In this document: piece after piece, positions 1-64,000 of the stretch | Layout: each line of letters starts with the position of its first letter | How positions within the stretch are numbered: the first letter of the stretch is position 1 | DNA from: Aedoeadaptatus coxii | Lineage (GTDB): Bacteria > Bacillota > Clostridia > Tissierellales > Peptoniphilaceae | Direction: 5' to 3' | Assembly (NCBI RefSeq): GCF_001553115.1 | Contig: NZ_KQ960157.1 | Location: 62,001 to 126,000, forward strand | Length of the DNA stretch: 64,000 nucleotides | Made by a program: the position numbers and the translations under genes | The notes under the pieces: generated by a model | Told to the model about the DNA's origin: nothing | Seen by the model: the letters and a program-made list of their open reading frames with translations, nothing else | The model's database searches: none

Positions 1-2
1 AA

Positions 3-503
3 GATCACTTTACCGACGAGGAGTGGAACAAAATTTACGGCGATCTGGCGGAATATGGTTTGGATCTCATCGGCGAATGTCCGGACTGGAAAGATTACGT
101 GCCGGAAAAGGAAACCGCAGATAGCGACGCCGGGAAATTGCAGTTTGAAACCGGGTCTTTGACGGCGAAAGAGGCCGTGCAAATTTTTAGAACCTTGGAT
201 GCGGAGCTTACTTTTATCGACAAAGAGGACATCGTCCGCTACTATTCCGAAGGGGACGATAAAATCTTTCCTCGGCCGAAATCCTGTTTGGGACGCGATG
301 TTGCATCATGCCATCCTCCCAAAATTGTTCCCATTGTAAAAAATCTTCTCGACGATTTTAAAAATAAGAAGCGGGATCGACTCGTCATGTGCCGAAAAAT
401 TAAAAATCGAGATATTTTGGTAAAATACCTTGCCGTCTATGACGATGGCGACTACATTGGCACTTTGGAAACCGTCGAAGATATTAGCGATTATAAAAAT
501 TAA
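3..503 (+). CDS. DUF438/PAS domain protein, 3' part
   Basis: The reading frame is open from the window edge, so the true start lies upstream. The visible 166 residues resemble the C-terminal PAS-like part of DUF438 proteins, which usually carry DUF438, a hemerythrin-like HHE domain and this PAS module. The family signature is seen as a T-x-D-x-x-L-T-F-I-D-K-E-D stretch, then R-Y-Y-S, then G-R-D-V-x-x-C-H-P-P, and near the end Y-I-G-T-L-E-T-V-E-D-I. Such proteins are thought to sense small molecules, metal or redox state in anaerobes, but no ligand can be read from this part. Two terminator hairpins follow the stop codon. The family call is good; the function is unknown. Confidence 0.75.
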   Translation, partial: DHFTDEEWNKIYGDLAEYGLDLIGECPDWKDYVPEKETADSDAGKLQFETGSLTAKEAVQIFRTLDAELTFIDKEDIVRYYSEGDDKIFPRPKSCLGRDVASCHPPKIVPIVKNLLDDFKNKKRDRLVMCRKIKNRDILVKYLAVYDDGDYIGTLETVEDISDYKN

Positions 504-504
504 A

Positions 505-558
505 AAAGCAGGCCGACGCCTGCTTTCCACAAGAGATCCTCTCGAGGGATCTCTTTTT
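505..558. terminator. Double hairpin terminator between convergent genes
   Basis: Two hairpins lie back to back. The first has 9-bp arms at 505-513 and 518-526 with a CGAC loop and an A-run on its left, so it can stop minus-strand transcripts. The second has arms at 531-539 and 547-555 and ends in a T-run, so it stops plus-strand transcripts. It touches the stop codon of the minus-strand CoA-transferase gene. Confidence 0.8.
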
Positions 559-2107
559 ATGCTCTTAAATTCATAACCTCATCTTTAAAAATACGGGGAT
601 CCATTTCGATCATATGCTCACTTACGAGGGGCGTAAAGCCCATTTGATCCAAAATATCGCGTTGAAGATCGATTCCCGGTGCGATTTCTGTAATCATCAG
701 CCCCTTTTCCGTGGGCTTCATGACGCAGCGATCGGTGATAAAGGTAATGTCCTGCCCGTTCTTTAAACCGTAGGCGGCGTTAAAGGTCGTTTGGCCGATG
801 GAAGGGATGAATTTCTTTTGGGATCCCTCCTGCTCGATGACGAGTTTTCCGTCCTGCACCGATTCTTTTAAACCGCCTGCCGTTAGGGTGCCTACGAAAA
901 ATACCCGATTCGTGGGCTGAGAAATATCGATAAAGCCGCCGCAGCCGGCGAAGCGCCCGCCGAAATGGCTCACATTAATGTCGCCCATGGGGTTCACTTC
1001 GGCGAAACCTAAGAAGGCGCAGTCCAAACCGCCGCCGTTATAAAAATCAAACATTTGGTTCATAGGCAAATTGGCATCGGCATTCAGAGCCGATCCGAAG
1101 TTCGCGCCCCCTAAGGGAATGCCGCCTAAAATGCCGCATTCCAACGTCAAGGTAATCTCCTCGCCCATGCCCTCTTCGTTGGCGACGATGCCCACTACTT
1201 CGGGCACGCCGTAGCCTAAATTCACCACATCTCCCGGATGAATTTCCATGGCCGCGCGGCGGGCGATGATCTTTCGCTCGTTTAAGGGAAATTGGCTTTC
1301 GGGCTCGGCCGACACCTTTACGTGGCCGGCAATGGCCGGATCGTAGTAATTCGCCACCGTTTGGCGATGGGTCTTTTCAGGGTCATCACATAAAACGACG
1401 TAATCTACCAAAATTCCCGGAATCACCACGTCGTTTCGATCCAAGGATTTGGAATCTGCCAAGTATTTTACCTGAACGATCACTTTGCCGCCACAAGCCT
1501 TCGCCGCCATGGCGATTTCACGGGCGTCGATCATATTGGATTCTTCCTCCATGGTAATATTGCCCTTTTCATCAGCGGTGGTGCCGCGAATAATGGCCAC
1601 GTCCAGGGAGGGCGCCTTATAAAATAAATACTCTTCCCCTGCCACTTCCGTCAGTTCCACCAAATCTTCCGTGGTAATATCGGTAAGTTTTCCGCCGCCC
1701 CGGCGGGGATCGCAGAAAGTATGGAGACCGATAGTGGTGAGCACGCCCTTTTGCCCGGCGGAAAGCGCCCTGTACATTTTCGACAAAACCCCTTGGGGAA
1801 AATTATACGCCTCGATACTGTGATCCAACGCCTGAGCTTCCAATCTGCGGTTTCGCGCAAAGTGCCCGGTCATGTAGCGCTTCACCATGCCCGGATGGGA
1901 AATTTCCATAATGCCCTCGTCGCCGTTATTTCCCGTACCCGCTGCCTGGAGAAGAGTCATATTCCGCGGCGCGCCCTCTTCCAAAAATCGCTCGCCGATA
2001 GCGCGCAAAATCGCGCTGGGCGTCGTGGCGAGCAAAAAACCGCTCACGGCAAGAGTGTCGCCATCTTCAATAAGTCGGGCAGCTTCCGCCGCCGTGATTC
2101 TATTCAT
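557..2107 (-). CDS. Acyl-CoA:acetate/3-ketoacid CoA-transferase, copy 2
   Basis: A 516-residue fused alpha/beta family I CoA-transferase of the propionate CoA-transferase/YdiF type, about the usual length. It should move CoA between an acyl-CoA and a free carboxylate through a glutamyl-CoA thioester. The expected catalytic Glu is at about residue 323 in T-L-E-C-G-I-L-G-G, and the N-terminal half has the expected V-S-G-F and G-N-N motifs. An upstream in-frame start exists, but the ATG at 2107 has GGAGG five bases away, so that start was chosen. It is strongly similar along its whole length to the gene at 3460-5019. A terminator lies between it and the upstream maoC-like gene, so it may be expressed separately. 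The substrate is not known. Confidence 0.88.
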   Translation of the reverse strand: MNRITAAEAARLIEDGDTLAVSGFLLATTPSAILRAIGERFLEEGAPRNMTLLQAAGTGNNGDEGIMEISHPGMVKRYMTGHFARNRRLEAQALDHSIEAYNFPQGVLSKMYRALSAGQKGVLTTIGLHTFCDPRRGGGKLTDITTEDLVELTEVAGEEYLFYKAPSLDVAIIRGTTADEKGNITMEEESNMIDAREIAMAAKACGGKVIVQVKYLADSKSLDRNDVVIPGILVDYVVLCDDPEKTHRQTVANYYDPAIAGHVKVSAEPESQFPLNERKIIARRAAMEIHPGDVVNLGYGVPEVVGIVANEEGMGEEITLTLECGILGGIPLGGANFGSALNADANLPMNQMFDFYNGGGLDCAFLGFAEVNPMGDINVSHFGGRFAGCGGFIDISQPTNRVFFVGTLTAGGLKESVQDGKLVIEQEGSQKKFIPSIGQTTFNAAYGLKNGQDITFITDRCVMKPTEKGLMITEIAPGIDLQRDILDQMGFTPLVSEHMIEMDPRIFKDEVMNLRA

Positions 2108-2193
2108 AAAACCTCCGCTCCGTGTCATTTTGTATATTTAATCATTTTTAGTTTAACGGATAGAGGGAAAAAGTCAATTCGCAAATCGCGGAC

Positions 2194-2222
2194 AAAAAAA
2201 GATGCCGGCAATGCCGACATCT
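2194..2222 (-). terminator. Intrinsic terminator between maoC-like gene and second CoA-transferase
   Basis: On the minus strand a 10-bp stem (2213-2222 with 2200-2209, one G-U pair) with a 3-base loop is followed by seven Ts. It splits the otherwise continuous leftward operon, so the last gene is either weakly read through or has its own promoter in 2108-2193. Confidence 0.8.
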
Positions 2223-2240
2223 GCTGTGACCAACTATATG

Positions 2241-2696
2241 CTATTCTTTCGCCTTCATCATAATCGTCCAAGGCGATTCCGTCACCAAAACGCCGTCTTG
2301 ATTGACGAGGCGCGCTTCGAAATTGACGATGCCTTTTCCCGGTTTCGACGAGTGTTTCACCTCTACCGGTTCCACTTCCAAATGGACCGTATCGCCGATG
2401 CGAAGAGGGCTCTTGTAACGAATAGTAAGTTCCAAAAAGGCGATGGTGGTGCCGTCGAATATGCCGAGCATATTGGAAAGGCCCGTCATAATCGAGGCGC
2501 CGAGCATGCCGTGAGCGACCCGTTCTTTAAAGGGGCCGGTTTTGGCAAACTCGTCATTGGTGTGCAATACATTGAAGTCTCCGGAAAGGCCGGCGAAGTT
2601 GACCACGTCCGCCTCGGTAATGGTTCTGCCTTGTGAAATGTAGACTTTACCGACTTCAAATTCTTCTAAATATAATCCTTTAGGTTCGTAACTCAT
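2241..2696 (-). CDS. MaoC-family (R)-specific enoyl-CoA hydratase-like protein
   Basis: A 151-residue single hot-dog-fold protein. The MaoC hydratase motif is present: G-D-F-N-V-L-H at 39-45 (catalytic pair D40 and H45) followed by A-H-G-M around residue 61. Members hydrate trans-2-enoyl-CoA to (R)-3-hydroxyacyl-CoA. It lies 8 bases downstream of the crotonase gene and has GGAGGAG before its ATG. A crotonase and a MaoC hydratase in one operon suggests interconversion of (S)- and (R)-3-hydroxyacyl-CoA through the enoyl-CoA; that is inference. Thioesterase-like members of the fold are the main alternative. Confidence 0.8.
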   Translation of the reverse strand: MSYEPKGLYLEEFEVGKVYISQGRTITEADVVNFAGLSGDFNVLHTNDEFAKTGPFKERVAHGMLGASIMTGLSNMLGIFDGTTIAFLELTIRYKSPLRIGDTVHLEVEPVEVKHSSKPGKGIVNFEARLVNQDGVLVTESPWTIMMKAKE

Positions 2697-2704
2697 AGCT
2701 CCTC

Positions 2705-3463
2705 CTATTCAAAATGGGCGCGGCGCTTTTCGCGAAAAGCCGCCATTCCCTCGATTTGATCCGGCGTGCCGAAAATCGTGGCGTTCATGGCGTTTTCGAG
2801 AGCGATTCCGCCATCCAATGTCATGTCAAGCCCTAGGTCCACCATTTCCTTTGCCATGCCGACGGCGGTCTTGGAATTTTTCGCAATGGATTTCGCCAGT
2901 TCCACGGCACGATCCATAACATCCTCCGGCGACACGACGTCGAGAACGAGGCCGAATTCTTTTGCCTTGTGAGCGTCGATGACCTCTCCCGTCATCAGCA
3001 TATACATGGCGTTCATACGCCCGATGGCGCGGGGCAAACGCTGGGTTCCGGAAAATCCGGGGGTAATGCCCAGTGTCACTTCGGGAAATGCCATTTTCGC
3101 TTTTTCCGATGCGATGCGAAGGTCGCAAGCCAGGGCGAATTCCATGCCGCCGCCGAAAGCGTAGCCGTTAATGGCGGCGATAGTGGTAATCTTCATGGTT
3201 TCGATGCGACGGAAGAGATCTTGTCCTTTTTTGGAAAAAGATGCCACTTCCATGCCCCGCAAATACTCCATTTCCTTGGTGTCGGCGCCGGCGATAAAAG
3301 CCTTCCCCGCTCCCGTAAAGATGACGACACGAACATCCTCTTTCTCAATGCGATCGATTGCGTTTTTAAGAGCGTCCAACATATCGCTGTTGAGAGCATT
3401 CATCGCTTCCGGCCGATTAAAGATTACAGTAGCGATGCGCTCTTCGATTTTTAAATCGATCAT
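2705..3463 (-). CDS. Enoyl-CoA hydratase/isomerase (crotonase family)
   Basis: A 252-residue crotonase, the usual length for a monofunctional short-chain enoyl-CoA hydratase. Both catalytic glutamates of true hydratases are at their expected places: E108 in G-G-G-M-E-F-A and E128 in F-P-E-V-T-L-G. The CoA/oxyanion-hole motif A-G-A-D-T-K-E-M is at about 58-65. It likely forms (S)-3-hydroxyacyl-CoA from trans-2-enoyl-CoA, with crotonyl-CoA as the likely chain length. Its ATG overlaps the TGA of the upstream CoA-transferase (ATGA), which suggests translational coupling. No dehydrogenase is encoded nearby, so the next oxidative step must be elsewhere. Confidence 0.9.
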   Translation of the reverse strand: MIDLKIEERIATVIFNRPEAMNALNSDMLDALKNAIDRIEKEDVRVVIFTGAGKAFIAGADTKEMEYLRGMEVASFSKKGQDLFRRIETMKITTIAAINGYAFGGGMEFALACDLRIASEKAKMAFPEVTLGITPGFSGTQRLPRAIGRMNAMYMLMTGEVIDAHKAKEFGLVLDVVSPEDVMDRAVELAKSIAKNSKTAVGMAKEMVDLGLDMTLDGGIALENAMNATIFGTPDQIEGMAAFREKRRAHFE

Positions 3464-5019
3464 GCAAATCGTCCCTTCAAATCCATGAGCTTGTCCTCAA
3501 AAATGGAAAGGTCCATGGTCTTTACGTCGTCGGCTACGATGGGATCAAATTCCATTTGGTCGATAATATCTTTTAAAATGTCCACGCCCGGCGCCACTTC
3601 CGTAATGACGAGACCTTTTTCCGACGGTTTCATGACGCAGCGGTCGGTGATGAAAGTGACGTTTTGTCCGTTTTCCAAGCCGTAATCGGCGCTGTAAGTG
3701 ATTTGATCCAAAGATTTTAAGAATTTTTTGCGCTTACCTTCCTGCTCGATGACGAGTTTCCCGTCTTCCACACGTTCTTTTAAGCCGCCGGCCGTCAGGG
3801 TGCCGCAGAAATAAATATTCTCAGTGGATTGGGAGATGTCGATAAAGCCGCCGCAACCGGCAATGCGATCGCCGAATTTGCTGACGTTAATGTCGCCCTT
3901 GCTGTTAACCTCGGCGAAGCCTAAGAAGGCGCAGTCCAATCCGCCGCCGTTGTAGAAGTCGAATTGTTGATTCATAGGCAGGCCCACCATGGCGTTGACC
4001 GCCGAACCGAAGTTGGCGCCGCCTAAGGGAATGCCGCCGATCATGCCGTCTTCCAACGTCAGGATAATTTCATCGCCGAAGCCCTCTTCGTTGGCGACGA
4101 TACCGACGACTTCGGGAATGCCGATGCCCAGGTTCACAACATCTCCCGGATGAAGTTCCATGGCGGCGCGACGGGCGATAACCTTCCGTTCATTTAAGGG
4201 GAAGCTTGCGCTTTGTTCCATTATGACGCGGCGTTGGCCTGCAATGGCCGGGTCGTAAAAGTTTGCCGGCGTTTGGCGATGTTTCGTTTCCGGCTGTTCA
4301 CTCAAGACGACGTAATCCACGAAAATACCGGGGATAATGACGTCGTTGCGATTAATGGATTTGGAATCGGCCAGGTATTTTACCTGAACGATGACCTTGC
4401 CGCCGTTTGCCTTTGCCGCCATGGCGATTTCCCGGGCGTCGACAACGGATGCTTCCTCTTCCAGGGTAATATTGCCCTGCTCGTCGGCGGTGGTACCGCG
4501 AATAATGGCCACGTCGATATGAGGCGCTTTGTAATAAAGGAATTCTTCGCCGCCCACTTCCAGAAGTTCGACTAAATCTTCTTTTGCGGCGGAATTAATT
4601 TTTCCGCCTTCCAAACGAGGGTCGCAGAAAGTTTTCAGTCCGACTTTTGTAATGTCGCCGTTAAAACCGGAGGCGATGTTGCGGTACATTTTCGATACGA
4701 CCCCTTGAGGGAAATTGTACGCTTCCACTTCGTTGGCATTGGCTTGATCGATGAGCCGTTGATTGTTGGCAAAGTGGCCGGTGATATAGCGCTTAATCAT
4801 GCCGGGATGGGAAATTTCATAAATCCCTTCGTCTTTATTATTGCCGATGCCGGCTGCTTGAAGGACCGTTAAATTTTTCGGGCTTCCCTCTTCCAAAAAG
4901 CGTTCGCCAATGGCGGTTAAAATTTCAGAAGGTGTGGTTTGAAGTAAAAATCCCGATACAATCAGGCCGTCCCCGTCTTGGACGAGTTCCGCCGCTTGTT
5001 TTGCATTAATACGTTTCAT
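3460..5019 (-). CDS. Acyl-CoA:acetate/3-ketoacid CoA-transferase, copy 1
   Basis: A 519-residue propionate-CoA-transferase-type enzyme, the closest relative in the window of the copy at 557-2107. The catalytic Glu is at about 323 in T-L-E-D-G-M-I-G-G. Copy 2 has Cys in place of the Asp after this Glu, so the active sites differ slightly. The start is the ATG at 5019 with AAAGG seven bases upstream; a TTG six bases further up is less likely. It is the second gene of the operon, behind the permease, and overlaps the crotonase start by 4 bases. It probably activates the imported acid with CoA from acetyl-CoA or a similar donor. The exact acid is unknown. Confidence 0.88.
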   Translation of the reverse strand: MKRINAKQAAELVQDGDGLIVSGFLLQTTPSEILTAIGERFLEEGSPKNLTVLQAAGIGNNKDEGIYEISHPGMIKRYITGHFANNQRLIDQANANEVEAYNFPQGVVSKMYRNIASGFNGDITKVGLKTFCDPRLEGGKINSAAKEDLVELLEVGGEEFLYYKAPHIDVAIIRGTTADEQGNITLEEEASVVDAREIAMAAKANGGKVIVQVKYLADSKSINRNDVIIPGIFVDYVVLSEQPETKHRQTPANFYDPAIAGQRRVIMEQSASFPLNERKVIARRAAMELHPGDVVNLGIGIPEVVGIVANEEGFGDEIILTLEDGMIGGIPLGGANFGSAVNAMVGLPMNQQFDFYNGGGLDCAFLGFAEVNSKGDINVSKFGDRIAGCGGFIDISQSTENIYFCGTLTAGGLKERVEDGKLVIEQEGKRKKFLKSLDQITYSADYGLENGQNVTFITDRCVMKPSEKGLVITEVAPGVDILKDIIDQMEFDPIVADDVKTMDLSIFEDKLMDLKGRFA

Positions 5020-5047
5020 AATCAATCCTTTCCATATTCCAAGACGA

Positions 5048-6364
5048 TTAAATAATGCCCATGAGACCGAGGCAAAGCGCCGTGATCAAACCGAAGAACG
5101 GTACGATACAGGTGGCGATGAAAATGCCCGGGTAGCCTTCTTTAAAGGAAAGACCCGCTACCATTAAGAAAGTAACATTAGGGCCTGCGTGAGGCAGAGA
5201 GTCTAAAACGCCGGCTGCAATAGCGCAGACGCGGTGTAGAAGTTGAGGTTCGATGCCCATGTTTAAGAAGTTTTGGCTCATAGAGTCCATGAAAATCGTA
5301 ATCCCCGCCGAAGAAGAACCTGTAATCCCCGCAATAATATTGACCGCAAGGGCCGCCGAAATCAGGGGATTAAATGCGAGGCCTGTGGCGAAGCTTACGA
5401 AGGCTTGGAATGCGGGCACGAGGCGAATGGCGCCGCCGAAGCCGACGATGGACGATGTGTTGACGAGGGCGTTGATGGAACCTTCACTGGCCATACGAAC
5501 CGATGCCTTGGGATCATCGAGGCGTTTGTAGAAAAGAAGATAGGTTACGATGGCGCCTGCTAAAAGAGCGATGACCACAGAATAAATAGGGTCGATGTCG
5601 ATGCCCGCAAAGCGTACACCTAAAATCGTAGCGACGATGACGATAATGGGGATAATGGACAGGCCGAAAGCAGGTAAGTTTTCCATTTGTTCGGCGGAAA
5701 TGCCGATTAATTTATCTTTTTCGCCCAGTTCAAACTTTTCGCCGTTAGCCTTCAACTTCTTAATGTAAGCGTTGAAAATAATAACACCTACGGTAAACAT
5801 GACGATGGAAGCGCCGATGCCCACGAGGGGTGCGGCTGTCGTCGTCGTGCCCAAATATTTCGTGGGGATAATGTTCGTAAGAGCCGGAGAGCCGGGAAGG
5901 GCCGTCATGGTAAAAGAACCTGCGCCCAGCATAATGGCTCCGGGGATCACGCGCTTCGGAATATCCGCTTCCTGGAAGAGAATAAGCGCAATGGGATAAA
6001 TCGAGAAGACGATGACGAAGACGGAAACGCCGCCGTACGATAAGATAACCGACGATAAGACGACGATTAAAAAAGCGTGTTTCGCACCGAATGTATCGGT
6101 GAGCTTTTTTGCAATGGCACTTGCCGCGCCGGATTTCGATAAGAGCTCGCCTACCAGTGAGCCCAGTAAGAACATAATGAGATAGCTTGCGATAAATCCG
6201 GTCATGGCAGGGGCATAACCCTTCATAAAACCGGGCCAAATATCAAATCGGTTGGTAACAAAAATAACTAGTGCTGCAAATAAGGACACCGGCAATGCGT
6301 GATAGCCTTTAAAGACCAGGACGATAAGCACAGCCAATGCCAGTAATAAGCCAATAACTCCCAT
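5048..6364 (-). CDS. GntP-family permease
   Basis: A 438-residue integral membrane protein with about 12 hydrophobic segments. It resembles GntP/ion-transporter permeases, including the S-Y-G-G-V-S-V-F-V motif near residue 109 and the P-G-S-P-A-L motif near 157. Family members carry gluconate or short hydroxy acids such as 3-hydroxybutyrate. It is first in the leftward operon with CoA-transferase, crotonase and MaoC genes, which favours a short-chain hydroxy or fatty acid over a sugar acid; that is inference from neighbours. AAAGGAG precedes the ATG. A divergent LysR gene probably controls it. Confidence 0.8.
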   Translation of the reverse strand: MGVIGLLLALAVLIVLVFKGYHALPVSLFAALVIFVTNRFDIWPGFMKGYAPAMTGFIASYLIMFLLGSLVGELLSKSGAASAIAKKLTDTFGAKHAFLIVVLSSVILSYGGVSVFVIVFSIYPIALILFQEADIPKRVIPGAIMLGAGSFTMTALPGSPALTNIIPTKYLGTTTTAAPLVGIGASIVMFTVGVIIFNAYIKKLKANGEKFELGEKDKLIGISAEQMENLPAFGLSIIPIIVIVATILGVRFAGIDIDPIYSVVIALLAGAIVTYLLFYKRLDDPKASVRMASEGSINALVNTSSIVGFGGAIRLVPAFQAFVSFATGLAFNPLISAALAVNIIAGITGSSSAGITIFMDSMSQNFLNMGIEPQLLHRVCAIAAGVLDSLPHAGPNVTFLMVAGLSFKEGYPGIFIATCIVPFFGLITALCLGLMGII

Positions 6365-6540
6365 TTTGCACTCCTTTCATAGATTAAGGGTATAGACTAA
6401 ACTAGCGAACCATTTAAACGATTTTTTTCTAACAATCGGAATAAAAAAAATAGATTCCTTCAAATATGTTGTAATAATTTACTCCCATTGCCCTTCGTTC
6501 TGTAAATATCTTATCAAGCTTTACTCGTTATTAAAAAGAC

Positions 6541-6573
6541 GAAAATGTAATCATTTTCATAACTTAAAGTTAT
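6541..6573. promoter_or_regulatory. Two adjacent palindromes, likely LysR operator
   Basis: GAAAATG-TAAT-CATTTTC at 6541-6558 is directly followed by ATAACTT-A-AAGTTAT at 6559-6573. The second contains the T-N11-A pattern typical of LysR-type sites. Both lie between the divergent permease and LysR genes. A TATAAT at 6576-6581 with a ribosome site just after it looks like the LysR -10 box, so the palindromes would sit over the -35 region and allow autoregulation. Confidence 0.6.
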
Positions 6574-6599
6574 CGTATAATAGAATGTAAGGAGGGCCT

Positions 6600-7514
6600 A
6601 TGATCGACCTACAAAAAATCATCTACTTTATCGCCGTCGTGGAAAATAATTTTAATATTACCAAGGCGGCCCAAGAGCTTTATATTTCTCAACCGGCGCT
6701 GAGCAACGCCATACGCGCCATGGAAAAAGAAGAGGGCGTCGCCCTTTTTATTAAAAACAAAGGCCGCTACACGGATCTGACCCCCGGCGGACGCTATTTA
6801 TATGAAGAGGGCAAGCTCCTTCTTCGTCGCCACGAAAAAATAATCCGTCAACTCCATCGCATCGGGAATCACTTTGCGCGCACCGTCAACATTGCGGCGC
6901 CTCCCTTTTTGTTGCGCAGCTATTTGGCATCCATTCTATTTTTCCTTCACGAACGTTTTCCCGGAGTAGAATTCATTTTTTCCGAAACGGATCAGGAAGG
7001 ATTAAAAGAAAGCCTACTGAATCAGTCAGTCGATCTGGGACTTATGACCGAACCGAACGATTACAATAATGTGGGAATTTCCAAAATCCCCGTAGATCAC
7101 TCAAAATTTGCCGCCATTCTCTCCAAAAGCCACCCGCTGGCCAAGAGAGAATACCTCGATTGGGAAGACATCGTCCACTATCCCCTGTCCGTTCCCGGCG
7201 ATAAGTTCTCCACATACTACCTCATCCAAAATGCCATTCATTCCAGAGGACTCGAAGCCCACGTAGCCCTCGCCGGATCCGTTTGGGATTTTCAGGTAAC
7301 GACCCTTATCGGCACCGATTACATCAGCCTTATGCCCGAACGCATTCGCCATTATTTTACGAAAGACATGGTAAGAAATTTAACCATGGTTCCCGTACGC
7401 GAATCCGTAGATTGGACAGTGGTATGTTGCGAAAATATTGCCGTCGAAAATCCGCCTATTATAAAAGAAATAAAGCGCTTTATCATCGACAAAATTCAAG
7501 ATATGGAGGAATAG
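6600..7514 (+). CDS. LysR-family transcriptional regulator
   Basis: A 304-residue LysR-type regulator of normal length. The N-terminal winged helix-turn-helix is clear (A-A-x-x-L-Y-I-S-Q-P-A-L-S-N-A-I-R at about 23-39), followed by a periplasmic-binding-like effector domain from about residue 90. The gene diverges from the permease/CoA-transferase operon, the classic arrangement for a LysR activator of its neighbour. Its effector could be the imported acid or its CoA ester (inference). AAGGAGG precedes the ATG. A terminator follows the stop. Confidence 0.9.
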   Translation: MIDLQKIIYFIAVVENNFNITKAAQELYISQPALSNAIRAMEKEEGVALFIKNKGRYTDLTPGGRYLYEEGKLLLRRHEKIIRQLHRIGNHFARTVNIAAPPFLLRSYLASILFFLHERFPGVEFIFSETDQEGLKESLLNQSVDLGLMTEPNDYNNVGISKIPVDHSKFAAILSKSHPLAKREYLDWEDIVHYPLSVPGDKFSTYYLIQNAIHSRGLEAHVALAGSVWDFQVTTLIGTDYISLMPERIRHYFTKDMVRNLTMVPVRESVDWTVVCCENIAVENPPIIKEIKRFIIDKIQDMEE

Positions 7515-7515
7515 A

Positions 7516-7540
7516 AAAAGAGCCCGTAGTGGGCTCTTTT
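7516..7540 (+). terminator. Terminator after LysR gene
   Basis: A perfect 10-bp stem (7516-7525 with 7531-7540), 5-base loop and a terminal T-run directly after the LysR stop codon. The A-run on the left lets it also stop minus-strand transcripts from the SdpI-like gene. Confidence 0.85.
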
Positions 7541-7585
7541 CAAAGGAATTATTCTGAATTTCCGTACACATTATGTCGGCGATTA

Positions 7586-7978
7586 CTACTTCTCTCCGTC
7601 TCTATCTATCCGTCGTGCGCCTTTTGCATCGAAGGTGCGGCGCAGATCTATTTCCGTGGCGGCGATGGTGGCCAAGAGCACGGCGGTTTCAAAGGCGGTA
7701 TAGTAACCCATCCATTCCCCGCCCCTTGGATGGCGAAGAACGAGGATCAAAACCATTAATGTAAAAAGGGCGAGAATTCTTCCCCCTATTCGCCACCGCT
7801 TGGCGCAGGCGGCCTGTGCATAGTTCCATGTATCCTGATTGATCATGGACATGGCGGTGCGGTATCCGTAGGCTGCGTTAATTGTTTTCGGCGAATGATC
7901 TCTCATGATGCGGCCGAAACAGATCATGATCCCCGGAATTAAAAACACGGAAAAGGCCATAAGAACACGAAAACCCAT
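7586..7978 (-). CDS. SdpI/YhfL-family membrane protein
   Basis: A 130-residue protein with hydrophobic segments at about 5-23, 66-82 and 90-107. The SdpI-family signature is visible as G-Y-R-T-A-M-S-M-I-N-Q-D-T-W at 38-51, followed by an N-Y-A-Q stretch. In Bacillus subtilis, SdpI is both an immunity protein and a signalling partner for the SdpC toxin, but many members are uncharacterised. No toxin or ArsR-type autorepressor is adjacent, so no immunity role can be assigned here. It stands alone between two terminators. Confidence 0.72.
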   Translation of the reverse strand: MGFRVLMAFSVFLIPGIMICFGRIMRDHSPKTINAAYGYRTAMSMINQDTWNYAQAACAKRWRIGGRILALFTLMVLILVLRHPRGGEWMGYYTAFETAVLLATIAATEIDLRRTFDAKGARRIDRDGEK

Positions 7979-8086
7979 AGACGCTCCCCTCTCTTAAACA
8001 TTTTTCCAAGCACATTTTAGTGGCATCGAATGGTCGCGTCAAGTGGACCTCGGCAGTGAATCCTCTAGCTTGCCAATTCAAGACAC

Positions 8087-8112
8087 AAAAAAACCTGCTC
8101 TTCAGCAGGTTT
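8087..8112 (-). terminator. Terminator after yjjI-yjjW operon
   Basis: Perfect 9-bp stem (8092-8100 with 8104-8112), 4-base loop and a T-run on the minus strand. It overlaps the stop codon of the activase gene. Confidence 0.85.
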
Positions 8113-8947
8113 AAATATCGATAACTTCTTTGAATCCGAATGTTTTGGCCAATGCCAGGAGTTCGGACTTTTTTTCGCGTGTCGGCGCTTGTAATACGTC
8201 GACGTAATCTTTTCGCACGCCGAAGGGGCGGTAGCTAATGAGTTTAATGACGACGTCGCCAATGTGTTCTCCCAGTACGCTCGCCACTTCTCGCAAGGTG
8301 CGCTCGTTGTCCAAATGACCTAAAAGGACGAGGCGCACTTCTTCAAGCCCTCCATGTTCGGCGAGATAAGCGAGGTTTTGTTTAACGATGTCATTGTCTC
8401 GCCCCGTCAGTTTTCGGTGATCCTCTTTATCCCACGCCTTCACATCCAACATGACGCCGTCGGAAATACGAAGCAGTTCATTGAGGGCGCCTTTTGAAAA
8501 ATCCATGCCGCCGTTGGAGTCGATGAGCGCCGTGAGCCCTCGCTCCTTCGCCCCTCGAAAGAGGGGAATGAGCCCTTCCGCTTGTAAAGTGGATTCGCCG
8601 CCGCTGACGCTGATGCCTTCGATAAAGGGCATGGCGTCGTCGATTGCGTTTAAAATCTCTTCCGCTTCCATGGCCCGCACTTTCGGCGAGGCGCCGTGGG
8701 TGCAGGTGGCGATACATTTGTCGCAGTCCACACATTTGACGGGATCCCACACTACTTTTTCGCCTTCCATGGAAAGGGCGGATACCGGACAGGTTTCGAT
8801 GCAATCGCCACAGTGAATGCAGCGGTGAATGGTTTCGGGATTGTGGCAATACATGCAGTTAAAATTGCACGCTTGCAAGAATATAGCAAAACGATTCCCG
8901 GGACCGTCGACGACGCTCATGGGAATCAGTTTGTTGACATATAACAT
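8111..8947 (-). CDS. yjjW: YjjW-family glycyl-radical enzyme activase (radical SAM)
   Basis: A 278-residue radical SAM activase. The C-x3-C-x2-C cluster motif is at C27, C31 and C34. A ferredoxin-like insert has two four-Cys sets (C43/46/49/53 and C72/75/78/82), typical of glycyl-radical activases with extra 4Fe-4S clusters. The S-G-G-E SAM-binding motif follows. It should generate the glycyl radical on the YjjI-type protein encoded upstream. The start codon overlaps the stop of that gene by one base, so the two are tightly coupled. The enzyme is oxygen-sensitive by nature, fitting an anaerobe. Confidence 0.9.
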   Translation of the reverse strand: MLYVNKLIPMSVVDGPGNRFAIFLQACNFNCMYCHNPETIHRCIHCGDCIETCPVSALSMEGEKVVWDPVKCVDCDKCIATCTHGASPKVRAMEAEEILNAIDDAMPFIEGISVSGGESTLQAEGLIPLFRGAKERGLTALIDSNGGMDFSKGALNELLRISDGVMLDVKAWDKEDHRKLTGRDNDIVKQNLAYLAEHGGLEEVRLVLLGHLDNERTLREVASVLGEHIGDVVIKLISYRPFGVRKDYVDVLQAPTREKKSELLALAKTFGFKEVIDI

Positions 8948-10482
8948 TAGACGCCTTCGACTTTTCGGTCCAAGATGCCGTATTTCGTCAGGGGATCGGC
9001 TGCGTATTGCGCCGTATCGTAAGTTACTTGTTTGCCCGCTTTAAAGGCTTCCACGTCGGATTTTTTAACGAGGTAGCCGGTGACGCGAATGAGATCGCCG
9101 TCGTCGTTGTAAGCGGAAAGGTAGCGGTTGCCGAGTTTAAAGCCGCCTTTAAATACGTCGAGAACTGCCTTCGGGTTGCGCTTCGCCGTTTCGTCGAAGG
9201 GGAAGTGATCGCCGACGCCGGAGGGGAAGTATTTTTGGAATTTTGCCGCTTGGCGAATGTGGGTGTAAAGATCCGGTTCCTGACCGATGGGAATACGGTG
9301 TGCCGCCGTGGTACCTTCATCGTTTGCCGCCCCTACTTGTGCGTGGAGCATAAAGCGATGGTTCCATACCGGGCTGTAATCGGATGTAAAGTTCTTTACC
9401 CGTTCTTCGATAAAGTCCATAACGCGAATGCCCATGGCATCTGCCGATTCGTCGATACCGAATTTTGCATCGACGCCGTCTTTTTTAAGAAGTTCTTGAG
9501 TACATTCCGCAAGGCCTACCATGCCGAAGAGGCCGACGAAGTTGTCGAGATCGACGAAATCTTCTTTAACGAGGAAGTTGGATTTAAAGAAAGAGGTTTC
9601 CTCGACCAGATAGTGGATTTTCGATTCCATAAAGTGGAGCATGGTGTCGATGGCGCGGGGCAAGTTGTTTGCGAAGAACGCGTCCACGCTTTCGGCGCCT
9701 TCCGCAATTTTATTGAGGCGTAAGCGGCTCAGGGTAAAGGCGCCGCCGTGTTTGGGAAGGGCGTTGTAGCAGGATGCGATGCCGTAATCTACATCGCCGA
9801 AATCGCTGCTGTAGTATTTATCGTTGGCGAAGGCCGGGTTGGCGCAGACGAGGCTCGTCTTTAATGCCTTTTCCGCAAAGGCATCGGGCGTCTTGTCTTC
9901 GTCATAAAGAAGGGTCATGTTCGGCGTTACGATTTGAAGTTCCGCCACAAGGTCTAAAATAATATTGCCCGTTTCCGTTTCGTAAGGGCCGATATTGGCG
10001 TGGCAGAAAGAATCGTCTACGGTGCGATCCAGCTGAATCAGAAAGCTCTTTAAAATAGCCTTTGCTTCTTCCCGATCGGTTTTTTGTACAAAGGGCTCGA
10101 GGAGATCGTCGAGGGCGCCGATGTAAACCGGAAAGCGGGTAACGCTGGGTACGTGGTGGTACATGACAAGGAGAGCCGTAGTCGCTTCTAAAAGCGTCTT
10201 CGGCGGTTCCATACGTAAAAAGTCGCTGCCTTCTTTTAAGTATTTTTCGTAATCCGGAAGGATGTAGCGAGGCGCATAGGGCGCGTGGCCTTCGTCTAAA
10301 TCGCAGATTTCACTCTTATCGTAAAGTTCGTAAAAAGCATCCTCTCCCTTTACCGGATAATCCATTACATTTTCCGCAATTTTTGCGAGACGAGACGTTT
10401 GTTGTCCATAAGTTTGTGCAGTATCTTGCTGAATAGCTTTTACCGCATCCCGTACACTTTCAATACTAAAAAAACGTTCCAT
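8947..10482 (-). CDS. yjjI: YjjI-family glycyl-radical enzyme
   Basis: A 511-residue protein of the YjjI (DUF3029) family. It is shorter than pyruvate formate-lyase but has the C-terminal glycyl-radical loop R-V-T-G-Y-L, giving Gly469 as the radical site, and a candidate active-site Cys in A-S-C-Y-N around the middle. The chemistry of this family is not established, so no substrate is assigned. GGGAGG lies before the ATG. It forms a two-gene operon with its activase and diverges from a Crp/Fnr-family regulator, which may link expression to anaerobic or redox signals (inference). Confidence 0.88.
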   Translation of the reverse strand: MERFFSIESVRDAVKAIQQDTAQTYGQQTSRLAKIAENVMDYPVKGEDAFYELYDKSEICDLDEGHAPYAPRYILPDYEKYLKEGSDFLRMEPPKTLLEATTALLVMYHHVPSVTRFPVYIGALDDLLEPFVQKTDREEAKAILKSFLIQLDRTVDDSFCHANIGPYETETGNIILDLVAELQIVTPNMTLLYDEDKTPDAFAEKALKTSLVCANPAFANDKYYSSDFGDVDYGIASCYNALPKHGGAFTLSRLRLNKIAEGAESVDAFFANNLPRAIDTMLHFMESKIHYLVEETSFFKSNFLVKEDFVDLDNFVGLFGMVGLAECTQELLKKDGVDAKFGIDESADAMGIRVMDFIEERVKNFTSDYSPVWNHRFMLHAQVGAANDEGTTAAHRIPIGQEPDLYTHIRQAAKFQKYFPSGVGDHFPFDETAKRNPKAVLDVFKGGFKLGNRYLSAYNDDGDLIRVTGYLVKKSDVEAFKAGKQVTYDTAQYAADPLTKYGILDRKVEGV

Positions 10483-10517
10483 TATTGGCCTCCCTTTCCC
10501 TTTTTCTAGGGATAGTA

Positions 10518-10560
10518 TATACTGAATGAAAATAAAAAAAGATGCCAGATGGCATCTTTT
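10518..10560. promoter_or_regulatory. Divergent control region with hairpin in the Crp/Fnr leader
   Basis: The palindrome AGTATATACT (10514-10523) can supply a -10 box to either strand. Just downstream, a perfect 10-bp stem (10537-10546 with 10551-10560) with an AGAT loop ends in four Ts and directly precedes the GGAGGG ribosome site of the Crp/Fnr gene. It could act as an attenuator or protect the leader; the T-run is short, so strong termination is not certain. Confidence 0.5.
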
Positions 10561-10570
10561 GGAGGGCTTT

Positions 10571-11188
10571 ATGGATTTTTCTACGCTTTTTTCAAATGGA
10601 ATGCTTTCCGGACGCAGACGGTTTCAAAAAGGGGATATGCTCCTTTATCCGGACAGCGAGCAATACGCCATTTTGTTTTTGGAATCGGGCACGGTGGAAG
10701 TTTCCCGATACGATACGGAAGGGGAACGTATTTTGCAGAGCTTTATGGCGGCGCCTCAATGTTTCGGCCTCGTGGAATCTTTTGCCGATGCGCCGATTCT
10801 CTGCGGTGTAAAGGCCGTGACAAAGGGCAGTTGTTACGCTCTTTCCCCGGAGGATGCCCTCTTTAAAGACGGCAAGGTTTTAGACTTTCTGCTCCGCTAC
10901 ATTTCCACCCTTTATGTAGAGGAAATGGGGCGCAGCGCCCGTGAAAAACATCTTTCCGGGAAGGAGCGCCTGCTCCACACTCTTTATCGAATGGCGCAAA
11001 AGCCCTTCCCCTACACCCTGCCTCTAACTCGGGAAGATCTCTCCGATCTGTTAGGCATTCCTCCAAGAAGCCTTTACCGCTATTTAAAGGAACTGGAAGA
11101 TGAGGGTTTTTTAACGCGTGTGCGGGGCAAAGTTGTCCTCGACGAAGAACACATCGCTAGGATAGACGGTATTTTTCATCGGATTTAA
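10571..11188 (+). CDS. Crp/Fnr-family transcriptional regulator
   Basis: A 205-residue regulator. The N-terminal half is a cyclic-nucleotide-binding-like beta barrel (about 15-115); the C-terminal half has a winged helix with L-T-R-E-D-L-S-D-L-L-G-I-P-P-R-S-L-Y-R-Y at about 154-173. No N-terminal Cys cluster of FNR type is present, so it probably does not bind an Fe-S cluster that way. The start at 10571 was chosen because GGAGGG lies just upstream; an upstream ATG would include the hairpin. It diverges from yjjI-yjjW and likely controls it. The 3' end overlaps the convergent YwaF-like gene by 32 bases. Confidence 0.85.
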   Translation: MDFSTLFSNGMLSGRRRFQKGDMLLYPDSEQYAILFLESGTVEVSRYDTEGERILQSFMAAPQCFGLVESFADAPILCGVKAVTKGSCYALSPEDALFKDGKVLDFLLRYISTLYVEEMGRSAREKHLSGKERLLHTLYRMAQKPFPYTLPLTREDLSDLLGIPPRSLYRYLKELEDEGFLTRVRGKVVLDEEHIARIDGIFHRI

Positions 11189-11861
11189 CCACGTGGCGAT
11201 CGATAAAGATGTGGAATTTCATGCCGAGTATAATCAGGAGACAGGAGACGGCCAGGCAAAGGGGCACGTATAAGAGATCGGGCATATCGCCGACCAATGG
11301 CTTTTCTCTGAAATAAAAGTAGTTTCCGTCGACCAACGGATTTACGAGATAGGTAAACACGAAGTACGCAAAAAAGGCTTTAAGGGCCGGTTGTATATCT
11401 TTGTGGGTAATGGTAAAGCCCCTGGTAATGTGGCCGTAGAGGCCAAAGAGGAGGTTCACCGTGTGGCTGATAAAAAAGCTGAGGCCGATGGGGTGATTAA
11501 TAGGCGTCACTTCCAAAGGATAGGCGAAACTCAACAGGGCGAAAAAGCCGAAGGCCGTGCCGATAATGTAGAGCGTCCGCTTTTTCGTAAAAAGATAGGC
11601 TAAAATCACGAGACTCGCCACTCGACAAATATGTAAGGGCAAGGATTCCGATAAAATGAAATCGTAGTGGAACACGTAGGTTCCGTACATTAAGATTTGT
11701 TGAAAAATAATAATCCCGGCGAGGATTTTATCCGCCCGATTGGCGTGGGTGCGAATGGTTTCCCGCTTGCGCATTAAAAAGTAAAGCACGACCAAAAAGC
11801 CGATTAAGTAAACAAAATGGCCCGGTCCCAAGAAGGAAATATACTCTTCTTTTAAGGTCAT
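11157..11861 (-). CDS. YwaF/TIGR02206-family membrane protein
   Basis: A 234-residue protein with about seven transmembrane helices, a short cytoplasmic start and conserved polar helix residues such as H-Y-D-F and L-P-L-H-I-C-R at about 67-82, which are typical of the TIGR02206 (YwaF) family. Its function is unknown. The tail overlaps the convergent Crp/Fnr gene by 32 bases; both reading frames look genuine because both keep family features to the end. AGAGGA lies before the ATG. Confidence 0.75.
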   Translation of the reverse strand: MTLKEEYISFLGPGHFVYLIGFLVVLYFLMRKRETIRTHANRADKILAGIIIFQQILMYGTYVFHYDFILSESLPLHICRVASLVILAYLFTKKRTLYIIGTAFGFFALLSFAYPLEVTPINHPIGLSFFISHTVNLLFGLYGHITRGFTITHKDIQPALKAFFAYFVFTYLVNPLVDGNYFYFREKPLVGDMPDLLYVPLCLAVSCLLIILGMKFHIFIDRHVVKSDEKYRLS

Positions 11862-11956
11862 AAACTAATTCCTCTTTCTTTTTTCGGGTAGTTTAACATA
11901 GTTTTTTACGGTGACGGTGACAATTTTGTGGAGAAGATGTTAAGATTCAGCAAATG

Positions 11957-13324
11957 TTATTCGACTGTTTCTTCAATATCCCCTTCCGGTAAATCGGCGC
12001 GCCATTTACCTAGTCGGAAATAAATCACCGTCATAATAAAGGTGGCGATCCAGCTAATGGGATAGCTCCAGTAAATGGTGTCGATGTTGTTAAAGACGGG
12101 CATGGCCACGACGATCCAACCCAGGCGAATAATAAACATGCCGATGAGCGTAATGATCATGACAGGAATAGAAGTGCCGCTTCCCCGAATGGCGCCGGAA
12201 AGCACCTCTGTAGTAGAGAACACCACGTAAAAGGGCGCCAAGGTTACCGTCATTTTCGCGCCGTAAAAGATGACGCCGTGATCGGCGCTGAATACACTCA
12301 TAAAGGTGTAGCGGAAGCAGACGAGAATAGACGATACGACGGCGACAAAGACCCACGTCATCAGTAAGGATGTCTTAATGCCCGCCGAAAGACGCTTGGG
12401 CTTTCGCGCACCGATGTTTTGGCCGACAAAGGTCGTAATGGCAAGGGCGAAAGCTTCCAGTGATGTAAAGACGAAGCCGTCGATTCGATTGGCGGAGGCG
12501 GCGCCGGCAATGGCTTGAGCGCCGAATACATTGATTTGGCCCTGAATAATAACATTGGAAAGGGCGATCATGGCCCCGGAAATGCCGGCAGGTAACCCGA
12601 TGGCAAAAATATCCCGCAAGCTGTCCTTGTGGAAGCGAATCCGTTTGAAGCGTAATCTGTAAATGTCCGTGGTTCTAATTAAGCTGTAGGTCACGAGAAT
12701 ACCCGATACCGATTGGGCGAAAGCTGTGGCGATGCCCGCCCCTACGGCGCCCATATCGAAAATGCCGACAAAAACCAAGTCTAATATAATGTTTAAAAAG
12801 GCGGATACGGCTAGAAAGTTAAAGGGACGCACGCTGTCGCCGACGCTTCTTAAAACCGCCGAACCCATATTGTACAACATGACGGGCACCATGCCGGCAA
12901 AGACGATGCGCAAATAGCTCGTGGCGGGGCCCATAACTTCCGGCGGTGTGGCGATCCATTTCAAAAACACGGGGGAAAAAATAATCGTAATAATCGACAA
13001 TAAACCACCACCATAAATGGCGATGGCGAAGTTGGTGTGGACTACTTTTGAAAGTTCCTTGCGGTTTTTAGCGCCGTAATATTGGGCGACGAGAACCGAT
13101 GTCCCGGTGGAAAGCCCCATAAAAAGCGCCACGACTAAAAGGGTGATAGCGCCGCAGGCTCCGATGGCGGCCATATCCACTTTCCCTGCAAAACGTCCGA
13201 CGATTAAAAGGTCGGCAGTGTTATAAAGTTGCTGTAATAAAGCGGAGAAGAGCAGGGGTAGCGTAAAGGTCAACAGGTTTTTCCAAATACTGCCTTCTGT
13301 CAGATCTACATTTTCCCGCTTCAT
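11957..13324 (-). CDS. MATE-family efflux transporter
   Basis: A 455-residue multidrug and toxin extrusion transporter with 12 predicted transmembrane helices and the family N-terminus (L-T-E-G-S-I-W-K-N-L-L-T-F-T-L-P). Members use Na+ or H+ gradients to export cationic drugs or toxic metabolites. The start was set at the ATG at 13324, which has AAAGGG upstream and matches the family N-terminus; an upstream ATG adds nine residues without a ribosome site. It stands as a single gene with no adjacent regulator. Confidence 0.9.
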   Translation of the reverse strand: MKRENVDLTEGSIWKNLLTFTLPLLFSALLQQLYNTADLLIVGRFAGKVDMAAIGACGAITLLVVALFMGLSTGTSVLVAQYYGAKNRKELSKVVHTNFAIAIYGGGLLSIITIIFSPVFLKWIATPPEVMGPATSYLRIVFAGMVPVMLYNMGSAVLRSVGDSVRPFNFLAVSAFLNIILDLVFVGIFDMGAVGAGIATAFAQSVSGILVTYSLIRTTDIYRLRFKRIRFHKDSLRDIFAIGLPAGISGAMIALSNVIIQGQINVFGAQAIAGAASANRIDGFVFTSLEAFALAITTFVGQNIGARKPKRLSAGIKTSLLMTWVFVAVVSSILVCFRYTFMSVFSADHGVIFYGAKMTVTLAPFYVVFSTTEVLSGAIRGSGTSIPVMIITLIGMFIIRLGWIVVAMPVFNNIDTIYWSYPISWIATFIMTVIYFRLGKWRADLPEGDIEETVE

Positions 13325-13456
13325 ACACCAACCCTTTCTTTTTATAAACACTCAAAGGACGACACCAGCCGGGACACGGTGCCGTTCACTACTTATCATC
13401 TATCTTGAGAAGTTATTGTAACACTAATTTCCTTATATTTCAGGAATTTTTTTAAA

Positions 13457-14215
13457 TTATGCTAAAGATTTTCCTTTTTGTACCGTTTCGATCATAGCAT
13501 CGGAAAGGGCGCCGCGCACGCCGGCACGTTCCATGGCGAGAACCCCTTCGATGGTGGCGCCGCCGGGGGAACACACTTTATCTTTCAATTGGCCGGGATG
13601 CAGCCCTTCCTGAAGAAGCTGTTCGCAGCTTCCCGCTATGGCGGCTGCGGCGATTTTGTAAGTGTCCGCCCGTTTCATGCCGCACTGAAGGGCGCCGTCG
13701 GAGAATGCTTCCACGATCATGGCGACAAAGGCGGGGGTGGCGCCGGCGAGGGCGGTGACAATATCTAAATTCCCCTCGTCCATTTCCATAATCAGACCTG
13801 CCGGAGCGAGGAGGGCTTCGAAATTTTCCTTTTCCTCATCGCTCATATCGTAACCCGGCGTGTAGGCGATGACCCCTTTACCTACGGTAATGGGCGTGTT
13901 GGGCAGCACGCGAATAATTTTTTCCGTCGGCGCCATGGCGCGGAGAGATTCGAGATTGACCCCGGCCGCCATGGAGACGATGGTCTGCCCTTCGATTTTA
14001 TCTTCGATTTCCTTCATAACGGATTTCACCATATAGGGCTTGACGCCTAAAAAGATAATATCCGAGCGATCGACGATTTCCCGATTGTCTCGTGTTTGGA
14101 ATGTAGCTATGTCTTTTTCATGAGGACAAGCGACGAAAAGCGTGTGGCCCGCCTTTAAAAACAAATCGTAAAATGCCCGGCCCATATTGCCCAGGCCGAT
14201 AATACCAATGTTCAT
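13457..14215 (-). CDS. proC: Pyrroline-5-carboxylate reductase
   Basis: A 252-residue enzyme that makes proline from 1-pyrroline-5-carboxylate with NAD(P)H. It has the N-terminal dinucleotide fold (I-G-I-I-G-L-G-N-M-G), the G-V-K-P-Y motif near 65 and the C-terminal S-P-G-G-A-T-I-E-G signature. The length is close to normal. The ATG at 14215 was chosen over a GTG three codons upstream because GGGTGG is well placed for it. It diverges from the CHR operon. No proA or proB is adjacent, so precursor supply is encoded elsewhere. Confidence 0.93.
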   Translation of the reverse strand: MNIGIIGLGNMGRAFYDLFLKAGHTLFVACPHEKDIATFQTRDNREIVDRSDIIFLGVKPYMVKSVMKEIEDKIEGQTIVSMAAGVNLESLRAMAPTEKIIRVLPNTPITVGKGVIAYTPGYDMSDEEKENFEALLAPAGLIMEMDEGNLDIVTALAGATPAFVAMIVEAFSDGALQCGMKRADTYKIAAAAIAGSCEQLLQEGLHPGQLKDKVCSPGGATIEGVLAMERAGVRGALSDAMIETVQKGKSLA

Positions 14216-14278
14216 ATAATCCACCCTTTCTTGAAGCAGTTTTCTAATTACAGTATACTATCTCCTAGGAGGTTGTGC

Positions 14279-14851
14279 ATGGAGAAGCGTATATCCTTAT
14301 GGAAATTATTTTTAACCTTTTTAAAAATTAATACTTTTACTTTTGGCGGCGGCTACACCATCGTACCCATTATTCGCGATGAATTTGTAGAGCACCAACA
14401 ACTTATCGACGAGGACGAAATGCTCGACATCGTGGCCCTCGCCCAATCGGGGCCGGGGGCCATGGCCATTTCCTGCTCCCTTTTAACGGGCTATCGTTTA
14501 CGGGGACCTTTGGGGGCGGCTACCTGTCTTTTCGCCAGCGTCTTGCCCTGCCTTGTCATCATTCTTTCGATTAATCTGGCCTATAAACAATTCCGCGAAA
14601 ATTTTTACGTCAACGCCGCCCTCGTCGGCATTAGCGGCATTATTTCGGCTGTTCTTTTTTTAACCACTTGGCGCATGGGCAAGCGCGCCATGCACGAAGA
14701 TCGGAATTTTTCGATTGTCATGATTATTATCGCCACATTCCTCGGCATGTTCACCGATATTAACACCGCTTTTATTATTTTATTCCTCGGCTTTTGCGGC
14801 ATTATCGTCACCAAGCTTGAAGATCACAAGAAAGAAGGTCATCGCTCGTGA
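14279..14851 (+). CDS. Half-size chromate-transporter (CHR) family protein, first
   Basis: A 190-residue single-domain CHR protein with about six hydrophobic segments and the N-terminal F-G-G-G-Y-T-I-V-P motif at about 22-30. The second family motif reads S-G-P-G-A-M-A-I-S, which differs from the usual T-P-G-P form seen in the partner at 15876. Short CHR proteins normally work as a heteromeric pair of opposite topology. Here the two halves are separated by an EIIC-like membrane gene. AGGAGG precedes the ATG at 14279. Chromate is unlikely to be the natural substrate in an anaerobe; the real substrate is unknown. Confidence 0.85.
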   Translation: MEKRISLWKLFLTFLKINTFTFGGGYTIVPIIRDEFVEHQQLIDEDEMLDIVALAQSGPGAMAISCSLLTGYRLRGPLGAATCLFASVLPCLVIILSINLAYKQFRENFYVNAALVGISGIISAVLFLTTWRMGKRAMHEDRNFSIVMIIIATFLGMFTDINTAFIILFLGFCGIIVTKLEDHKKEGHRS

Positions 14852-15867
14852 AAGAGTTTCTCCGAAAAAAACACGTCAATCCCGGCTTTAAGATTTACGG
14901 CATCGATGCCTTAGGCGCCATGGCCTACGGCCTTTTCGCCACCCTTTTAATCGGCACGATTTTAAATACCGTCGGAACCCAACTTCATATTTCCTTTTTG
15001 ACGGATTTCATCTGGCCCATGGCAAAACAGGCGACGGGCCCTGCCATCGCCATTTCCATCGCCTATGCCTTGGATGCACCGCCCCTCGTCCTCTTCGCCT
15101 CCGCCGTCGTCGGCGCCGGCAGTTATGATATCGGCGGCCCCGTTGCCGTTTACATCGCCGCCATCGTCGCGGCGGAATGCGGTAAGTTGATCAGCAAGGA
15201 AACGCGCGTGGATATTTTGCTCACCCCGGCGGTCACCGTTCTGACGGGGATGCTCGTGGCAAAACTCGTGGGCCCGTCTATTCAATGGTTTATGGAAAGC
15301 GTGGGAAGCTTAGTCATGGCGGCTACGGAACAGCAACCCCTCCTGATGGGTATTCTCGTTTCCACCATCGTGGGCATCGCCCTAACCCTTCCCATTTCAA
15401 GCGCCGCTATTTGCATGATGCTTTCCCTTTCAGGCCTCGCCGGCGGCGCCGCCACTATGGGCTGCTCGGCGCAAATGATCGGCTTCGCCGTTATTTCCTT
15501 TAAGGACAACGGCTTCGACGGGCTCTTCGCCCAAGGGCTCGGCACCAGTATGCTTCAAATGCCCAATATCGTAAAAAATCCGCGGATTTGGATTCCCCCT
15601 ACCTTGGCAGGGGCCATCCTTTCTCCCCTCTCCACCATCGTCTTCCGATTGGAAAACTCGCCTCTCGGTAGCGGCATGGGCACAAGCGGCCTCGTGGGGC
15701 AAATCGGCACCATACAAACCATGGCCGGCACCATGCCGTTCGGAAAACTTTTAATCGTCATCACAGCGCTCCACGTCGTCCTTCCCGGCGCATTGTCCTA
15801 TGGAATTTATCGCCTGATGCGATCGAAAGGTTGGATTCACGACGGCGACATGACCTTGGAAATTTAG
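14848..15867 (+). CDS. PTS EIIC-like membrane protein (PTS_EIIC_2 type)
   Basis: A 339-residue membrane protein with about ten hydrophobic segments that resembles the lone PTS transporter subunit IIC family. No IIA or IIB domain is fused or adjacent, so phosphorylation-coupled sugar uptake is doubtful. The GTG start overlaps the TGA of the first CHR gene (GTGA). The second CHR gene begins eight bases after its stop. The tight placement between two CHR halves suggests a joint role, for example as a permease for the same anion or metabolite; this is inference. Glycine- and alanine-rich helices with G-A-G-S-Y-D-I-G-G-P near residue 91 are typical of the family. Confidence 0.75.
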   Translation: MKEFLRKKHVNPGFKIYGIDALGAMAYGLFATLLIGTILNTVGTQLHISFLTDFIWPMAKQATGPAIAISIAYALDAPPLVLFASAVVGAGSYDIGGPVAVYIAAIVAAECGKLISKETRVDILLTPAVTVLTGMLVAKLVGPSIQWFMESVGSLVMAATEQQPLLMGILVSTIVGIALTLPISSAAICMMLSLSGLAGGAATMGCSAQMIGFAVISFKDNGFDGLFAQGLGTSMLQMPNIVKNPRIWIPPTLAGAILSPLSTIVFRLENSPLGSGMGTSGLVGQIGTIQTMAGTMPFGKLLIVITALHVVLPGALSYGIYRLMRSKGWIHDGDMTLEI

Positions 15868-15875
15868 GTGATGGC

Positions 15876-16433
15876 GTGCTTTTAATCAAACTATTCTTCG
15901 AATTTTTTAAGATCGGCATTTTTTCCTTCGGCGGCGGCTACGCCACCATTCCCCTGATTCAGCAATACATTGTGGAGACGGAAGGCTGGCTCACCATGAC
16001 CCAGTTCACCGACCTGATTACCATTAGCCAAATGACCCCCGGCCCCATTGCCATTAACAGCGCCACTTTCGTCGGCGCACAAGTGGCAGGCGTGCCCGGC
16101 TCCATCGTCGCCACCATGGGCGTTACGGCGCCCCAGACCATGATCATGCTCACCCTCGCCTATTTCCTCTTTACGAAAAAGAAAAAATTCCGCCTCATGG
16201 ATATGCTCCTTCGGGGTATTAAGGCGGGGATTATCGGGCTGATCTTTATCGCCTCTTACGATATGTTTAAAAATTCCCTTTGGCCTACTGACGGCAGTTT
16301 TGAAATCGTCGCCCTCATTACCTTTATCGTCGGCGGCTACCTCTATTACAAAAAAGTCGATCTCATTCGCATCATTATGATCGGCGCGGTAATGGGCATC
16401 GGCCTAAAACTATGTCTGCCGCTTATTATCTAA
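15876..16433 (+). CDS. Half-size chromate-transporter (CHR) family protein, second
   Basis: A 185-residue single-domain CHR protein with F-G-G-G-Y-A-T-I-P near the start and the more canonical M-T-P-G-P-I-A-I-N motif at about 53-61. No in-frame ATG lies at a sensible place; the GTG at 15876 has AGGTG five bases upstream and is taken as the start. It is the last gene of the three-gene membrane operon and is followed by a terminator. It is probably the partner half of the protein at 14279. Confidence 0.82.
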   Translation: MLLIKLFFEFFKIGIFSFGGGYATIPLIQQYIVETEGWLTMTQFTDLITISQMTPGPIAINSATFVGAQVAGVPGSIVATMGVTAPQTMIMLTLAYFLFTKKKKFRLMDMLLRGIKAGIIGLIFIASYDMFKNSLWPTDGSFEIVALITFIVGGYLYYKKVDLIRIIMIGAVMGIGLKLCLPLII

Positions 16434-16438
16434 AACAG

Positions 16439-16469
16439 AAAAGGCGCCTCCCTTAGGAAGCGCCTTTTT
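16439..16469 (+). terminator. Terminator after CHR operon
   Basis: Stem of AAAAGGCGC pairing with GCGCCTTTTT, extended by TCC/GGA past one mismatch, with a CTTA loop and T-run, directly after the last CHR stop codon. Confidence 0.8.
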
Positions 16470-16800
16470 GAATGCTTTGGAATCATCGTCTGTTCGATAG
16501 TCCCATGCTTAATTGTTTCTCCGAAGCTATCGTAACATATCGCCAACGATAATGTCTCGCAAAACGACAAAATTTTCATTTCTCTTAGAAAAAAGATAGA
16601 TTTGAAAGCGCCACGACGTTAAAAATGGAAGAAGTCATTTTTTACCAATGCAAAATAGTTCTTTTTACGCCGGCACAATAAAATCGGCGGCCTGCGCGAA
16701 AACTTTTGCTCTTTTTTGCGTTTTCAATCCCTTGATTATCTTTCCTTTTCTCTGATGACCGCCCGCCCTGAAAACTGATAGAATAGAAAAGAGGTGAATC
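16470..16800. other. Non-coding stretch before glpK
   Basis: About 330 bases with no convincing reading frame. An inverted repeat TATCGT-N12-ACGATA spans 16528-16551. A TAGAAT at 16779-16784 could be the glpK -10 box but has no good -35. AGAGGTG just before 16801 is the glpK ribosome site. No catabolite-response element was recognised. Confidence 0.4.
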
Positions 16801-18294
16801 ATGAAATACATATTAGCAATCGACGCGGGCACCACGTCAAACCGCGCTATTTTATTCGACGAAGACGGCCACGTGGTCACCGTGGCACAAAAAGCCTTTA
16901 AGCAATACTTCCCGAAGCCGGGCTGGGTGGAACAGGATCCTTCGGAAATTTTATCCACCACCATCGGCGTCGTCGCCGAGGCCCTCGCCAAAGCGGACAT
17001 CGACAAGCGGGATGTGGTCTGCATGGGCATTACCAATCAAAGAGAGACCACTATTCTTTGGGATAAACAAACGGGCCGAGCCATCGCCCCGGCCATCGTG
17101 TGGCAATGTCGCCGCACTGCCGACAGAGCCGAAGCGGTAAAGGCGAAAGGCTACGGCGACATCGTGCGGAAAAAGACGGGTCTCGAGGTGGACGCTTATT
17201 TCTCTTCCACGAAAATCGGCTATCTTTTGGATTCCGTTCCCGGCGCCAGGGAGCGGGCGGAAAAAGGGGAAATCCTCTTCGGCACGGTGGATTCTTTTTT
17301 ACTCTTCCACTTAACCGGCGGCGTCCACGCCACGGATATGTCCAACGCCTCCCGCACCATGCTCTTTAATATTCACACCCTGGACTGGGACGACGAGCTT
17401 CTTGAGATTTTTAATGTCCCCAGAGCTTGCCTTCCCGAGGTAAAGCCGACGGCCTATACCTTCGGCACTACCTTGGCTTCTCACTTCGGCACGTCCATTC
17501 CCGTAACGGGCATGATCGGCGATCAACAGGCCGCCCTTTTCGGCGAGCAATGTTTTGAAGTGGGCGAGGTCAAAAGTACCTTCGGCACCGGCGCTTTTAT
17601 TTTAATGAACACGGGCCATACGCCGGTTCTCAGCGAATACGGTTTGCTTTCGTCTTACGCCTGGGATATTGGCGACGGCCCGGTCTATGCCATGGAGGGA
17701 AGTATTTTCGCCTGCGGAAGCGTCATGGAATGGCTGAAAAATGATTTGAAAGTCATCGAATCGGCAAGTGAAACGGAGCCTTTGGCGCGCAGCGTGGAAG
17801 GGGACAATCCCCTGGTCTTCGTTCCCGCCTTTACAGGCCTGGGCACACCTTATTGGGACGCCGACGCGAGGGGCACCATTTTCGGCATTAGCCGCAGCAC
17901 GGGTAGAGCCCACCTCATTAAGGCGGCCCTGGATGCCATCGCCTTTATGACCGCCGATGTTATCGACGCCATGGAAAAAGATTTAGACGGCGGCCACGAC
18001 CGCATTCTCGTCGACGGCGGCGTAAGCCAAAACGATTATTTAATGGAGCGGCTCGCCGATTTAATCGGGCGAAACGTCCATCGCCCCGAACTTGTGGAGA
18101 CCACGGCCTTAGGTGCCGCCTTTATGGCAGGAATCGGCTCCGGTCTTTACAAGGATCTTTCGGACATAAAAAAACGCGCCTCAAAAGCGCGCGTTATCGA
18201 GCCCAAGGGCATGGATTATTCGAAGGAGCGAAGCCGCTGGGTTCGTGCCGTGGAAATGACCATGGACGTTCACCTGGAGGACAATGCCGATTGA
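16801..18294 (+). CDS. glpK: Glycerol kinase
   Basis: A 497-residue FGGY-family kinase of normal length that phosphorylates glycerol to glycerol-3-phosphate with ATP. It has the N-terminal phosphate loop D-A-G-T-T at 8-12, the glycerol-kinase N-Q-R-E-T motif near 81-85, W-Q-C-R-R near 101, and the C-terminal D-G-G-V-S-Q-N-D segment. No glpF or glpD is adjacent, so this is an isolated gene. The 3' end overlaps the convergent endonuclease IV gene by 25 bases. Among FGGY kinases the active-site pattern makes the glycerol assignment secure. Confidence 0.95.
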   Translation: MKYILAIDAGTTSNRAILFDEDGHVVTVAQKAFKQYFPKPGWVEQDPSEILSTTIGVVAEALAKADIDKRDVVCMGITNQRETTILWDKQTGRAIAPAIVWQCRRTADRAEAVKAKGYGDIVRKKTGLEVDAYFSSTKIGYLLDSVPGARERAEKGEILFGTVDSFLLFHLTGGVHATDMSNASRTMLFNIHTLDWDDELLEIFNVPRACLPEVKPTAYTFGTTLASHFGTSIPVTGMIGDQQAALFGEQCFEVGEVKSTFGTGAFILMNTGHTPVLSEYGLLSSYAWDIGDGPVYAMEGSIFACGSVMEWLKNDLKVIESASETEPLARSVEGDNPLVFVPAFTGLGTPYWDADARGTIFGISRSTGRAHLIKAALDAIAFMTADVIDAMEKDLDGGHDRILVDGGVSQNDYLMERLADLIGRNVHRPELVETTALGAAFMAGIGSGLYKDLSDIKKRASKARVIEPKGMDYSKERSRWVRAVEMTMDVHLEDNAD

Positions 18295-19097
18295 AGGGCT
18301 TCTATTTCCTTTTCATGATCCGCTCCTTCCCCCGGCGTTTCCAGCGCCATAGGAAGATCTTTAAAAATAGATTGCCCTATAAAATTCACAATACTATCCA
18401 GTCCAATTTCGCCACCTCCTACGGGAGCGTGGCGATCTTTTTTTGCGCCGAAGGGTATTAGGGAATCGTTTAAATGCAAACCGTGTACCCGATGAAGGCC
18501 GACGGTGTCCTCGATTTGATTCAATACATCGCCGGGTTTTGAAAGATCGTAGCCTGCGCTGAACATGTGGCAGGTATCGAGTAAAATCCCCAGATTGTCG
18601 TCGGCGACGCCTTCGATAATCGCCTGCAACTCCTCGAGCCTGCTCCCCACTTCGCTGCCCTTGCCGCTCATGGTTTCCAAACAAATTCTCCCGTGGGGAA
18701 ATTTTTCTTTTACGACACTAAGCCCGCGAACAATCCGTTCAATTCCCTTTTCCACTCCGTCGCCCGTGTGGCTTCCCGGATGAAAGACGTATACCGTGTC
18801 CTCGGGAAAGGCGGCGAGGCGCTCCATATCGTCTGCCAAAAGCGCAATGCTCTTTTCCCGCACCTCTTCCTTCGACGATGCCGGATTCATGGTGTAGGCG
18901 CCGTGGGCGATCACCGGGCCGAAATCACTCCTATATTTTTGAAAGGATGCCAGATCCTCGTAATCCAATTCTTTCGCCTTCGATCCTCTGGGGTTTCTCG
19001 AGAAAAATTGAAAGGTGGTGGCGCCGAAGCCCTTTACCTCTTCCATGGCCTGAACCCATCCCTTCGTTACCGACGTATGGTATCCGATCTTTCGCAT
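18270..19097 (-). CDS. nfo: Deoxyribonuclease IV (AP endonuclease, Nfo)
   Basis: A 275-residue endonuclease IV that cuts DNA 5' of abasic sites in base-excision repair. Metal-binding family motifs are all present: H-P-G-S-H-T-G at 106-112, L-E-T-M-S-G-K-G-S-E-V-G at 140-151, L-D-T-C-H at 173-177 and the H-L-N-D-S / D-R-H-A-P-V-G-G-G-E-I-G block near 206-228. It should be a trinuclear zinc enzyme in the cytoplasm. AAAGGAGG precedes the ATG. The tail overlaps glpK convergently by 25 bases. Confidence 0.94.
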   Translation of the reverse strand: MRKIGYHTSVTKGWVQAMEEVKGFGATTFQFFSRNPRGSKAKELDYEDLASFQKYRSDFGPVIAHGAYTMNPASSKEEVREKSIALLADDMERLAAFPEDTVYVFHPGSHTGDGVEKGIERIVRGLSVVKEKFPHGRICLETMSGKGSEVGSRLEELQAIIEGVADDNLGILLDTCHMFSAGYDLSKPGDVLNQIEDTVGLHRVHGLHLNDSLIPFGAKKDRHAPVGGGEIGLDSIVNFIGQSIFKDLPMALETPGEGADHEKEIEALQSALSSR

Positions 19098-19216
19098 ACT
19101 ACCTCCTTTGGGGCAACCACATCATGATAATAATTAACGCCACCATAATATATTCTACGTGCACGACGATCCCTTCCTTCCCTTACTATTCGGTAATAGT
19201 ATAGCGAAAAGAAGCA

Positions 19217-19240
19217 AGAAAAAAGCGCCCTTCGGCACTT
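19217..19240 (-). terminator. Terminator downstream of the YqfO-like operon
   Basis: On the minus strand a 7-bp stem (19234-19240 with 19223-19229, one G-U) with a 4-base loop runs into a T-run. A separate small inverted repeat, ACTATT-CGGT-AATAGT, sits at 19185-19200 upstream of nfo. Confidence 0.65.
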
Positions 19241-19289
19241 CTCTCTTTGTTGTTAAACAATTCTTAGAGCTTTTCGAAAAATCATCACA

Positions 19290-19601
19290 TTATGCCAGGG
19301 GAATGTAATTGACCACGGGCACCTCATAAGGATGCACCCGGTCTATAATCCGTTGAACTTCTTCCCGTTCCTCTTCTTTAATGCGAAATTCCATTTTAAC
19401 TTCCGGCCTGGTTTGCACTTGCCCTACCGTGCCGTCGAAAGGATTGGCTCCCTCCAAGGGGCGCCAGTGGCCTTCCACTTCCATGGTGGAAAAAGCATAA
19501 TCGTAACAGCCTTCTTTTAAAATATCCGCTTCGTTTAAATCGTTGGCCAATTCCACAACGTATTTCTTGGGAACGAAAATTTCAACTTTTAAATAACTCA
19601 T
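19290..19601 (-). CDS. Stand-alone NIF3/YqfO insert-like (CutA-like fold) protein
   Basis: A 103-residue protein that matches the domain usually inserted in Gram-positive NIF3/YqfO proteins. Seen features are K-V-E-I-F-V-P at 5-11, G-C-Y-D-Y-A-F near 31-37, a W-R-P-L-E-G-A-N-P-F-D-G-T-V-G block near 46-60 and the C-terminal V-H-P-Y-E-V-P. The family may bind metal or small ligands through a CutA-like trimer, but its role is unknown. The start overlaps the stop of the upstream membrane-protein gene (ATGA). Confidence 0.78.
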   Translation of the reverse strand: MSYLKVEIFVPKKYVVELANDLNEADILKEGCYDYAFSTMEVEGHWRPLEGANPFDGTVGQVQTRPEVKMEFRIKEEEREEVQRIIDRVHPYEVPVVNYIPLA

Positions 19602-20371
19602 ACCGTTTCACCCTCTTCTAAGGATTCTTCGCTCTTGTCGATGCGCTCGAAGGCGCCTCGATCCACGAGTTCGCGGATACTGTCAATAACCGCTACATAC
19701 ATAATAAGGCCCGAAATCACCGTTATAACGGATTGTGAAATAGACGACACTACGCCGCCTGTGGTGCTAATGCCCATAAAGGCAAAGGCCCAGGCGATGG
19801 CAATGACCATGACGATGATGCCGGCGATAAGGCATCGGCCGAAGATCATACCCTTAAAGCCTTTCGTCAGATTCCAGGAATCTCTGATAGACTGCATAAT
19901 GCCGTATTCCCCTTTTAAGTAATTGACGCCCATTACCGCGCCGAGGGGCACCATGGCGATGGAAAAGACGATGCCGGGAATGATGAGAAGGCCGATACCA
20001 ATAAGGGTGAAAATGCCCGACACAATATAAGTGAGGAACGCTTTATACCATTTCCCGTTGAAAAAGTAAAAATAATCGGCAAAACTAACGTCGCTTCCAT
20101 AGCGGGCGACTCTGTAAATGGAAAGGATGATGCCGAAGCCAATGAGACCTGCCATGACGAAATAAATTAATTGTAAAATAATGGCTAAAATACTTTCGGC
20201 GCTTGTATTAAAACTTGGCGGCGAAAATTGACCCGGCTCCGGCATGCTCACCATAGCATCTGTTCCCAAGCCCATTGATTTTGTAATGAGCGAATAAACG
20301 GCTAATATAACCAAATAGATTAAAAGACTCGGAAACATTTTTTTGAAAATATCTGATGTGCTTTGTCTCAT
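19598..20371 (-). CDS. DUF975-like multi-pass membrane protein
   Basis: A 257-residue protein with about six transmembrane helices. A conserved motif between helices, with S-I-R-D-S-W-N-L-T-K-G-F-K-G-M-I-F-G at about 159-176, resembles DUF975 proteins, whose function is unknown. The N-terminus is short and cytoplasmic. The ATG at 20371 was chosen for its AAGGAG; an upstream start adds six residues. It is translationally coupled by ATGA to the NIF3-insert-like protein, suggesting a joint role. Confidence 0.65.
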   Translation of the reverse strand: MRQSTSDIFKKMFPSLLIYLVILAVYSLITKSMGLGTDAMVSMPEPGQFSPPSFNTSAESILAIILQLIYFVMAGLIGFGIILSIYRVARYGSDVSFADYFYFFNGKWYKAFLTYIVSGIFTLIGIGLLIIPGIVFSIAMVPLGAVMGVNYLKGEYGIMQSIRDSWNLTKGFKGMIFGRCLIAGIIVMVIAIAWAFAFMGISTTGGVVSSISQSVITVISGLIMYVAVIDSIRELVDRGAFERIDKSEESLEEGETV

Positions 20372-20410
20372 AGGTAATCTCCTTTTCAAATAAACAATCG
20401 TACGGTTAGC

Positions 20411-21340
20411 TTATACCCCGTTTTCCCAATTTTTATCAAACATTGCCCTATCCTTTCGCATTTTTTTAAGGGCGGGAAGCACTTGAGCAAAAAACTGCCC
20501 GATTAAAATAAAAATGCAGCCGATGATCTTCTTCGGCGGGAAATCTTCCCCGGCGAAAAAATAAGCGGCGAAGGTGCCGAAGAGGGATTCCGAGCTGATG
20601 ATCAGCGCGCTTTTATCCGGCGAGGCGTCGCGCTGGGCGTAATTTTGAATAACATAGCCCACCGCCGTGTTGAGCACCACGATGTAGACCATGCCCAAAA
20701 TGGCCGCCGTCGTCACCTCCCCCGCGTACATGACCCTGCCGTTGATAAAAAAGAGAACAAGGGAGATCATCGTCGCCGCAAAAAACTGCACCGCCGTAAA
20801 CATAATGGAACTCGTCACTTTCGGCATCCAATAATCGATGCGAATAATCTGCACGGCAAATAAAAGGGCCATGATAAAGGTCATGACGTCGCCTATATTG
20901 AAGCCCGTCCCGGGCCCCAGGGTCAAAAAGCCGACGCCGATCACCGTAAAAACCGCCGCCACTAAAATATGGCGACCGGGCTTTACTTTTGAAATCGCGA
21001 AATTTAAAAGGGGCACGGTGATAACGTAGCTTACAATAATAAAGGTTTGGTTGGCAGGCGTGGTGTACTGAAGGCCTACCATTTGAAAGGCCGTTCCCGC
21101 GCCTAATAAAATCCCCACTTCCAAGCCGCCGGCCAGGGTGGGCTTATTTAATTTTCGGTGTTCTTTCGGAAAGCAAAGCCACAGCAAGAGCGTTCCCAAG
21201 CCGTAGCGAAGCACCATGACCCAATAGGGATCGAAGCTCGTCATGGAAAATTTAGCGGCGACAAAACTTCCGCCCCAAATCATGGCGAGGACGAAGAGTA
21301 AAAGCTCGGCCTTCGTTTCTTTGGAAAGCCCCTTATTCAT
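20411..21340 (-). CDS. DMT-superfamily (EamA) transporter
   Basis: A 309-residue transporter with ten predicted transmembrane helices arranged as two EamA repeats. The first repeat has A-M-I-W-G-G-S-F-V-A-A-K near 19-30; the second has S-S-E-S-L-F-G-T-F-A-A-Y-F-F near 251-264. Members export or import amino acids, nucleosides or metabolites. It overlaps the 3' end of surE by 8 bases and so lies in a leftward operon with walJ and surE. A second DMT protein at 45353-46246 has the same layout. Confidence 0.87.
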   Translation of the reverse strand: MNKGLSKETKAELLLFVLAMIWGGSFVAAKFSMTSFDPYWVMVLRYGLGTLLLWLCFPKEHRKLNKPTLAGGLEVGILLGAGTAFQMVGLQYTTPANQTFIIVSYVITVPLLNFAISKVKPGRHILVAAVFTVIGVGFLTLGPGTGFNIGDVMTFIMALLFAVQIIRIDYWMPKVTSSIMFTAVQFFAATMISLVLFFINGRVMYAGEVTTAAILGMVYIVVLNTAVGYVIQNYAQRDASPDKSALIISSESLFGTFAAYFFAGEDFPPKKIIGCIFILIGQFFAQVLPALKKMRKDRAMFDKNWENGV

Positions 21341-22091
21341 CTAACCAACTCGTGAGCCGATCCATGACTTCGAGATCGGCGGAACCGTAAATAACAGGCG
21401 TCAGCGTAGCGTACCCCTGTTTCAGGAAATAGCGATCCGTGCCCTCTTTAAATTCCATTTTGCTGCGGCCTTTTAGAGAGAGAATGCGTTCCCCGTCCAC
21501 TTCTTCTTCGAAATAATAATCGTAGGCGTTTTCGCCGATGTCGGCGACACGCACACCCTTTACCTCGTCTACAGGCAAGTAGGGCACATTAATATTTAAA
21601 ACTGTAGGCTCGGGATTGCTTAAAAAGGAATCTTTCACCTTTTCAAAAATACGGCAGCCGATGGTGGCGGCGGTTTCAAACATGGCGTCGCCGTCCACCC
21701 ATTCGGCGCTCACGGCGACAGATGGAATGCCGAGAAGCACGCCTTCCAAAGCGGCGCTCACCGTGCCGGAATAAATAATGTCCATGCCGGCGTTGTAGCC
21801 TAAATTACAGCCGGAAAAAATAACATCGGGCCGCCAGGGCACGATTTTATCAATTCCCGCCCGCACGCAATCCGCTGGCGTGCCGCTTACGCTGTAAGCG
21901 TCGATATCAAGGCCGTCGATGACCACTTTTTTCACCACCAGGGAATGGTGAATGGTAATGGCGTGGCTTTGGCCGGAGTGTTCCTTTTCAGGGGCGACGA
22001 GCACCACGTCGTGTTCTTTGGCGAGGGTCTTGGCCAGAGTTCGAATCCCCGGTGCAAAATAGCCGTCGTCATTGGTCAATAAAATGCGCAT
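21333..22091 (-). CDS. surE: 5'/3'-nucleotidase SurE
   Basis: A 252-residue SurE phosphatase that removes phosphate from nucleoside 5'- and 3'-monophosphates. The metal-binding N-D-D-G motif is at 7-10, S-G-Q-S-H-A-I near 39-45, and S-G-T-P-A-D-C-V near 69-76. The length is normal. It lies between walJ (11 bases upstream) and a DMT transporter (8-base overlap), so the three are probably co-transcribed. Confidence 0.94.
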   Translation of the reverse strand: MRILLTNDDGYFAPGIRTLAKTLAKEHDVVLVAPEKEHSGQSHAITIHHSLVVKKVVIDGLDIDAYSVSGTPADCVRAGIDKIVPWRPDVIFSGCNLGYNAGMDIIYSGTVSAALEGVLLGIPSVAVSAEWVDGDAMFETAATIGCRIFEKVKDSFLSNPEPTVLNINVPYLPVDEVKGVRVADIGENAYDYYFEEEVDGERILSLKGRSKMEFKEGTDRYFLKQGYATLTPVIYGSADLEVMDRLTSWLDE

Positions 22092-22102
22092 TACAATCTC
22101 CT

Positions 22103-22891
22103 TTATAACTCGATAAGTTTCGTCGGGTCGTCGGGCTTTGCCACTTCCAGCAAAAAATCCACCCCTTCGTGAATATGGTGATCGGCGAGGGTATCGCGGG
22201 TCGTGCGCGCCGCCAAAAGGGGGATGTTATTTTCCTGAGACAGATGGGCGAGTATAACGTGTTCCTGTCTTTTTTCGAGGAGACTCGTCAAAAGCTCGGC
22301 ACAGTGTTCGTTGGATAAGTGGCCGCGGGTGGACGCGATGCGCTCTTTTAAAACCCGGGGATAGGGCCCGTTTTGAAGCATTTCCAAATCGTGATTGCTC
22401 TCTAAATAATAGATGTCGCTCCCCGCCATATGTTCCAACATGGATGTATTCACCCAGCCCGTATCCGTTAAAATGGAAATCTTCTTTCCTCCCGACGAAA
22501 ACACATAGCCGCAAGCATCGGCGGCGTCGTGAAAGAGGGGCATGGGGTAGACGGTGAGATCGCCGAAGTGAAAGGGCTCCGCCGATTGAAAGACGTGGCG
22601 CTTGTGGTCGTCGATGCGTTTTACCGTGCGCTCCATGGCTCGCCACGTATTTTCGTTGGCGAAAACCTCTAGGCCGTAGCGTCTCGCTAAAATCCCCACG
22701 CCCTTGACGTGATCATTGTGTTCGTGGGTGACGAAAATGCCGTCGAGGGTGGAGGGATCCACGCCGATTATATTTAAGTTGCGTTCGATGGCCTTGCCGC
22801 TTAGGCCGGCATCGATTAAAATCCGCTTTTCATTAGTTTCTATAAACTGGCAGTTTCCCGTACTGCCGCTGGCAATTGCAGAAAATTTCAT
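22103..22891 (-). CDS. walJ: MBL-fold hydrolase of the WalJ/YycJ family
   Basis: A 262-residue metallo-beta-lactamase-fold protein. The metal site T-H-E-H-N-D-H is at 55-61, the N-terminal G-S-x-G-N-C block at 9-14, and a late Asp/His pair in L-T-D-T-G and L-S-Q. In many Firmicutes yycJ (walJ) sits at the end of the walRK operon and affects cell division and DNA repair. No walR or walK is next to it here, so the operon link is broken in this genome. The cytoplasmic phosphodiesterase-like activity is inferred from the fold. Confidence 0.85.
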   Translation of the reverse strand: MKFSAIASGSTGNCQFIETNEKRILIDAGLSGKAIERNLNIIGVDPSTLDGIFVTHEHNDHVKGVGILARRYGLEVFANENTWRAMERTVKRIDDHKRHVFQSAEPFHFGDLTVYPMPLFHDAADACGYVFSSGGKKISILTDTGWVNTSMLEHMAGSDIYYLESNHDLEMLQNGPYPRVLKERIASTRGHLSNEHCAELLTSLLEKRQEHVILAHLSQENNIPLLAARTTRDTLADHHIHEGVDFLLEVAKPDDPTKLIEL

Positions 22892-22977
22892 ACTTACTTT
22901 TCCTCCACGGCCTATTATAACAAAAAAAGGCGATCCTCTGGTAAAGCTTACGCTTTCGGTGTTCTCCGGAAAATGAA

Positions 22978-22999
22978 AAAAGAGCCTCCGGGAGACTCT
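22978..22999 (-). terminator. Terminator after zinc ABC transporter operon
   Basis: Inverted repeat AAGAGTCTCC / GGAGGCTCTT (minus strand, one G-U) with a tight loop runs into six Ts and overlaps the stop codon of the permease gene. Confidence 0.75.
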
Positions 23000-23802
23000 T
23001 AATTCTTTTTCAATAGTTGCCGTCCGATCATAATGGCGACGAGGGTCGCCACGCTAAGGAGCACGATGCTCCCGCCCGGTTTCAATCCGCCATAATAAGA
23101 GAGGACCAAGCCCAGTTCCGTAAAGGCGACGCCAAAGAGAACGGAGGCTATATGGGTTTTTTTATAACTCAGTTTCAGTTGAAGGGCGCAGGATACGGGA
23201 AGCACTAATAGAGATGAAATAATCAGTACCCCGACGGTGCGCGCGCTTATGGCTACTGTAAGCCCCGTTAAGATGACGAAGATGCCGGAAAGTCTGTCGG
23301 CCTTAATGCCCGAAAGGCGGGCGGATATAGTATCGAAGGAAAGGTAGAGCAGGGCGTCGTAGTTTTTATAGAGAAAAATAACGACGAGTACGGATACGGC
23401 GAGAATGGTGTAAAATTCAAAATTTGTAATGGCGACGATGGTGCCGAAGAGGAAGGACTCGAAATTCGCTCCCCCTTTTACAAAGCCCGATAATATCGAC
23501 GCCAAACCCACCCCCGTGGACATAATCACCGCCGTGGAGATTTCGCCGTAAGAGGGAAAGTAGCGGCGAATCCATTCCATGGAAAAGGCGGCGACGGCGC
23601 AGGTAATAATGGCGCCTAAAATGGGATTAATGCCGATTAAAAGCCCGAGCATAACCCCGGCGAGGGAAACGTGGGAAAGGGCGTCGCCGATCATGGCGAG
23701 CCGACGGTTGACGATGACGACCCCCATGGAGGGAATGACAATACCGAGCATAAGGCCGATGGCCATGGCCCGGAGCATGTAATCATATTGAAAGATTTCC
23801 AT
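22999..23802 (-). CDS. znuB: Zinc/manganese ABC transporter permease (ZnuB-like)
   Basis: A 267-residue ABC-3 family permease with about eight transmembrane helices. The family motif D-A-L-S-H-V-S-L-A-G-V near 40-50 is clear, and the later G-x-L-x-x-S-S-L-L-V-L-P-V segment near 190 is as expected. It overlaps the ATP-binding gene by 20 bases and ends the znuA-znuC-znuB operon. The metal is taken as zinc because of the His-rich binding protein and divergent Zur-like gene; manganese cannot be excluded. Confidence 0.9.
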   Translation of the reverse strand: MEIFQYDYMLRAMAIGLMLGIVIPSMGVVIVNRRLAMIGDALSHVSLAGVMLGLLIGINPILGAIITCAVAAFSMEWIRRYFPSYGEISTAVIMSTGVGLASILSGFVKGGANFESFLFGTIVAITNFEFYTILAVSVLVVIFLYKNYDALLYLSFDTISARLSGIKADRLSGIFVILTGLTVAISARTVGVLIISSLLVLPVSCALQLKLSYKKTHIASVLFGVAFTELGLVLSYYGGLKPGGSIVLLSVATLVAIMIGRQLLKKN

Positions 23803-24460
23803 AGCCCATCCCCCTTTCCAAGATTCCGCCTTCCAGCGTATAAACCTCGTCTACCAGGTTTTCGATCAGGTGCATTTCGTGGGTGATCATTAAAATGGTA
23901 ATCTTGTGCTCGTCGTGTAGATGGTTAAGCAATTCGTAAAGTGCGTTGCGCGATTTAAAATCGATTCCCGTGGTCGGCTCGTCTAAAATTAAAACGTCCG
24001 GCCTCGAAATCAAGGCTTTGGCGAGAAGCACTCTCTGTCTTTGCCCCCCAGAAAGGGCGCCGTAAAGGCGATCGTCTAAATGTTGCAGCCCGACGAGAGC
24101 GAGGGCGTCGTCGATGCGATCCCGCTTTTCTTCTTTGCTTATTTTTTTCCCGTAAAGGCCGAGGCCCACCAGCTCAAAAATCGTAATGGGGAAGTCGTAA
24201 CTGGATACCATAAGCTGGGGCACATAGCTTACGCCGGAAAAATCCGTGCGTCCGCTTACTTTTTCCCCTTTATAAGTTATGGTGCCGCTGCCGGGCTTTT
24301 CGATGCCCAGGAGCAATTTAATCAGCGTGGATTTCCCCGATCCGTTCGCTCCTATAAATGCGAGAAAATCTCCCTGATTAACAGAGAGATTGACTCCTTT
24401 TAAAACTTGGTTTTTCCCGTAGGAAAAAGCCACATCGTCTACACGATAAAGGTTCATCAT
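23783..24460 (-). CDS. znuC: Metal ABC transporter ATP-binding protein (ZnuC-like)
   Basis: A 225-residue ABC ATPase. Walker A is G-A-N-G-S-G-K-S-T at 37-45, the signature L-S-G-G-Q-R-Q-R-V near 136-144, and Walker B L-I-L-D-E-P near 158-163, followed by a switch His in I-T-H-E. Two ATG codons in tandem at the start overlap the znuA stop, so the exact first residue is uncertain by one. The order znuA, znuC, znuB is a standard zinc uptake operon. Confidence 0.92.
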   Translation of the reverse strand: MMNLYRVDDVAFSYGKNQVLKGVNLSVNQGDFLAFIGANGSGKSTLIKLLLGIEKPGSGTITYKGEKVSGRTDFSGVSYVPQLMVSSYDFPITIFELVGLGLYGKKISKEEKRDRIDDALALVGLQHLDDRLYGALSGGQRQRVLLAKALISRPDVLILDEPTTGIDFKSRNALYELLNHLHDEHKITILMITHEMHLIENLVDEVYTLEGGILERGMGYGNLSI

Positions 24461-25542
24461 TGCAGTGCCGACTCCAATACCTTTAAGTTGCTTTCCATAC
24501 GTTCGATATAGTTTTTGTCGCTTTCATATTCCAAGGGATCCAATTCTTTAACTTGAGCCCCGGTTTCGGAAGCGATGGTTTGGGCGATTTTGTCATCTTC
24601 ATGAGGTTCGGTAAAGACAAATTTAATGCCTTTTTGCTTCATGGTTTCGATGATTTCCTTCATGGCCTTGGGATCCGGTTCGCTTTCGGAGTTAATACCT
24701 TCGATGGGGATTTGATGCAAACCGTAATCTTTTGCAAGGTAACCGTAGGCTTCGTGGCTGACGACGATGTCTTTGGTTTTTGCTTTTGCAAGAGCATCTT
24801 TAAAGGACGTATCGAGAGCGTCTAACTTTTTGTTAAGTTCCGCAAGGTTGGCTTCGTAAGTTGCTTTGTTGCCCGGATCTTGTTTGATCATAGCATCGGC
24901 AATGTTTTGTGCCATTTGTTTTGCGTTTTTAACGGACATCCAAACGTGGGGATCTTTTCCGCCGTGATCGTGATCGTGTTCTTCGGCGTCGTGATCGTGG
25001 TCATGATCGTGTTCCGCCGCGTCGTGGTTGTGATCGTTGGCGTTGGCGTCATGATCGTGGTCGTGATTGTCGGCATCGTGGTCGTGTTCGTGGGCTTCTT
25101 CCCCGTCGTCGTGATGGTGATGGTGGCCGCCGGCTAAAAGTTCGATGCCTTTCGATGCTTCCACTACTTCACCGTCTTCACCCATGGTGTCTTTAACGGT
25201 GTCGACCCAGGATTCCAAACCGGCGCCGTTATAAATAAAGAGATCCGCTTCTTTTAACATGTTCATGTCTTTAGGAGAAGGTTCGAAGCCGTGAACCCCT
25301 TGTCCCTTGGGAATCAAGCAGGTTACTTTTCCGGAATCGCCGGCGATAGCTTGTGCCAAATCTCTGGTAATATAAGTGGACGTAACGATGTTTAATCCGT
25401 TTTCTTTCTTGTTTTCCGTCTTGTCTTCCGCTTCCACTTTATTGTTGGTGGAGTTTGCATCGGCATTGGCGTTTTGTTTGCTGCCGCATGCCGTTAAAAG
25501 TGCCAAGGCGCAAACGGCGATGGCAATTTTTCTGAATTTCAT
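24457..25542 (-). CDS. znuA: Zinc-binding lipoprotein (ZnuA-like) with long His-rich loop
   Basis: A 361-residue solute-binding lipoprotein of the cluster A-1 family. A lipobox L-T-A-C gives Cys19 as the lipid anchor. Likely metal ligands are in G-V-H-G-F (H84), D-P-H-V-W (H199) and V-S-H-E-A-Y-G. Between the first and second ligands is an unusually long acidic His-rich loop, residues 140-193, with 20 His in 54 residues, mostly H-D repeats. Such loops capture zinc and are a mark of zinc rather than manganese proteins. GGAGG precedes the ATG. It is the first gene of the operon. Confidence 0.92.
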   Translation of the reverse strand: MKFRKIAIAVCALALLTACGSKQNANADANSTNNKVEAEDKTENKKENGLNIVTSTYITRDLAQAIAGDSGKVTCLIPKGQGVHGFEPSPKDMNMLKEADLFIYNGAGLESWVDTVKDTMGEDGEVVEASKGIELLAGGHHHHHDDGEEAHEHDHDADNHDHDHDANANDHNHDAAEHDHDHDHDAEEHDHDHGGKDPHVWMSVKNAKQMAQNIADAMIKQDPGNKATYEANLAELNKKLDALDTSFKDALAKAKTKDIVVSHEAYGYLAKDYGLHQIPIEGINSESEPDPKAMKEIIETMKQKGIKFVFTEPHEDDKIAQTIASETGAQVKELDPLEYESDKNYIERMESNLKVLESALQ

Positions 25543-25583
25543 TATATGCCTCCTAAATAGAAATCGTTATTATTTACTTTTTT

Positions 25584-25611
25584 AGTATAACAGAAATGAT
25601 TCTTATTTAAA
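25584..25611 (-). promoter_or_regulatory. Candidate znu promoter with Fur-type operator in the spacer
   Basis: On the minus strand TTTAAA (25606-25611) and TATACT (25584-25589) are 16 bases apart. The spacer holds CAGAAAT-G-ATTCTTA (25591-25605), a 7-1-7 arrangement with the AATnATT core of Fur-family boxes, though only part of each half-site matches. The position would let the divergent Fur-family protein block transcription. Confidence 0.5.
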
Positions 25612-25687
25612 GGGTTTTTTGATTATTTTTTTGAAAAACTATTCTTTTTTATCCGCTTGCTCTATGATAGAGGAAAGGGGGTATGGT

Positions 25688-26095
25688 ATGGAAACTATTT
25701 TAAGGCAATATGGCCTGAAAGCCACGAAGGGGCGTTTGGCGGTTTTAGACATTTTAAAAGGCGCCCACGTTCCCATGTGCGCCTTGGATGTCTATAAGGT
25801 TGTAAAAGATGAGACGACCGCTTCCCTTTCCACAGTCTACCGCATTTTAAATCAGCTGACGGAAGTCGGACTGTTGGAGGCCTCGGTTCAACAGGAAGAT
25901 GTAACCTATTACGAATACCACGGCCACGAACATAATCACTACATCGTCTGCTCGAAATGCGGCAAGTTTACGCCCATTCACAATTGCCCGCTAAAGGATT
26001 TAGACGATCACATTGCAAAATCGACGGGCTACGCCATTACGGGCCACAGTTTTCAACTGGAGGGAATTTGCCCCGATTGTTTAAATAAGAAATAG
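25688..26095 (+). CDS. zur: Fur-family repressor, probably Zur
   Basis: A 135-residue Fur-family protein with an N-terminal winged helix (about 10-75), the H-G-H-E-H-N-H metal and dimer hinge at 78-84, and two C-x2-C pairs (C88/C91 and C128/C131) for the structural zinc. The divergent znuACB genes make a zinc uptake regulator the best guess over Fur or PerR. The ATG at 25688 was chosen because GGGGG precedes it and the family start follows; upstream in-frame codons add an unlikely hydrophobic stretch. The stop is followed by a shared terminator. Confidence 0.85.
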   Translation: METILRQYGLKATKGRLAVLDILKGAHVPMCALDVYKVVKDETTASLSTVYRILNQLTEVGLLEASVQQEDVTYYEYHGHEHNHYIVCSKCGKFTPIHNCPLKDLDDHIAKSTGYAITGHSFQLEGICPDCLNKK

Positions 26096-26098
26096 AAG

Positions 26099-26124
26099 AA
26101 ATCTGCTGCGGCAGATTTTTTTAT
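26099..26124. terminator. Bidirectional terminator between zur and the MFS gene
   Basis: Perfect 8-bp stem AAATCTGC / GCAGATTT with TGCG loop (26099-26118) and a T-run to 26122 for the plus strand. It lies between the convergent zur and MFS genes. Confidence 0.8.
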
Positions 26125-27275
26125 GCCCTTTTTTGGTGCTTTAACTGCATGGCGAGGAGGACACTTGCCAGCGTAATGGCCATATTAAATAACACCACAT
26201 AGCGTGGCGCATCGATTCCCGACATAGCCGTAAGCTTTCCCGCAAGGGCGAGCACCGCGTAATTGGCAACGGATGATGCGATCATCACTACCGATGTAAT
26301 TTTCCCCTTGTGATCCGGATAATAGCTGTTGGCTTCGGCGACGACTAATTGCAACACGCCGCCGGCGCCGCCGTAGCCGATGAAAAAGCCCGCGACCAAG
26401 AGGGCAAGCGGCGTTTTCACAAAGTAAATAAAGACAAGGGCCAATAGCGACATCATGGGATAGGCGACTAACACATCTTCCGTGCTCCATTTTTTCAACA
26501 CGACAAAGGCCGTGGCCAAAATCGCCACAATGGTGCCTAAGGCATAAAACGATTGAATTTTCGACGGGTCCGCCATGCCGTAAAGGGCGCCTAATTCCTG
26601 ATTGCAGTTGAGCCAAAGAATAAAGGTGGCGGTGGCGGTAAAGCCCATTAATATAGCGGGAAGGGCCTCTTTTTTAAATACAAAGGGCTCGGAGGTGTAG
26701 GCCGTTCCCTTTTTCGTTTGCGGAAAGGGAAGGCAGGCGATGACCATGCCGTCCAAGGCGATGAGCCCGCCCATGAGATAAAAGAGGGCGCGATAGGTAA
26801 AGGCCATGGTCGTGGCTGCACCGATCATAAAGGGCAGGAGAAATTGACCGATGGACATGGAAAATTTCGTAAACATATTGGCGGTGCCGCCCTTTTCCCC
26901 GAAAATTTCGAGAATCGTCGGCGTCACGCAGGTGTCCAAAAAGGAATTGGCGATGCCGCCGAGGACGGCGAGGCCGTATGCCATTTTAGGCGAGGACGTA
27001 GCGGCAATGCCGAAAAAGTACAGGGCGTAGAAAAAAACGCCGATCAGCCCCGATGTCTTTCGCCCGAATCGGTCGGATACATAGCCCGATATGGGAAGGG
27101 CTACTAATCGCCCCAAGCCGAGGGCGGCGATGACTTGTAATACCGTGGCGATGCCCGGCGCCTGCCACGCCGATGCGAGGGATTCCTTATACTGGGAAAG
27201 AATGGACACGCCGATGCCGTGAACGAAATAGGTCATGTAAAGGGCGAGGGCGGTGATGTAATGGCTGCGTTTCAT
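26121..27275 (-). CDS. MFS transporter
   Basis: A 384-residue major facilitator with 12 predicted helices and the loop 2-3 motif S-D-R-F-G-R-K near residue 65. Closest in look to small sugar/drug-type MFS proteins; the substrate is not known. The start at 27275 has AAAGGAG; the longer upstream frame runs through a structured leader and its promoter, so it is not protein. It is preceded by a 170-base leader with a paired stem, a hairpin and a terminator (27276-27447), so it is probably controlled by attenuation. Confidence 0.85.
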   Translation of the reverse strand: MKRSHYITALALYMTYFVHGIGVSILSQYKESLASAWQAPGIATVLQVIAALGLGRLVALPISGYVSDRFGRKTSGLIGVFFYALYFFGIAATSSPKMAYGLAVLGGIANSFLDTCVTPTILEIFGEKGGTANMFTKFSMSIGQFLLPFMIGAATTMAFTYRALFYLMGGLIALDGMVIACLPFPQTKKGTAYTSEPFVFKKEALPAILMGFTATATFILWLNCNQELGALYGMADPSKIQSFYALGTIVAILATAFVVLKKWSTEDVLVAYPMMSLLALVFIYFVKTPLALLVAGFFIGYGGAGGVLQLVVAEANSYYPDHKGKITSVVMIASSVANYAVLALAGKLTAMSGIDAPRYVVLFNMAITLASVLLAMQLKHQKRA

Positions 27276-27447
27276 AAAATCTCCTTTTATCGTCACAAAA
27301 AAAGATGACCTTTTGGTCACCTTTTTCTGCGACATAATGTCGCCTCGACGGTATGCCCTTCCGATATTTGGTAAGCAACAGTAAGTAAGAAACAACTCTA
27401 AGTAAAAACTTATAGCTAGGAGTAGTGGGCATCGCACTCCGTCGATT
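27276..27447 (-). ncRNA. Structured cis-regulatory leader RNA of the MFS gene
   Basis: From the promoter-predicted start near 27447, the minus-strand leader has long-range helices: TCGACGG (27445-27439) pairs with CCGTCGA (27351-27345), and ATGCCC (27432-27427) with GGGCAT (27358-27353), closing a 68-base domain. Then comes a perfect hairpin, arms 27343-27338 and 27334-27329, and a terminator-like hairpin AGGTGACC / GGTCATCT followed by seven Ts at about 27321-27295, just before the ribosome site. A competing stem GGAGT/ACTCC (27440-27436 with 27423-27419) would break the first helix. No known riboswitch core was recognised. A leader-peptide attenuator is the main alternative: an ATG at 27432 has GGAG four bases upstream. 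Confidence 0.6.
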
Positions 27448-27453
27448 GTTTCC

Positions 27454-27482
27454 ATTATCCCATGAAGGGGCGGCTCGGTCAA
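27454..27482 (-). promoter_or_regulatory. Strong sigma-A promoter of the MFS leader
   Basis: On the minus strand TTGACC (27482-27477) and GATAAT (27459-27454) are separated by exactly 17 bases. The start would fall at about 27447, two bases before the first helix of the leader. Confidence 0.8.
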
Positions 27483-27501
27483 TACTTTATATATTGATTC
27501 C

Positions 27502-27918
27502 TTACATACGGGCGATGGAACGAAGATCTTCGTCGATAGAATCCACCATTTCCCGAAATTCCACCGGATTCATAAGTTCGCAGACGGAAAAGAGATCCTC
27601 TCCCGCTAGTTGGAAATGAACTGCCAAATCGCCATCTTCGATTTCCACGTAAAATCCCAAATCCGGATTTTCGATGATCGCCTCAAAGCCGTAGCTTTCG
27701 CCGTCTAATATTTCGACGCAATTTTCGTAAATGGATTCGATTTCGGAAAAACGGAAATAGCTGTCTTCCAACTCAAATTCATCGTCTCCGTCTCTTCCAT
27801 GGATTTTGCAAATAATATAATCCGTATCGTAGGGCATACCGGCGCCCCATCCCGGGGGATATTCGTATTCCAAAAGTTCGACGGCGACTTCTTTTTCTCC
27901 CTCTTTAAGATTCAACAT
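27502..27918 (-). CDS. Hypothetical acidic protein
   Basis: A 138-residue soluble, strongly acidic protein with no transmembrane segment or signal peptide. It is rich in aromatic-plus-Glu pairs such as F-E-L-E-D-S-Y-F-R-F near 49-58 and looks like a small beta-rich protein. A loose resemblance to WapI-type immunity proteins was noticed but is not enough for a call. The ATG at 27918 has GAGGAG seven bases away and lies 14 bases inside the upstream nitroreductase gene, so it is likely co-translated with it. Function unknown. Confidence 0.6.
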   Translation of the reverse strand: MLNLKEGEKEVAVELLEYEYPPGWGAGMPYDTDYIICKIHGRDGDDEFELEDSYFRFSEIESIYENCVEILDGESYGFEAIIENPDLGFYVEIEDGDLAVHFQLAGEDLFSVCELMNPVEFREMVDSIDEDLRSIARM

Positions 27919-28681
27919 GATCTTGCTCCTCACCTATTAAATGAAATCCTTGTTTTTCCGCAATTTTCGCGAGATTGGCTCGATTGACGCTGGCATTTTC
28001 AAGACGGGTTACCACCTGTTTTGAAAAAGAATCCACTCGGCGATTGGCATCGCGCAAATCGTAATAGGTCTGCATTTCCTCGTCGTAATCGGCGATAACG
28101 TCCATGTAATGATCGAATTCACGGTAGCGATCGGTGAAAAATTTAAGTTCCATATCCATTCTCGGCTTGAGTTGCGGCGATTGATTGGGCTTACCGAAGC
28201 CGATACCCACTACGGGGAAGGTAAGCTCGGGCAAATCCAAAAGATCGATTAAAGCTTCCGCGTCGTTTAAAATGCTCCCTAAATAGACCGCACCCAGGCC
28301 CGCCGCTTCAATGGCGCAGGTCACATTTTGCGCGGCCAAGGCGGCATCGGTAAAGCCTTGGAAAAAGCGATCGGCATCCCGCTCGGCAGCAAGTTCCACC
28401 CCTTGTTCTCTGGCGATGCGACTGTTGCGGTACACGTCGACGATGAAAATCCAAAGCTCCGGCGCACGGGCAATGTATTCCTGGCCGCCGATTTCGGCAA
28501 TGGCCTTTCTCGTCTTTTCATCTTCAATCCGAATAATAGAATAAGACTGCATCCCCGTGGAAGTGGACGTGCGATTGGCCACCTCTTTCAGCGTCTCGAT
28601 GAGTTTTTCGTCGACTTTGTCTTCTGTAAATTCCCGAATGGTGCGGTGATTCAGCGCCGTTTCAAACACGGACTTGTCCAT
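27905..28681 (-). CDS. Nitroreductase-family FMN oxidoreductase
   Basis: A 258-residue NfsA/NfrA-type flavoprotein. The N-terminal H-R-T-I-R-E-F at 12-18 binds FMN phosphate, the middle A-Q-N-V-T-C-A-I-E-A-A-G-L-G block near 117-130 and the G-I-G-F-G-K-P-N loop near 158-165 match the family. It would reduce nitro groups, quinones or flavins with NAD(P)H. The stop of the upstream gene is one base before its ATG, so the three genes 29225-27502 form one operon. Confidence 0.87.
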   Translation of the reverse strand: MDKSVFETALNHRTIREFTEDKVDEKLIETLKEVANRTSTSTGMQSYSIIRIEDEKTRKAIAEIGGQEYIARAPELWIFIVDVYRNSRIAREQGVELAAERDADRFFQGFTDAALAAQNVTCAIEAAGLGAVYLGSILNDAEALIDLLDLPELTFPVVGIGFGKPNQSPQLKPRMDMELKFFTDRYREFDHYMDVIADYDEEMQTYYDLRDANRRVDSFSKQVVTRLENASVNRANLAKIAEKQGFHLIGEEQDHVES

Positions 28682-28682
28682 T

Positions 28683-29225
28683 TTATCGTCCCCCTTGTTT
28701 GTATTTTAAGTACTTGATCCAAAGTTCACCGATTTCGGCGGTGGATTCCAGCGTCTTCAACTGCAGACGTAACAGCGTTTCAAAGGCATCGGCCATGAGG
28801 GCGTCGAGATCGTCGTCGGTGGAGCGCTTAATGTAGCCGTCGCCCTCCTTCGAGTAAAGCTCGATGACCATTTCCCCGGGTCCGCTGCCGTCGCCCTTAT
28901 GTTCCACTTCCATGGCGAGGGGTCTTCCCATGGGCATGAGAGCATTGACCTGGCGAGTGGCGGGGAGTTGGTAGCCGTCCCCTTCCGATACGGTGCCGAA
29001 TTCCTCTTCGCCGAAATCTTCAAGCCCGACGACCTCTTCCCGCTTTAAGCGCAGGGCGCCGTCTACAATCTCCTCGACGGTATAAAGCGCGGCCTCATCG
29101 CCCACGAGCCAAAGCCCGTCCCCCGGCGCCAAATGGGCGAGCTTTTCCTCGGAAAGAGAAAAAACGCCGTCGCCGTCCGGCCGTTTACTTGTGTAGTAAT
29201 AAAAATGACGTTTCCTTTCGCCCAT
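28683..29225 (-). CDS. Hypothetical protein
   Basis: A 180-residue soluble protein not recognised. The N-terminus is basic and Tyr-rich (R-H-F-Y-Y-Y near 6-11), the middle is acidic with G-D-G-L-W-L-V-G-D-E-A at about 35-45, and the last third is helical and ends in K-Y-K-Q-G-G-R. There is no signal peptide or membrane segment. GGGG precedes the ATG at 29225. It is immediately upstream of the nitroreductase and probably shares its mRNA. Function unknown. Confidence 0.65.
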   Translation of the reverse strand: MGERKRHFYYYTSKRPDGDGVFSLSEEKLAHLAPGDGLWLVGDEAALYTVEEIVDGALRLKREEVVGLEDFGEEEFGTVSEGDGYQLPATRQVNALMPMGRPLAMEVEHKGDGSGPGEMVIELYSKEGDGYIKRSTDDDLDALMADAFETLLRLQLKTLESTAEIGELWIKYLKYKQGGR

Positions 29226-29249
29226 AGTCACCCCTTTATGTATCAAAAG

Positions 29250-29277
29250 AAAAGGTACCGCCGAACGGTACCTTTTT
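29250..29277 (-). terminator. Terminator after DUF3787-like small gene
   Basis: Perfect 11-bp stem (29250-29260 with 29266-29276), loop of five and A/T runs on both sides. It separates the small gene at 29289 from the nitroreductase operon. Confidence 0.85.
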
Positions 29278-29288
29278 ACTTACCCGAT

Positions 29289-29480
29289 TTATTTTGCGTT
29301 TTCGTTCATCCATTCCATGGATTTTTCAACGGCTTCATCCGTCGGAATTTCAACGCCGGTTTCAGGATCTTTACCTTCGATATTACCGTAGATATCGGAA
29401 GCGGGAGAAGTTTTTTCGTGTTGGTTTTCTTGTTCTCTTCTGGATTCAGCTTTTTCTTGTCTTACGTCTTTTTCAGTCAT
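29289..29480 (-). CDS. Small DUF3787-like protein
   Basis: A 63-residue acidic hydrophilic protein. The C-terminal half with P-E-T-G-V-E-I-P-T-D-E-A-V-E and the end M-N-E-N-A-K resembles the V-x-I-P-S-x-x-x-V-x-x-A-K-x-x-V-D-x-N tail of clostridial DUF3787 proteins. Function unknown. Two ATGs are adjacent; the second was chosen for spacing from GGAGG. It lies 9 bases downstream of rlmH. Confidence 0.6.
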   Translation of the reverse strand: MTEKDVRQEKAESRREQENQHEKTSPASDIYGNIEGKDPETGVEIPTDEAVEKSMEWMNENAK

Positions 29481-29489
29481 CATAACCTC

Positions 29490-29972
29490 CTACTTGTGAT
29501 ACGTATGGCCGCTGTGAATGCGACTCGCCCTGTAAATCTGCTCGAGCAGAACGGGGCGCATTAGCGTATGTGGCATGGTCATGGGCGAAAACGATAATCT
29601 CATGTCGCCACGAGCCTTGACCCTTTCACTCATTCCCATACTCGACCCGATGACAAACACAACCTTGCCTTGGGCTCTTTCCATCATATCATATAATGTC
29701 TCGGAAAATCGTACCGAGTCCATCGTTTTTCCTTCGATCACCAGCGGAATACAAAGATCCCCCGGTTGTATATTTTCTAAAATGCGATCGGCCTCTTTTT
29801 CAAGCACCTGTTCCTTTTCCTTTTCGGAAAGAGATTCCGGCGCCCGCTCGTCCTTGAGCTCCACAATTTCAATGGGAATATAAGGCCTGATCCGCTTCAC
29901 GTATTCGTCGGAAAGCGCCGTGAGCTCTCGGCTTTTCAGCTTGCCCAGGGCAATCACGCGAATTTTCAGCAT
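29490..29972 (-). CDS. rlmH: 23S rRNA (pseudouridine1915-N3)-methyltransferase RlmH
   Basis: A 160-residue SPOUT methyltransferase that methylates pseudouridine 1915 of 23S rRNA using SAM. The knot region has F-V-I-G-S-S-M-G near 105-112, where most members have G-G in place of S-S, and the C-terminal block ends G-H-T-Y-H-K (usually G-H-P-Y-H-K). Length is normal. It follows tpx by 3 bases on the same strand. Confidence 0.93.
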   Translation of the reverse strand: MLKIRVIALGKLKSRELTALSDEYVKRIRPYIPIEIVELKDERAPESLSEKEKEQVLEKEADRILENIQPGDLCIPLVIEGKTMDSVRFSETLYDMMERAQGKVVFVIGSSMGMSERVKARGDMRLSFSPMTMPHTLMRPVLLEQIYRASRIHSGHTYHK

Positions 29973-29975
29973 AAA

Positions 29976-30485
29976 TTAAAGAAGTTCTTTAACCGCTGCA
30001 AGGGCCTTATCGTAATCCGGGTGGTTGGTCACTTCTTGTACGTATTCAACGTATTTTACTTTGTCGTCTGTGCCGACGATGACGATACCGCGGGTTAAAA
30101 GACGGAGACCTTCGATTAAGAAGCCGTATTTTTCGCCGAAGTCACATACTTGATAATCGCTGACGAGTTTCGCGCGGTCGATACCTTCTGCTGCGCCGAA
30201 ACGAGCTTGTGCAAAGGGAAGGTCGTTGGAAATGGTAATGACGTGAACATTTTCGCCGAGTTCTGTGGCCATTTCATTGAAGTTTTCAGTTTGAAGGGCA
30301 CATACGCCGGTGTCGATGGAAGGAACGACAGAATAAATACGAATCTTGCCATTTAATTCCTTGGATTCAAAGGGGCTTAAATCGTTATTTACCGCTTTAA
30401 AATCCGGTGCCTTGTCGCCGACTTTAATTTCGTTACCTAAAATGTTAATAGCATCGCCGCCGAATGTAATATTTTCTCTGGACAT
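29976..30485 (-). CDS. tpx: Thiol peroxidase (Tpx) lacking the usual resolving cysteine
   Basis: A 169-residue peroxiredoxin of the Tpx class. The peroxidatic Cys is C62 in the family motif S-I-D-T-G-V-C. The usual resolving Cys, expected in P-F-A-Q-x-R-F-C, is replaced: the segment reads R-F-G-A-A-E-G at 95-101. The only other Cys is C114 in D-Y-Q-V-C-D-F-G, which might serve instead. It would reduce H2O2 or organic peroxides with thioredoxin. GGAGG precedes the ATG. It lies upstream of rlmH. Confidence 0.9.
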   Translation of the reverse strand: MSRENITFGGDAINILGNEIKVGDKAPDFKAVNNDLSPFESKELNGKIRIYSVVPSIDTGVCALQTENFNEMATELGENVHVITISNDLPFAQARFGAAEGIDRAKLVSDYQVCDFGEKYGFLIEGLRLLTRGIVIVGTDDKVKYVEYVQEVTNHPDYDKALAAVKELL

Positions 30486-30645
30486 GGTAATACCTCCTAA
30501 ATTGTTTCATCATGTTACTTTCCATTTATATCCTAAATTCACCGAAGCAAACAGAAAAATCATATTTTAACAATCCCTTTTCTTTTTGAAATTGTAAAAA
30601 CTATATTATAATAAGTAATAGGAAAGGAAATCGAGGAGGTACACA

Positions 30646-31851
30646 ATGGAATTCAAACATCGCGCCGTTATTTTGGGAACGGACAACCCCGCAAGCCTCG
30701 CCATTATACGGAATTTAGGGAGGCGAAAAATCCATATTACCACCATGGACGGCGGCCCTTCGCCCTATGGCGTGAGCAAATATACGAAAGAAGCCCTTAT
30801 AGTGCCTTCATGCCGTGAGGAAGGGCAACTTTTGAAAACATTAGTGGACTACGCCGCATCCTTAGAGAAAAAACCCGTACTCTTCGCCGCCACAAAAGAT
30901 TATCGGCGATTCTTCGATCGCCATATAGAGGAGCTCGAGCCCTATTACCTCTTTCCCATGAAACAAAGCGCGGTAAGCACGCTATCTCACGATCAAACAA
31001 TCCATCAACTCGCAGATTCCGCCGGTATTTTAGTTCCCGAACGCGTCAACCTAACGGACGGCGAACTCCTTCGCCAAGTGCCCCTTCTCCTCGGCTATCC
31101 CTGCCTTTTAAAATGCAGCGATCCCCGTTTTTTTAAGGAAACATTCGGCGAAAACTTCTTCCTTATCAAGAACGAATCCGCCCTTTTAGATAAACTCCAC
31201 GCCGTGGAACACCACGGCTGCAACCATAAGTGCTTTCTCGAAGCCATGATTCAAGGGCCGGAAGATCACGAATACACCGCCAACTTATACTACGGAAAGG
31301 ATTCGGAATTGAAAGGCTTCCTTACCGCCGAAACCATTCGCAAATATCCCCTTCCCTTTGGAAAAACCGGTTACAGCAAACAAAAATGGATCCCCGAACT
31401 TGTTAATCTCGTAGATCCTCTGTTTAAAAAAGTCGGCTACCGCGGCGTCGTAGAAACCCAATGGAAGCGCGACGAATTTTCCAGAAAAGTATATTTGCTC
31501 AGCTTAAAGCCCCGGTTTTCGGAATCGACGGAAATGTTTTGCCATTTAGGCTTTGAAACCCCTTATATGTACTATTTAGATGCCCTCGACCTGGACATTC
31601 CCGTTCACTTTATCGATCGAGATACTCACTGCCACTGGAAAAACAAACAACGAGATCTTTTCGCTATTTACAACTACATTAAAAACGATCAAATGAACTT
31701 GGTGAAGATCATAAGCGATTATAAATTCCGAAAAACCAATTCCGCCTGGGCCTGGGACGATATGGGACCCGGCCTTAGCTACTTCGGCTACGCGGTGGAA
31801 ATAAGACTTTCCGAACTTTGGCAAAAGCGACCGAAATTCAATAAGAAATAG
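30646..31851 (+). CDS. ATP-grasp carboxylate-amine ligase
   Basis: A 401-residue ATP-grasp enzyme. The N-terminus has a V-I-L-G-T-D-N-P-A-S-L-A-I-I-R-N-L-G fold start; the middle has C-L-L-K-C-S-D near 155 and V-V-E-T-Q-W near 265 as likely ATP and metal sites. The layout (pre-ATP-grasp, ATP-grasp, extra C-terminal domain) resembles ligases that add an amino acid to peptidoglycan peptides, such as D-aspartate ligase; this is an impression, not proof. TTGAAA (30586-30591) and TATAAT (30607-30612) may be its promoter with a short 15-base spacer. AGGAGG precedes the ATG. Confidence 0.65.
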   Translation: MEFKHRAVILGTDNPASLAIIRNLGRRKIHITTMDGGPSPYGVSKYTKEALIVPSCREEGQLLKTLVDYAASLEKKPVLFAATKDYRRFFDRHIEELEPYYLFPMKQSAVSTLSHDQTIHQLADSAGILVPERVNLTDGELLRQVPLLLGYPCLLKCSDPRFFKETFGENFFLIKNESALLDKLHAVEHHGCNHKCFLEAMIQGPEDHEYTANLYYGKDSELKGFLTAETIRKYPLPFGKTGYSKQKWIPELVNLVDPLFKKVGYRGVVETQWKRDEFSRKVYLLSLKPRFSESTEMFCHLGFETPYMYYLDALDLDIPVHFIDRDTHCHWKNKQRDLFAIYNYIKNDQMNLVKIISDYKFRKTNSAWAWDDMGPGLSYFGYAVEIRLSELWQKRPKFNKK

Positions 31852-31877
31852 AAGCGAGCGTATCGGCTCGCTTTTTT
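31852..31877 (+). terminator. Terminator after ATP-grasp gene
   Basis: Perfect 8-bp stem AAGCGAGC / GCTCGCTT with a 6-base loop and T-run right after the stop codon. Confidence 0.85.
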
Positions 31878-31890
31878 GATTGGAAGCACG

Positions 31891-31918
31891 AAAAAAGCGA
31901 CCTCCTAAGAGATCGCTT
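31891..31918 (-). terminator. Terminator after tRNA-Ser
   Basis: A 10-bp stem (31909-31918 with 31895-31904, one G-U) with a 4-base loop and six Ts on the minus strand, starting 5 bases after the tRNA 3' CCA. Confidence 0.85.
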
Positions 31919-31922
31919 GATT

Positions 31923-32011
31923 TGGCGGAGCGGGTGGGATTCGAACCCACGTGCCCGTGAAGGCAAACTGATTTCGAGTCAGCCCCGTTATGACCACTTC
32001 GATACCGCTCC
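31923..32011 (-). tRNA. tRNA-Ser(CGA)
   Basis: An 89-base class II tRNA on the minus strand. The acceptor stem GGAGCGG/CCGCTCC closes it, the 3' CCA is encoded, a long variable arm is present, and the T arm carries GGTTCGAATCC. The anticodon loop CTCGAAA gives anticodon CGA, reading UCG. Coordinates include CCA. Confidence 0.93.
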
Positions 32012-32083
32012 AAGACATATTAAATCAACATGTCTATTATACAGGATTTTCACCGTTTTTCAAAGATGATTTTCATCGTGTCG

Positions 32084-33238
32084 TTAGTACTTCACGTAAT
32101 TTAACGGATTTTGCGCCACGCCTCCGACGCGCACTTCAAAGTGTAAATGGGAGCCCGTGCTGCGGCCGGTATTGCCCATTTTGGCAATGGATTGGCCTTG
32201 CTCTACGGCTTGGCCGACTTTTACGTCGATGCGGCTTAAATGGGCATAGCGCGTACTCGTGCCGTTTTGATGATCGATAATAATAAGGTTGCCGTAGCTT
32301 CCAGCACTCCCTGCACGGGTAACGATGCCGCCGTCTGCCGCCTTAATGTCGGTGCCGACGCTGTTGGCAATGTCGATGCCGTAGTGGAAGCGGCCCCAAC
32401 GGGGACCGAAGGGGGAAGTAAAGCGACCCACCGTCGGGTTGATGAATTTACCCGTTGCCAAGCTTTGTTTCGTGCCTACGCGAACAATTTCATCGACAGC
32501 TTCTCGGCTCATGCGGCTACCCTCTACAATCGAAGAGATGGTTTTACCGTTTTGGCTTTGAATGCGCACGCTGGTTTCTCTCTGTCCCGGCACGCCGGCC
32601 CGTTCCACTTGCCGTTGGGTCTTGATCATGGTGTCGTCTTCTTTTGTTACGGTTTGGAAGGGAATATCTTCCACATTGACGACGACTTCTTCTAATGTCA
32701 TCTCGATCAAGGGGGCTTTTTCCAAAACCTTCAGTTTGCTTCCCTTAGTTACCGGATCTTCCCAGTTGGGATTTAAGGATTTAATTTCGTCCAATGTCAT
32801 GCCGTAGCGCTTGGCAATGGATTCTAATGATTCCGTTTTTTCGGCGATGTATACCGCTTCACGCTTGCCGCCTTCTGTAAGAAGTTTAAAAGCGTCGTCG
32901 GTAGTTAAAAAGCCTTCTTCAGTTTTATCCGTTTTCTTCACGGAAAGGGAAGGTTCGATGGTCATAGACAGAATGTCGGCACCCTGCGTTTTGAAATGAT
33001 TTTGTAACTTTTTAATCAGTTCCTCATAGCTTCCGCGATTTTCCAATTGGCAAATCGCCTTGTCGCCGAGGTAAAGATCGACCCGTTCCGTTTTCTTTTC
33101 GGCGGTTTGTGCTTCCGCTTGTACGGGCATTTGCGCTGCGTTTTTTACGCTTTCGGCGTTTGCGACAGTATGTACGCCGCTAAATGCAAGGGTTGTCGCT
33201 AATGTAAAGGTTAATACTGAGTTTCTGATGTTTTTCAA
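32084..33238 (-). CDS. Secreted LysM/G5/M23 peptidoglycan endopeptidase
   Basis: A 384-residue secreted protein. A signal peptide covers about 1-28 (cut near A-N-A/E). A LysM domain is at about 129-172, a G5 domain at 178-255 and a lysostaphin-type M23 metallopeptidase at 283-380. Zinc ligands H285 and D289 (H-Y-G-I-D) and H364/H366 (H-L-H-F-E) are intact, so it should cut peptide cross-bridges in the wall. The arrangement is like CwlP/YocH-type remodelling enzymes. A long leader and a palindrome upstream suggest regulation. It is a single gene next to tRNA-Ser. Confidence 0.9.
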   Translation of the reverse strand: MKNIRNSVLTFTLATTLAFSGVHTVANAESVKNAAQMPVQAEAQTAEKKTERVDLYLGDKAICQLENRGSYEELIKKLQNHFKTQGADILSMTIEPSLSVKKTDKTEEGFLTTDDAFKLLTEGGKREAVYIAEKTESLESIAKRYGMTLDEIKSLNPNWEDPVTKGSKLKVLEKAPLIEMTLEEVVVNVEDIPFQTVTKEDDTMIKTQRQVERAGVPGQRETSVRIQSQNGKTISSIVEGSRMSREAVDEIVRVGTKQSLATGKFINPTVGRFTSPFGPRWGRFHYGIDIANSVGTDIKAADGGIVTRAGSAGSYGNLIIIDHQNGTSTRYAHLSRIDVKVGQAVEQGQSIAKMGNTGRSTGSHLHFEVRVGGVAQNPLNYVKY

Positions 33239-33297
33239 AAAATTGGCCTGCTTTCTAAATGTATATTTTTTGTTTCGGCTCTATGGCCGATGGTATT

Positions 33298-33314
33298 CGT
33301 AACTTTTTTGTAAC
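33298..33314. promoter_or_regulatory. WalR-box-like direct repeat upstream of the M23 gene
   Basis: On the plus strand CGTAAC-N5-TGTAAC matches the WalR/YycF box TGTWAH-N5-TGTWAH with one mismatch. It lies in the leader of the M23 gene, downstream of its likely extended -10 box. WalR regulates wall hydrolases in Firmicutes; activity here is only suggested by the match. Confidence 0.4.
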
Positions 33315-33334
33315 TCTTTACGAGCACGAATGGT

Positions 33335-33382
33335 ATTATAACAAATGAAAGGGCCGTGAATGTATCATGTATGCTACATGAT
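33335..33382 (-). promoter_or_regulatory. Extended -10 promoter with palindrome upstream of the M23 gene
   Basis: On the minus strand TGTTATAAT is an extended -10 (TATAAT at 33340-33335), without a good -35. Just upstream a perfect 19-base palindrome, ATCATGTA-TGC-TACATGAT (33364-33382), is centred about 45 bases before the expected start, a typical activator position. Confidence 0.5.
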
Positions 33383-33408
33383 GATTACAATTAAATGACA
33401 AAAGGCAC

Positions 33409-33438
33409 AAAAAAAGCGAAGGTGTTTGCCTTCGCTTT
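33409..33438 (-). terminator. Terminator after class II RNR gene
   Basis: Perfect 10-bp stem (33429-33438 with 33413-33422), 6-base loop and a T-run on the minus strand, about 20 bases after the stop codon. Confidence 0.85.
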
Positions 33439-33457
33439 CGTTGTTTTTTATGACGTT

Positions 33458-35578
33458 TTAAATGGCACAGGGGCTGTAGCCGCAATCTTGACATTCGGAG
33501 CAGCCGCCGGTGTGGTTCATTTTGCCGCCGCACATGGGGCAGGTATCCGGGTCTTCTGTCATTTGTTTGGCGATTTCCCGATTTAATTCGTCTTGTAATT
33601 CTTTAATACGATCGCCTTTGTCGCTCTTGGATGTGGTTAAAATACCGCTTCTCGCGCAGCCGTCGCGGTAAATGGTAATGCCTTTAAGGCCCATTTTCCA
33701 CGCGTAGACGTAAAGGTCTTCCACTTCTTCCACGGTAAATTCGTTGGGCACGTTGACCGTAGAGGAGATGGAGGCATCGATATAGTTTTGCCACGCCGAT
33801 TGCACGCGAATCCTGGCTTTGTAATCCAAATTCGATGTGGTAATGACGAAATCCGGCAGGTCTTCTTCTCTCGTAATGTTACGCGCTTCCATTAAATCGC
33901 GAATAATGTCGGTATAGACGGTGTAATAGGTGTCTTCGTCGTGAAGGGATTCGGATTTACGAATGTAGCTGATTTGGAAGATGGGCTCAACGCCGTTGCT
34001 GCAGCCGATTAAGGTGGAGATAGATCCCGTAGGTGCGATGGTTAAAAGCTGGGAGTTTCTGAGGCCGTGTTTTTCAATTAATTCCAACACGTCGTCGTCG
34101 GCATTTTCCTTAATAAAGGGAGATGCCAATACTTTTTCCTTGCGGTAACGAGGGAATGGGCCGTCTTTTTCCGCAAGAAGGGCGGAGGTGCGCAGCGCTT
34201 CGTTGACGAGCACGTGGCCGATGTCGTGAATTAAGGCGAGGGATTCGTCGCTTCCGTAGGCAATGCCCATTTTAATAAACATATCGGCGACGCCCATAAT
34301 TCCCAGTCCGATTTGGCGCAGTTCTTTGGAAAGTTCCCGCTGTTGTTTTAAGGGGTGAAGGGTCATGTTTTCGTCCAGTACGTCGTTTAAATAGATGACC
34401 CCTTCTTTCACCAGTTTCTTAAAGCCTTCGTAATCGAAGCTTGCGTCGTCTTTAAAGGGGTTTTTGACGAATTTCCCCAAGTTGATACTGGAAAGATTAC
34501 AGGATCCGAAGGCGGGAAGAGGTTCTTCGGCACAAGGATTGACGCCGGCGTATTCGAAAGTTTCATCCTCGCTCATAATATGCCAGGAATTAATGCGATC
34601 TTTAAATAGCACGCCGGGCTCCGCCATGTTCCAGTTGTTATATGCCAGGCGATGCATCATATCCCGTGCACTGATTTTTTTTCTGATTTGTTCTCCCGTG
34701 GATTCCACGTCAAAGGACAAGGTAAAGTCTTCGCCGTTTTCGTAAGCCTTAAAGAATTCGTCGCTGCAATTAACGGAAATATTCGCGCTGGTGACCTTAT
34801 CCAAATCGCTTTTTACGTCGATAAAATCCATAATGTCCGGGTGGGATGCGTCCATATTGAGCATAAGGGCGCCGCGACGACCGCGCATACCGATAAGGCC
34901 CGTGGTTAAGGAATAGAGATCCATAAAGCTTACGGCACCTGTGGTGGTAGAGGCTGCGTTATTGACTTTGGCGCCTTTCGGGCGAAGTTTGTTCAGGGTT
35001 AAGCCTACGCCGCCACCGTAACTGTAGGTTCTCGCCATCCACTTCGCCGTGTCGTAAATGGATTCGATATTATCTTCCACTTGGGGCATAACGTAGCAAT
35101 TGGAAAGGGTTATTTTTTTGCCGTGATGTTGAAGGCCTCTGCCTGCCAAAATACGGCCTGCCGGCATAAAGCATTTATCCGCAATGGCTTTTTTAATCGT
35201 CGATTGGCCGCCGCTGACGCGCTCTAAAAATCCTTCAAAATTTTCCGAATGGAAGCGGTATTTCTTTTCGTAAATATCCCGTTGAAGATCGGTCATGTCC
35301 CAGCCGTGTTCTCTTAAACGGGTGCGTTCTTCACGGTAAAGGATGTATTTTTTCGCCGTCTCGGGATCCCGTTTCATAAGGGATACTTCTACGGCGTCTT
35401 GAATGGATTCGATGTCGATCACATCGCCTGTTAACGTCGCCTCCACGTCCCCTACAACGGCTTTTGAAATACCATGATCCACGCCTTTTTTAGTTTCCGC
35501 CATGGCTTTTTCCACGGCGATAATAATTTTCTCTCCGTCGTAAGGAACGACGCCTCCGGTTCTCTTTTTAACTTCCAT
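33458..35578 (-). CDS. nrdJ: Adenosylcobalamin-dependent ribonucleotide reductase (class II)
   Basis: A 706-residue class II reductase that needs adenosylcobalamin but no oxygen. An N-terminal ATP-cone (about 1-90) may bind effector nucleotides. The barrel has N-P-C-A-E-E-P with the conserved Asn, Cys and Glu near 348-354 and S-N-C near 161-163. The C-terminal tail has a zinc-ribbon-like C-P-M-C and C-x2-C-x2-C set for reduction. The length fits the NrdJ-Z family. The start at 35578 has AAGGAG. An inverted pair of DnaA-box-like sites lies upstream (35608-35639). Confidence 0.95.
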   Translation of the reverse strand: MEVKKRTGGVVPYDGEKIIIAVEKAMAETKKGVDHGISKAVVGDVEATLTGDVIDIESIQDAVEVSLMKRDPETAKKYILYREERTRLREHGWDMTDLQRDIYEKKYRFHSENFEGFLERVSGGQSTIKKAIADKCFMPAGRILAGRGLQHHGKKITLSNCYVMPQVEDNIESIYDTAKWMARTYSYGGGVGLTLNKLRPKGAKVNNAASTTTGAVSFMDLYSLTTGLIGMRGRRGALMLNMDASHPDIMDFIDVKSDLDKVTSANISVNCSDEFFKAYENGEDFTLSFDVESTGEQIRKKISARDMMHRLAYNNWNMAEPGVLFKDRINSWHIMSEDETFEYAGVNPCAEEPLPAFGSCNLSSINLGKFVKNPFKDDASFDYEGFKKLVKEGVIYLNDVLDENMTLHPLKQQRELSKELRQIGLGIMGVADMFIKMGIAYGSDESLALIHDIGHVLVNEALRTSALLAEKDGPFPRYRKEKVLASPFIKENADDDVLELIEKHGLRNSQLLTIAPTGSISTLIGCSNGVEPIFQISYIRKSESLHDEDTYYTVYTDIIRDLMEARNITREEDLPDFVITTSNLDYKARIRVQSAWQNYIDASISSTVNVPNEFTVEEVEDLYVYAWKMGLKGITIYRDGCARSGILTTSKSDKGDRIKELQDELNREIAKQMTEDPDTCPMCGGKMNHTGGCSECQDCGYSPCAI

Positions 35579-35607
35579 ACTGTCTCCTTGTTTCGTTTTT
35601 TAATAAC

Positions 35608-35639
35608 TTATCCACAAAATATCAACATGTTGTGGTTAA
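35608..35639. promoter_or_regulatory. Inverted DnaA-box pair upstream of nrdJ
   Basis: A perfect DnaA box TTATCCACA (35608-35616) faces TGTGGTTAA (35631-35639), the reverse of TTAACCACA with one mismatch. The pair is about 30-60 bases before the nrdJ start codon. Together they also form a large inverted repeat TTATCCACAA / TTGTGGTTAA (one mismatch), so an NrdR-type operator is possible too. Confidence 0.6.
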
Positions 35640-35730
35640 CTTCTTACATATGCCTACATATGGTGTCCTCTCCTATGTTACGTCATAGCAACCTATTTTT
35701 CAATTAAAAAAAGGCGGCCGAAGCCACCTT

Positions 35731-36303
35731 TTAGTCGTCGAAACGCGCTAAGTTATACTGCGCAATGGTATTAAGAAGTATTTCTCCGTAGCGGGGATTG
35801 GTACTGTAGCCCGCCGGGTGGAGAGCCTGAGCGTATGCTTCCCTCGTCGTCGCCTCCCTCACCTTTTCATAGCGAGGGGCCTTTGCAATAAGTTTTCCGT
35901 AATCGTAAAAACTTTCCCTGGGAGAATCATAAGTTCTGAAGCCGTCCCGAACCCTTTCTTCGCTCTCGCCAAAAAATTCCGTCGTCGCCAACATCACCGA
36001 TCCTTTTCCCCTGCCTTTGATGCCGAAATAATTATGGTACTCTTTGGAAAGCTGACTTTCGCCGAAATTTGATTCCACCGCCGCCTGAGCAAGGATAACC
36101 GACGGGATTAAGTGGTACCGCTTCCCCACTTCCTGAGCCAAAGGCCCGTAGGTTTCGAAGAATTCTTCCCGGGAATGGATCAGCTCCGGATCGGGATTGT
36201 AACGTGGACGAAGGGTCCAAAATATGATGACGACAAATAAAGCCAAGAGGATTAAACAACCCTGTCGTTTCGAGGGGGCCTTTTTGCTCCTCTTTCGGCT
36301 CAT
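35731..36303 (-). CDS. Membrane-anchored N-acetylglucosaminidase (GH73-like)
   Basis: A 190-residue protein with a basic N-terminus (15 residues), one transmembrane anchor at about 16-30 and an outside glucosaminidase domain at about 45-185. The lysozyme-like start A-Q-A-A-V-E-S-N-F-G-E-S-Q-L-S (near 71-85) holds the catalytic Glu, and the later Y-x-x-Y and Y-D-Y-G-K motifs match FlgJ/Auto-type GH73 enzymes. It should cut peptidoglycan glycan chains. Its ATG abuts the stop of nhaC, so the two are co-transcribed. Confidence 0.85.
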   Translation of the reverse strand: MSRKRSKKAPSKRQGCLILLALFVVIIFWTLRPRYNPDPELIHSREEFFETYGPLAQEVGKRYHLIPSVILAQAAVESNFGESQLSKEYHNYFGIKGRGKGSVMLATTEFFGESEERVRDGFRTYDSPRESFYDYGKLIAKAPRYEKVREATTREAYAQALHPAGYSTNPRYGEILLNTIAQYNLARFDD

Positions 36304-37728
36304 TTATTCCACCTCGATAATGGTCGAAGGATCGTCTTTTGCATAGAAAGTGTTTTGTCCCATGGCCGTCATAATAATGACCACGAGGGGCATAAGGTAG
36401 TTAAAGACGGCAAAGGGGGCGTAAGCCATAGGCGCCACGTGCAGTACGCTTTTCATGTAGACGCCGCAAGTATTCCAGGGCACGAGGGCGCTGGTCACCG
36501 TTCCCGACGCTTCCAATGTGGAAGAGAGCATTTTCGGATGCAGCCCTCTTCGGCGATATTCAGGTGCAAACATACGGCCCGGCACTACGAGGGAAATATA
36601 TTGCTCCGGCATGGTCATATTGGATAGTAGGCAAGACGCCAGTGTCGCCACGACGAGGCCTGTAACGGAGTGAATGCCCTTGACCACCGAATGGACGATG
36701 ACTTCCATTTGGCCTGTGCGCTCGGCGATGCCGCCGAACATCATGGCGATCAGGGTAAGGGACACGGATTGCATCATATTCATGAGTCCTCCGGCGGTTA
36801 AGAGCTTATCCAGCCCTTCCATACCCGTGGCGGATACGTAACCGTCCATGCCGCTGCCTAAAATTTCTTTAAAGCCTACGGTCGGTTGAATAATAGGCCC
36901 GATCAATGTGGCCACGGCAATGCCCAATACGATTCCCGGAAGGGCGGGCATTTTAAAGGCAATGGTGACGATAACCACAATGGGCGGAATAAGCAAGAGA
37001 GGGCTTATGACAAAGGCCTCTTTTAGACCCGATTGCAGCTCTTGAATCCCCGACACATCGGCAATGCCGATTTGTGCGCTGTAGTGGCGAGTCAAAAAGG
37101 CGAAGATCACGAGGGTTAAAATGTAGGTGATCATGGTGGGCTTGACCATGGCCTTTACGTGGGTAAAGACGTCGGTTCCCGCCATAGCAGGCGCCAAATT
37201 CGTCGTATCGGAAAGGGGGCTCATTTTGTCGCCGAAATAGGCGCCGGAGAGAATGGCTCCGGCGGTAACGGGAGCGGGAATATGTAGCCCCTGTGCAATA
37301 CCCATAAGGGCGATGCCCATGGTAGCGGCCGTACCCCAGCTACTGCCCGTAGCGAGTGATGTTATAGAACAAATAAGGCAGGCGGCCACGAGAAAAATCG
37401 ATGGCTTTAGAATGTTCAGCCCGTAATAAATCATAGAAGGTACTACACCTGTGGCGATCCAAATGCCTACTAAAATTCCGATGGTGATTAAAATCATAAC
37501 CGAAGGAAGTGCCTGTGAAATCCCCCGAACCATAGATTTTTCAATATCGTCCCAGCTGTAACCGATATGCATGGCCATTAAAGCGGCGAAGATCACGCCG
37601 ATAAACATGGGGATGTGGGGATTGATCTTAAAGACCAAAATGCTCACACACATAATGAGCACAAGACCCGCAAAGACGATGAGCGCTTCGGCCAACGTCG
37701 CCTTTCTGGGTTCGTAATTTTCCTTCAT
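36304..37728 (-). CDS. nhaC: Na+/H+ antiporter NhaC
   Basis: A 474-residue NhaC-type antiporter with about 11-12 transmembrane helices. The start K-A-T-L-A-E-A-L-I-V-F and the central T-G-S-S-W-G-T-A-A-T-M-G near 127-138 and G-D-K-M-S-P-L-S-D-T-T-N near 165-176 are family motifs. It keeps sodium and pH balance; malate/lactate exchangers of the same family are the alternative. It is followed without gap by the glucosaminidase gene. GGAGG precedes the ATG. Confidence 0.9.
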   Translation of the reverse strand: MKENYEPRKATLAEALIVFAGLVLIMCVSILVFKINPHIPMFIGVIFAALMAMHIGYSWDDIEKSMVRGISQALPSVMILITIGILVGIWIATGVVPSMIYYGLNILKPSIFLVAACLICSITSLATGSSWGTAATMGIALMGIAQGLHIPAPVTAGAILSGAYFGDKMSPLSDTTNLAPAMAGTDVFTHVKAMVKPTMITYILTLVIFAFLTRHYSAQIGIADVSGIQELQSGLKEAFVISPLLLIPPIVVIVTIAFKMPALPGIVLGIAVATLIGPIIQPTVGFKEILGSGMDGYVSATGMEGLDKLLTAGGLMNMMQSVSLTLIAMMFGGIAERTGQMEVIVHSVVKGIHSVTGLVVATLASCLLSNMTMPEQYISLVVPGRMFAPEYRRRGLHPKMLSSTLEASGTVTSALVPWNTCGVYMKSVLHVAPMAYAPFAVFNYLMPLVVIIMTAMGQNTFYAKDDPSTIIEVE

Positions 37729-37783
37729 GGTGCCCTCCTTACTTCATGGCATTTCATTTTTAAAATAGCTTTGTTGATTTTAT

Positions 37784-37812
37784 ATTATAGTCTAAATTTC
37801 TTTCTCTATCAC
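37784..37812 (-). promoter_or_regulatory. Candidate nhaC promoter
   Basis: On the minus strand GTGATA (37812-37807) and TATAAT (37789-37784) are 17 bases apart, about 55 bases before the nhaC start. The -35 matches four of six positions. Confidence 0.5.
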
Positions 37813-37913
37813 GGGATTTTTACAGCTCCCGGCAATAAAAATCTTAAGAACTTTCTAAATTTATAAGGCGCTTTTATTTTACCATATCTCTTTTCACTCA
37901 TGTTTTCTCCAAT

Positions 37914-37936
37914 AAAAAAACCCGCCGAAGCGGGTT
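37914..37936 (-). terminator. Terminator after first brnQ
   Basis: Stem AACCCGC / GCGGGTT with a TTCG loop (minus strand) and seven Ts. Confidence 0.85.
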
Positions 37937-37948
37937 CAGTGGTTTGTA

Positions 37949-39274
37949 TTAGAAGATACCGCCTTGTTCGTGCTGATCGCGGGTTTTGCCGATGCCCATT
38001 TTACCGAGCACCCAACCGACTGCGAAGCAGACGACGGAGGGAACGAACCAGGTAAAGCCGAATTGACCGAGAGGCAGACCCTTAATCGTTTCAACTAAAC
38101 TGTCCAATCCAACCATGCCGCCGACGGTTTCGATCACGGCGACGACCAATACGCCGGCTACCATGAGGATAAAAGCCATGTCGTATTGAACGTGTTTTTC
38201 AAACATCATGTAAACGACGAGGGCGATAATGACCGGGTAGACGATGGTCAATACCGGGCCTGCCAATGCGATAATGGCATCGACGCCGATTAAGGAAAGT
38301 GCAAAACTGATTAAAGTGACGACGATAACGGTGTATTCATATTTGATCTTACCGTCGCTGATGTCGGCAAAGAAGTTGCCGGCTGCAGAAATTAAGCCGA
38401 CAGCTGTCGTCATACAAGCTAAGGTAACGGCAACGGCAAGGGCAAACTTACCGAAGTTACCGAACAACATGCCGACGAGGCCTACTAAAATTTCTACGCG
38501 GGAGTTGTCGGGAGTGTAAATCGCGCTGCCTTGTGCACCTAAATAGGTGAGGCCACCGTATACGAGGGCGAGGGCGACAAAGCAGACGATGCCGACTTTA
38601 ACAATAAAGGATTTGCGCTCTCTGTCGCTGACTTCGCCATAGCCTTTTCGAACCAAGTCCGCCACGACGATACCGGTAAACAAAGGAGCTGCCAAAGCGT
38701 CGAGGGTTTGATAACCTTCATAGAAACCTTTTACGAAAAGGCCGCCTTCGTGGGGCACGGGGACGATTTCGCCGACGGGAGAAATAATCGCTTTGACGAT
38801 AATAAGCGCGAGGAAAATCAAGAGCGCCGGGGTAATGTATTTCCCGATAATATCGACGACGCCGCTTTCTTTATAGGATAGCGCAAATGCAATAGCAAAG
38901 AAGATTAATGATGTAACAAAAATCGGAGCGTTGGGCAGGAAGGGTTGAACACCGACTTCGTGAGTTGTGGCAGCCGTTCTCGGAATGGCAAAGGCCGGCC
39001 CGATACAGATAATGGCCACGAGGGATAAAAGTTTAGAGAAGCCGGGACTTACCCGCTTACCTAAGTCGACGGCGCGACCGCCGGCAAATGCCGTAATAAA
39101 AACGGTGACAATGGGGATTACCGGGTCGGCAAGCAAAAAGCCCATCATAACGGAGAACCAACCGTCTCCTGATCCGACACCAAGATAAGGTGGGAAGATT
39201 AAGTTGCCTGCACCGAAGAAAATAGCAAATAGCGCAAGGCCGCTGACGAAAATATCTTGTGTTTTCTTGTTCAC
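37949..39274 (-). CDS. brnQ: Branched-chain amino acid carrier BrnQ, copy 1
   Basis: A 441-residue LIVCS-family sodium-coupled carrier for leucine, isoleucine and valine with 12 predicted helices. The N-terminal helix F-F-G-A-G-N-L-I-F-P-P and the following P-R-T-A-A-T-T-H-E-V near 103 are typical. No ATG is suitably placed; the GTG at 39274 has AAGGAG eight bases upstream and gives the family N-terminus. An upstream in-frame ATG would extend the protein past its own promoter. A closely related gene lies just upstream. Confidence 0.9.
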   Translation of the reverse strand: MNKKTQDIFVSGLALFAIFFGAGNLIFPPYLGVGSGDGWFSVMMGFLLADPVIPIVTVFITAFAGGRAVDLGKRVSPGFSKLLSLVAIICIGPAFAIPRTAATTHEVGVQPFLPNAPIFVTSLIFFAIAFALSYKESGVVDIIGKYITPALLIFLALIIVKAIISPVGEIVPVPHEGGLFVKGFYEGYQTLDALAAPLFTGIVVADLVRKGYGEVSDRERKSFIVKVGIVCFVALALVYGGLTYLGAQGSAIYTPDNSRVEILVGLVGMLFGNFGKFALAVAVTLACMTTAVGLISAAGNFFADISDGKIKYEYTVIVVTLISFALSLIGVDAIIALAGPVLTIVYPVIIALVVYMMFEKHVQYDMAFILMVAGVLVVAVIETVGGMVGLDSLVETIKGLPLGQFGFTWFVPSVVCFAVGWVLGKMGIGKTRDQHEQGGIF

Positions 39275-39579
39275 AAAATCATCTCCTTTGAAAAATTTTA
39301 AGTATATATTGCCCTTGAACAACATTATACACAAATGGCCTCTATTTTTAAACTAAATCTTTCAATTAAAGAAAAGAGTCTATATTTTATTGTGTATACA
39401 AAATTAATTTGGTTCTGTTGTTTCTAAAACTGCATAATTTACATTTAAAGTTCGAAAAATAACGAATATCTCGAAATTTTAAGACATAAATCCTGCGCAA
39501 TGACATATTCTAACGACAAAAGTTTAAAATAAATGACGGCAACAAAAAAAGCACTTCCGAAGAAATGCTTTTTCTCTGA
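39275..39579. promoter_or_regulatory. Intergenic region between brnQ copies with promoter and terminator
   Basis: About 305 bases, AT-rich, no gene. For the left gene the minus strand has TTTAAA (39352-39347) and TATAAT (39329-39324), 17 bases apart. Near 39544-39573 a hairpin with an 11-base stem (one mismatch) and CGAA loop is followed by Ts on the minus strand, which ends the right-hand brnQ transcript. No T-box or CodY-box was recognised between them. Confidence 0.6.
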
Positions 39580-40908
39580 TTAAAATGCCGGTTGGATATC
39601 GTGATCATCACGAGTTTTGCCGATGCCCATTTTGCCGAGCACCGTGCCGATAACGGCGAAGACGATGCCGGGAACGAGCCAGCTGAATCCGAAGGTTGCC
39701 AGGGGCATCTTGTCGATGAAGCCTGCAATACCTTCAAGGGCGCCGGTATTGGTGTAAATGGTGGAGATGGTAGCTGCCAAGAGAGTACCAACTGCCATGC
39801 CGATAATGGTTCCGTCATATTTAAGTTTGCGGTCAAACATCATAATGAGGGACATGGCGATCAATGCCGGATAAGCAATATCCAATACAGGGCCTGCTAA
39901 TTTAATAATACCTTCTACACCGACGAGGGATAGGGTGAAACTTACGGCGATGCTGACGCAGACGCAAATTTCATATTTCCATTTACCGTGGGATACGGAA
40001 TTGAAGAAGTTACCTGCCGCAGAGGTTAAGCCTACCGATGTGGTTAAGCATGCCAAGCTGACGGCGATACCGAGGGCCACTTTACCCCAGCTGCCGAGCA
40101 AGAGTTCTACGACGCCGACTAAGATATCGACGCGGGTCGCATCTTGGGGGAAGTGTTCGCCGGCTTGTGCGCCGACATAACCGAGACCGCCGTAGATAAG
40201 GATAATGAGTACGAGGGCGATAACGGAGACGGCGACGATCATTTGTTGTTTAACATTTTTCGGTGCGTCGCCATAACCTTTGCGAATCAAGTCGCCGGTT
40301 ACGATGGCCGTACAGAGCAAAGATACCATGGCGTCCATCGTTTGATAACCTTCTTTAACGCCGGTAGTAAAGTGTCCGCCCGGAGCAACCGGAAGAGGTG
40401 TGCCGACGGGGGCGACGGCCGCTTTAACGATAATAATACCTAAGAATAATAACAAGACAGGTGTAATGTATTGACCGATAATATCGACAACGCCCGTTTC
40501 TTTAATGCACAGGGCGAGGGAAATAAGGAAGAAGCCTCCGGATACGATCCAAATGGGAAGATTCGGGAAGAAAGGTAAAAAGGCTACCTCGTATGTCGTA
40601 GCGGCGGTTCTGGGAATCGCGAAAACCGGACCAACACTGATCATGGCCGTAGCGGCTAAAATAAGTGCAAAAGGATAATTGACGCGACGACCGAGGTGGA
40701 CGGCTTCACCCCCCGCAAAAATCGTTACGAGCAAGGTAATGATAGGTACGATAGGGTCAGTTAATAGGAAGCCGGAAATAACCGCCAACCATTGATCTCC
40801 TGCGTGAAAACCGAGAAATGGCGGGAAAATAAGATTGCCTGCGCCGAAGAAAATGGCGAAAAGCGCAAAACCTACTACGATCATATCTTTGATCTTATTA
40901 TTTTTCAT
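39580..40908 (-). CDS. brnQ: Branched-chain amino acid carrier BrnQ, copy 2
   Basis: A 442-residue carrier of the same family and length as the copy at 37949. Both have F-F-G-A-G-N-L-I-F-P-P and a final G-K-T-R-D-x-H segment, so they arose by tandem duplication. The two have separate promoters and terminators, which allows different control or substrate preference. The ATG at 40908 has AAGGAG seven bases upstream; a start eleven codons further up lacks one. A TATAAT-type -10 box lies at 40945-40940 (minus strand). Confidence 0.9.
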   Translation of the reverse strand: MKNNKIKDMIVVGFALFAIFFGAGNLIFPPFLGFHAGDQWLAVISGFLLTDPIVPIITLLVTIFAGGEAVHLGRRVNYPFALILAATAMISVGPVFAIPRTAATTYEVAFLPFFPNLPIWIVSGGFFLISLALCIKETGVVDIIGQYITPVLLLFLGIIIVKAAVAPVGTPLPVAPGGHFTTGVKEGYQTMDAMVSLLCTAIVTGDLIRKGYGDAPKNVKQQMIVAVSVIALVLIILIYGGLGYVGAQAGEHFPQDATRVDILVGVVELLLGSWGKVALGIAVSLACLTTSVGLTSAAGNFFNSVSHGKWKYEICVCVSIAVSFTLSLVGVEGIIKLAGPVLDIAYPALIAMSLIMMFDRKLKYDGTIIGMAVGTLLAATISTIYTNTGALEGIAGFIDKMPLATFGFSWLVPGIVFAVIGTVLGKMGIGKTRDDHDIQPAF

Positions 40909-41111
40909 AGATTCTCTCCTTCTGTTTAATACACGATTCATTATACAGAATACTGAAGAAAAACGCTATAAAAATAGAAAATACAATCGAATAATCGAAA
41001 ATTGCCTCTTTTTTCAACAAATTTTACTCAAAAAATACAAAATTCTAAAAAAACATAGAAAGTTAATTGTTTAGCGACTTTTTGTATTTTATATTTTAAA
41101 TTTAATATTGT

Positions 41112-41567
41112 CTATTTTGCCCTTTTTGCTTCTACGCCTTCCCGCGCTACTAAGACGATGGCATCGTGTTCCATTAAGAGTTCGCCGTCTTTATCCCGAA
41201 TAAAGACATCTAAATGGACGACTCCGTAATCTCCGCCGCTTTTGATTTCGATTTTATCTACGACGAGGGTCGTATAGAGCATAACGTGGGGATAGACGGG
41301 TTTTATCCAGCGCAGGTGATCCATGCCGATGCCTGCCACGACGCCGCCTTCATCGAGTTTGGTGTGTACCCATTTCCCCCAGCAGGCGTAAAAGGTATGA
41401 AAACCCGAGGCGATAATGCCGCCGAAGCGACTTTTCGCCGCCGCTTCCGGGTCCACGTGTATGGGGCGGGGATCGTGAACTTTGGCAAAGTTAATGATTT
41501 CCTGCTCCGTAAATGAAATGGGGCTCAGCTGAAAGGTAAGACCCTCTACATAATCATCTAAATACAT
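41112..41567 (-). CDS. MaoC-like hot-dog-fold dehydratase
   Basis: A 151-residue single hot-dog protein. The MaoC catalytic motif is seen as H-D-P-R-P-I-H-V-D-P at 31-40, with D32 and H37 as the likely pair, followed by A-S-G-F-H-T near 53. It resembles (R)-specific enoyl-CoA hydratases and related MaoC-like proteins. Eleven bases separate it from mnmA upstream, so it may be read from the same mRNA, though the functions look unrelated. Confidence 0.78.
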   Translation of the reverse strand: MYLDDYVEGLTFQLSPISFTEQEIINFAKVHDPRPIHVDPEAAAKSRFGGIIASGFHTFYACWGKWVHTKLDEGGVVAGIGMDHLRWIKPVYPHVMLYTTLVVDKIEIKSGGDYGVVHLDVFIRDKDGELLMEHDAIVLVAREGVEAKRAK

Positions 41568-41578
41568 AGCTCCTCCTT

Positions 41579-42652
41579 TTAACGAGACGAGGTAATGGTG
41601 CCTCCGCCAATGACTTTATCGCCGTCGTAACAGACGACGGCTTGCCCGGATGCAATGGCGCCGTGGGGCGCGTGGAAGTCGACGGTAATCTTGCCGTCGC
41701 CGCGATCCATAAGGGTGGCGGGGGTTTCTTTTCCGTGATACCGGGTTCTCGCCGTAACCTCTATTTTTTCTTGTTGCGGAACGCTGATCCAATTAAAATT
41801 TATGGCCTCCAAGCTGTTTTTCTCAAGGCCTTCTTTCGGCCCGACGATGACTTGGTTTTTTTCCATATCCTTATCCAACACATAAATGGGATGGCCTGCC
41901 GCCACGCCCAATCCTTTTCTCTGGCCGATAGTATAACCTACGGCACCGTCGTGACGGCCGAGGACGTTTCCCGATCCGTCGACGATGTCTCCTTCGGGGT
42001 AGGTCTTATCTTGGAAACGCTCTAAAAATCCCTTGTAGTCTCCGTCGGGTACGAAGCAAATATCTTGGGAATCGTGTTTTTTTGCATTGACGAGACCCGC
42101 TTCTTCGGCGATGCGTCGCACTTCTTCTTTTTCAAGTTCACCTAAGGGAAAGAGGGTGTGGGCGAGCTGATCTTGCGTCAAACTGTAGAGGACGTAGGAT
42201 TGATCTTTTTTCGGATCCGGCCCTTTTAAAAGGGTATAGCGTTTTGTTTCCTCATCATAGCCGATACGGGCGTAGTGGCCCGTGGCGATGTAATCGCAAT
42301 CTAAATCCTTCGCCCGTTTGTAGAGGTCGTTGAATTTTAAATAGCGATTGCAGTCGATACAGGGATTGGGCGTCCAGCCTTTTTCGTAGTAATCGATAAA
42401 TTTCTCGATAACTTCTTCTTGGAAACGCTCGGAAAAGTCGTAGACGAAATAATCCATGCCAAGTTTCGCCGCCACCATGCGGGCGTCGTCGATGTCGTCT
42501 AAGGAACAGCAAGTATGCCCCGTATGTTGTACCGTTTCGTTTTCGTAAAGTTTCATGGTGACGCCGATACATTCGTGACCCTGTTCTTTTAATAAATAGG
42601 CGGCGACGGAACTGTCCACGCCTCCGCTCATGGCTACTAATACGCGACTCAC
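41579..42652 (-). CDS. mnmA: tRNA-specific 2-thiouridylase MnmA
   Basis: A 357-residue enzyme that thiolates U34 of tRNA for Lys, Glu and Gln using ATP and a persulfide. The PP-loop S-G-G-V-D-S-S is at 9-15, and the two catalytic Cys are C98 (in N-P-C-I-D-C) and C199 (in Q-D-I-C-F-V). Length is normal. The GTG start overlaps the stop of the upstream desulfurase gene (GTGA), so its sulfur donor is made from the same mRNA. Confidence 0.95.
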   Translation of the reverse strand: MSRVLVAMSGGVDSSVAAYLLKEQGHECIGVTMKLYENETVQHTGHTCCSLDDIDDARMVAAKLGMDYFVYDFSERFQEEVIEKFIDYYEKGWTPNPCIDCNRYLKFNDLYKRAKDLDCDYIATGHYARIGYDEETKRYTLLKGPDPKKDQSYVLYSLTQDQLAHTLFPLGELEKEEVRRIAEEAGLVNAKKHDSQDICFVPDGDYKGFLERFQDKTYPEGDIVDGSGNVLGRHDGAVGYTIGQRKGLGVAAGHPIYVLDKDMEKNQVIVGPKEGLEKNSLEAINFNWISVPQQEKIEVTARTRYHGKETPATLMDRGDGKITVDFHAPHGAIASGQAVVCYDGDKVIGGGTITSSR

Positions 42653-43755
42653 TGTCTCTTCCTTTCTAAAATATCCTTTAGTACTCGCAGGAATGTTGCT
42701 ACATCCTCTGCGGTGTTTTCCGGCCCGAAGGATATGCGAAGGGGTGCTTTCCCCTTTTCGTCGATTCCCATGGCGGCCAACACGTGGCTCGCCGTGGAAG
42801 CGCCGGCTTGACAGGCGCTCCCTCCACTGGCAGCGATGTTTTCTCTATCTAATTGAAATAATAACACATCCCGCTCCATTCCATCGACCATGGCGTGGAC
42901 GATTCTCGGATCGCCCCCTTCTACTGTTAGATGAACCCCTTCCATGGCCTCCAGTCCTTTTCGACATGCTTCGGACAGGGCGGCCATATGCTGCGATGTG
43001 GCTTCCCGTTCTTTTTCGGCCAGCTTTAAAGCTTCCACCATGCCGATAATCGAAGGCACATTTTCCGTGCCGCTGCGCATGCCCCGCTCCTGGCCGCCGC
43101 CGAGAGTAAAGGGATGGAGTTGTCCTTTGGCGATTAAAATCCCCACGCCCTTGGGGCCGTAAAATTTATGGCCGCTTATGGCGATAAAATCCCCGGAGTA
43201 ATCTTTGACGGGCAAATGTCCCGCCGCCTGTACGCCGTCGACGTGAAGAGGTACTTTCCCCTTTAGCCCTTCCCGAATGGCTTCTATAGGTTGTAGGGAG
43301 CCTACTTCGTTGTTTATCGCCATAATGCTGACGAGGAAAGTATCGTCGCGTAGGGCATCCAGCACTTGCTCCGCGGAGACGACGCCGTTTTTATCCGGCT
43401 TAATGTAGGTTACCTCCACGCCTAAACTTTCGAGATACTTCGCCGTTTCCAAGACCGCCTCATGTTCGATGGCGGTGGTGATCATATGCCCCGGCGAGAT
43501 CGTTCGATTTTTGTAACTGCTTAAAATCGCCATATTGTCCGCTTCCGTGCCGGAGGAAGTGAAGAAGACTTCCTTCATGGTGACGCCGAAAAGGGTCGCC
43601 ACCTCGAGCCTTGCGGTTTCCAATGCATTTTTTGCCGCCCGCCCCGCGCCGTGTTGGCTGGAGGGATTGCCGTAGGTTTCGCTGAAATAAGGTAACATGG
43701 CGTCCAATGCTTCTCTTCGCAAAGGGCAAGTCGCCGCATGGTCGAGGTAAATCAT
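42649..43755 (-). CDS. Cysteine desulfurase (NifS/IscS family)
   Basis: A 368-residue PLP enzyme that takes sulfur from cysteine. The PLP Lys is K197 in S-G-H-K-F-Y-G-P-K-G; the catalytic Cys is about 315 in G-G-S-A-C-Q-A-G, in the short-loop pattern of group I NifS-like proteins. It is directly coupled to mnmA and so probably feeds tRNA thiolation; a role in Fe-S cluster assembly is also possible. No iscU or iscA is adjacent. It stands first in the operon. Confidence 0.92.
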   Translation of the reverse strand: MIYLDHAATCPLRREALDAMLPYFSETYGNPSSQHGAGRAAKNALETARLEVATLFGVTMKEVFFTSSGTEADNMAILSSYKNRTISPGHMITTAIEHEAVLETAKYLESLGVEVTYIKPDKNGVVSAEQVLDALRDDTFLVSIMAINNEVGSLQPIEAIREGLKGKVPLHVDGVQAAGHLPVKDYSGDFIAISGHKFYGPKGVGILIAKGQLHPFTLGGGQERGMRSGTENVPSIIGMVEALKLAEKEREATSQHMAALSEACRKGLEAMEGVHLTVEGGDPRIVHAMVDGMERDVLLFQLDRENIAASGGSACQAGASTASHVLAAMGIDEKGKAPLRISFGPENTAEDVATFLRVLKDILERKRQ

Positions 43756-43771
43756 AAGTCTCCTTTCAATA

Positions 43772-43797
43772 AAACAGCTTCCCGAAGGAAGCCGTTT
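43772..43797 (-). terminator. Hairpin terminator upstream of the desulfurase gene
   Basis: An 11-bp stem with one G-U (43787-43797 with 43772-43782), a TTCG loop and a T-run. It ends transcripts from the alkylation-repair gene immediately at its stop codon. Only 16 bases remain to the desulfurase ATG, so that gene's promoter must overlap the hairpin or read-through must occur. Confidence 0.75.
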
Positions 43798-44445
43798 CTA
43801 GTTACAAGCCGAAGCTTGTTCTTTTATATTTTGAGCAACTCGTCGGCTCTCGTTGATCTTGCGAATGGTTTTTTTATGCACGGCCCTATCCAAAACCCCA
43901 TCCCTTAAAAGGGAAAGGACGACTTCCGGCGCGTGGAGCACGGCTTCTGCAAAAAACCAAGCCAACGCCATTTGCACGTAGTAGTGATCGCTTTTCACGG
44001 TTTTTAAATGGTTCACGGCACCTAAAGTATCTTCTTTCATATGGCGAAGGGCGAGGACAATGCCGAGCCGCGCCACATAGGGCCTGGAATCGTCGCTTAA
44101 TTCTAAATAATAATCCATAAGGGATGGGGCGCTATAAAAGGATTTGGGATCCAAGCTGTCCACCACCGCCCAATTATCTAAGTAGGGCAAAAATTCCAGA
44201 AGGGCATGTAGCGCCTCGTCTCGATTCAGAGAATTAATGACAAAATCGTGGAGCATATCCTCTTCGAAATAAACATGGGGCAGCTCACGTAGATATTCTT
44301 TCGGCAGCTCGTTTGCAATTTGACGCAATATCGGCACTTTTACCCCTACAATACGCTCAGGATCTACTGTGGGCAAAAGCTTGCCCATAAATTTCCTATG
44401 GCGCTCCGTGCCCACTTCCATTAATTTTGCGCGTAGATTCTCCAT
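43798..44445 (-). CDS. DNA alkylation repair (AlkD-like) protein
   Basis: A 215-residue alpha-helical HEAT-like repeat protein of the DNA alkylation repair family. It has the N-terminal V-G-V-K-V-P-I-L-R near 34-42 and a D-N-W-A-V-V-D-S near 89-96 that corresponds to the catalytic W-x-x-x-D pattern region. Such glycosylases excise bulky or positively charged alkyl-bases without flipping. The ATG overlaps the previous stop by one base; no strong ribosome site precedes it, so coupling is likely. Some members of the family lack activity. Confidence 0.8.
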   Translation of the reverse strand: MENLRAKLMEVGTERHRKFMGKLLPTVDPERIVGVKVPILRQIANELPKEYLRELPHVYFEEDMLHDFVINSLNRDEALHALLEFLPYLDNWAVVDSLDPKSFYSAPSLMDYYLELSDDSRPYVARLGIVLALRHMKEDTLGAVNHLKTVKSDHYYVQMALAWFFAEAVLHAPEVVLSLLRDGVLDRAVHKKTIRKINESRRVAQNIKEQASACN

Positions 44446-45266
44446 TAGGAGGCGGCCTTGTAAATGACGTAAAGTAAGACGAGAAGTACTAAAATCACCC
44501 AAAGGATTTTGTTGGATTTCGTTTCTCGGCGAGGCGCCGATGGTGCCGAAGGTTTTTGAGTTTCAATCGCCGGTTTTACCTCGGGCTTTACTTCCGGCTT
44601 TTCCTTTGCCTTTTCGATTGTTACGTCGACTTTTTCAGCTTTCGGTTTTTCCGCTACAGGCTTTTCGTCAATTTTTTCAGCTTCTTCAACGGGCTTTTGT
44701 TGCACTTTTTCCTTTACACTCTCTTTTGGAAGAATGACCTCTTCCTTTTTAGGTTTCGGCTGTTTTTTCGCCTTTTTTTCGGGAAGACGGCCGGCGGCGC
44801 GATCCTCATCTTTTTTCGCCTTGCGACGTTTCCGCTTCATGGCTTGTTTTTTTCTGGGATCATCTTCCAAAGAAGGCATGAGGTCTTCCGGCTTGATCTC
44901 TTTCTTTTCGTGCTTTTTCTTTTCTTTGGGAGCGGGTTTTGCTTCAGGACGCGGTTCCTTCACTTCCACCGGATCCGCTTTTTCTTCCTCTTGCGGCTTT
45001 ACCTCTTCTTCTTCAACTTCTGTCGCTGCAGCTTCTTCAAGAGATTCCGAAGAAGGTGTTTCCTCTACTCTATGCGCTTCTTCACCCGTCGAGGCGCCAC
45101 TATCGACGACCTCGACCTCTTCACAAACAACTTCTTTGGCGGGCTTAGCCTCTGCCACCGGGGAATCTTCCTCTTTTTCCCCTAAGTGATAGACCAAAGG
45201 TGTGCCACAGGATGTACAAAATTTTCCTCCTAAAGGATTTTCGTTACCACAATACCGACATTTCAT
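44445..45266 (-). CDS. Zinc-ribbon, Glu/Lys-rich, single-pass membrane protein
   Basis: A 273-residue protein with no known overall family. An N-terminal zinc ribbon has C3, C6, C17 and C20. The middle (about 30-245) is very rich in Glu, Lys, Pro and Ala with no hydrophobic core and is likely disordered. A single transmembrane helix is at the end (about 254-270), so most of the protein should face the cytoplasm as a tail-anchored protein. It may tether a partner to the membrane; that is inference. It lies immediately before the alkylation-repair gene and overlaps it by one base. Confidence 0.7.
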   Translation of the reverse strand: MKCRYCGNENPLGGKFCTSCGTPLVYHLGEKEEDSPVAEAKPAKEVVCEEVEVVDSGASTGEEAHRVEETPSSESLEEAAATEVEEEEVKPQEEEKADPVEVKEPRPEAKPAPKEKKKHEKKEIKPEDLMPSLEDDPRKKQAMKRKRRKAKKDEDRAAGRLPEKKAKKQPKPKKEEVILPKESVKEKVQQKPVEEAEKIDEKPVAEKPKAEKVDVTIEKAKEKPEVKPEVKPAIETQKPSAPSAPRRETKSNKILWVILVLLVLLYVIYKAAS

Positions 45267-45352
45267 AGAAGAGACCCCCTTGTCATTTCATTACGGGAAT
45301 GTATACCCTTTTACAATAGGATACCACGATCTCCGGTCTATTTGTTAACTTT

Positions 45353-46246
45353 TTACTGTTCTTCAGACTTTCGTAAAAATTTCGGTAAGGGCAGTTGTGC
45401 CAACAAAATGGCGACAAACATGAGGGCGCAACCGATCCATTCTCTCGATGTAATAAGTTCTCCCAATATGAAAATGCCGCCTAGAAGTCCGAAAATCGAT
45501 TCCGAACTCATTAAAAGGCTTACAGTCGTCGGTTCGCTATACCTTTGGGCGATGATCTGGAGTGTAAAGCCTACACCGCTGGATAAAAAGCCCAGGTATA
45601 AAATGGAGGGCAGGGCGCCTATATAATCGCCGAAAAGGGAGGCTCCCGTCGGCAGGACATAGAAAAAGGACATGATCCCCGCCACGAAAAATTGAATACA
45701 GCTCATGGCCACGCCGTCAACATTGGCGCTGAAATGATCCACCACTAAAATGTGAACGGCAAAACCGACGGCCGATAAAAAGACGAGAGCATCCCCCGTG
45801 TTGACAGAAAAGCCCGTGTCTTTTTTGACGCTTATAAAATAAAGGCCTACGCAGGCGATAATAACGGATACCCACATTTTTTTCGGCACTTTATGGCCGA
45901 GTACCGTGCCGCCGATGGGCACGAGGATAATGTAGAGAGCGGTAATAAAACTTCCCTTTCCCGCCGTGGTAAATTGCAAGCCGTATTGTTGCAGCGCCAT
46001 GGCCACACTTAAGGCGATGCCGCAGCAAATGCCCCCGACAATGGTGGCACGTAAATCCGTTCCCACATGTCGAATATTGGGGAAAAATAATAAAATCACC
46101 ATAAGGAAACATCCCGCCACAAAATTCCTGTGCATATTCAGGGCGAAGGCGTGAATGTGTTCCATTCCCGATACTTGAGCTACGAAGGCAAGTCCCCAAA
46201 TAATGGCGACGAGCAACATTAAAAAATTCGCACGTGTACGATTCAT
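45353..46246 (-). CDS. DMT-superfamily (EamA) transporter
   Basis: A 297-residue ten-helix EamA transporter. The start M-L-L-V-A-I-I-W-G-L-A-F-V-A-Q near 10-24 and the second-repeat S-S-E-S-I-F-G-L-L-G-G near 248-258 follow the family. It is about as long as the protein at 20411 and shares its pattern, so the two are paralogs. Substrate unknown. AAAGGA lies before the ATG. It is downstream of the thioesterase genes by 15 bases and could be co-transcribed. Confidence 0.87.
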   Translation of the reverse strand: MNRTRANFLMLLVAIIWGLAFVAQVSGMEHIHAFALNMHRNFVAGCFLMVILLFFPNIRHVGTDLRATIVGGICCGIALSVAMALQQYGLQFTTAGKGSFITALYIILVPIGGTVLGHKVPKKMWVSVIIACVGLYFISVKKDTGFSVNTGDALVFLSAVGFAVHILVVDHFSANVDGVAMSCIQFFVAGIMSFFYVLPTGASLFGDYIGALPSILYLGFLSSGVGFTLQIIAQRYSEPTTVSLLMSSESIFGLLGGIFILGELITSREWIGCALMFVAILLAQLPLPKFLRKSEEQ

Positions 46247-46261
46247 TCCATCTGTCCTTTT

Positions 46262-46660
46262 CTATTCATTGTAAGTTTTTCTCGTGGCGTGCATGGTGAA
46301 AATCGATTGAAAACACAGCGCGCCCTTTTGATAAAATAACACCTCGACGGTTATATTCGTCTTTCCGTTTTTGCCGATAAAGGCCTCCACTTCCACATCT
46401 CCTTCGTAAAGGGGCTTGTGGTAAAAGCAACTGGCGTCTTTTGTAACGACGATTCCCTCACGATCACACACAATGGCGGCGATCACATCGGCCATGCCGA
46501 AGTGGATCATGCCCTGGCAGGTACCGATGGAATTCAGAGCGCCGTCCCATACGTTCCAGCGCGCTGTAAGCCGCTCTTTATTCTGTTCTATAATTTCCAG
46601 TTTGGAATCCTTAATTAAACGTAGATCCAAACCGTCGTCGATCCGTCGGTAACTCGCCAT
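46262..46660 (-). CDS. PaaI-like hot-dog thioesterase, degenerate motif
   Basis: A 132-residue hot-dog protein aligned with the PaaI family. In the paralog encoded just upstream the catalytic loop is H-G-G; at the same place this protein reads C-Q-G-M-I-H near 48-53. The key H-G-G is thus lost, so thioesterase activity is doubtful. It may serve as the non-catalytic half of a heteromer. The start overlaps the upstream stop by one base. Confidence 0.65.
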   Translation of the reverse strand: MASYRRIDDGLDLRLIKDSKLEIIEQNKERLTARWNVWDGALNSIGTCQGMIHFGMADVIAAIVCDREGIVVTKDASCFYHKPLYEGDVEVEAFIGKNGKTNITVEVLFYQKGALCFQSIFTMHATRKTYNE

Positions 46661-47052
46661 TATAATGTCCCCTTCATTTTCGCCATATCGAAAAAGCCTT
46701 TCATACAGACTTTTTCATCTTGAATAAGTTCCACTTCCATTAAAGAGGTAAAGCTTCCCTTCCGTTTAAAACGGCACATAACATCGACATCGCCGATGAC
46801 CAGTGAATGATAGTAAAAATAGCGCACGCTTTTTGTGAGCACGTGCAATGTGCGGTAACCTAAGGTGGCGCACATGGCGTCGGCTACGGAAAAAGAGGCG
46901 CCGCCGTGTACGATGCCCGCCGGATTCAGATCGCTCGTTTCCACATGCCAAAGGGCGTGCACGAGATCGTCTGTATACTCCTTTAACTCCAAATTAAATT
47001 GAGAGGAAAAGCCGTCGTAAATTTTGTCGGGTATTTTTAAAGTGTCGTCCAT
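46660..47052 (-). CDS. PaaI-like hot-dog thioesterase
   Basis: A 130-residue hot-dog-fold protein with the PaaI motif N-P-A-G-I-V-H-G-G-A-S-F-S-V-A-D at about 42-57. H-G-G and the following Asp are the expected active site. It would hydrolyse acyl-CoA or aryl-CoA thioesters. The gene is coupled to a degenerate paralog downstream, so a heteromer is possible. GGAGG precedes the ATG. It lies 8 bases downstream of dinB. Confidence 0.82.
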   Translation of the reverse strand: MDDTLKIPDKIYDGFSSQFNLELKEYTDDLVHALWHVETSDLNPAGIVHGGASFSVADAMCATLGYRTLHVLTKSVRYFYYHSLVIGDVDVMCRFKRKGSFTSLMEVELIQDEKVCMKGFFDMAKMKGTL

Positions 47053-47060
47053 AATACCTC

Positions 47061-48095
47061 CTATATAAAGCGCAGCTGGCGGCCTACATCGTCGATTAAG
47101 CCGGAGACACTGAGTCCCAGCAGACGAAGTTTTTCGCCACTGTAAAGTTCGTCGAAGAGCATGCGGGCAATGTCGTAAAGATCTTCCCCGCTTTCCACAG
47201 GATCGCCAAAAGTTCTGGAGCGCGTATGGGTATGGAAATCGAAGGTCTTCATTTTGACGGTAACCGTATAGCCCGTAATGCCTTTTTTCTCCATTTCCAT
47301 GGCGGTTTTTTGCGCTTCCTCGCGAAGAAGTTCGTCGAAAAATGCGCGGTTGCGCGTCTCCTTAAAAGTTTCCTCGCCGCCGATGGATTTTCGTTTTCGC
47401 TCCGTCTCCACCTTCCGCCGATCCACGCCCCGTATGCGTTCGTAAAGTTCAATGCCCGATTTTCCGAATTTATCTTCCAAAAATGAGGGTTCCAACACCA
47501 GGAGATCTTCCCCGGTGCGAATGCCCAAGCGGGCCAGTCGTTTTTCCGTCTTGTCGCCGATGCCGTGGATTTTCGAAATGGGAAGGGATTTTAAAATCTC
47601 CAACGCTTCCTCTTTTCGGATGATGGTAAAACCCCTCGGTTTTTGGAAATCCGATGCGATTTTCGCCAAAAATTTATTATAGGATAAGCCGCAGCTTATG
47701 GAAAGCCCCGTTTCATCCATAATACGCTTCTGCATCTCCTTTGCCACCGCCACCGGATGTTTGGCGGCCGTTAAATCCACATAGGCCTCGTCAATGGAAA
47801 CCTGCTCCACGGGAAAGCCGTAGGAGCGAATAAGTCCGAAAACCTCACGGCTCTTTTCGCTGTAAACGCCTTTTCGCGTCGGCACGACGATAAGATGGGG
47901 ACAAAGACTTTTTGCCATAAACATGGGCATGGCGGAATGTACGCCGTATTTTCTCGCCTCGTAACTGGCCGTGGTGACGATCCCCGAGGGATTGCGCCCT
48001 CCTACAGCCACAGGTTTTCCTTTTAAGGCGGGGTTTAGTAATATTTCAACCGATGCGAAAAACGCATCCATATCCATATGTAATATTGCAGCCAT
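47061..48095 (-). CDS. dinB: DNA polymerase IV (DinB)
   Basis: A 344-residue Y-family polymerase for translesion synthesis. M-D-M-D-A-F-F-A-S-V-E at 7-17 holds the first catalytic Asp pair; S-I-D-E-A-Y-V-D near 99-106 holds the others. A helix-hairpin-helix (K-I-H-G-I-G near 175-180) and a little-finger domain follow. No C-terminal clamp-binding motif could be confirmed. No LexA box was recognised upstream. Confidence 0.93.
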   Translation of the reverse strand: MAAILHMDMDAFFASVEILLNPALKGKPVAVGGRNPSGIVTTASYEARKYGVHSAMPMFMAKSLCPHLIVVPTRKGVYSEKSREVFGLIRSYGFPVEQVSIDEAYVDLTAAKHPVAVAKEMQKRIMDETGLSISCGLSYNKFLAKIASDFQKPRGFTIIRKEEALEILKSLPISKIHGIGDKTEKRLARLGIRTGEDLLVLEPSFLEDKFGKSGIELYERIRGVDRRKVETERKRKSIGGEETFKETRNRAFFDELLREEAQKTAMEMEKKGITGYTVTVKMKTFDFHTHTRSRTFGDPVESGEDLYDIARMLFDELYSGEKLRLLGLSVSGLIDDVGRQLRFI

Positions 48096-48187
48096 TTCAT
48101 CACCTTATCAACTATATCAAATATTAAGAAAAAACGTAAATCCACCTTTTTCCCCCACAATAGATTACAATAAGAGGAGGAGGAATT

Positions 48188-48820
48188 ATGAAACAAAAAA
48201 TTGCTTTATTCGATTTCGACAGAACGGTAATCTCTAAAGATTCCATTCTTATTCTATATGATAAAACCTGCAAAAAAATACCCGGCTTTCGCAGCAAGCT
48301 CTACGGAAATTTAATTAAAGGCACCTTTTCCCGCAACGGAAAAAAACTGAAAACCGCGGTAAAAGAAGAATTTCTGAGCATGCTCGCCTATTATAGCGAC
48401 GAAGAACTTCGAAAATTCGTTCACGAAGACGTCATGGCCTACGCTTTTAAAGAAGCTGTCGACGAAATTCATCGCTTAAAAGAAGAAGGCTATTACATTA
48501 TGCTCGTCTCCGCATCGGTGGAAAATTACCTCGTCTACGTAAAAGACTGTTTGCCCTTCGATCACATTATCGGCACGGTAATCGACGAAGATTATAAACT
48601 CGTTGGCGAAAATAATCGCCACGAACAAAAGGTGAGCAATATTTTAGCCCATTTGCAGGAAAAAAATATGGTCATCGATTACGACAACAGCCTTTCTTAC
48701 AGCGATTCCCTTTCCGCCGATCGCCCCATGATGGAGTTAACGAAAAGCCGCTACCTCATTAACAACCCCATTAAAGCCCAAGGCTACGATCATCTTCACT
48801 GGACCGATCCCCGAAAATAA
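48188..48820 (+). CDS. HAD-IB family phosphatase
   Basis: A 210-residue HAD-superfamily hydrolase, subfamily IB. Motif I is D-F-D-R-T at 9-13 with Asp9 as the nucleophile; motif II is S-A-S near 113-115; the C-terminal motif is Y-S-D-S-L-S-A-D near 176-183, followed by P-M-M-E-L. Members dephosphorylate phosphoserine, glycerol-3-phosphate or similar. The substrate cannot be called. AGGAGG precedes the ATG. Confidence 0.85.
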   Translation: MKQKIALFDFDRTVISKDSILILYDKTCKKIPGFRSKLYGNLIKGTFSRNGKKLKTAVKEEFLSMLAYYSDEELRKFVHEDVMAYAFKEAVDEIHRLKEEGYYIMLVSASVENYLVYVKDCLPFDHIIGTVIDEDYKLVGENNRHEQKVSNILAHLQEKNMVIDYDNSLSYSDSLSADRPMMELTKSRYLINNPIKAQGYDHLHWTDPRK

Positions 48821-48837
48821 TCGCCTCGCAATCAATC

Positions 48838-48861
48838 TCCCAGACGGGAGATTTTTTTATC
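48838..48861 (+). terminator. Terminator after the HAD gene
   Basis: Perfect 7-bp stem ATCTCCC / GGGAGAT with AGAC loop and a T-run, shortly after the stop codon. Confidence 0.85.
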
Positions 48862-48917
48862 CTCTTTTACATTATAGAATATGATGCTTTAAATCAAACC
48901 GATGAATACAAATCCTT

Positions 48918-49082
48918 GTGACATAAACAGAAGATCGCACCTTCTTCAAAGGATCCTTTTTTATAAAAGTTCATTCGATTAAAAAACATTCCAAACGGGT
49001 ATTTACCAATTATACGGAACTTAAAAGCGAAATTGTTCCCAAAGGATATGAATACTATGGCGTCGTGCCATTAAAATATTGA
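48918..49082 (+). pseudogene. Possible remnant of a small gene
   Basis: After the in-frame stop ending at about 48922 the frame stays open for about 50 codons, ending at the stop 49080-49082, and encodes a plausible basic-aromatic peptide ending V-V-P-L-K-Y. No ATG, GTG or TTG lies at a useful place at its start. It leads straight into the DUF3783 gene. It may be the tail of a broken gene or simply chance. Confidence 0.35.
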
Positions 49083-49108
49083 CAGAAAAAAGGGGTAGAG
49101 GAGTCACT

Positions 49109-49639
49109 GTGAGCACGTTAATTTATTACGGAATTGAAAATGAAGAGCGGCAAACGAAATTACTTGAAACCGCAGATAAACTGCAAGTAGAAAAAAGAGA
49201 GGTTCTTCCGGAAGAGTTAGGGGAATTTCTTGGCTATTTAGCCGGTCTTGAAGGCTACGACAAGACGGGAAATCAAGAAGAAGCCGTAGCGGAAGAGCTT
49301 CTCGTTTTTGTGGATTTTTCATCTGAATTACTACAAAAATTCCTCTTGGATCTTCGAGAAAAAGGGGAAATTTTTCCCCACAAAGCGGCCATGACCGAAA
49401 CCACAAAAGATTGGACCTTCGGCCATTTGGTGCGCCATATTCAAAATGAAAATGCCGTGGTAACGGCGTGGGCGGAAATGCTCCCCATTATAAAAAACAG
49501 TTTGGAAAAACAAAAAGTTTCCCCGACGGCAGAAAGAGCCGAGGCCATCGAGTGGTCTAAAAATCTCCGGGAAAAAGGCGAAGACCTTACGGAAGAAGAT
49601 GTACGGGAAGCGATTCGCCGCTTAAAGGATGTAGACTAA
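49109..49639 (+). CDS. DUF3783-domain protein
   Basis: A 176-residue protein. The centre has P-H-K-A-A-M-T-E-T-T-K-D-W near 91-103, the signature P-x-K-A-x-x-T-x-x-N-x-x-W of DUF3783, and the N-terminus has the usual Y-Y-G-I-E-N start. Its role is unknown. The GTG at 49109 is chosen because GAGGAG lies five bases away; an upstream TTG overlaps the previous stop. A shared terminator separates it from the convergent ArsS-like gene. Confidence 0.7.
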   Translation: MSTLIYYGIENEERQTKLLETADKLQVEKREVLPEELGEFLGYLAGLEGYDKTGNQEEAVAEELLVFVDFSSELLQKFLLDLREKGEIFPHKAAMTETTKDWTFGHLVRHIQNENAVVTAWAEMLPIIKNSLEKQKVSPTAERAEAIEWSKNLREKGEDLTEEDVREAIRRLKDVD

Positions 49640-49657
49640 TTTATAATTCTAAACGCG

Positions 49658-49686
49658 AAAAAATCCCCATAACGGGGATTTTTTTA
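49658..49686. terminator. Bidirectional terminator between DUF3783 and arsS-like genes
   Basis: A stem AAAAATCCCC / GGGGATTTTT with an ATAAC loop has A-runs on one side and T-runs on the other, so it can stop transcription in both directions between the convergent genes. Confidence 0.85.
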
Positions 49687-49689
49687 TGT

Positions 49690-50607
49690 CTATTCTAAGG
49701 CGCCGCCGCAACTGGATCCGGCACCGGCCGTGCAGCCGTAGCAATAGTTTCGCCAAGTAATGGGGCGATTTAAATCATCTGCCGCCACCACCTCGTCAAT
49801 AGTTTGGTAGGTTTTAGGAAGGACTCTTTCCGCTAAATGGAAGTCGCAATCGAAAATATTGCCTTTCGGATTGACGGAAATTTGAAAACGGCACATTAAA
49901 TTTTCTACCGTGTCATCGTTAAAATTCGTTTCGAGAAGTTCCATATAATCTTTTTCCAAGCCCTCTTCTTTCAGTTTATCTCTGAAAAAGCCGATGGGCA
50001 TATTGGTAATGGTGAAAAGATCGGAGAACGTGACGTCGTGTTCCGCCAAGTGATCTTTATAATCTTGTTCAAGTCCCTTTTGAGGGCCGGGCAAAAAGGC
50101 GCCCAGAGGATTGTAAACCAGGGAAAGCTCTCTATCTTTTCCGTACCCCATATGATTTAAAAGTCTTAAATTAGGCATAATCTTTTTAAACGTTCCCGTG
50201 CCCCTTTGAGAATCTACATTTTCTTCCGTATAGCAGGGCAAGGATACGACAACATGCATATTTAATTTATCGATTAATTCTAAAAGTTCCTTGTGCTCCG
50301 AAAGATCTACGGCATTGGTACGCAAAATAATTTTATCGACATACGGGCTCGCCTCTTTAATAAATTCCACTAAATGAGGATGGGTCGTGGGCTCGCCGCC
50401 GGTAATGTCCAATGTATGGAAATTGTGCTTTTTCAGCGCTTCGATGCACTTATCCATGGTTTCCTTTGTCATTTCCTTGTAGTCGCTGTTCTTCATAATA
50501 TGGCAGTGTTCGCATCTTAAATTACATTTTCCCGTAATGTTCGCTTGAAAAATGCCGACACCGTCGGTGGATTGAAATTCTTCCTTTACGCGTTCTTTAA
50601 AATCCAT
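49690..50607 (-). CDS. arsS: ArsS-like radical SAM/Cys-rich protein
   Basis: A 305-residue radical SAM enzyme that matches the arsenosugar-biosynthesis ArsS family. The iron-sulfur motif is C28-x3-C32-x2-C35. Later family blocks are D-I-T-G-G-E-P-T near 69-76, V-V-V-S-L-P-C-Y near 124-131, Q-R-G-T-G near 139-143 and L-V-Y-N-P-L-G-A near 166-173. The C-terminus ends in C-Y-G-C-T-A-G-A-G-S-S-C-G-G. No arsM or arsenic-resistance gene is nearby. The ATG at 50607 has GGGAGG; a longer frame would cross the terminator at 50726-50747. Confidence 0.85.
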   Translation of the reverse strand: MDFKERVKEEFQSTDGVGIFQANITGKCNLRCEHCHIMKNSDYKEMTKETMDKCIEALKKHNFHTLDITGGEPTTHPHLVEFIKEASPYVDKIILRTNAVDLSEHKELLELIDKLNMHVVVSLPCYTEENVDSQRGTGTFKKIMPNLRLLNHMGYGKDRELSLVYNPLGAFLPGPQKGLEQDYKDHLAEHDVTFSDLFTITNMPIGFFRDKLKEEGLEKDYMELLETNFNDDTVENLMCRFQISVNPKGNIFDCDFHLAERVLPKTYQTIDEVVAADDLNRPITWRNYCYGCTAGAGSSCGGALE

Positions 50608-50625
50608 AAAAACCTCCCTATATTC

Positions 50626-50636
50626 TGATGTCATCA
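50626..50636. promoter_or_regulatory. Small palindrome in front of the arsS-like gene
   Basis: TGATG-T-CATCA (11 bases, perfect) lies about 20 bases upstream of the arsS-like start. It could be a half of a regulator site, for instance for the MarR protein encoded 0.4 kb upstream, but is short. Confidence 0.3.
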
Positions 50637-50722
50637 TATCACAGAGAAGTTTTAGATAGTTGTCATTCCAATAGTATTGATATTTTCTATAATCGAATTG
50701 ACATACGGGTAATTTCCTATAT

Positions 50723-50747
50723 AAAAAAGATCCCCGAAGGGATCTTT
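50723..50747 (-). terminator. Terminator after marR operon
   Basis: Perfect 9-bp stem AAAGATCCC / GGGATCTTT with a CGAA-type loop; the minus-strand T-run is at 50723-50728. It ends the marR-small ORF transcript before the arsS-like gene. Confidence 0.85.
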
Positions 50748-50764
50748 CATTCATCATAATAAGC

Positions 50765-50992
50765 TCACGAGTCTATAATGTCCTTTTTCGAACCATCGAA
50801 AGAGCCGTCCAGCAGCGCTTTTATTTTTTGTATATCCTGTTGAAGGGTTCGCTGAGAGGCTTCCAAATAGCCGATGGTATCCTCGCTCGAAGTTCCGGAC
50901 ATAGATCGTACGAGCGCATGTGTATAGCGACTTTCGGCTAAGCGCATAGCTTCTTCCATACGCTTAAATTTTCGAATTTGCCGCTTATCCAT
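50765..50992 (-). CDS. Small coiled-coil hypothetical protein
   Basis: A 75-residue charged protein with two helical stretches (about 1-30 and 42-65) separated by a Ser/Gly/Thr-rich hinge (S-M-S-G-T-S-S). No family recognised. Its ATG overlaps the marR stop by one base, so it is co-translated with marR. It might modulate the regulator, but this is inference. Confidence 0.6.
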   Translation of the reverse strand: MDKRQIRKFKRMEEAMRLAESRYTHALVRSMSGTSSEDTIGYLEASQRTLQQDIQKIKALLDGSFDGSKKDIIDS

Positions 50993-51498
50993 TAATCTCT
51001 GAAACTGCGGGTGCTGCGAGGTAAGTAGTAGTCGCGATCTAAATCTTCAGCTACATGTTCCAATACACCGTCGTCCATAGCTTCCAATACTTCTTTGAAA
51101 ACGTCCAACTGCTCCTCGGTTACTTTTCCCTTTAAGCAGGTAAGAATATCGTCGACATAGCGATAATTGACCTGATAGTATCGCTTAAACTTTTCGGTTA
51201 CAAACAAGTGGACTTGTCGACGGTCTTTTTGACTACGCACTTTTTCAACATGGCCTTTTTTTACAAGATTGTTTACTTTGTACGCTGCATTCGGTTGGCT
51301 TACGCGGATAAACCGCGCCAATTGATTAACCGTAGGTCCTTGCAAAGCAAAAATAGCCTCGGCACAAAATTTCTCCATGACAGTTAACGGTTCTTCACTA
51401 CTGTCATTGTTGCGATACAAATTTTGATAAAAATTCAATTTATATTTTAAGTAAATCGAGTTCATCACGTCGGATAACGATCTGTTTTTATCTTCCAT
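50992..51498 (-). CDS. MarR-family transcriptional regulator
   Basis: A 168-residue winged-helix regulator of the MarR family. The recognition region V-N-Q-L-A-R-F-I-R-V-S-Q-P-N-A-A-Y-K-V near 55-73 and the wing with K-D-R-R-Q-V near 89-94 are present, flanked by helical dimer segments. The ATG at 51498 has GGAGG five bases upstream. It is first in a two-gene operon followed by a terminator; the arsS-like gene lies beyond. The ligand is unknown. Confidence 0.85.
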   Translation of the reverse strand: MEDKNRSLSDVMNSIYLKYKLNFYQNLYRNNDSSEEPLTVMEKFCAEAIFALQGPTVNQLARFIRVSQPNAAYKVNNLVKKGHVEKVRSQKDRRQVHLFVTEKFKRYYQVNYRYVDDILTCLKGKVTEEQLDVFKEVLEAMDDGVLEHVAEDLDRDYYLPRSTRSFRD

Positions 51499-51577
51499 AG
51501 TCACCTCCACAAATATCCTATATCAGTCATTTGCTCAATTAAAACAATGTAATTTACCATTAATAAATTAAACATAA

Positions 51578-51613
51578 AAGAACAATGCCACCATGTGGAA
51601 TTGCTCTTTTTAA
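51578..51613 (-). terminator. Terminator after tRNA-Arg
   Basis: A long imperfect stem AAGAGCAAT-x-CCAC / GTGG-x-ATTGTTCTT with an ATG loop and a T-run on the minus strand, about 30 bases after the tRNA 3' end. Confidence 0.75.
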
Positions 51614-51645
51614 CTTTAAACATGGGGTAATGTTTTTTTATGTAA

Positions 51646-51722
51646 TGGCGGAGCTGAGAGGAATCGAACCCCCGGCACGTGCCTTAGGAGGGCACTGCTC
51701 TATCCTACTGAGCTACAGCTCC
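51646..51722 (-). tRNA. tRNA-Arg(CCU)
   Basis: A 77-base tRNA on the minus strand with CCA encoded. The acceptor stem GGAGCTG/CAGCTCC is perfect; the D arm has GCTCAGTAGG; the anticodon loop CTCCTAA gives anticodon CCU, reading AGG. The T arm has GGTTCGATTCC. Confidence 0.93.
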
Positions 51723-51775
51723 CTACGAACAGTATACACACATTCACATATGTTTTCAATGTACTTTAACAACCA

Positions 51776-52408
51776 TTAGATTCCCTTATGCTTTTCCTCC
51801 AATGCGATTAAACCAATACGATCTTCGTTTATGCTCTCGATTTGATAAATGTAATAATCATCTTCTACAACGCCGCCTTTTTGTAGGGATTGATGATCCT
51901 CCTCAAATAGGGCACGCACATGTTCGCCAATCGTATTTTTATTTGTTTCGATATCCTGAACTAAATGCTCATTGACGCTGCGAATATTCGTAGTCGAATC
52001 GAAAATGGCGATTCCCGCATTGGCTAAAATTTTGTGCAACGTAAAGTATTTACGCACGATAAATAAAATGGCAATAGCGGCAACGCCTATAAAAAGGGAC
52101 ATGGTGTCGCTTCCGTAGACGAGCATTTTCCGCGCCACAACCATGGTCATAATGTAGATGATCTGGTATTCTTCGTGGGAAATCAGCATGGCGACAAATT
52201 CAAGGCCGATGACCATTAAAAGAACGTGACTTAAAAAAGCTTGGTAAAGGTCGTAACTATAGCTTCTGCCGCTTACGACAATCGCCGTCATGTACTTAAT
52301 CAGGTCGGGAATGGAAATAATGATGCCGATAATAATTAAAATGGACATGCAAATTTCCAACACGTAAAGGAGTTTTTGTAAACGTACGACGTTTTTCTTT
52401 CGATTCAT
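51776..52408 (-). CDS. Membrane protein at the end of the sigma operon (PsiE/transporter-associated-like)
   Basis: A 210-residue protein with four hydrophobic helices (about 15-35, 57-80, 83-100 and 105-120) followed by a soluble domain from about 130 to the end with T-T-N-I-R-S-V-N-E-H-L and Y-I-Y-Q-I-E-S-I. The helix part resembles PsiE and the tail resembles a transporter-associated domain. Its start overlaps the sigma-factor stop by one base, so it belongs to the rsbV-rsbW-sigma operon. It may give the module a membrane input or be a target of it; unknown. Confidence 0.6.
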   Translation of the reverse strand: MNRKKNVVRLQKLLYVLEICMSILIIIGIIISIPDLIKYMTAIVVSGRSYSYDLYQAFLSHVLLMVIGLEFVAMLISHEEYQIIYIMTMVVARKMLVYGSDTMSLFIGVAAIAILFIVRKYFTLHKILANAGIAIFDSTTNIRSVNEHLVQDIETNKNTIGEHVRALFEEDHQSLQKGGVVEDDYYIYQIESINEDRIGLIALEEKHKGI

Positions 52409-53196
52409 TATATTTCTCCGGATCTTTCGATTTCTTTACGCATTTTTTCGAGAATTTTCTTTTCGATACGGCTAACGGTCATTTGAGAAATACCGAGTTT
52501 TTCGGCGATGGAAACCTGTGTCTTGCGGTATTGATAGCGATCGATGAGGATGGTTTTTTCAACATCGTTGAATTTTTCCATTGTACGTTGAATAAAGTCA
52601 TTTAATTCAACTTTATTAAAATATTCCTCTTCGACGCCGATGCGATCCCCTCGGGTAAGATCGCGATCTTCTCCCCCGGAATCAAAGGTCATATCTAAAC
52701 TTTCAGGGGTATAAACTTTCGATGCCTCCATTACTTCCAAAACCTCGGCAGTGGTAATGTCCAAATGCTTGGCAATTTCCTGAATGGTCGGCGTACGCTG
52801 GTTTTTCTGACCCAGAGCCAGCTTCGTGTCGTTTATTTTTTTGGAAAGTTCCTGAATGCGGCGCGGTACGCGAATCGTCCACCCTTTATCGCGGAAATGT
52901 TTTTTGATCTCCCCGATAATGGTCGGCGTCGCAAAAGACGAAAATTCAAAGCCTTTAGAAGGATCGAAACGCTCCACGGCATAAATTAAACCGATGGATG
53001 CGACTTGGAAAATATCATCGTAATCGATGCCTTTTCCCGTATATTTCTTCGCCAAAATTTCGGCGATATATAAGTGCTCCTCGATTAAAATATCCCGAAT
53101 TTCCTTATCGCCGGTTTCAGCATATTCTGCAAATAACGCTCTTCGCTCTTCCTTGGAAAGCGGCTTGTCCATGCTGTCATAGGCTTGTCTGTCCAT
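52408..53196 (-). CDS. RNA polymerase sigma factor, SigB/SigF type
   Basis: A 262-residue group 3 sigma-70 factor. Region 2 has A-T-I-I/V-like I-D-Y-D-D-I-F-Q-V-A-S-I-G-L near 57-70 and the R-F-D-P-S-K-G-F-E-F-S-S-F-A core; region 3 has I-R-V-P-R-R-I-Q-E; region 4 has a helix-turn-helix T-Q-V-S-I-A-E-K-L-G-I-S-Q-M-T-V-S-R near 226-243. It closely resembles stress SigB and sporulation SigF. Genes for RsbV- and RsbW-like proteins lie directly upstream. GGAG precedes the ATG at 53196. A stress role is more likely than sporulation because no other sporulation gene is seen here. Confidence 0.88.
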   Translation of the reverse strand: MDRQAYDSMDKPLSKEERRALFAEYAETGDKEIRDILIEEHLYIAEILAKKYTGKGIDYDDIFQVASIGLIYAVERFDPSKGFEFSSFATPTIIGEIKKHFRDKGWTIRVPRRIQELSKKINDTKLALGQKNQRTPTIQEIAKHLDITTAEVLEVMEASKVYTPESLDMTFDSGGEDRDLTRGDRIGVEEEYFNKVELNDFIQRTMEKFNDVEKTILIDRYQYRKTQVSIAEKLGISQMTVSRIEKKILEKMRKEIERSGEI

Positions 53197-53197
53197 G

Positions 53198-53554
53198 CTA
53201 AACTCCGAAATTTTTGTAAACGATGATCTTATCCTCGTCAAAAGTAAGTTCGTCGGCTAAGGATTCGATGATCATTTCCGTAATTTGAAGGGCTTCGTCG
53301 GAATCGACACGCTCTTTACGAACCCCCGACACGCTAAAGCGAATGCCGTCGTCTTCAGGCATTAAGACGATATCGATAGCTTCCGTTTCGCCGATTTCAA
53401 AGGAAAGATTACAACTTTCGGTGAGCAACAAGCGGATATCGGAAAGAGTATCCATGTCGATATCCACACCCACACAAATACCTGAAGCCGCCAAACGGGC
53501 GAGGGATAAATAACGGGGTTTTGCAGGAAGGGTCAGATAGACTTTATCATCCAT
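53198..53554 (-). CDS. RsbW-like anti-sigma factor, degenerate ATPase
   Basis: A 118-residue protein that sits where RsbW/SpoIIAB would in a sigB operon, and has a GHKL-like fold outline with L-L-L-T-E-S-C-N-L-S-F near 42-52 (the Glu-x-x-Asn pair of the N box). The D-x-G-x-G and G-L-G-L ATP-lid motifs cannot be found; the segment reads P-E-D-D-G-I-R near 66-72. It may still bind the sigma factor but kinase activity toward RsbV is uncertain. It abuts the RsbV-like gene and overlaps it by one base. Confidence 0.72.
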   Translation of the reverse strand: MDDKVYLTLPAKPRYLSLARLAASGICVGVDIDMDTLSDIRLLLTESCNLSFEIGETEAIDIVLMPEDDGIRFSVSGVRKERVDSDEALQITEMIIESLADELTFDEDKIIVYKNFGV

Positions 53555-53868
53555 TAGGCCTCTCCTTGTAAAATAAACAGCTTATCGAGCTTGGTAATCG
53601 TAAACAGTTTTTTTACATTAGGCTGTAAATCCGCCAATGTAATAGTATGGCTGTTTTGTTTTACCGCGTTCATTAAGTGGATAAAACCGCCAAGACCGGT
53701 GGAATCGATGTAATTTAAATTTTTAGCATCGATAAGAATATCTTTAGGATCTTCTTCGTAGGCTCGAAGCGCCTCTTCTTTAAACTTCGGCGTATAGTAC
53801 ATATCCATTTCGCCGCTTAAAATAAGGAGCAGCTTGTCGCCACTATTTTTTGTTTCCAGTTCAAACAT
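53554..53868 (-). CDS. RsbV-like anti-anti-sigma factor (STAS domain)
   Basis: A 104-residue single STAS-domain protein. The phosphorylatable Ser motif is D55-S56-T57-G-L-G. It should release the sigma factor by binding the RsbW-like protein when unphosphorylated. The ATG at 53868 has AGGAGG; an upstream in-frame start adds twelve residues. It is the first gene of the rsbV-rsbW-sigma-membrane protein operon, right after gyrA. Confidence 0.87.
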   Translation of the reverse strand: MFELETKNSGDKLLLILSGEMDMYYTPKFKEEALRAYEEDPKDILIDAKNLNYIDSTGLGGFIHLMNAVKQNSHTITLADLQPNVKKLFTITKLDKLFILQGEA

Positions 53869-53931
53869 TAGCGCCTCCTGTTTCCGGGTAGGTATAGTAT
53901 ACATTAATTGTATTAATTTATCTATCCTAAT

Positions 53932-56358
53932 CTATTCTTCTCCAACATATTCCGCCACGGCGACGATGGTGCTGTCTTTAATGTTCATCAGTTTGACACC
54001 GCTCGTAGCCCGTCCTAAGGACGAGATGGATTCGGCGAGCAGACGAATAATGGACCCGTCTTCTGTAATCATCATCACTTGATCGCTGTCGTTCAGCGCC
54101 TTTGCCGCCACGACATCGCCGGTTTTTTCCTTAATGCGATAGGTAATGAGCCCCTTACCGCCGCGGTTTTGGGTGCTGTATTCATCCATAACCGTACGTT
54201 TGCCGTACCCTTTTTCACTCACAATAGCGAGTGTACTGCCGTCCCTTACGCCGGCAAAACTTACCACTTCGTCGTCTTTGCCAAGGCGAATGCCGATAAC
54301 GCCCATGGCGGTGCGGCCTTGGGCACGAATATCCTCTTCTTTTAAACGCAAGGACATACCTTTTTTCGTGACGATAATTAATTCTTCATCACCTTTGGTT
54401 TGGCGTCCGCCGATGACTTCGTCGCCTTCTCTCAATGTCATGGCGATAAGGCCGTTTTTACGAATATTTTCGTATTCTTCCATTTTGGTGCGCTTAATAT
54501 AGCCATCTTTTGTGAGAAGTACTAAATGATCGTTATCGTGTACTTCGGAAATGGGAATAATGGTTTGAATTTTCTCATTTTCTTCTAAAGGCAGAAGATT
54601 GACGATGGCCATGCCCTTGGCATTGCGACCTGCCGCAGGAATTTCATAAGCTAATTTTTTATAGACTCTTCCCTTATCGGTAAAGAACAAAATAGTGTCA
54701 AGCGTCGTGGTGATAAAGAGACTGGTCACGAAATCATCGGATTTTTTATTGAGGGCGCTGATACCTTGGCCACCGCGATGTTGAGGTTTATAAGTTCCCT
54801 CGGGCATGCGTTTAATGTAGCCGGAATTCGTCAACGTCACGACGATTTCTTCGTCTTCGATGAGATCGATATCGTCTACATCGCCGTCAGATTTCGTAAT
54901 CACCGTGCGGCGAAGATCGCCGTATTTTTCTTTGATCTCTAATAACTCACCTTTAATCGTATTATCCAATACTTGAGGATCCGCTAAAATAGCTTCCAAT
55001 TGTTCGATGAGAAGGAGAAGTTCTTCGTGCTCTTCGTTGAGTTTTTCAACTTGCAAGCCGCTTAAGCGCTTAATGCGCATATCTAAGATCGCTTGACCTT
55101 GAACATCTGTCAAACCGAAGCGTTCGGTAAATTTCGCCTTAATTTCTTCATCGGTACGGTAACTTTTAACGATTTCGATAATTTCATCAATATGATCGAT
55201 GGCGAGTTTCAAACCTTCGATAATGTGTACTCTCGCCTTCGCCTTGTCCAAATCGAAGACAGTACGGCGGGTTACCACATCCCGTTGATGTTTAACATAG
55301 TAGTGAAGAAGCTCTTTTAAGCTTAATTCTTTCGGAACGCCGTCGACGAGGGCGAGATTGATAATCCCGAAAGTAATTTGCAGTTGGGTTTCTTTATAGA
55401 GCTGATTTAAAACCACATTGGGATTGCTGTCGCGCTTAAGTTCGATAACAAGACGCACGCCGCGGCGGTTGGATTCGTCGCGAATATCGGAGATGCCGTT
55501 GATTTTTTTATCTTTAACCAATTCGGCAATTTTTTCTACGACACGGGCCTTATTGACTTGATAAGGAACTTCGGTAACGACAATTTGATGTTTGTTGCGA
55601 ATAGGTTCAATTTCCGCGCGAGCCCGCACTTTAATTTTTCCCCGACCGGTTTTATAAGCTTCTTTTATACCTTCGCGACCCATAATAAAGGCGCCGGTTG
55701 GAAAATCGGGTCCTTTAATGTGGGTCATTAATTCCTCAAGTGTAATGTCCGGATTATCCATATAGGCGATCACGCCGTCGATGGATTCGTTCATATTGTG
55801 AGGCGGCATATTTGTCGCCATCCCGACAGCGATCCCCGCCGAACCGTTTACGAGAAGATTGGGAAATCTTGACGGCAACACGGCAGGTTCCATAAGTTCT
55901 TCGTCAAAGTTCGGAACAAAATCCACCGTGTCCTTATTCAGATCCCTGAGCATTTCCATGGCGAGTTTGGACATGCGCACCTCGGTATACCGCATGGCGG
56001 CGGCGCTGTCCCCGTCCATGGAACCGAAGTTCCCCTGGCCGTCGGCTAAAGGATAGCGAATGTTAAAATCCTGTGCCAAACGAACGGTAGCTTCGTAAAT
56101 TGAAGAGTCGCCGTGAGGGTGATACTTACCCATTACATCCCCGACGAGACGAGCACTTTTACGGTGCGGCTTGTCGGGAGTCAATCCTTGTTGTTGCATA
56201 CCATAGAGAATACGGCGATGAACGGGCTTTAAGCCGTCGCGCACATCGGGAAGGGCCCGGGCGACGATGACGCTCATGGAGTATTCCAGATAGGCTTTTT
56301 TCATGGCATTTTCTAAAACGACATCTTGTATTCCGTGTTGATTTGCAAATTTAGCCAC
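53932..56358 (-). CDS. gyrA: DNA gyrase subunit A
   Basis: An 808-residue gyrase A with the catalytic Tyr at about 124 (A-A-M-R-Y-T-E). The quinolone-resistance region [10 protein letters not shown] near 80-89 has the Ser and Glu of quinolone-sensitive Gram-positives. C-terminal beta-pinwheel repeats follow from about 495, including R-G-G-Q-G (GyrA box-like). The start is GTG at 56358 with AGGAGG five bases away. It follows gyrB by 9 bases and ends near the sigma operon. Confidence 0.97.
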
Positions 56359-56367
56359 TGTTTCCTC

Positions 56368-58287
56368 CTAAGCGTCTATATTTTCCGCATACACTGCGTT
56401 TTCTTCAATGAATTCACGACGAGGCGCCACTTCCTGCCCCATGAGCATGGAAAAAACTTCATCGGCAGCTTGTGCATCTTCCACTTCCACACGGAGCAAT
56501 ACTCTGTGTTCAGGATTCATCGTAGTCTCCCAAAGCTCTTCGGCATTCATTTCACCGAGACCTTTGTATCGACCGATTTTTAAATTATTATTTCGACCTA
56601 AACGATCCATAGCTTCTTGCAGCTCGTCTTCGTTATAGCAGTATTCGAGGACTTTCGATCCGCGCTTAATACCGTAAAGCGGAGGTCTGGCCACAAAGAC
56701 ATGGCCTTCTTCGATAAGTTCCGGTAAATGACGGAAGAAGAAAGTTAAAAGCAATGTTTGAATGTGGGCGCCGTCGACGTCGGCATCGGTCATAATAATG
56801 ATTTTGCCGTAACGTAATTTTTCGATATCGAATTCTTTATCGACGCCGGTTCCGAAAGCGGTGATCATGGCGCGAATTTCATTGGAATTTAGCACTTTAT
56901 CCATTCGTGCCTTTTCCACATTCATAATTTTACCGCGAAGAGGCAAAATAGCCTGATAACTGCTGTCTCTTCCGCCTTTGGCACTGCCGCCGGCGGAGTC
57001 CCCTTCCACCAGGAAAATTTCGGTGACTTCATTATCGTTGCTTTGGCAGTCGAAGAGTTTACCGGGAAGAGGGGTATTGTCTAAAATCGAGCGTTTACGG
57101 GTTAAATCCCTGGCTTTTCGAGCAGCTTCTCTTGCGCGGCGCGCGGAGAGAGCTTTTGTTAAAATAATCTTTCCGATTTTCGGATTTTCCTCCAAGAATG
57201 TAGAGAGATTATTATTGACGACCCTTTCGACGATGGAGCGTGTTTCGGAATTGCCGAGTTTCGCCTTGGTTTGTCCTTCAAATTGAGGATCGGGAAGTTT
57301 AACGCTGATAACCGCACTAATTCCCTCCCGCACATCTTCTCCGGAAAGATTTTCTTCCTTTTCCTTAATGTAATTATATTTTCTGCCGTATTCGTTAATG
57401 CTCTTCGTTAAAGCACTTCTAAAGCCGGAAAGATGAGTTCCCCCTTCTTCCGTATTAATATTATTGGCAAAGGTTAGAACCGTCTCACGATAACCGTCGG
57501 TATACTGAATGGCGATTTCCACGTCCGTTTCCTCTTCGATTTCGTCGATGTAGAGAATTTTATCGTGAATAGGCTTTTTATTGCGATTAATGTATTCCAC
57601 ATAAGACTGAATGCCGCCTTTGTAGTGGTAAATTTCTTTAAACTCTTTGTCCGGTCTGTGATCGATAAATTCGATATAGGCACCTTTATTTAAAAAGGCC
57701 ATTTCGCGGAAACGACGGGCTAAGGTTTCTCTGCTGAATTCTAGGGTTTCGGTAAAAATTTCTTCATCGGGCCAGAAAGTAATGGTGGTCCCTGTGTCCT
57801 TTACGTTTTCCTCCACCACTTCCAATGTGGAAGTGGGAATTCCGCGAGAAAAACTTTGTTCAAAGGCTTTTCCTTCACGCTTCACGTGGGCTATTAATTT
57901 CTTGGAAAGAGCGTTGACGACAGAAACGCCGACGCCGTGAAGACCGCCCGATACTTTATAGGCGTCGCTGTTAAATTTACCGCCGGCATGAAGGATGGTT
58001 AAGACCGTTTCGACCGTACTCTTTTTCGTCTGCGGATGAATATCGACGGGAATCCCGCTGCCGTTATCCGATACGCTGACCGATCCGTCTTCGTGCAATT
58101 CGACGATTACCTGATCGCATCGTCCCGCCAAAATTTCGTCGATGGAGTTATCGACAACTTCATAGACTAAGTGATGAAGACCTTTCGCACCGGTAGAGCC
58201 TATGTACATCCCCGGGCGCTTTCGCACCGGTTCCAGACCTGTTAATACCTGAATATTACTGGAATTATATTCATTTTCCTTAACCAT
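56368..58287 (-). CDS. gyrB: DNA gyrase subunit B
   Basis: A 639-residue gyrase B. The GHKL ATPase starts at the N-terminus with V-D-N-S-I-D-E near 46-52 and G-x-H-G-V-G-V near 115-121; the TOPRIM domain has E-G-D-S-A near 425 and D-A-D-V-D-G-A-H near 502-509. It works with GyrA to supercoil DNA. GAGGAGG lies before the ATG. It is downstream of recF by 24 bases, the standard origin-proximal order. Confidence 0.97.
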   Translation of the reverse strand: MVKENEYNSSNIQVLTGLEPVRKRPGMYIGSTGAKGLHHLVYEVVDNSIDEILAGRCDQVIVELHEDGSVSVSDNGSGIPVDIHPQTKKSTVETVLTILHAGGKFNSDAYKVSGGLHGVGVSVVNALSKKLIAHVKREGKAFEQSFSRGIPTSTLEVVEENVKDTGTTITFWPDEEIFTETLEFSRETLARRFREMAFLNKGAYIEFIDHRPDKEFKEIYHYKGGIQSYVEYINRNKKPIHDKILYIDEIEEETDVEIAIQYTDGYRETVLTFANNINTEEGGTHLSGFRSALTKSINEYGRKYNYIKEKEENLSGEDVREGISAVISVKLPDPQFEGQTKAKLGNSETRSIVERVVNNNLSTFLEENPKIGKIILTKALSARRAREAARKARDLTRKRSILDNTPLPGKLFDCQSNDNEVTEIFLVEGDSAGGSAKGGRDSSYQAILPLRGKIMNVEKARMDKVLNSNEIRAMITAFGTGVDKEFDIEKLRYGKIIIMTDADVDGAHIQTLLLTFFFRHLPELIEEGHVFVARPPLYGIKRGSKVLEYCYNEDELQEAMDRLGRNNNLKIGRYKGLGEMNAEELWETTMNPEHRVLLRVEVEDAQAADEVFSMLMGQEVAPRREFIEENAVYAENIDA

Positions 58288-58311
58288 AAAACCTCCTCAT
58301 AACCGTGAGTC

Positions 58312-59370
58312 TTATTTATTTAAATCGATAGCCGTCGACTTTTCTTTTAAACTCCCTATTTCCTCTGCCGATGTTATAAAACATTGGCCTTTAATTTCCG
58401 ATAAAAGTACATCGCGCCGCATCTCGTCGAGTTCCGACAAAACATCATCCAATAAGACCACGGGATCGCTTCCTAAAAAATCGCCTATTCGCTCAATCTC
58501 TAAACACTTTAGAGCTAAAACAATGCTTCGTATTTGTCCGGTAGAGGCATATTTTTTTGCCTCCACTCCGTCTAATAAAAATGAAAGATCATCTAAATGG
58601 GGGCCAATCCCCGTCCTTCCCCGTTCGCGATCCGACTCTCTGGATAATTTTAAACTTTCGTAGAATTCTTCCTCCAGTGCCTCGATGCGCGTGACGGGAA
58701 ATGAAGCCTTATAGCGCACTTCTAAACTTTCCCGATCACCGGATATCGCTTCATAATATTTGGATACGCCGGGTGCCATACGCTTTAAAAACTTTAATCG
58801 CTCTTTTAATAAAACCGCCGCATAAGTGGATAATCGCCGATCATACACATCTAATAAAGACGGTTCTTTTAATTTTCTAAGTACATAATTCCGCTGATAA
58901 AGAACGTGATAATAACCGCTGTAACTTTCGTCATAAGCAGGTGATGTCATGCGAAGCATTTCGTCTAAAAAATTACGACGCCCGGAAGGGGAACCCTGAA
59001 CCATCTGAAGATGTTTAGGTTCAAAAACCACTACACCTAATCCCCGGCCATAGTCTTTAGCACGTTTAATGGGATTGTTGTCTCGCAAATAATATTTTCC
59101 GTCATCTTTAATCGTAAGCTGTAGCTTGTGGTCAAATGTATCGATGTGAATTGTCGAAGCGAGATAGCTGTATTCCGCGCCGAAGGTAATCACTTCTTTT
59201 AAGGCATGGGTTCTGAAACTGCGACCGGTCATGGCGACGTAGATGCCCTCTAAAAAATTAGTTTTTCCAAGACCATTTGGTCCGATTAAGCGGTACATGT
59301 CCTCGCCGAAGGTCATGGATAGGTGGTCGTGGTTTCGAAAACTCACCAAATCCAGTGTTTTAACAAACAT
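58312..59370 (-). CDS. recF: DNA replication and repair protein RecF
   Basis: A 352-residue SMC-like ATPase that helps load RecA at gaps. Walker A is G-P-N-G-L-G-K-T at 30-37, the signature T-G-Q-I-R near 270, and Walker B V-V-L-L-D-D-V near 295-301. The start is ATG at 59370 with GGAGG five bases away; an upstream ATG adds fourteen residues without a ribosome site. It lies between yaaA and gyrB. Confidence 0.95.
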   Translation of the reverse strand: MFVKTLDLVSFRNHDHLSMTFGEDMYRLIGPNGLGKTNFLEGIYVAMTGRSFRTHALKEVITFGAEYSYLASTIHIDTFDHKLQLTIKDDGKYYLRDNNPIKRAKDYGRGLGVVVFEPKHLQMVQGSPSGRRNFLDEMLRMTSPAYDESYSGYYHVLYQRNYVLRKLKEPSLLDVYDRRLSTYAAVLLKERLKFLKRMAPGVSKYYEAISGDRESLEVRYKASFPVTRIEALEEEFYESLKLSRESDRERGRTGIGPHLDDLSFLLDGVEAKKYASTGQIRSIVLALKCLEIERIGDFLGSDPVVLLDDVLSELDEMRRDVLLSEIKGQCFITSAEEIGSLKEKSTAIDLNK

Positions 59371-59438
59371 GCATACCTCCTGCAGACCTTGTATTCCTCT
59401 AGTATAGTACAAATGTTCGATTTATAAAAGACCGGAGG

Positions 59439-59642
59439 TTATTCCTTTTCCACGGTTTCCTTCATCCCCATCATTTCAACTTCATCGCCGGGATAGAGTT
59501 TTCGTCCTCTTCGCGTTTCCCGCTCTCCGTTTACAAAGACGATGCCGTCGCCGATAACGGTTTTCGCCATGCCGCCGGAATCAACCCATGACAGTAGTTT
59601 TAAAAAGCTGTCCAGTTTAATAAATTCCGTTTTTATGATCAT
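59439..59642 (-). CDS. yaaA: S4-domain protein YaaA
   Basis: A 67-residue S4 RNA-binding domain protein of the YaaA family. The core is I-K-L-D-S-F-L-K-L-L near 8-17, G-x-A-K-T-V-I-G-D-G near 24-33, and V-N-G-E-R-E-T-R-R-G-R-K near 37-48. In Firmicutes it lies between dnaN and recF, as here. It probably binds structured RNA (ribosome). Its start overlaps the dnaN stop by 4 bases. Confidence 0.92.
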   Translation of the reverse strand: MIIKTEFIKLDSFLKLLSWVDSGGMAKTVIGDGIVFVNGERETRRGRKLYPGDEVEMMGMKETVEKE

Positions 59643-60736
59643 AGATTGGCCAACCTTACAGGTAAAACGAGATAGAGATAGTCTTCTCCGTCTGTAGGGG
59701 TAATGATGCAGGGATTGACGGCATCGGTAAAGCCCATTTTAATCGTGTCATCTTCTATGACGCGAATACCTTCAAGTAAGTAGCGGGCGTTAAAAGCGAT
59801 GGTAAGATCTTTTCCGGTTTTTTCCGCTTTTACCGTCTCGTGTACTTTTCCTACTTCGGAATTGGAAAGAATTTCAATAACGTCGTCGTGAATATCCAAT
59901 TTTACGAGGCCGTTGCGTTCTTTCCCCGTCATCAAACTGGCCCGTTCCAAGGCGGAGATAAAGGGTTTACGTTCGACTAAAAGCTCCATATCGTGTGTTT
60001 TGCGAACCAAGCTGTCGTATTGGAAAAATTCGCCGTTTAATAGTTTGGTGAAAAACTTTGTATCGTCGAATTGAATCAATATGTGATTATTCCCGATTTC
60101 GAGAACGAATGTCTTGTTTTCATCAATAAGTTTTGAAATTTCAGAGACGCTTCGCGCAGGGAGAATTAAATCCCGAACGACTTCTTGTTCCCCTTTTATT
60201 TTACTCATGGCCATTCGATAGCCGTCCAAAGCGACGAAGGTGATGCCGTCTTGTTTAACATCCAATAAAACACCGGTCAAGACGATGCGCATATCATCGT
60301 TACTCGTAGCAAACTGTGTTTCTTTAAACGCTTTTAAAAGAGATTCCCCTGTAACGACGATTTTTTCACTGCCGCCAAGTTCCGGTAATTGTGGATATTC
60401 GTCGGGATTTTGACCCATAATTTCAAAATTCGTTTGCTCACAGTTAAGGGAAAGTTTTTGTCCTTCGCTTTCCATGTGTACCATAGCGGAAGGAAGTTTG
60501 CGCACAATATCGCCGAATAAAGAAGCATTTAAAACAATACTTCCTTCTTCTTCAACTAAGCAGGCATGTCGAGATTCCATAGAGATTTCGGTATCTGTCG
60601 CCCGTAGAATTAATTGGCCGTCTTTTGCTTCCATGTAAATGCCTTCTAATATTTGCATATTCGTTTTGGAAGAAATAGCTCGCAATACCATGGAGACAGT
60701 CGATACAAGAGCTGATTTATCGATTTGAATTTTCAA
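59639..60736 (-). CDS. dnaN: DNA polymerase III beta clamp
   Basis: A 365-residue sliding clamp with three similar domains. The protein start K-I-Q-I-D-K near 2-7 is the usual DnaN start, and it follows a TTG at 60736 with AGGAGG six bases away. The ATG five codons upstream has no good ribosome site and would include the AGGAGG in coding sequence. The C-terminus ends with the P-V-R-L pattern of clamps. It lies downstream of dnaA. Confidence 0.95.
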   Translation of the reverse strand: MKIQIDKSALVSTVSMVLRAISSKTNMQILEGIYMEAKDGQLILRATDTEISMESRHACLVEEEGSIVLNASLFGDIVRKLPSAMVHMESEGQKLSLNCEQTNFEIMGQNPDEYPQLPELGGSEKIVVTGESLLKAFKETQFATSNDDMRIVLTGVLLDVKQDGITFVALDGYRMAMSKIKGEQEVVRDLILPARSVSEISKLIDENKTFVLEIGNNHILIQFDDTKFFTKLLNGEFFQYDSLVRKTHDMELLVERKPFISALERASLMTGKERNGLVKLDIHDDVIEILSNSEVGKVHETVKAEKTGKDLTIAFNARYLLEGIRVIEDDTIKMGFTDAVNPCIITPTDGEDYLYLVLPVRLANL

Positions 60737-60795
60737 TGGTTTCCTCCTCATATCTTTAGATTAATACTTCGTATTCGTAGTAGGGTCTGTGAATG

Positions 60796-60887
60796 TGTGG
60801 ATAGTGTCGTTTTAAAAGGGTTCTATGAGGCTTTCTCTGTGGATAGTGTGTTTATAAGTCGGTGCATGACGGCCTATTTTATCAACA
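60796..60887. promoter_or_regulatory. DnaA-box-like cluster between dnaA and dnaN
   Basis: Two copies of TGTGGATAG (60796-60804 and 60838-60846), one mismatch from the DnaA box, and one TTATCAACA (60879-60887) lie in the 157 bases between dnaA and dnaN. With the cluster at 62311-62529 they flank dnaA on both sides, as in a bipartite Firmicutes origin. Confidence 0.6.
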
Positions 60888-60893
60888 GGTCTT

Positions 60894-62228
60894 TTAATTG
60901 CCTCGGATTTTTTCTTGCAGTGATTCGATTTCGATGGCAAGTTCCGTATCTTTTTCTATATCGCTTTTAATTTTATCACAGGCATGAATAACAGTAGAAT
61001 GATCCCTTCCGCCGAATTCCTGTCCTATTTTCGGAAGGGAAAGTTCGGTCATTTCCCGTGTCAGATACATGGCGATTTGACGGGGATAAGCTAAAGGTCT
61101 TGAGCGCTTTTTACTGTTCATTTGCTCGACGGTAATATTGTAATGTTCCGCTACAATATCTTTAATGTGAGATACCGTAATCTGAACCGGTCGGTTGTTT
61201 TCGTAAATATCTTTTAAAACATAGGCCGCCGTTTCTTCACTTACGATTCCGGTAGTAAGTTTGGAATAAGCCGTGACTCGGGAAAGTGCACCTTCCAATT
61301 CACGAATATTGCTTTTGACGTGGGTGGCGATGTAGTTAATAACGTCATCAGGCACATCGAAGCCGTCGCTTTGGGCTTTATTCCTTAAAATGGCAATACG
61401 CGTTTCCAAATCCGGTGCTTGAATATCTACGACGAGTCCCCAGGCGAAACGGGAAATTAAACGCTGTTCCAGCTTTTGTATATCTTTCGGCGGTTTGTCG
61501 CTCGTTAATACGATCTGTTTGTCTCTACCGTGAAGTTCATTAAACGTATGGAAAAATTCATCCATAGTGGATTCTTTGTCGGCGATAAATTGGATGTCGT
61601 CGATTAAAAGGAGATCTTGCGAGCGGTATTTTCTGCGAAATTCTTCATTACGATTTGTTTGAATCGATGCGATAAATTCGTTGGTAAACTGTTCGCTCGT
61701 CACGTATAAAATGCGTTTTGTCGGATCGTTTCGATGCATGAAATGACCGATGGCATGCATTAAGTGTGTTTTTCCAAGACCGACGCCACCGTAGATAAAC
61801 AAGGGATTAGCGTGAGCTTCTTTCGGATTTTCGGCTACGGCAAGAGACGCCGCATGGGCGAATTGATTGGATTGGCCTACGACGAAGGAATCAAAAGTAT
61901 ATTTCGGATTTAAATGATAAACCGTCTCCGCCGTGGAATCTACCGGAATAGGTTCTCCGGGGCGATCGGAAATTAAAATAAATTGAATGGAATAATCTTT
62001 ACCGCTTACCTCTTTTACTACACGCTGAATTAAACTTTTGTAATTATTATTGTTTTTCTTCAGGTGATTTAAGACGAATTCCCTTGAAATTCCAAGGATA
62101 AGTTCATCGCCTTGAATCGCCACCGGCGTAATGGGGCGAAACCAGGTATTAATTTGAGAGTCGTAGAGATTCTCTTTAAGTATTAATTGAAACGCTTCGT
62201 TCCAAAGTGTTTGCACATCGACTGCCAT
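60894..62228 (-). CDS. dnaA: Chromosomal replication initiator DnaA
   Basis: A 444-residue DnaA. Domain I is at about 1-80, a short linker follows, the AAA+ domain has Walker A G-G-V-G-L-G-K-T at 147-154 and Walker B near L-L-I-D-D near 210, and the C-terminal DNA-binding domain has F-G-G-R-D-H-S-T-V-I-H near 408-418. It binds the DnaA boxes flanking its gene. GGGAG precedes the ATG. It marks the origin. Confidence 0.97.
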   Translation of the reverse strand: MAVDVQTLWNEAFQLILKENLYDSQINTWFRPITPVAIQGDELILGISREFVLNHLKKNNNNYKSLIQRVVKEVSGKDYSIQFILISDRPGEPIPVDSTAETVYHLNPKYTFDSFVVGQSNQFAHAASLAVAENPKEAHANPLFIYGGVGLGKTHLMHAIGHFMHRNDPTKRILYVTSEQFTNEFIASIQTNRNEEFRRKYRSQDLLLIDDIQFIADKESTMDEFFHTFNELHGRDKQIVLTSDKPPKDIQKLEQRLISRFAWGLVVDIQAPDLETRIAILRNKAQSDGFDVPDDVINYIATHVKSNIRELEGALSRVTAYSKLTTGIVSEETAAYVLKDIYENNRPVQITVSHIKDIVAEHYNITVEQMNSKKRSRPLAYPRQIAMYLTREMTELSLPKIGQEFGGRDHSTVIHACDKIKSDIEKDTELAIEIESLQEKIRGN

Positions 62229-62269
62229 TTTTCACTCCCGATTTTTCTAAATAATAATGAACATATTAA

Positions 62270-62530
62270 CATGTGGAAAATAAACCCTAGGATTAAAAAA
62301 TCAACAAGGCTGTGGATAATGGGGATAGAGTCTTTATAAACAAACTCAAATCCTATATAATGTCGATAACTATGTGGAAAAAATTTGTAAATTAAGCTAA
62401 TTTTTGAAAAGCTTAAAAACTTATCAACACTTTATCAACAGATTGTGGATAATTCACATTATATTCACAGGCATTTTTTTATTAACAGGTTAAAAATAAT
62501 TATACACAATCTAAAAATAGTTATCAACAT
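62270..62530. other. Replication origin oriC (DnaA-box cluster)
   Basis: In the 507-base gap between divergent dnaA and rpmH lie many DnaA-type boxes: TGTGGATAA (62311-62319, 62444-62452), TTATCAACA (62421-62429, 62432-62440, 62521-62529), TTATACACA (62500-62508), and near-matches TGTCGATAA (62361-62369) and TGTGGAAAA (62373-62381). AT-rich stretches between them could serve as the unwinding element. The region from 62530 to 62637 has no gene or box recognised. Confidence 0.88.
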
Positions 62531-62637
62531 ATCTGCCAACCTCAAAAAGTGCAATTTTATTTCACTTTTCCATTTATATTAAAAAAGCGTTTGCCCGTAT
62601 TAAATGGGATTATCTAGGGCTTTTCTCTATAAAACAA

Positions 62638-62666
62638 TTGACTTGCATCCATTCTATCCCTATAAT
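62638..62666 (+). promoter_or_regulatory. Promoter of rpmH-rnpA
   Basis: TTGACT (62638-62643) and a perfect TATAAT (62661-62666) are 17 bases apart. This is the best sigma-A promoter in the window. About 65 bases of leader follow before rpmH. Confidence 0.9.
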
Positions 62667-62735
62667 ATATAGAGTGTATTTTAAAAATAGGTCGTCTAGG
62701 CGATTTTTAGATCCCGACGGAGGAGGTGTAGTCTA

Positions 62736-62870
62736 ATGAAAAGAACGTATCAACCGAAACGTAAACAAAGAAAAAGAGAACACGGATTTCGTGCGCGCAT
62801 GAGAACTCGCGGCGGTCGTAAGGTTTTACGTGCTCGTAGAGCTAAGGGAAGAAAGAAACTTTCTGCTTAA
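62736..62870 (+). CDS. rpmH: 50S ribosomal protein L34
   Basis: A 44-residue, highly basic protein beginning M-K-R-T-Y-Q-P-K and ending in K-K-L-S-A, the L34 signature. It is a component of the large ribosomal subunit. GGAGGAGG lies upstream with GTGTAGTCTA before the ATG. It is first in the origin-proximal rpmH-rnpA-yidD-yidC operon. Confidence 0.97.
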
Positions 62871-62873
62871 TTC

Positions 62874-63224
62874 ATGGATAAGAAGTACTTTCTTAAAAAG
62901 GATAACGACTTTAAAAAAGTATATAAGAAGAGAAAAACGTTCGGTAATCGAAACTATACTCTCTACATCAGACGTAACGGCCTGGACCATTCTAGGATGG
63001 GTTTTTCCATCAACAAAAAGGTGGGAAAGGCCGTTGTTCGCAATAAAATAAAAAGGCGTCTCCGCGTTCTGTACGGAGAGGTTTTTTCTAACTTGCCCAT
63101 TGGCTACGATCTGGTCGTGGTAGTGAAGAACAATGTTCCCGATATGACCTTTGGGGAAATGAAATCTTCTTTTAACCATTTAATGCGCGTCTCCAAGATG
63201 ATCAAAAGGGATAAGCGATCATGA
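62874..63224 (+). CDS. rnpA: Ribonuclease P protein component
   Basis: A 116-residue basic protein that binds RNase P RNA for tRNA 5' maturation. The R-N-x-x-K-R motif (V-V-R-N-K-I-K-R-R) near 54-62 and the beta-strand Y-D-L-V-V-V-V-K near 78-85 are typical. It lies 3 bases after rpmH, and its stop overlaps the yidD start (ATGA). Confidence 0.96.
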
Positions 63225-63436
63225 ATAAAATCGCCCTCGCCCTTATTTGCTTTTATCAGCGATTCATTTCCAAGTACATTTTCGTAGGCGCCCATTGTCG
63301 TTTTTATCCGACCTGTAGCCAGTACGGTTACGAAGCTTTTTTGAAATATCCTTTTTTTAAAGCGCTTTATTTAACCATAAGGCGCATTTTACGATGTCAT
63401 CCTTTTCATAAGGGTGGCTACGATCCCCTTCCATAG
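63221..63436 (+). CDS. yidD: Membrane protein insertion efficiency factor YidD
   Basis: A 71-residue YidD. It has an N-terminal amphipathic stretch, then [13 protein letters not shown] near 28-40 and [11 protein letters not shown] at the end, all family hallmarks. It assists YidC. It is coupled by a 4-base overlap to rnpA. Confidence 0.95.
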
Positions 63437-63453
63437 ATTAGGAGGAAGTATAT

Positions 63454-64000
63454 TTGATTAATGCATTAGCGAGTTTTTTTGGTGTCATTTTACGCCACAT
63501 TTATGATTTTGTATCGGCCATCGGTTCCGAACCGTCCGCTATTTCATATTATGCGATCGCGATTATTGTAACGACACTTTTACTGCGTTTTGCCCTCTTG
63601 CCTTTGAATTTATTTCAAACGAAAAATCAATTAAAGATGGCTAAAATTCAGCCGGAAATGAAGAAAATTCAAAAGAAATATGAAAATGATCGTCAGCTTT
63701 TGGCTCAAAAACAGTCGCAGCTTTATAAAGAAGCACAATTTAATCCCTTAAGCGGTTGTTTGCCCATGCTGATTCAATTTCCTTTATTATTGGCTTTTTA
63801 TAGGATCTTTATGTATCCTACGAAATTTGCCTTTACTAATCCGGAATTTTACGCATCCATACAAAAAAACTTTTTCTTCATACCTTCATTAGATCATCCC
63901 GATCCGACGAAGCTTGTGTTGCCTATTATTGCGGCATTTTTTACATGGCTTTCTACTTACTTAGTGCAAAAAGCCAACGCTGCGCCTTCTACGGAACAAT
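63454..64000 (+). CDS. yidC: Membrane protein insertase YidC, 5' part
   Basis: The first 182 residues of a YidC/OxaA insertase. The start is TTG at 63454 with GGAGG upstream; no in-frame ATG fits. A helix around 25-45 and the core helix around 55-75 with L-P-L-N-L-F-Q-T-K-N-Q-L-K-M follow, then the cytoplasmic loop and N-P-L-S-G-C-L-P-M-L-I-Q-F-P near 105-118. No lipobox Cys was seen at the N-terminus in this frame. The rest lies beyond the window. Confidence 0.93.
   Translation, partial: MINALASFFGVILRHIYDFVSAIGSEPSAISYYAIAIIVTTLLLRFALLPLNLFQTKNQLKMAKIQPEMKKIQKKYENDRQLLAQKQSQLYKEAQFNPLSGCLPMLIQFPLLLAFYRIFMYPTKFAFTNPEFYASIQKNFFFIPSLDHPDPTKLVLPIIAAFFTWLSTYLVQKANAAPSTEQ

Follow-up and report, generated by a model that had tools for sequence, protein, structure and literature searches.

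The window (the whole stretch of 64,000 nt that was analysed) carries on its minus strand a gene for an MFS transporter of 384 aa (26121..27275; Pfam MFS_1, E 1.3e-21), for which every NCBIfam match remained far below cut-off. Upstream of it and also on the minus strand lie a WapI-like immunity-family gene (27502-27933) and a nitroreductase gene (27905-28681), which overlap as listed. In each of the eight genomes compared here, homologues of both are found at this position, just upstream of the leader. Just past the MFS gene, the region 22999-26095 holds ZnuA/ABC-3-type metal uptake genes and a Fur-family regulator gene on the other strand. The MFS and Fur-family genes are 26 bp apart in the window, approximately 1.1 kb in G004 and approximately 2.7 kb in G006 (L038, approximately 9400-12100).

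An orphan structured leader RNA of a single genus lies in front of the MFS gene, which is presumed to be the controlled gene. The elements of this leader that had been named in an earlier note on this DNA were all confirmed in the sequence of the minus strand, between the promoter and the MFS start (27482-27275). The near-consensus promoter that had been proposed was recovered by a consensus scan as TTGACC (27482-27477), a 17-nt spacer and GATAAT (27459-27454), with TG 5' of the -10 element (27454..27482 in all), approximately 20 nt past the stop of the WapI-like gene. Helix P1, whose 5' strand TCGACGG (27439..27445) begins 8 nt past the -10 element and pairs with CCGTCGA (27345..27351), closes a domain of about 100 nt, as had been described. 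Inside it lies the second helix of the earlier description, P2, with the strands ATGCCC (27427..27432) and GGGCAT (27353..27358), the latter having TGCT of the core as an alternative partner. An extra helix, which was absent from that description, was obtained with RNAalifold from the alignment: P3 (27393..27418), a hairpin with a variable loop located within P2. It is flanked by near-invariant columns that form the conserved core (27359..27426), with ACTACTCC 5' of P3 and TTTCTTACTTACTGTTGCTTACCAAATATCGGAA 3' of it. A short hairpin immediately 3' of P1 (27329..27343) and an intrinsic terminator hairpin with a 7-T tract (27297..27328) are predicted by folding, and are followed by the ribosome site GGAG (27284-27281) and the MFS ATG at 27275. 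In this genome, the MFS frame is open upstream across the whole leader (a 453-aa ORF from the TTG at 27482), and annotation may give the MFS protein a wrong N-terminal extension.

The leader was present in all eight examined genomes of one genus (probably Aedoeadaptatus, formerly Peptoniphilus), and its position is syntenic in each of them, with a homologue of the WapI-like gene on one side and of the MFS gene on the other. The MFS orthologues behind it in the seven other genomes are 66-87% identical to that of this genome. The promoter pattern is kept throughout: a NATAAT -10 element, TG upstream, a 17-nt spacer and 7-8 nt from the -10 end to P1 were seen in 8/8, with five of six -35 positions matched in seven genomes and three of six in G003. 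A short hairpin of variable sequence after P1 and a terminator hairpin with a T-tract were both predicted in all eight genomes, which bears out the earlier claim of a hairpin and a terminator just before the ribosome site. Measured from P1, the T-tract ends after 149-153 nt in seven genomes and after 137 nt in G007; a further 20-28 nt lead to the presumed MFS ATG in all eight.

The core is by far less variable than synonymous positions of the gene behind it. Across the eight genomes, 1227 of 1260 pairwise comparisons agreed over 45 core columns (97.4%), against 2593 of 4424 (58.6%) at the fourfold sites of the MFS gene; 42 of the 45 core columns were invariant, against 15 of 95 fourfold codons. 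A 26-nt word of the core (27367-27392) is invariant in all eight. In a comparison of 18 kb of the window with approximately 16 kb from each of seven genomes, all eight neighbourhoods had exact words of at least 18 nt in common at just two places, this word and a stretch of a tRNA gene (31923-32011); at a word length of 16-17 nt, one more shared stretch appeared, within the MFS gene. Judged by such sequence comparison, the constraint on the core is comparable to that on a tRNA in the same neighbourhood.

With the alignment as its sole input, RNAalifold gave P1, P2 and P3 together, and this structure was examined for covariation in eight rows, none of which was dropped (23 pairs and 177 cells, with 500 shuffles and six slid controls). 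Paired cells amounted to 99.4% of the 177, and two-sided changes were found at three of the 23 pairs, one in P1 and two in P2, in seven cells. In P1, 100% of the cells are paired, one pair switching both of its bases between U-A and C-G and another going from A-U to G-U; the pairs of the helix that had been predicted to close the domain are kept through two-sided changes. The predicted P2 fared similarly, with 97.9% of its cells paired and two-sided changes at two of its six pairs. No two-sided change was detected for P3 in the eight-row alignment, where this helix hardly varies; its loop measures 4, 4, 5, 6, 6, 6 and 6 nt in seven species, and in G007 the distal part of P3 is missing, leaving a gap of 15 columns that is placed imperfectly in the alignment. 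The conserved core lies inside helices with compensatory changes, as expected for a riboswitch, and this holds for P1 and P2.

None of the 500 shuffles was as high in covariation score, percentage of paired cells or number of two-sided cells, and the structure outscored all six slid versions. The count of pairs with a two-sided change was not outstanding, since 106 of the 500 shuffles were as high, and neither was the count of further pair types (370 of 500). These counts lean toward structure, owing to the relatedness of the rows and to the fact that the alignment was in view when the structure was chosen. The strand of the RNA could be fixed as minus: 176 of the 177 cells pair on this strand and 154 on the plus strand, because the G-U pairs fit the minus strand only.

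Thermodynamic folding gave a less uniform picture. The whole leader has a folding energy of z = -4.59 relative to shuffles, mainly contributed by the hairpin and the terminator; the domain alone (z from -0.66 to -1.62 across the eight species) is little better than shuffles. The minimum-energy fold contains P1 in 8/8 genomes, P2 in four (G000, G004, G006 and G007) and the whole of P3 in four. A structure beyond chance is indicated by the comparison between genomes, not by folding energy alone.

Searches of Rfam and of genome collections were used to examine whether the element belongs to a described family and how widely it is distributed. At gathering score, Rfam matched only two tRNAs in the whole window. 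With E values up to 10, the leader obtained six matches (E 0.13-9.7), of which one is on the plus strand; none came near the cut-off of its family, the best score being 21 bits against a cut-off of 67. At the loci of the seven relatives, searched with E up to 1, there were three sub-cut-off matches (E 0.0034-0.034), none of them on the leader. The earlier statement that no known riboswitch class could be recognised agrees with this, as no Rfam family reaches its cut-off on the leader, and a search of open-access literature returned nothing pointing to this leader element.

A covariance model of the leader (R1) was applied with a threshold of E <= 0.01 per genome to genome sets that overlap, those of the class and the phylum being samples; searches of more than 40 genomes used stricter filters, by which weak relatives may be missed. 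The search of related genomes that the earlier note had proposed recovered the leader with P1 and P2 in all eight genomes of the genus. Among 130 genomes of the family, eight were matched, each once and at this MFS gene. Among 249 genomes of the order, nine were matched: the eight of the genus and G201 (26.7 bits), which was taken as spurious, its score coming mainly from a hairpin. Two of 391 class genomes were matched, both members of the genus, and three of 398 phylum genomes, namely this one and, at chance level, G642 (30.0 bits) and G733 (27.1 bits). By the reading of ORFs, the G642 match (L052 1501-1619, minus strand) falls within a gene resembling an amino-acid ABC permease and was taken as chance, and that of G733 lies on the opposite strand of a glycosyltransferase-like gene. 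The three matches outside the genus were dropped because E values of 0.002-0.005 per genome are expected by chance over 249-398 genomes. In the class of G642, none of 249 genomes was matched at E <= 0.001, in a run that had no positive control. Plasmids and phages searched with R1, and viral contigs searched with a 20-base core pattern, gave no match.

Homologues of the MFS protein (45-58%) are present in three other genera of the order (G013, G221 and G109; L049-L051) without the leader, and upstream of them neither an Rfam match nor an R1 match above 14 bits was found. Because of these homologues, the leader was probably either gained in, or kept only by, one genus. Other homologues at approximately 50% were observed in Intestinibacter (L019) and Lacrimispora (L021), located after AroE-like and flavin-oxidoreductase-like genes, names that come from reading the sequences by eye. 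Such neighbours hint at a pathway for hydroaromatic acids. For the transporter of the present genus, neither shikimate nor quinate was accepted as the substrate, because none of its eight genomes had a Shikimate_dh_N match, a search in which 14 of 14 controls were positive.

The arrangement of the leader bears on how the MFS gene would be expressed. In a consensus scan, the terminator was missing from the minus-strand list and was overlapped only by a match on the plus strand, a result probably due to a stem that extends into the T-tract. As a caveat to the promoter assignment, such sites are frequent in the region: the same scan found five, against 3.0 expected in shuffles. By its criteria, no promoter-like site lies between the core and the MFS ATG in any of the eight genomes, although a promoter of another type may be present. 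Since the terminator lies 20-28 nt before the ATG with no promoter-like site between, control in cis is very likely; judged from these patterns, transcription of the MFS gene very likely has to pass the terminator, whether it comes from the leader promoter or from further upstream. The leader is positioned 5' of the MFS gene in all eight genomes, which, as regards position, is what a riboswitch calls for.

How the terminator would be switched is less apparent. Folding with the 3' arm of the terminator withheld revealed no antiterminator conserved across the eight genomes: the 5' arm was free or in weak or local pairing that differs between species, and P1 persisted with pair probabilities of 0.75-1.0, apart from one value of 0.53 in G002. 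The competing GGAGT/ACTCC stem that had been suggested as a switch did not withstand comparison, being complete only in this genome, with four of its five pairs in G002 (GGAGC), and absent from six of the seven other genomes; instead of GGAGT, the corresponding position elsewhere reads GGAGC (G002), or GGACA, GGACG, GGGCG or GGGAA. Two further candidates were rejected. An antiterminator between GUUGCUU of the core and the 5' arm of the terminator could be fitted by eye in 8/8, mostly through G-U pairs, and has negligible pair probability; pairing of the 3' arm of the small hairpin with the 5' arm of the terminator is clear only in G002 and G007. A hairpin UGCUU/xGGCA plus CC/GG would compete with P2 and is 92.9% paired, with one pair failing in four of the eight genomes and no two-sided change among the eight.

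The reading favoured here, with slightly better than even confidence, is that the element is a cis-acting transcription-attenuation leader RNA, most likely an orphan riboswitch, so far found in one genus. It builds on the promoter pattern, the domain, the terminator, and their conservation, position and strand, all of which are established at the level of sequence. Transcription would probably start approximately 2 nt before P1, and the nascent RNA would fold into the P1-P2-P3 domain, whose invariant pyrimidine-rich core would recognise a signal, most likely a small ligand. Depending on the state of the domain, the polymerase would then either be halted by the terminator, 20-28 nt short of the MFS start, and release an RNA of about 150 nt, or continue into the gene. 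We infer small-ligand binding by the core, regulated termination and the transcription start site from this arrangement. A more specific version, held tentatively and at somewhat less than an even chance, is that of a new riboswitch class confined to one genus, in which a G-poor core would bind the ligand and the terminator would be controlled without the usual antiterminator helix; the ligand would perhaps be the substrate, or a toxic compound, moved by the MFS protein. Restriction to a single genus is unusual for riboswitches and counts against the attenuation-riboswitch reading as a whole, as do the lack of a conserved antiterminator, the small number of pairs that vary on both sides, the modest folding of the domain alone, the presence of P2 in just four minimum-energy folds and the MFS homologues that have no such leader. 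The core is pyrimidine-rich and largely unpaired in the model, and G accounts for 4 of 42 letters in the G006 row. Because so G-poor a composition would be odd for an aptamer, explanations based on a bound protein or on a small RNA stay alive.

The first of these explanations is a protein-dependent attenuator, in which an RNA-binding protein on the single-stranded core promotes or blocks the terminator. A repetitive, pyrimidine-rich and largely unpaired invariant core would suit such a protein, as would the UUAC motif, which occurs outside P3 in four copies in seven of the eight species and in three copies in G000. Moreover, no static antiterminator is visible, and a genus-limited regulator would account for the narrow range. 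However, selection on P1 and P2 is easier to reconcile with a closed fold than with a linear protein site, and the known RNA-binding attenuators (TRAP, PyrR and LicT types) use other motifs. This explanation is regarded as unlikely, at about one chance in five.

A dual RNA is less probable still. Here, the terminated transcript of about 150 nt would act in trans as an sRNA, with the MFS gene expressed by read-through, and its seed would be the pyrimidine-rich ACUCCU, CUUACUUAC, pairing with other mRNAs. The element has its own promoter and terminator, as sequence patterns, and a predicted length (149-153 nt, or 137 nt in G007) in keeping with this possibility, and a narrow range is common among sRNAs. 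In addition, in the middle of L063 in G003, 14 nt on the contig minus strand match part of the core exactly (E 1.1, possibly chance). This stretch is complementary or identical to the core depending on the strand, and lies shortly before a plus-strand ATG as a possible pairing site. On the other hand, the MFS gene seems dependent on read-through, and a loose search with the core in the eight genomes, of a kind that scores short antisense pairing poorly, gave four other matches (E 0.85-1.5) at three loci, none of them present in more than two genomes. Two of these matches represent one locus in the close relatives G001 and G005 (88.8% identical over 1422 nt), and the remaining ones occur once each in G004 and G003.

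Processive antitermination, in which the nascent domain would modify RNA polymerase to pass the terminator in the manner of put or EAR elements, appears very improbable. A domain at the presumed 5' end, a terminator after it and no visible refolding that would disrupt that terminator are compatible with such a mechanism, but no Rfam match was obtained, and the need for such control at one small gene is not evident.

The least credible alternative is a leader peptide, whose translation or stalling would control the terminator. The earlier note had put forward an ORF starting at 27432, and this genome does have an ATG there, preceded by GGAG and opening a frame of 81 aa; the ORF proved not to be conserved, owing to out-of-frame indels and the lack of a shared start codon. 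A short frame ending in LLLAIS, closed by a stop no more than three codons further on, is common to G001 and G003-G006, but its start (ATG, or GTG in G003) sits within P1 and no ribosome site is visible. In all eight genomes, the 26-nt invariant word contains no stop in any of the three frames, yet the frames leading into it share no common start: for none of these frames does G002 have an ATG, GTG or TTG inside the leader, and G001, G003, G004 and G005 offer nothing but a TTG that lacks a good ribosome site. The two core halves are not joined by one frame in all eight, since the P3 loops differ in length and there are gaps in G007 and, of 1 nt, in G003. With no conserved translated ORF with a ribosome site found in the leader across the eight genomes, and a constraint on the core that far exceeds that of fourfold sites, a peptide-based control is scarcely tenable.

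Returning to the orphan riboswitch as the preferred interpretation, an element found in one genus only, under a constraint similar to that of a tRNA in its neighbourhood, is well suited to testing how restricted riboswitch classes can become. A single copy per genome, a single target gene and a clear promoter-terminator layout should make the leader easy to assay. A ligand, once found, would point to the substrate or the inducer of an uncharacterised MFS transporter.

Several known systems can be compared with this leader. T-box leaders and amino-acid attenuators are likewise terminator-controlled leaders, but no T-box match was obtained here, and the Phe_leader score of 18.4 bits, with a cut-off of 55 (E 0.9), is no more than chance. 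Terminator platforms are reported to be preferred by Gram-positive riboswitches, and a variant of the FMN riboswitch in Clostridioides difficile, located before an EmrB/QacA-type MFS gene, is reported to act as an ON switch (PMC11477304). This variant, the nearest functional parallel in the literature searched, resembles the present element in being a leader RNA of an MFS gene in a Gram-positive bacterium (PMC11477304); the present leader differs in reaching the gathering score of no Rfam family, and FMN is not among its matches with E up to 10. Compared with orphan riboswitch candidates, it is peculiar in its occurrence in one genus (eight species), its G-poor core and the lack of a recognisable switching helix, but it shares with them a core enclosed by closing helices, covariation, a promoter and a terminator before a transporter gene.
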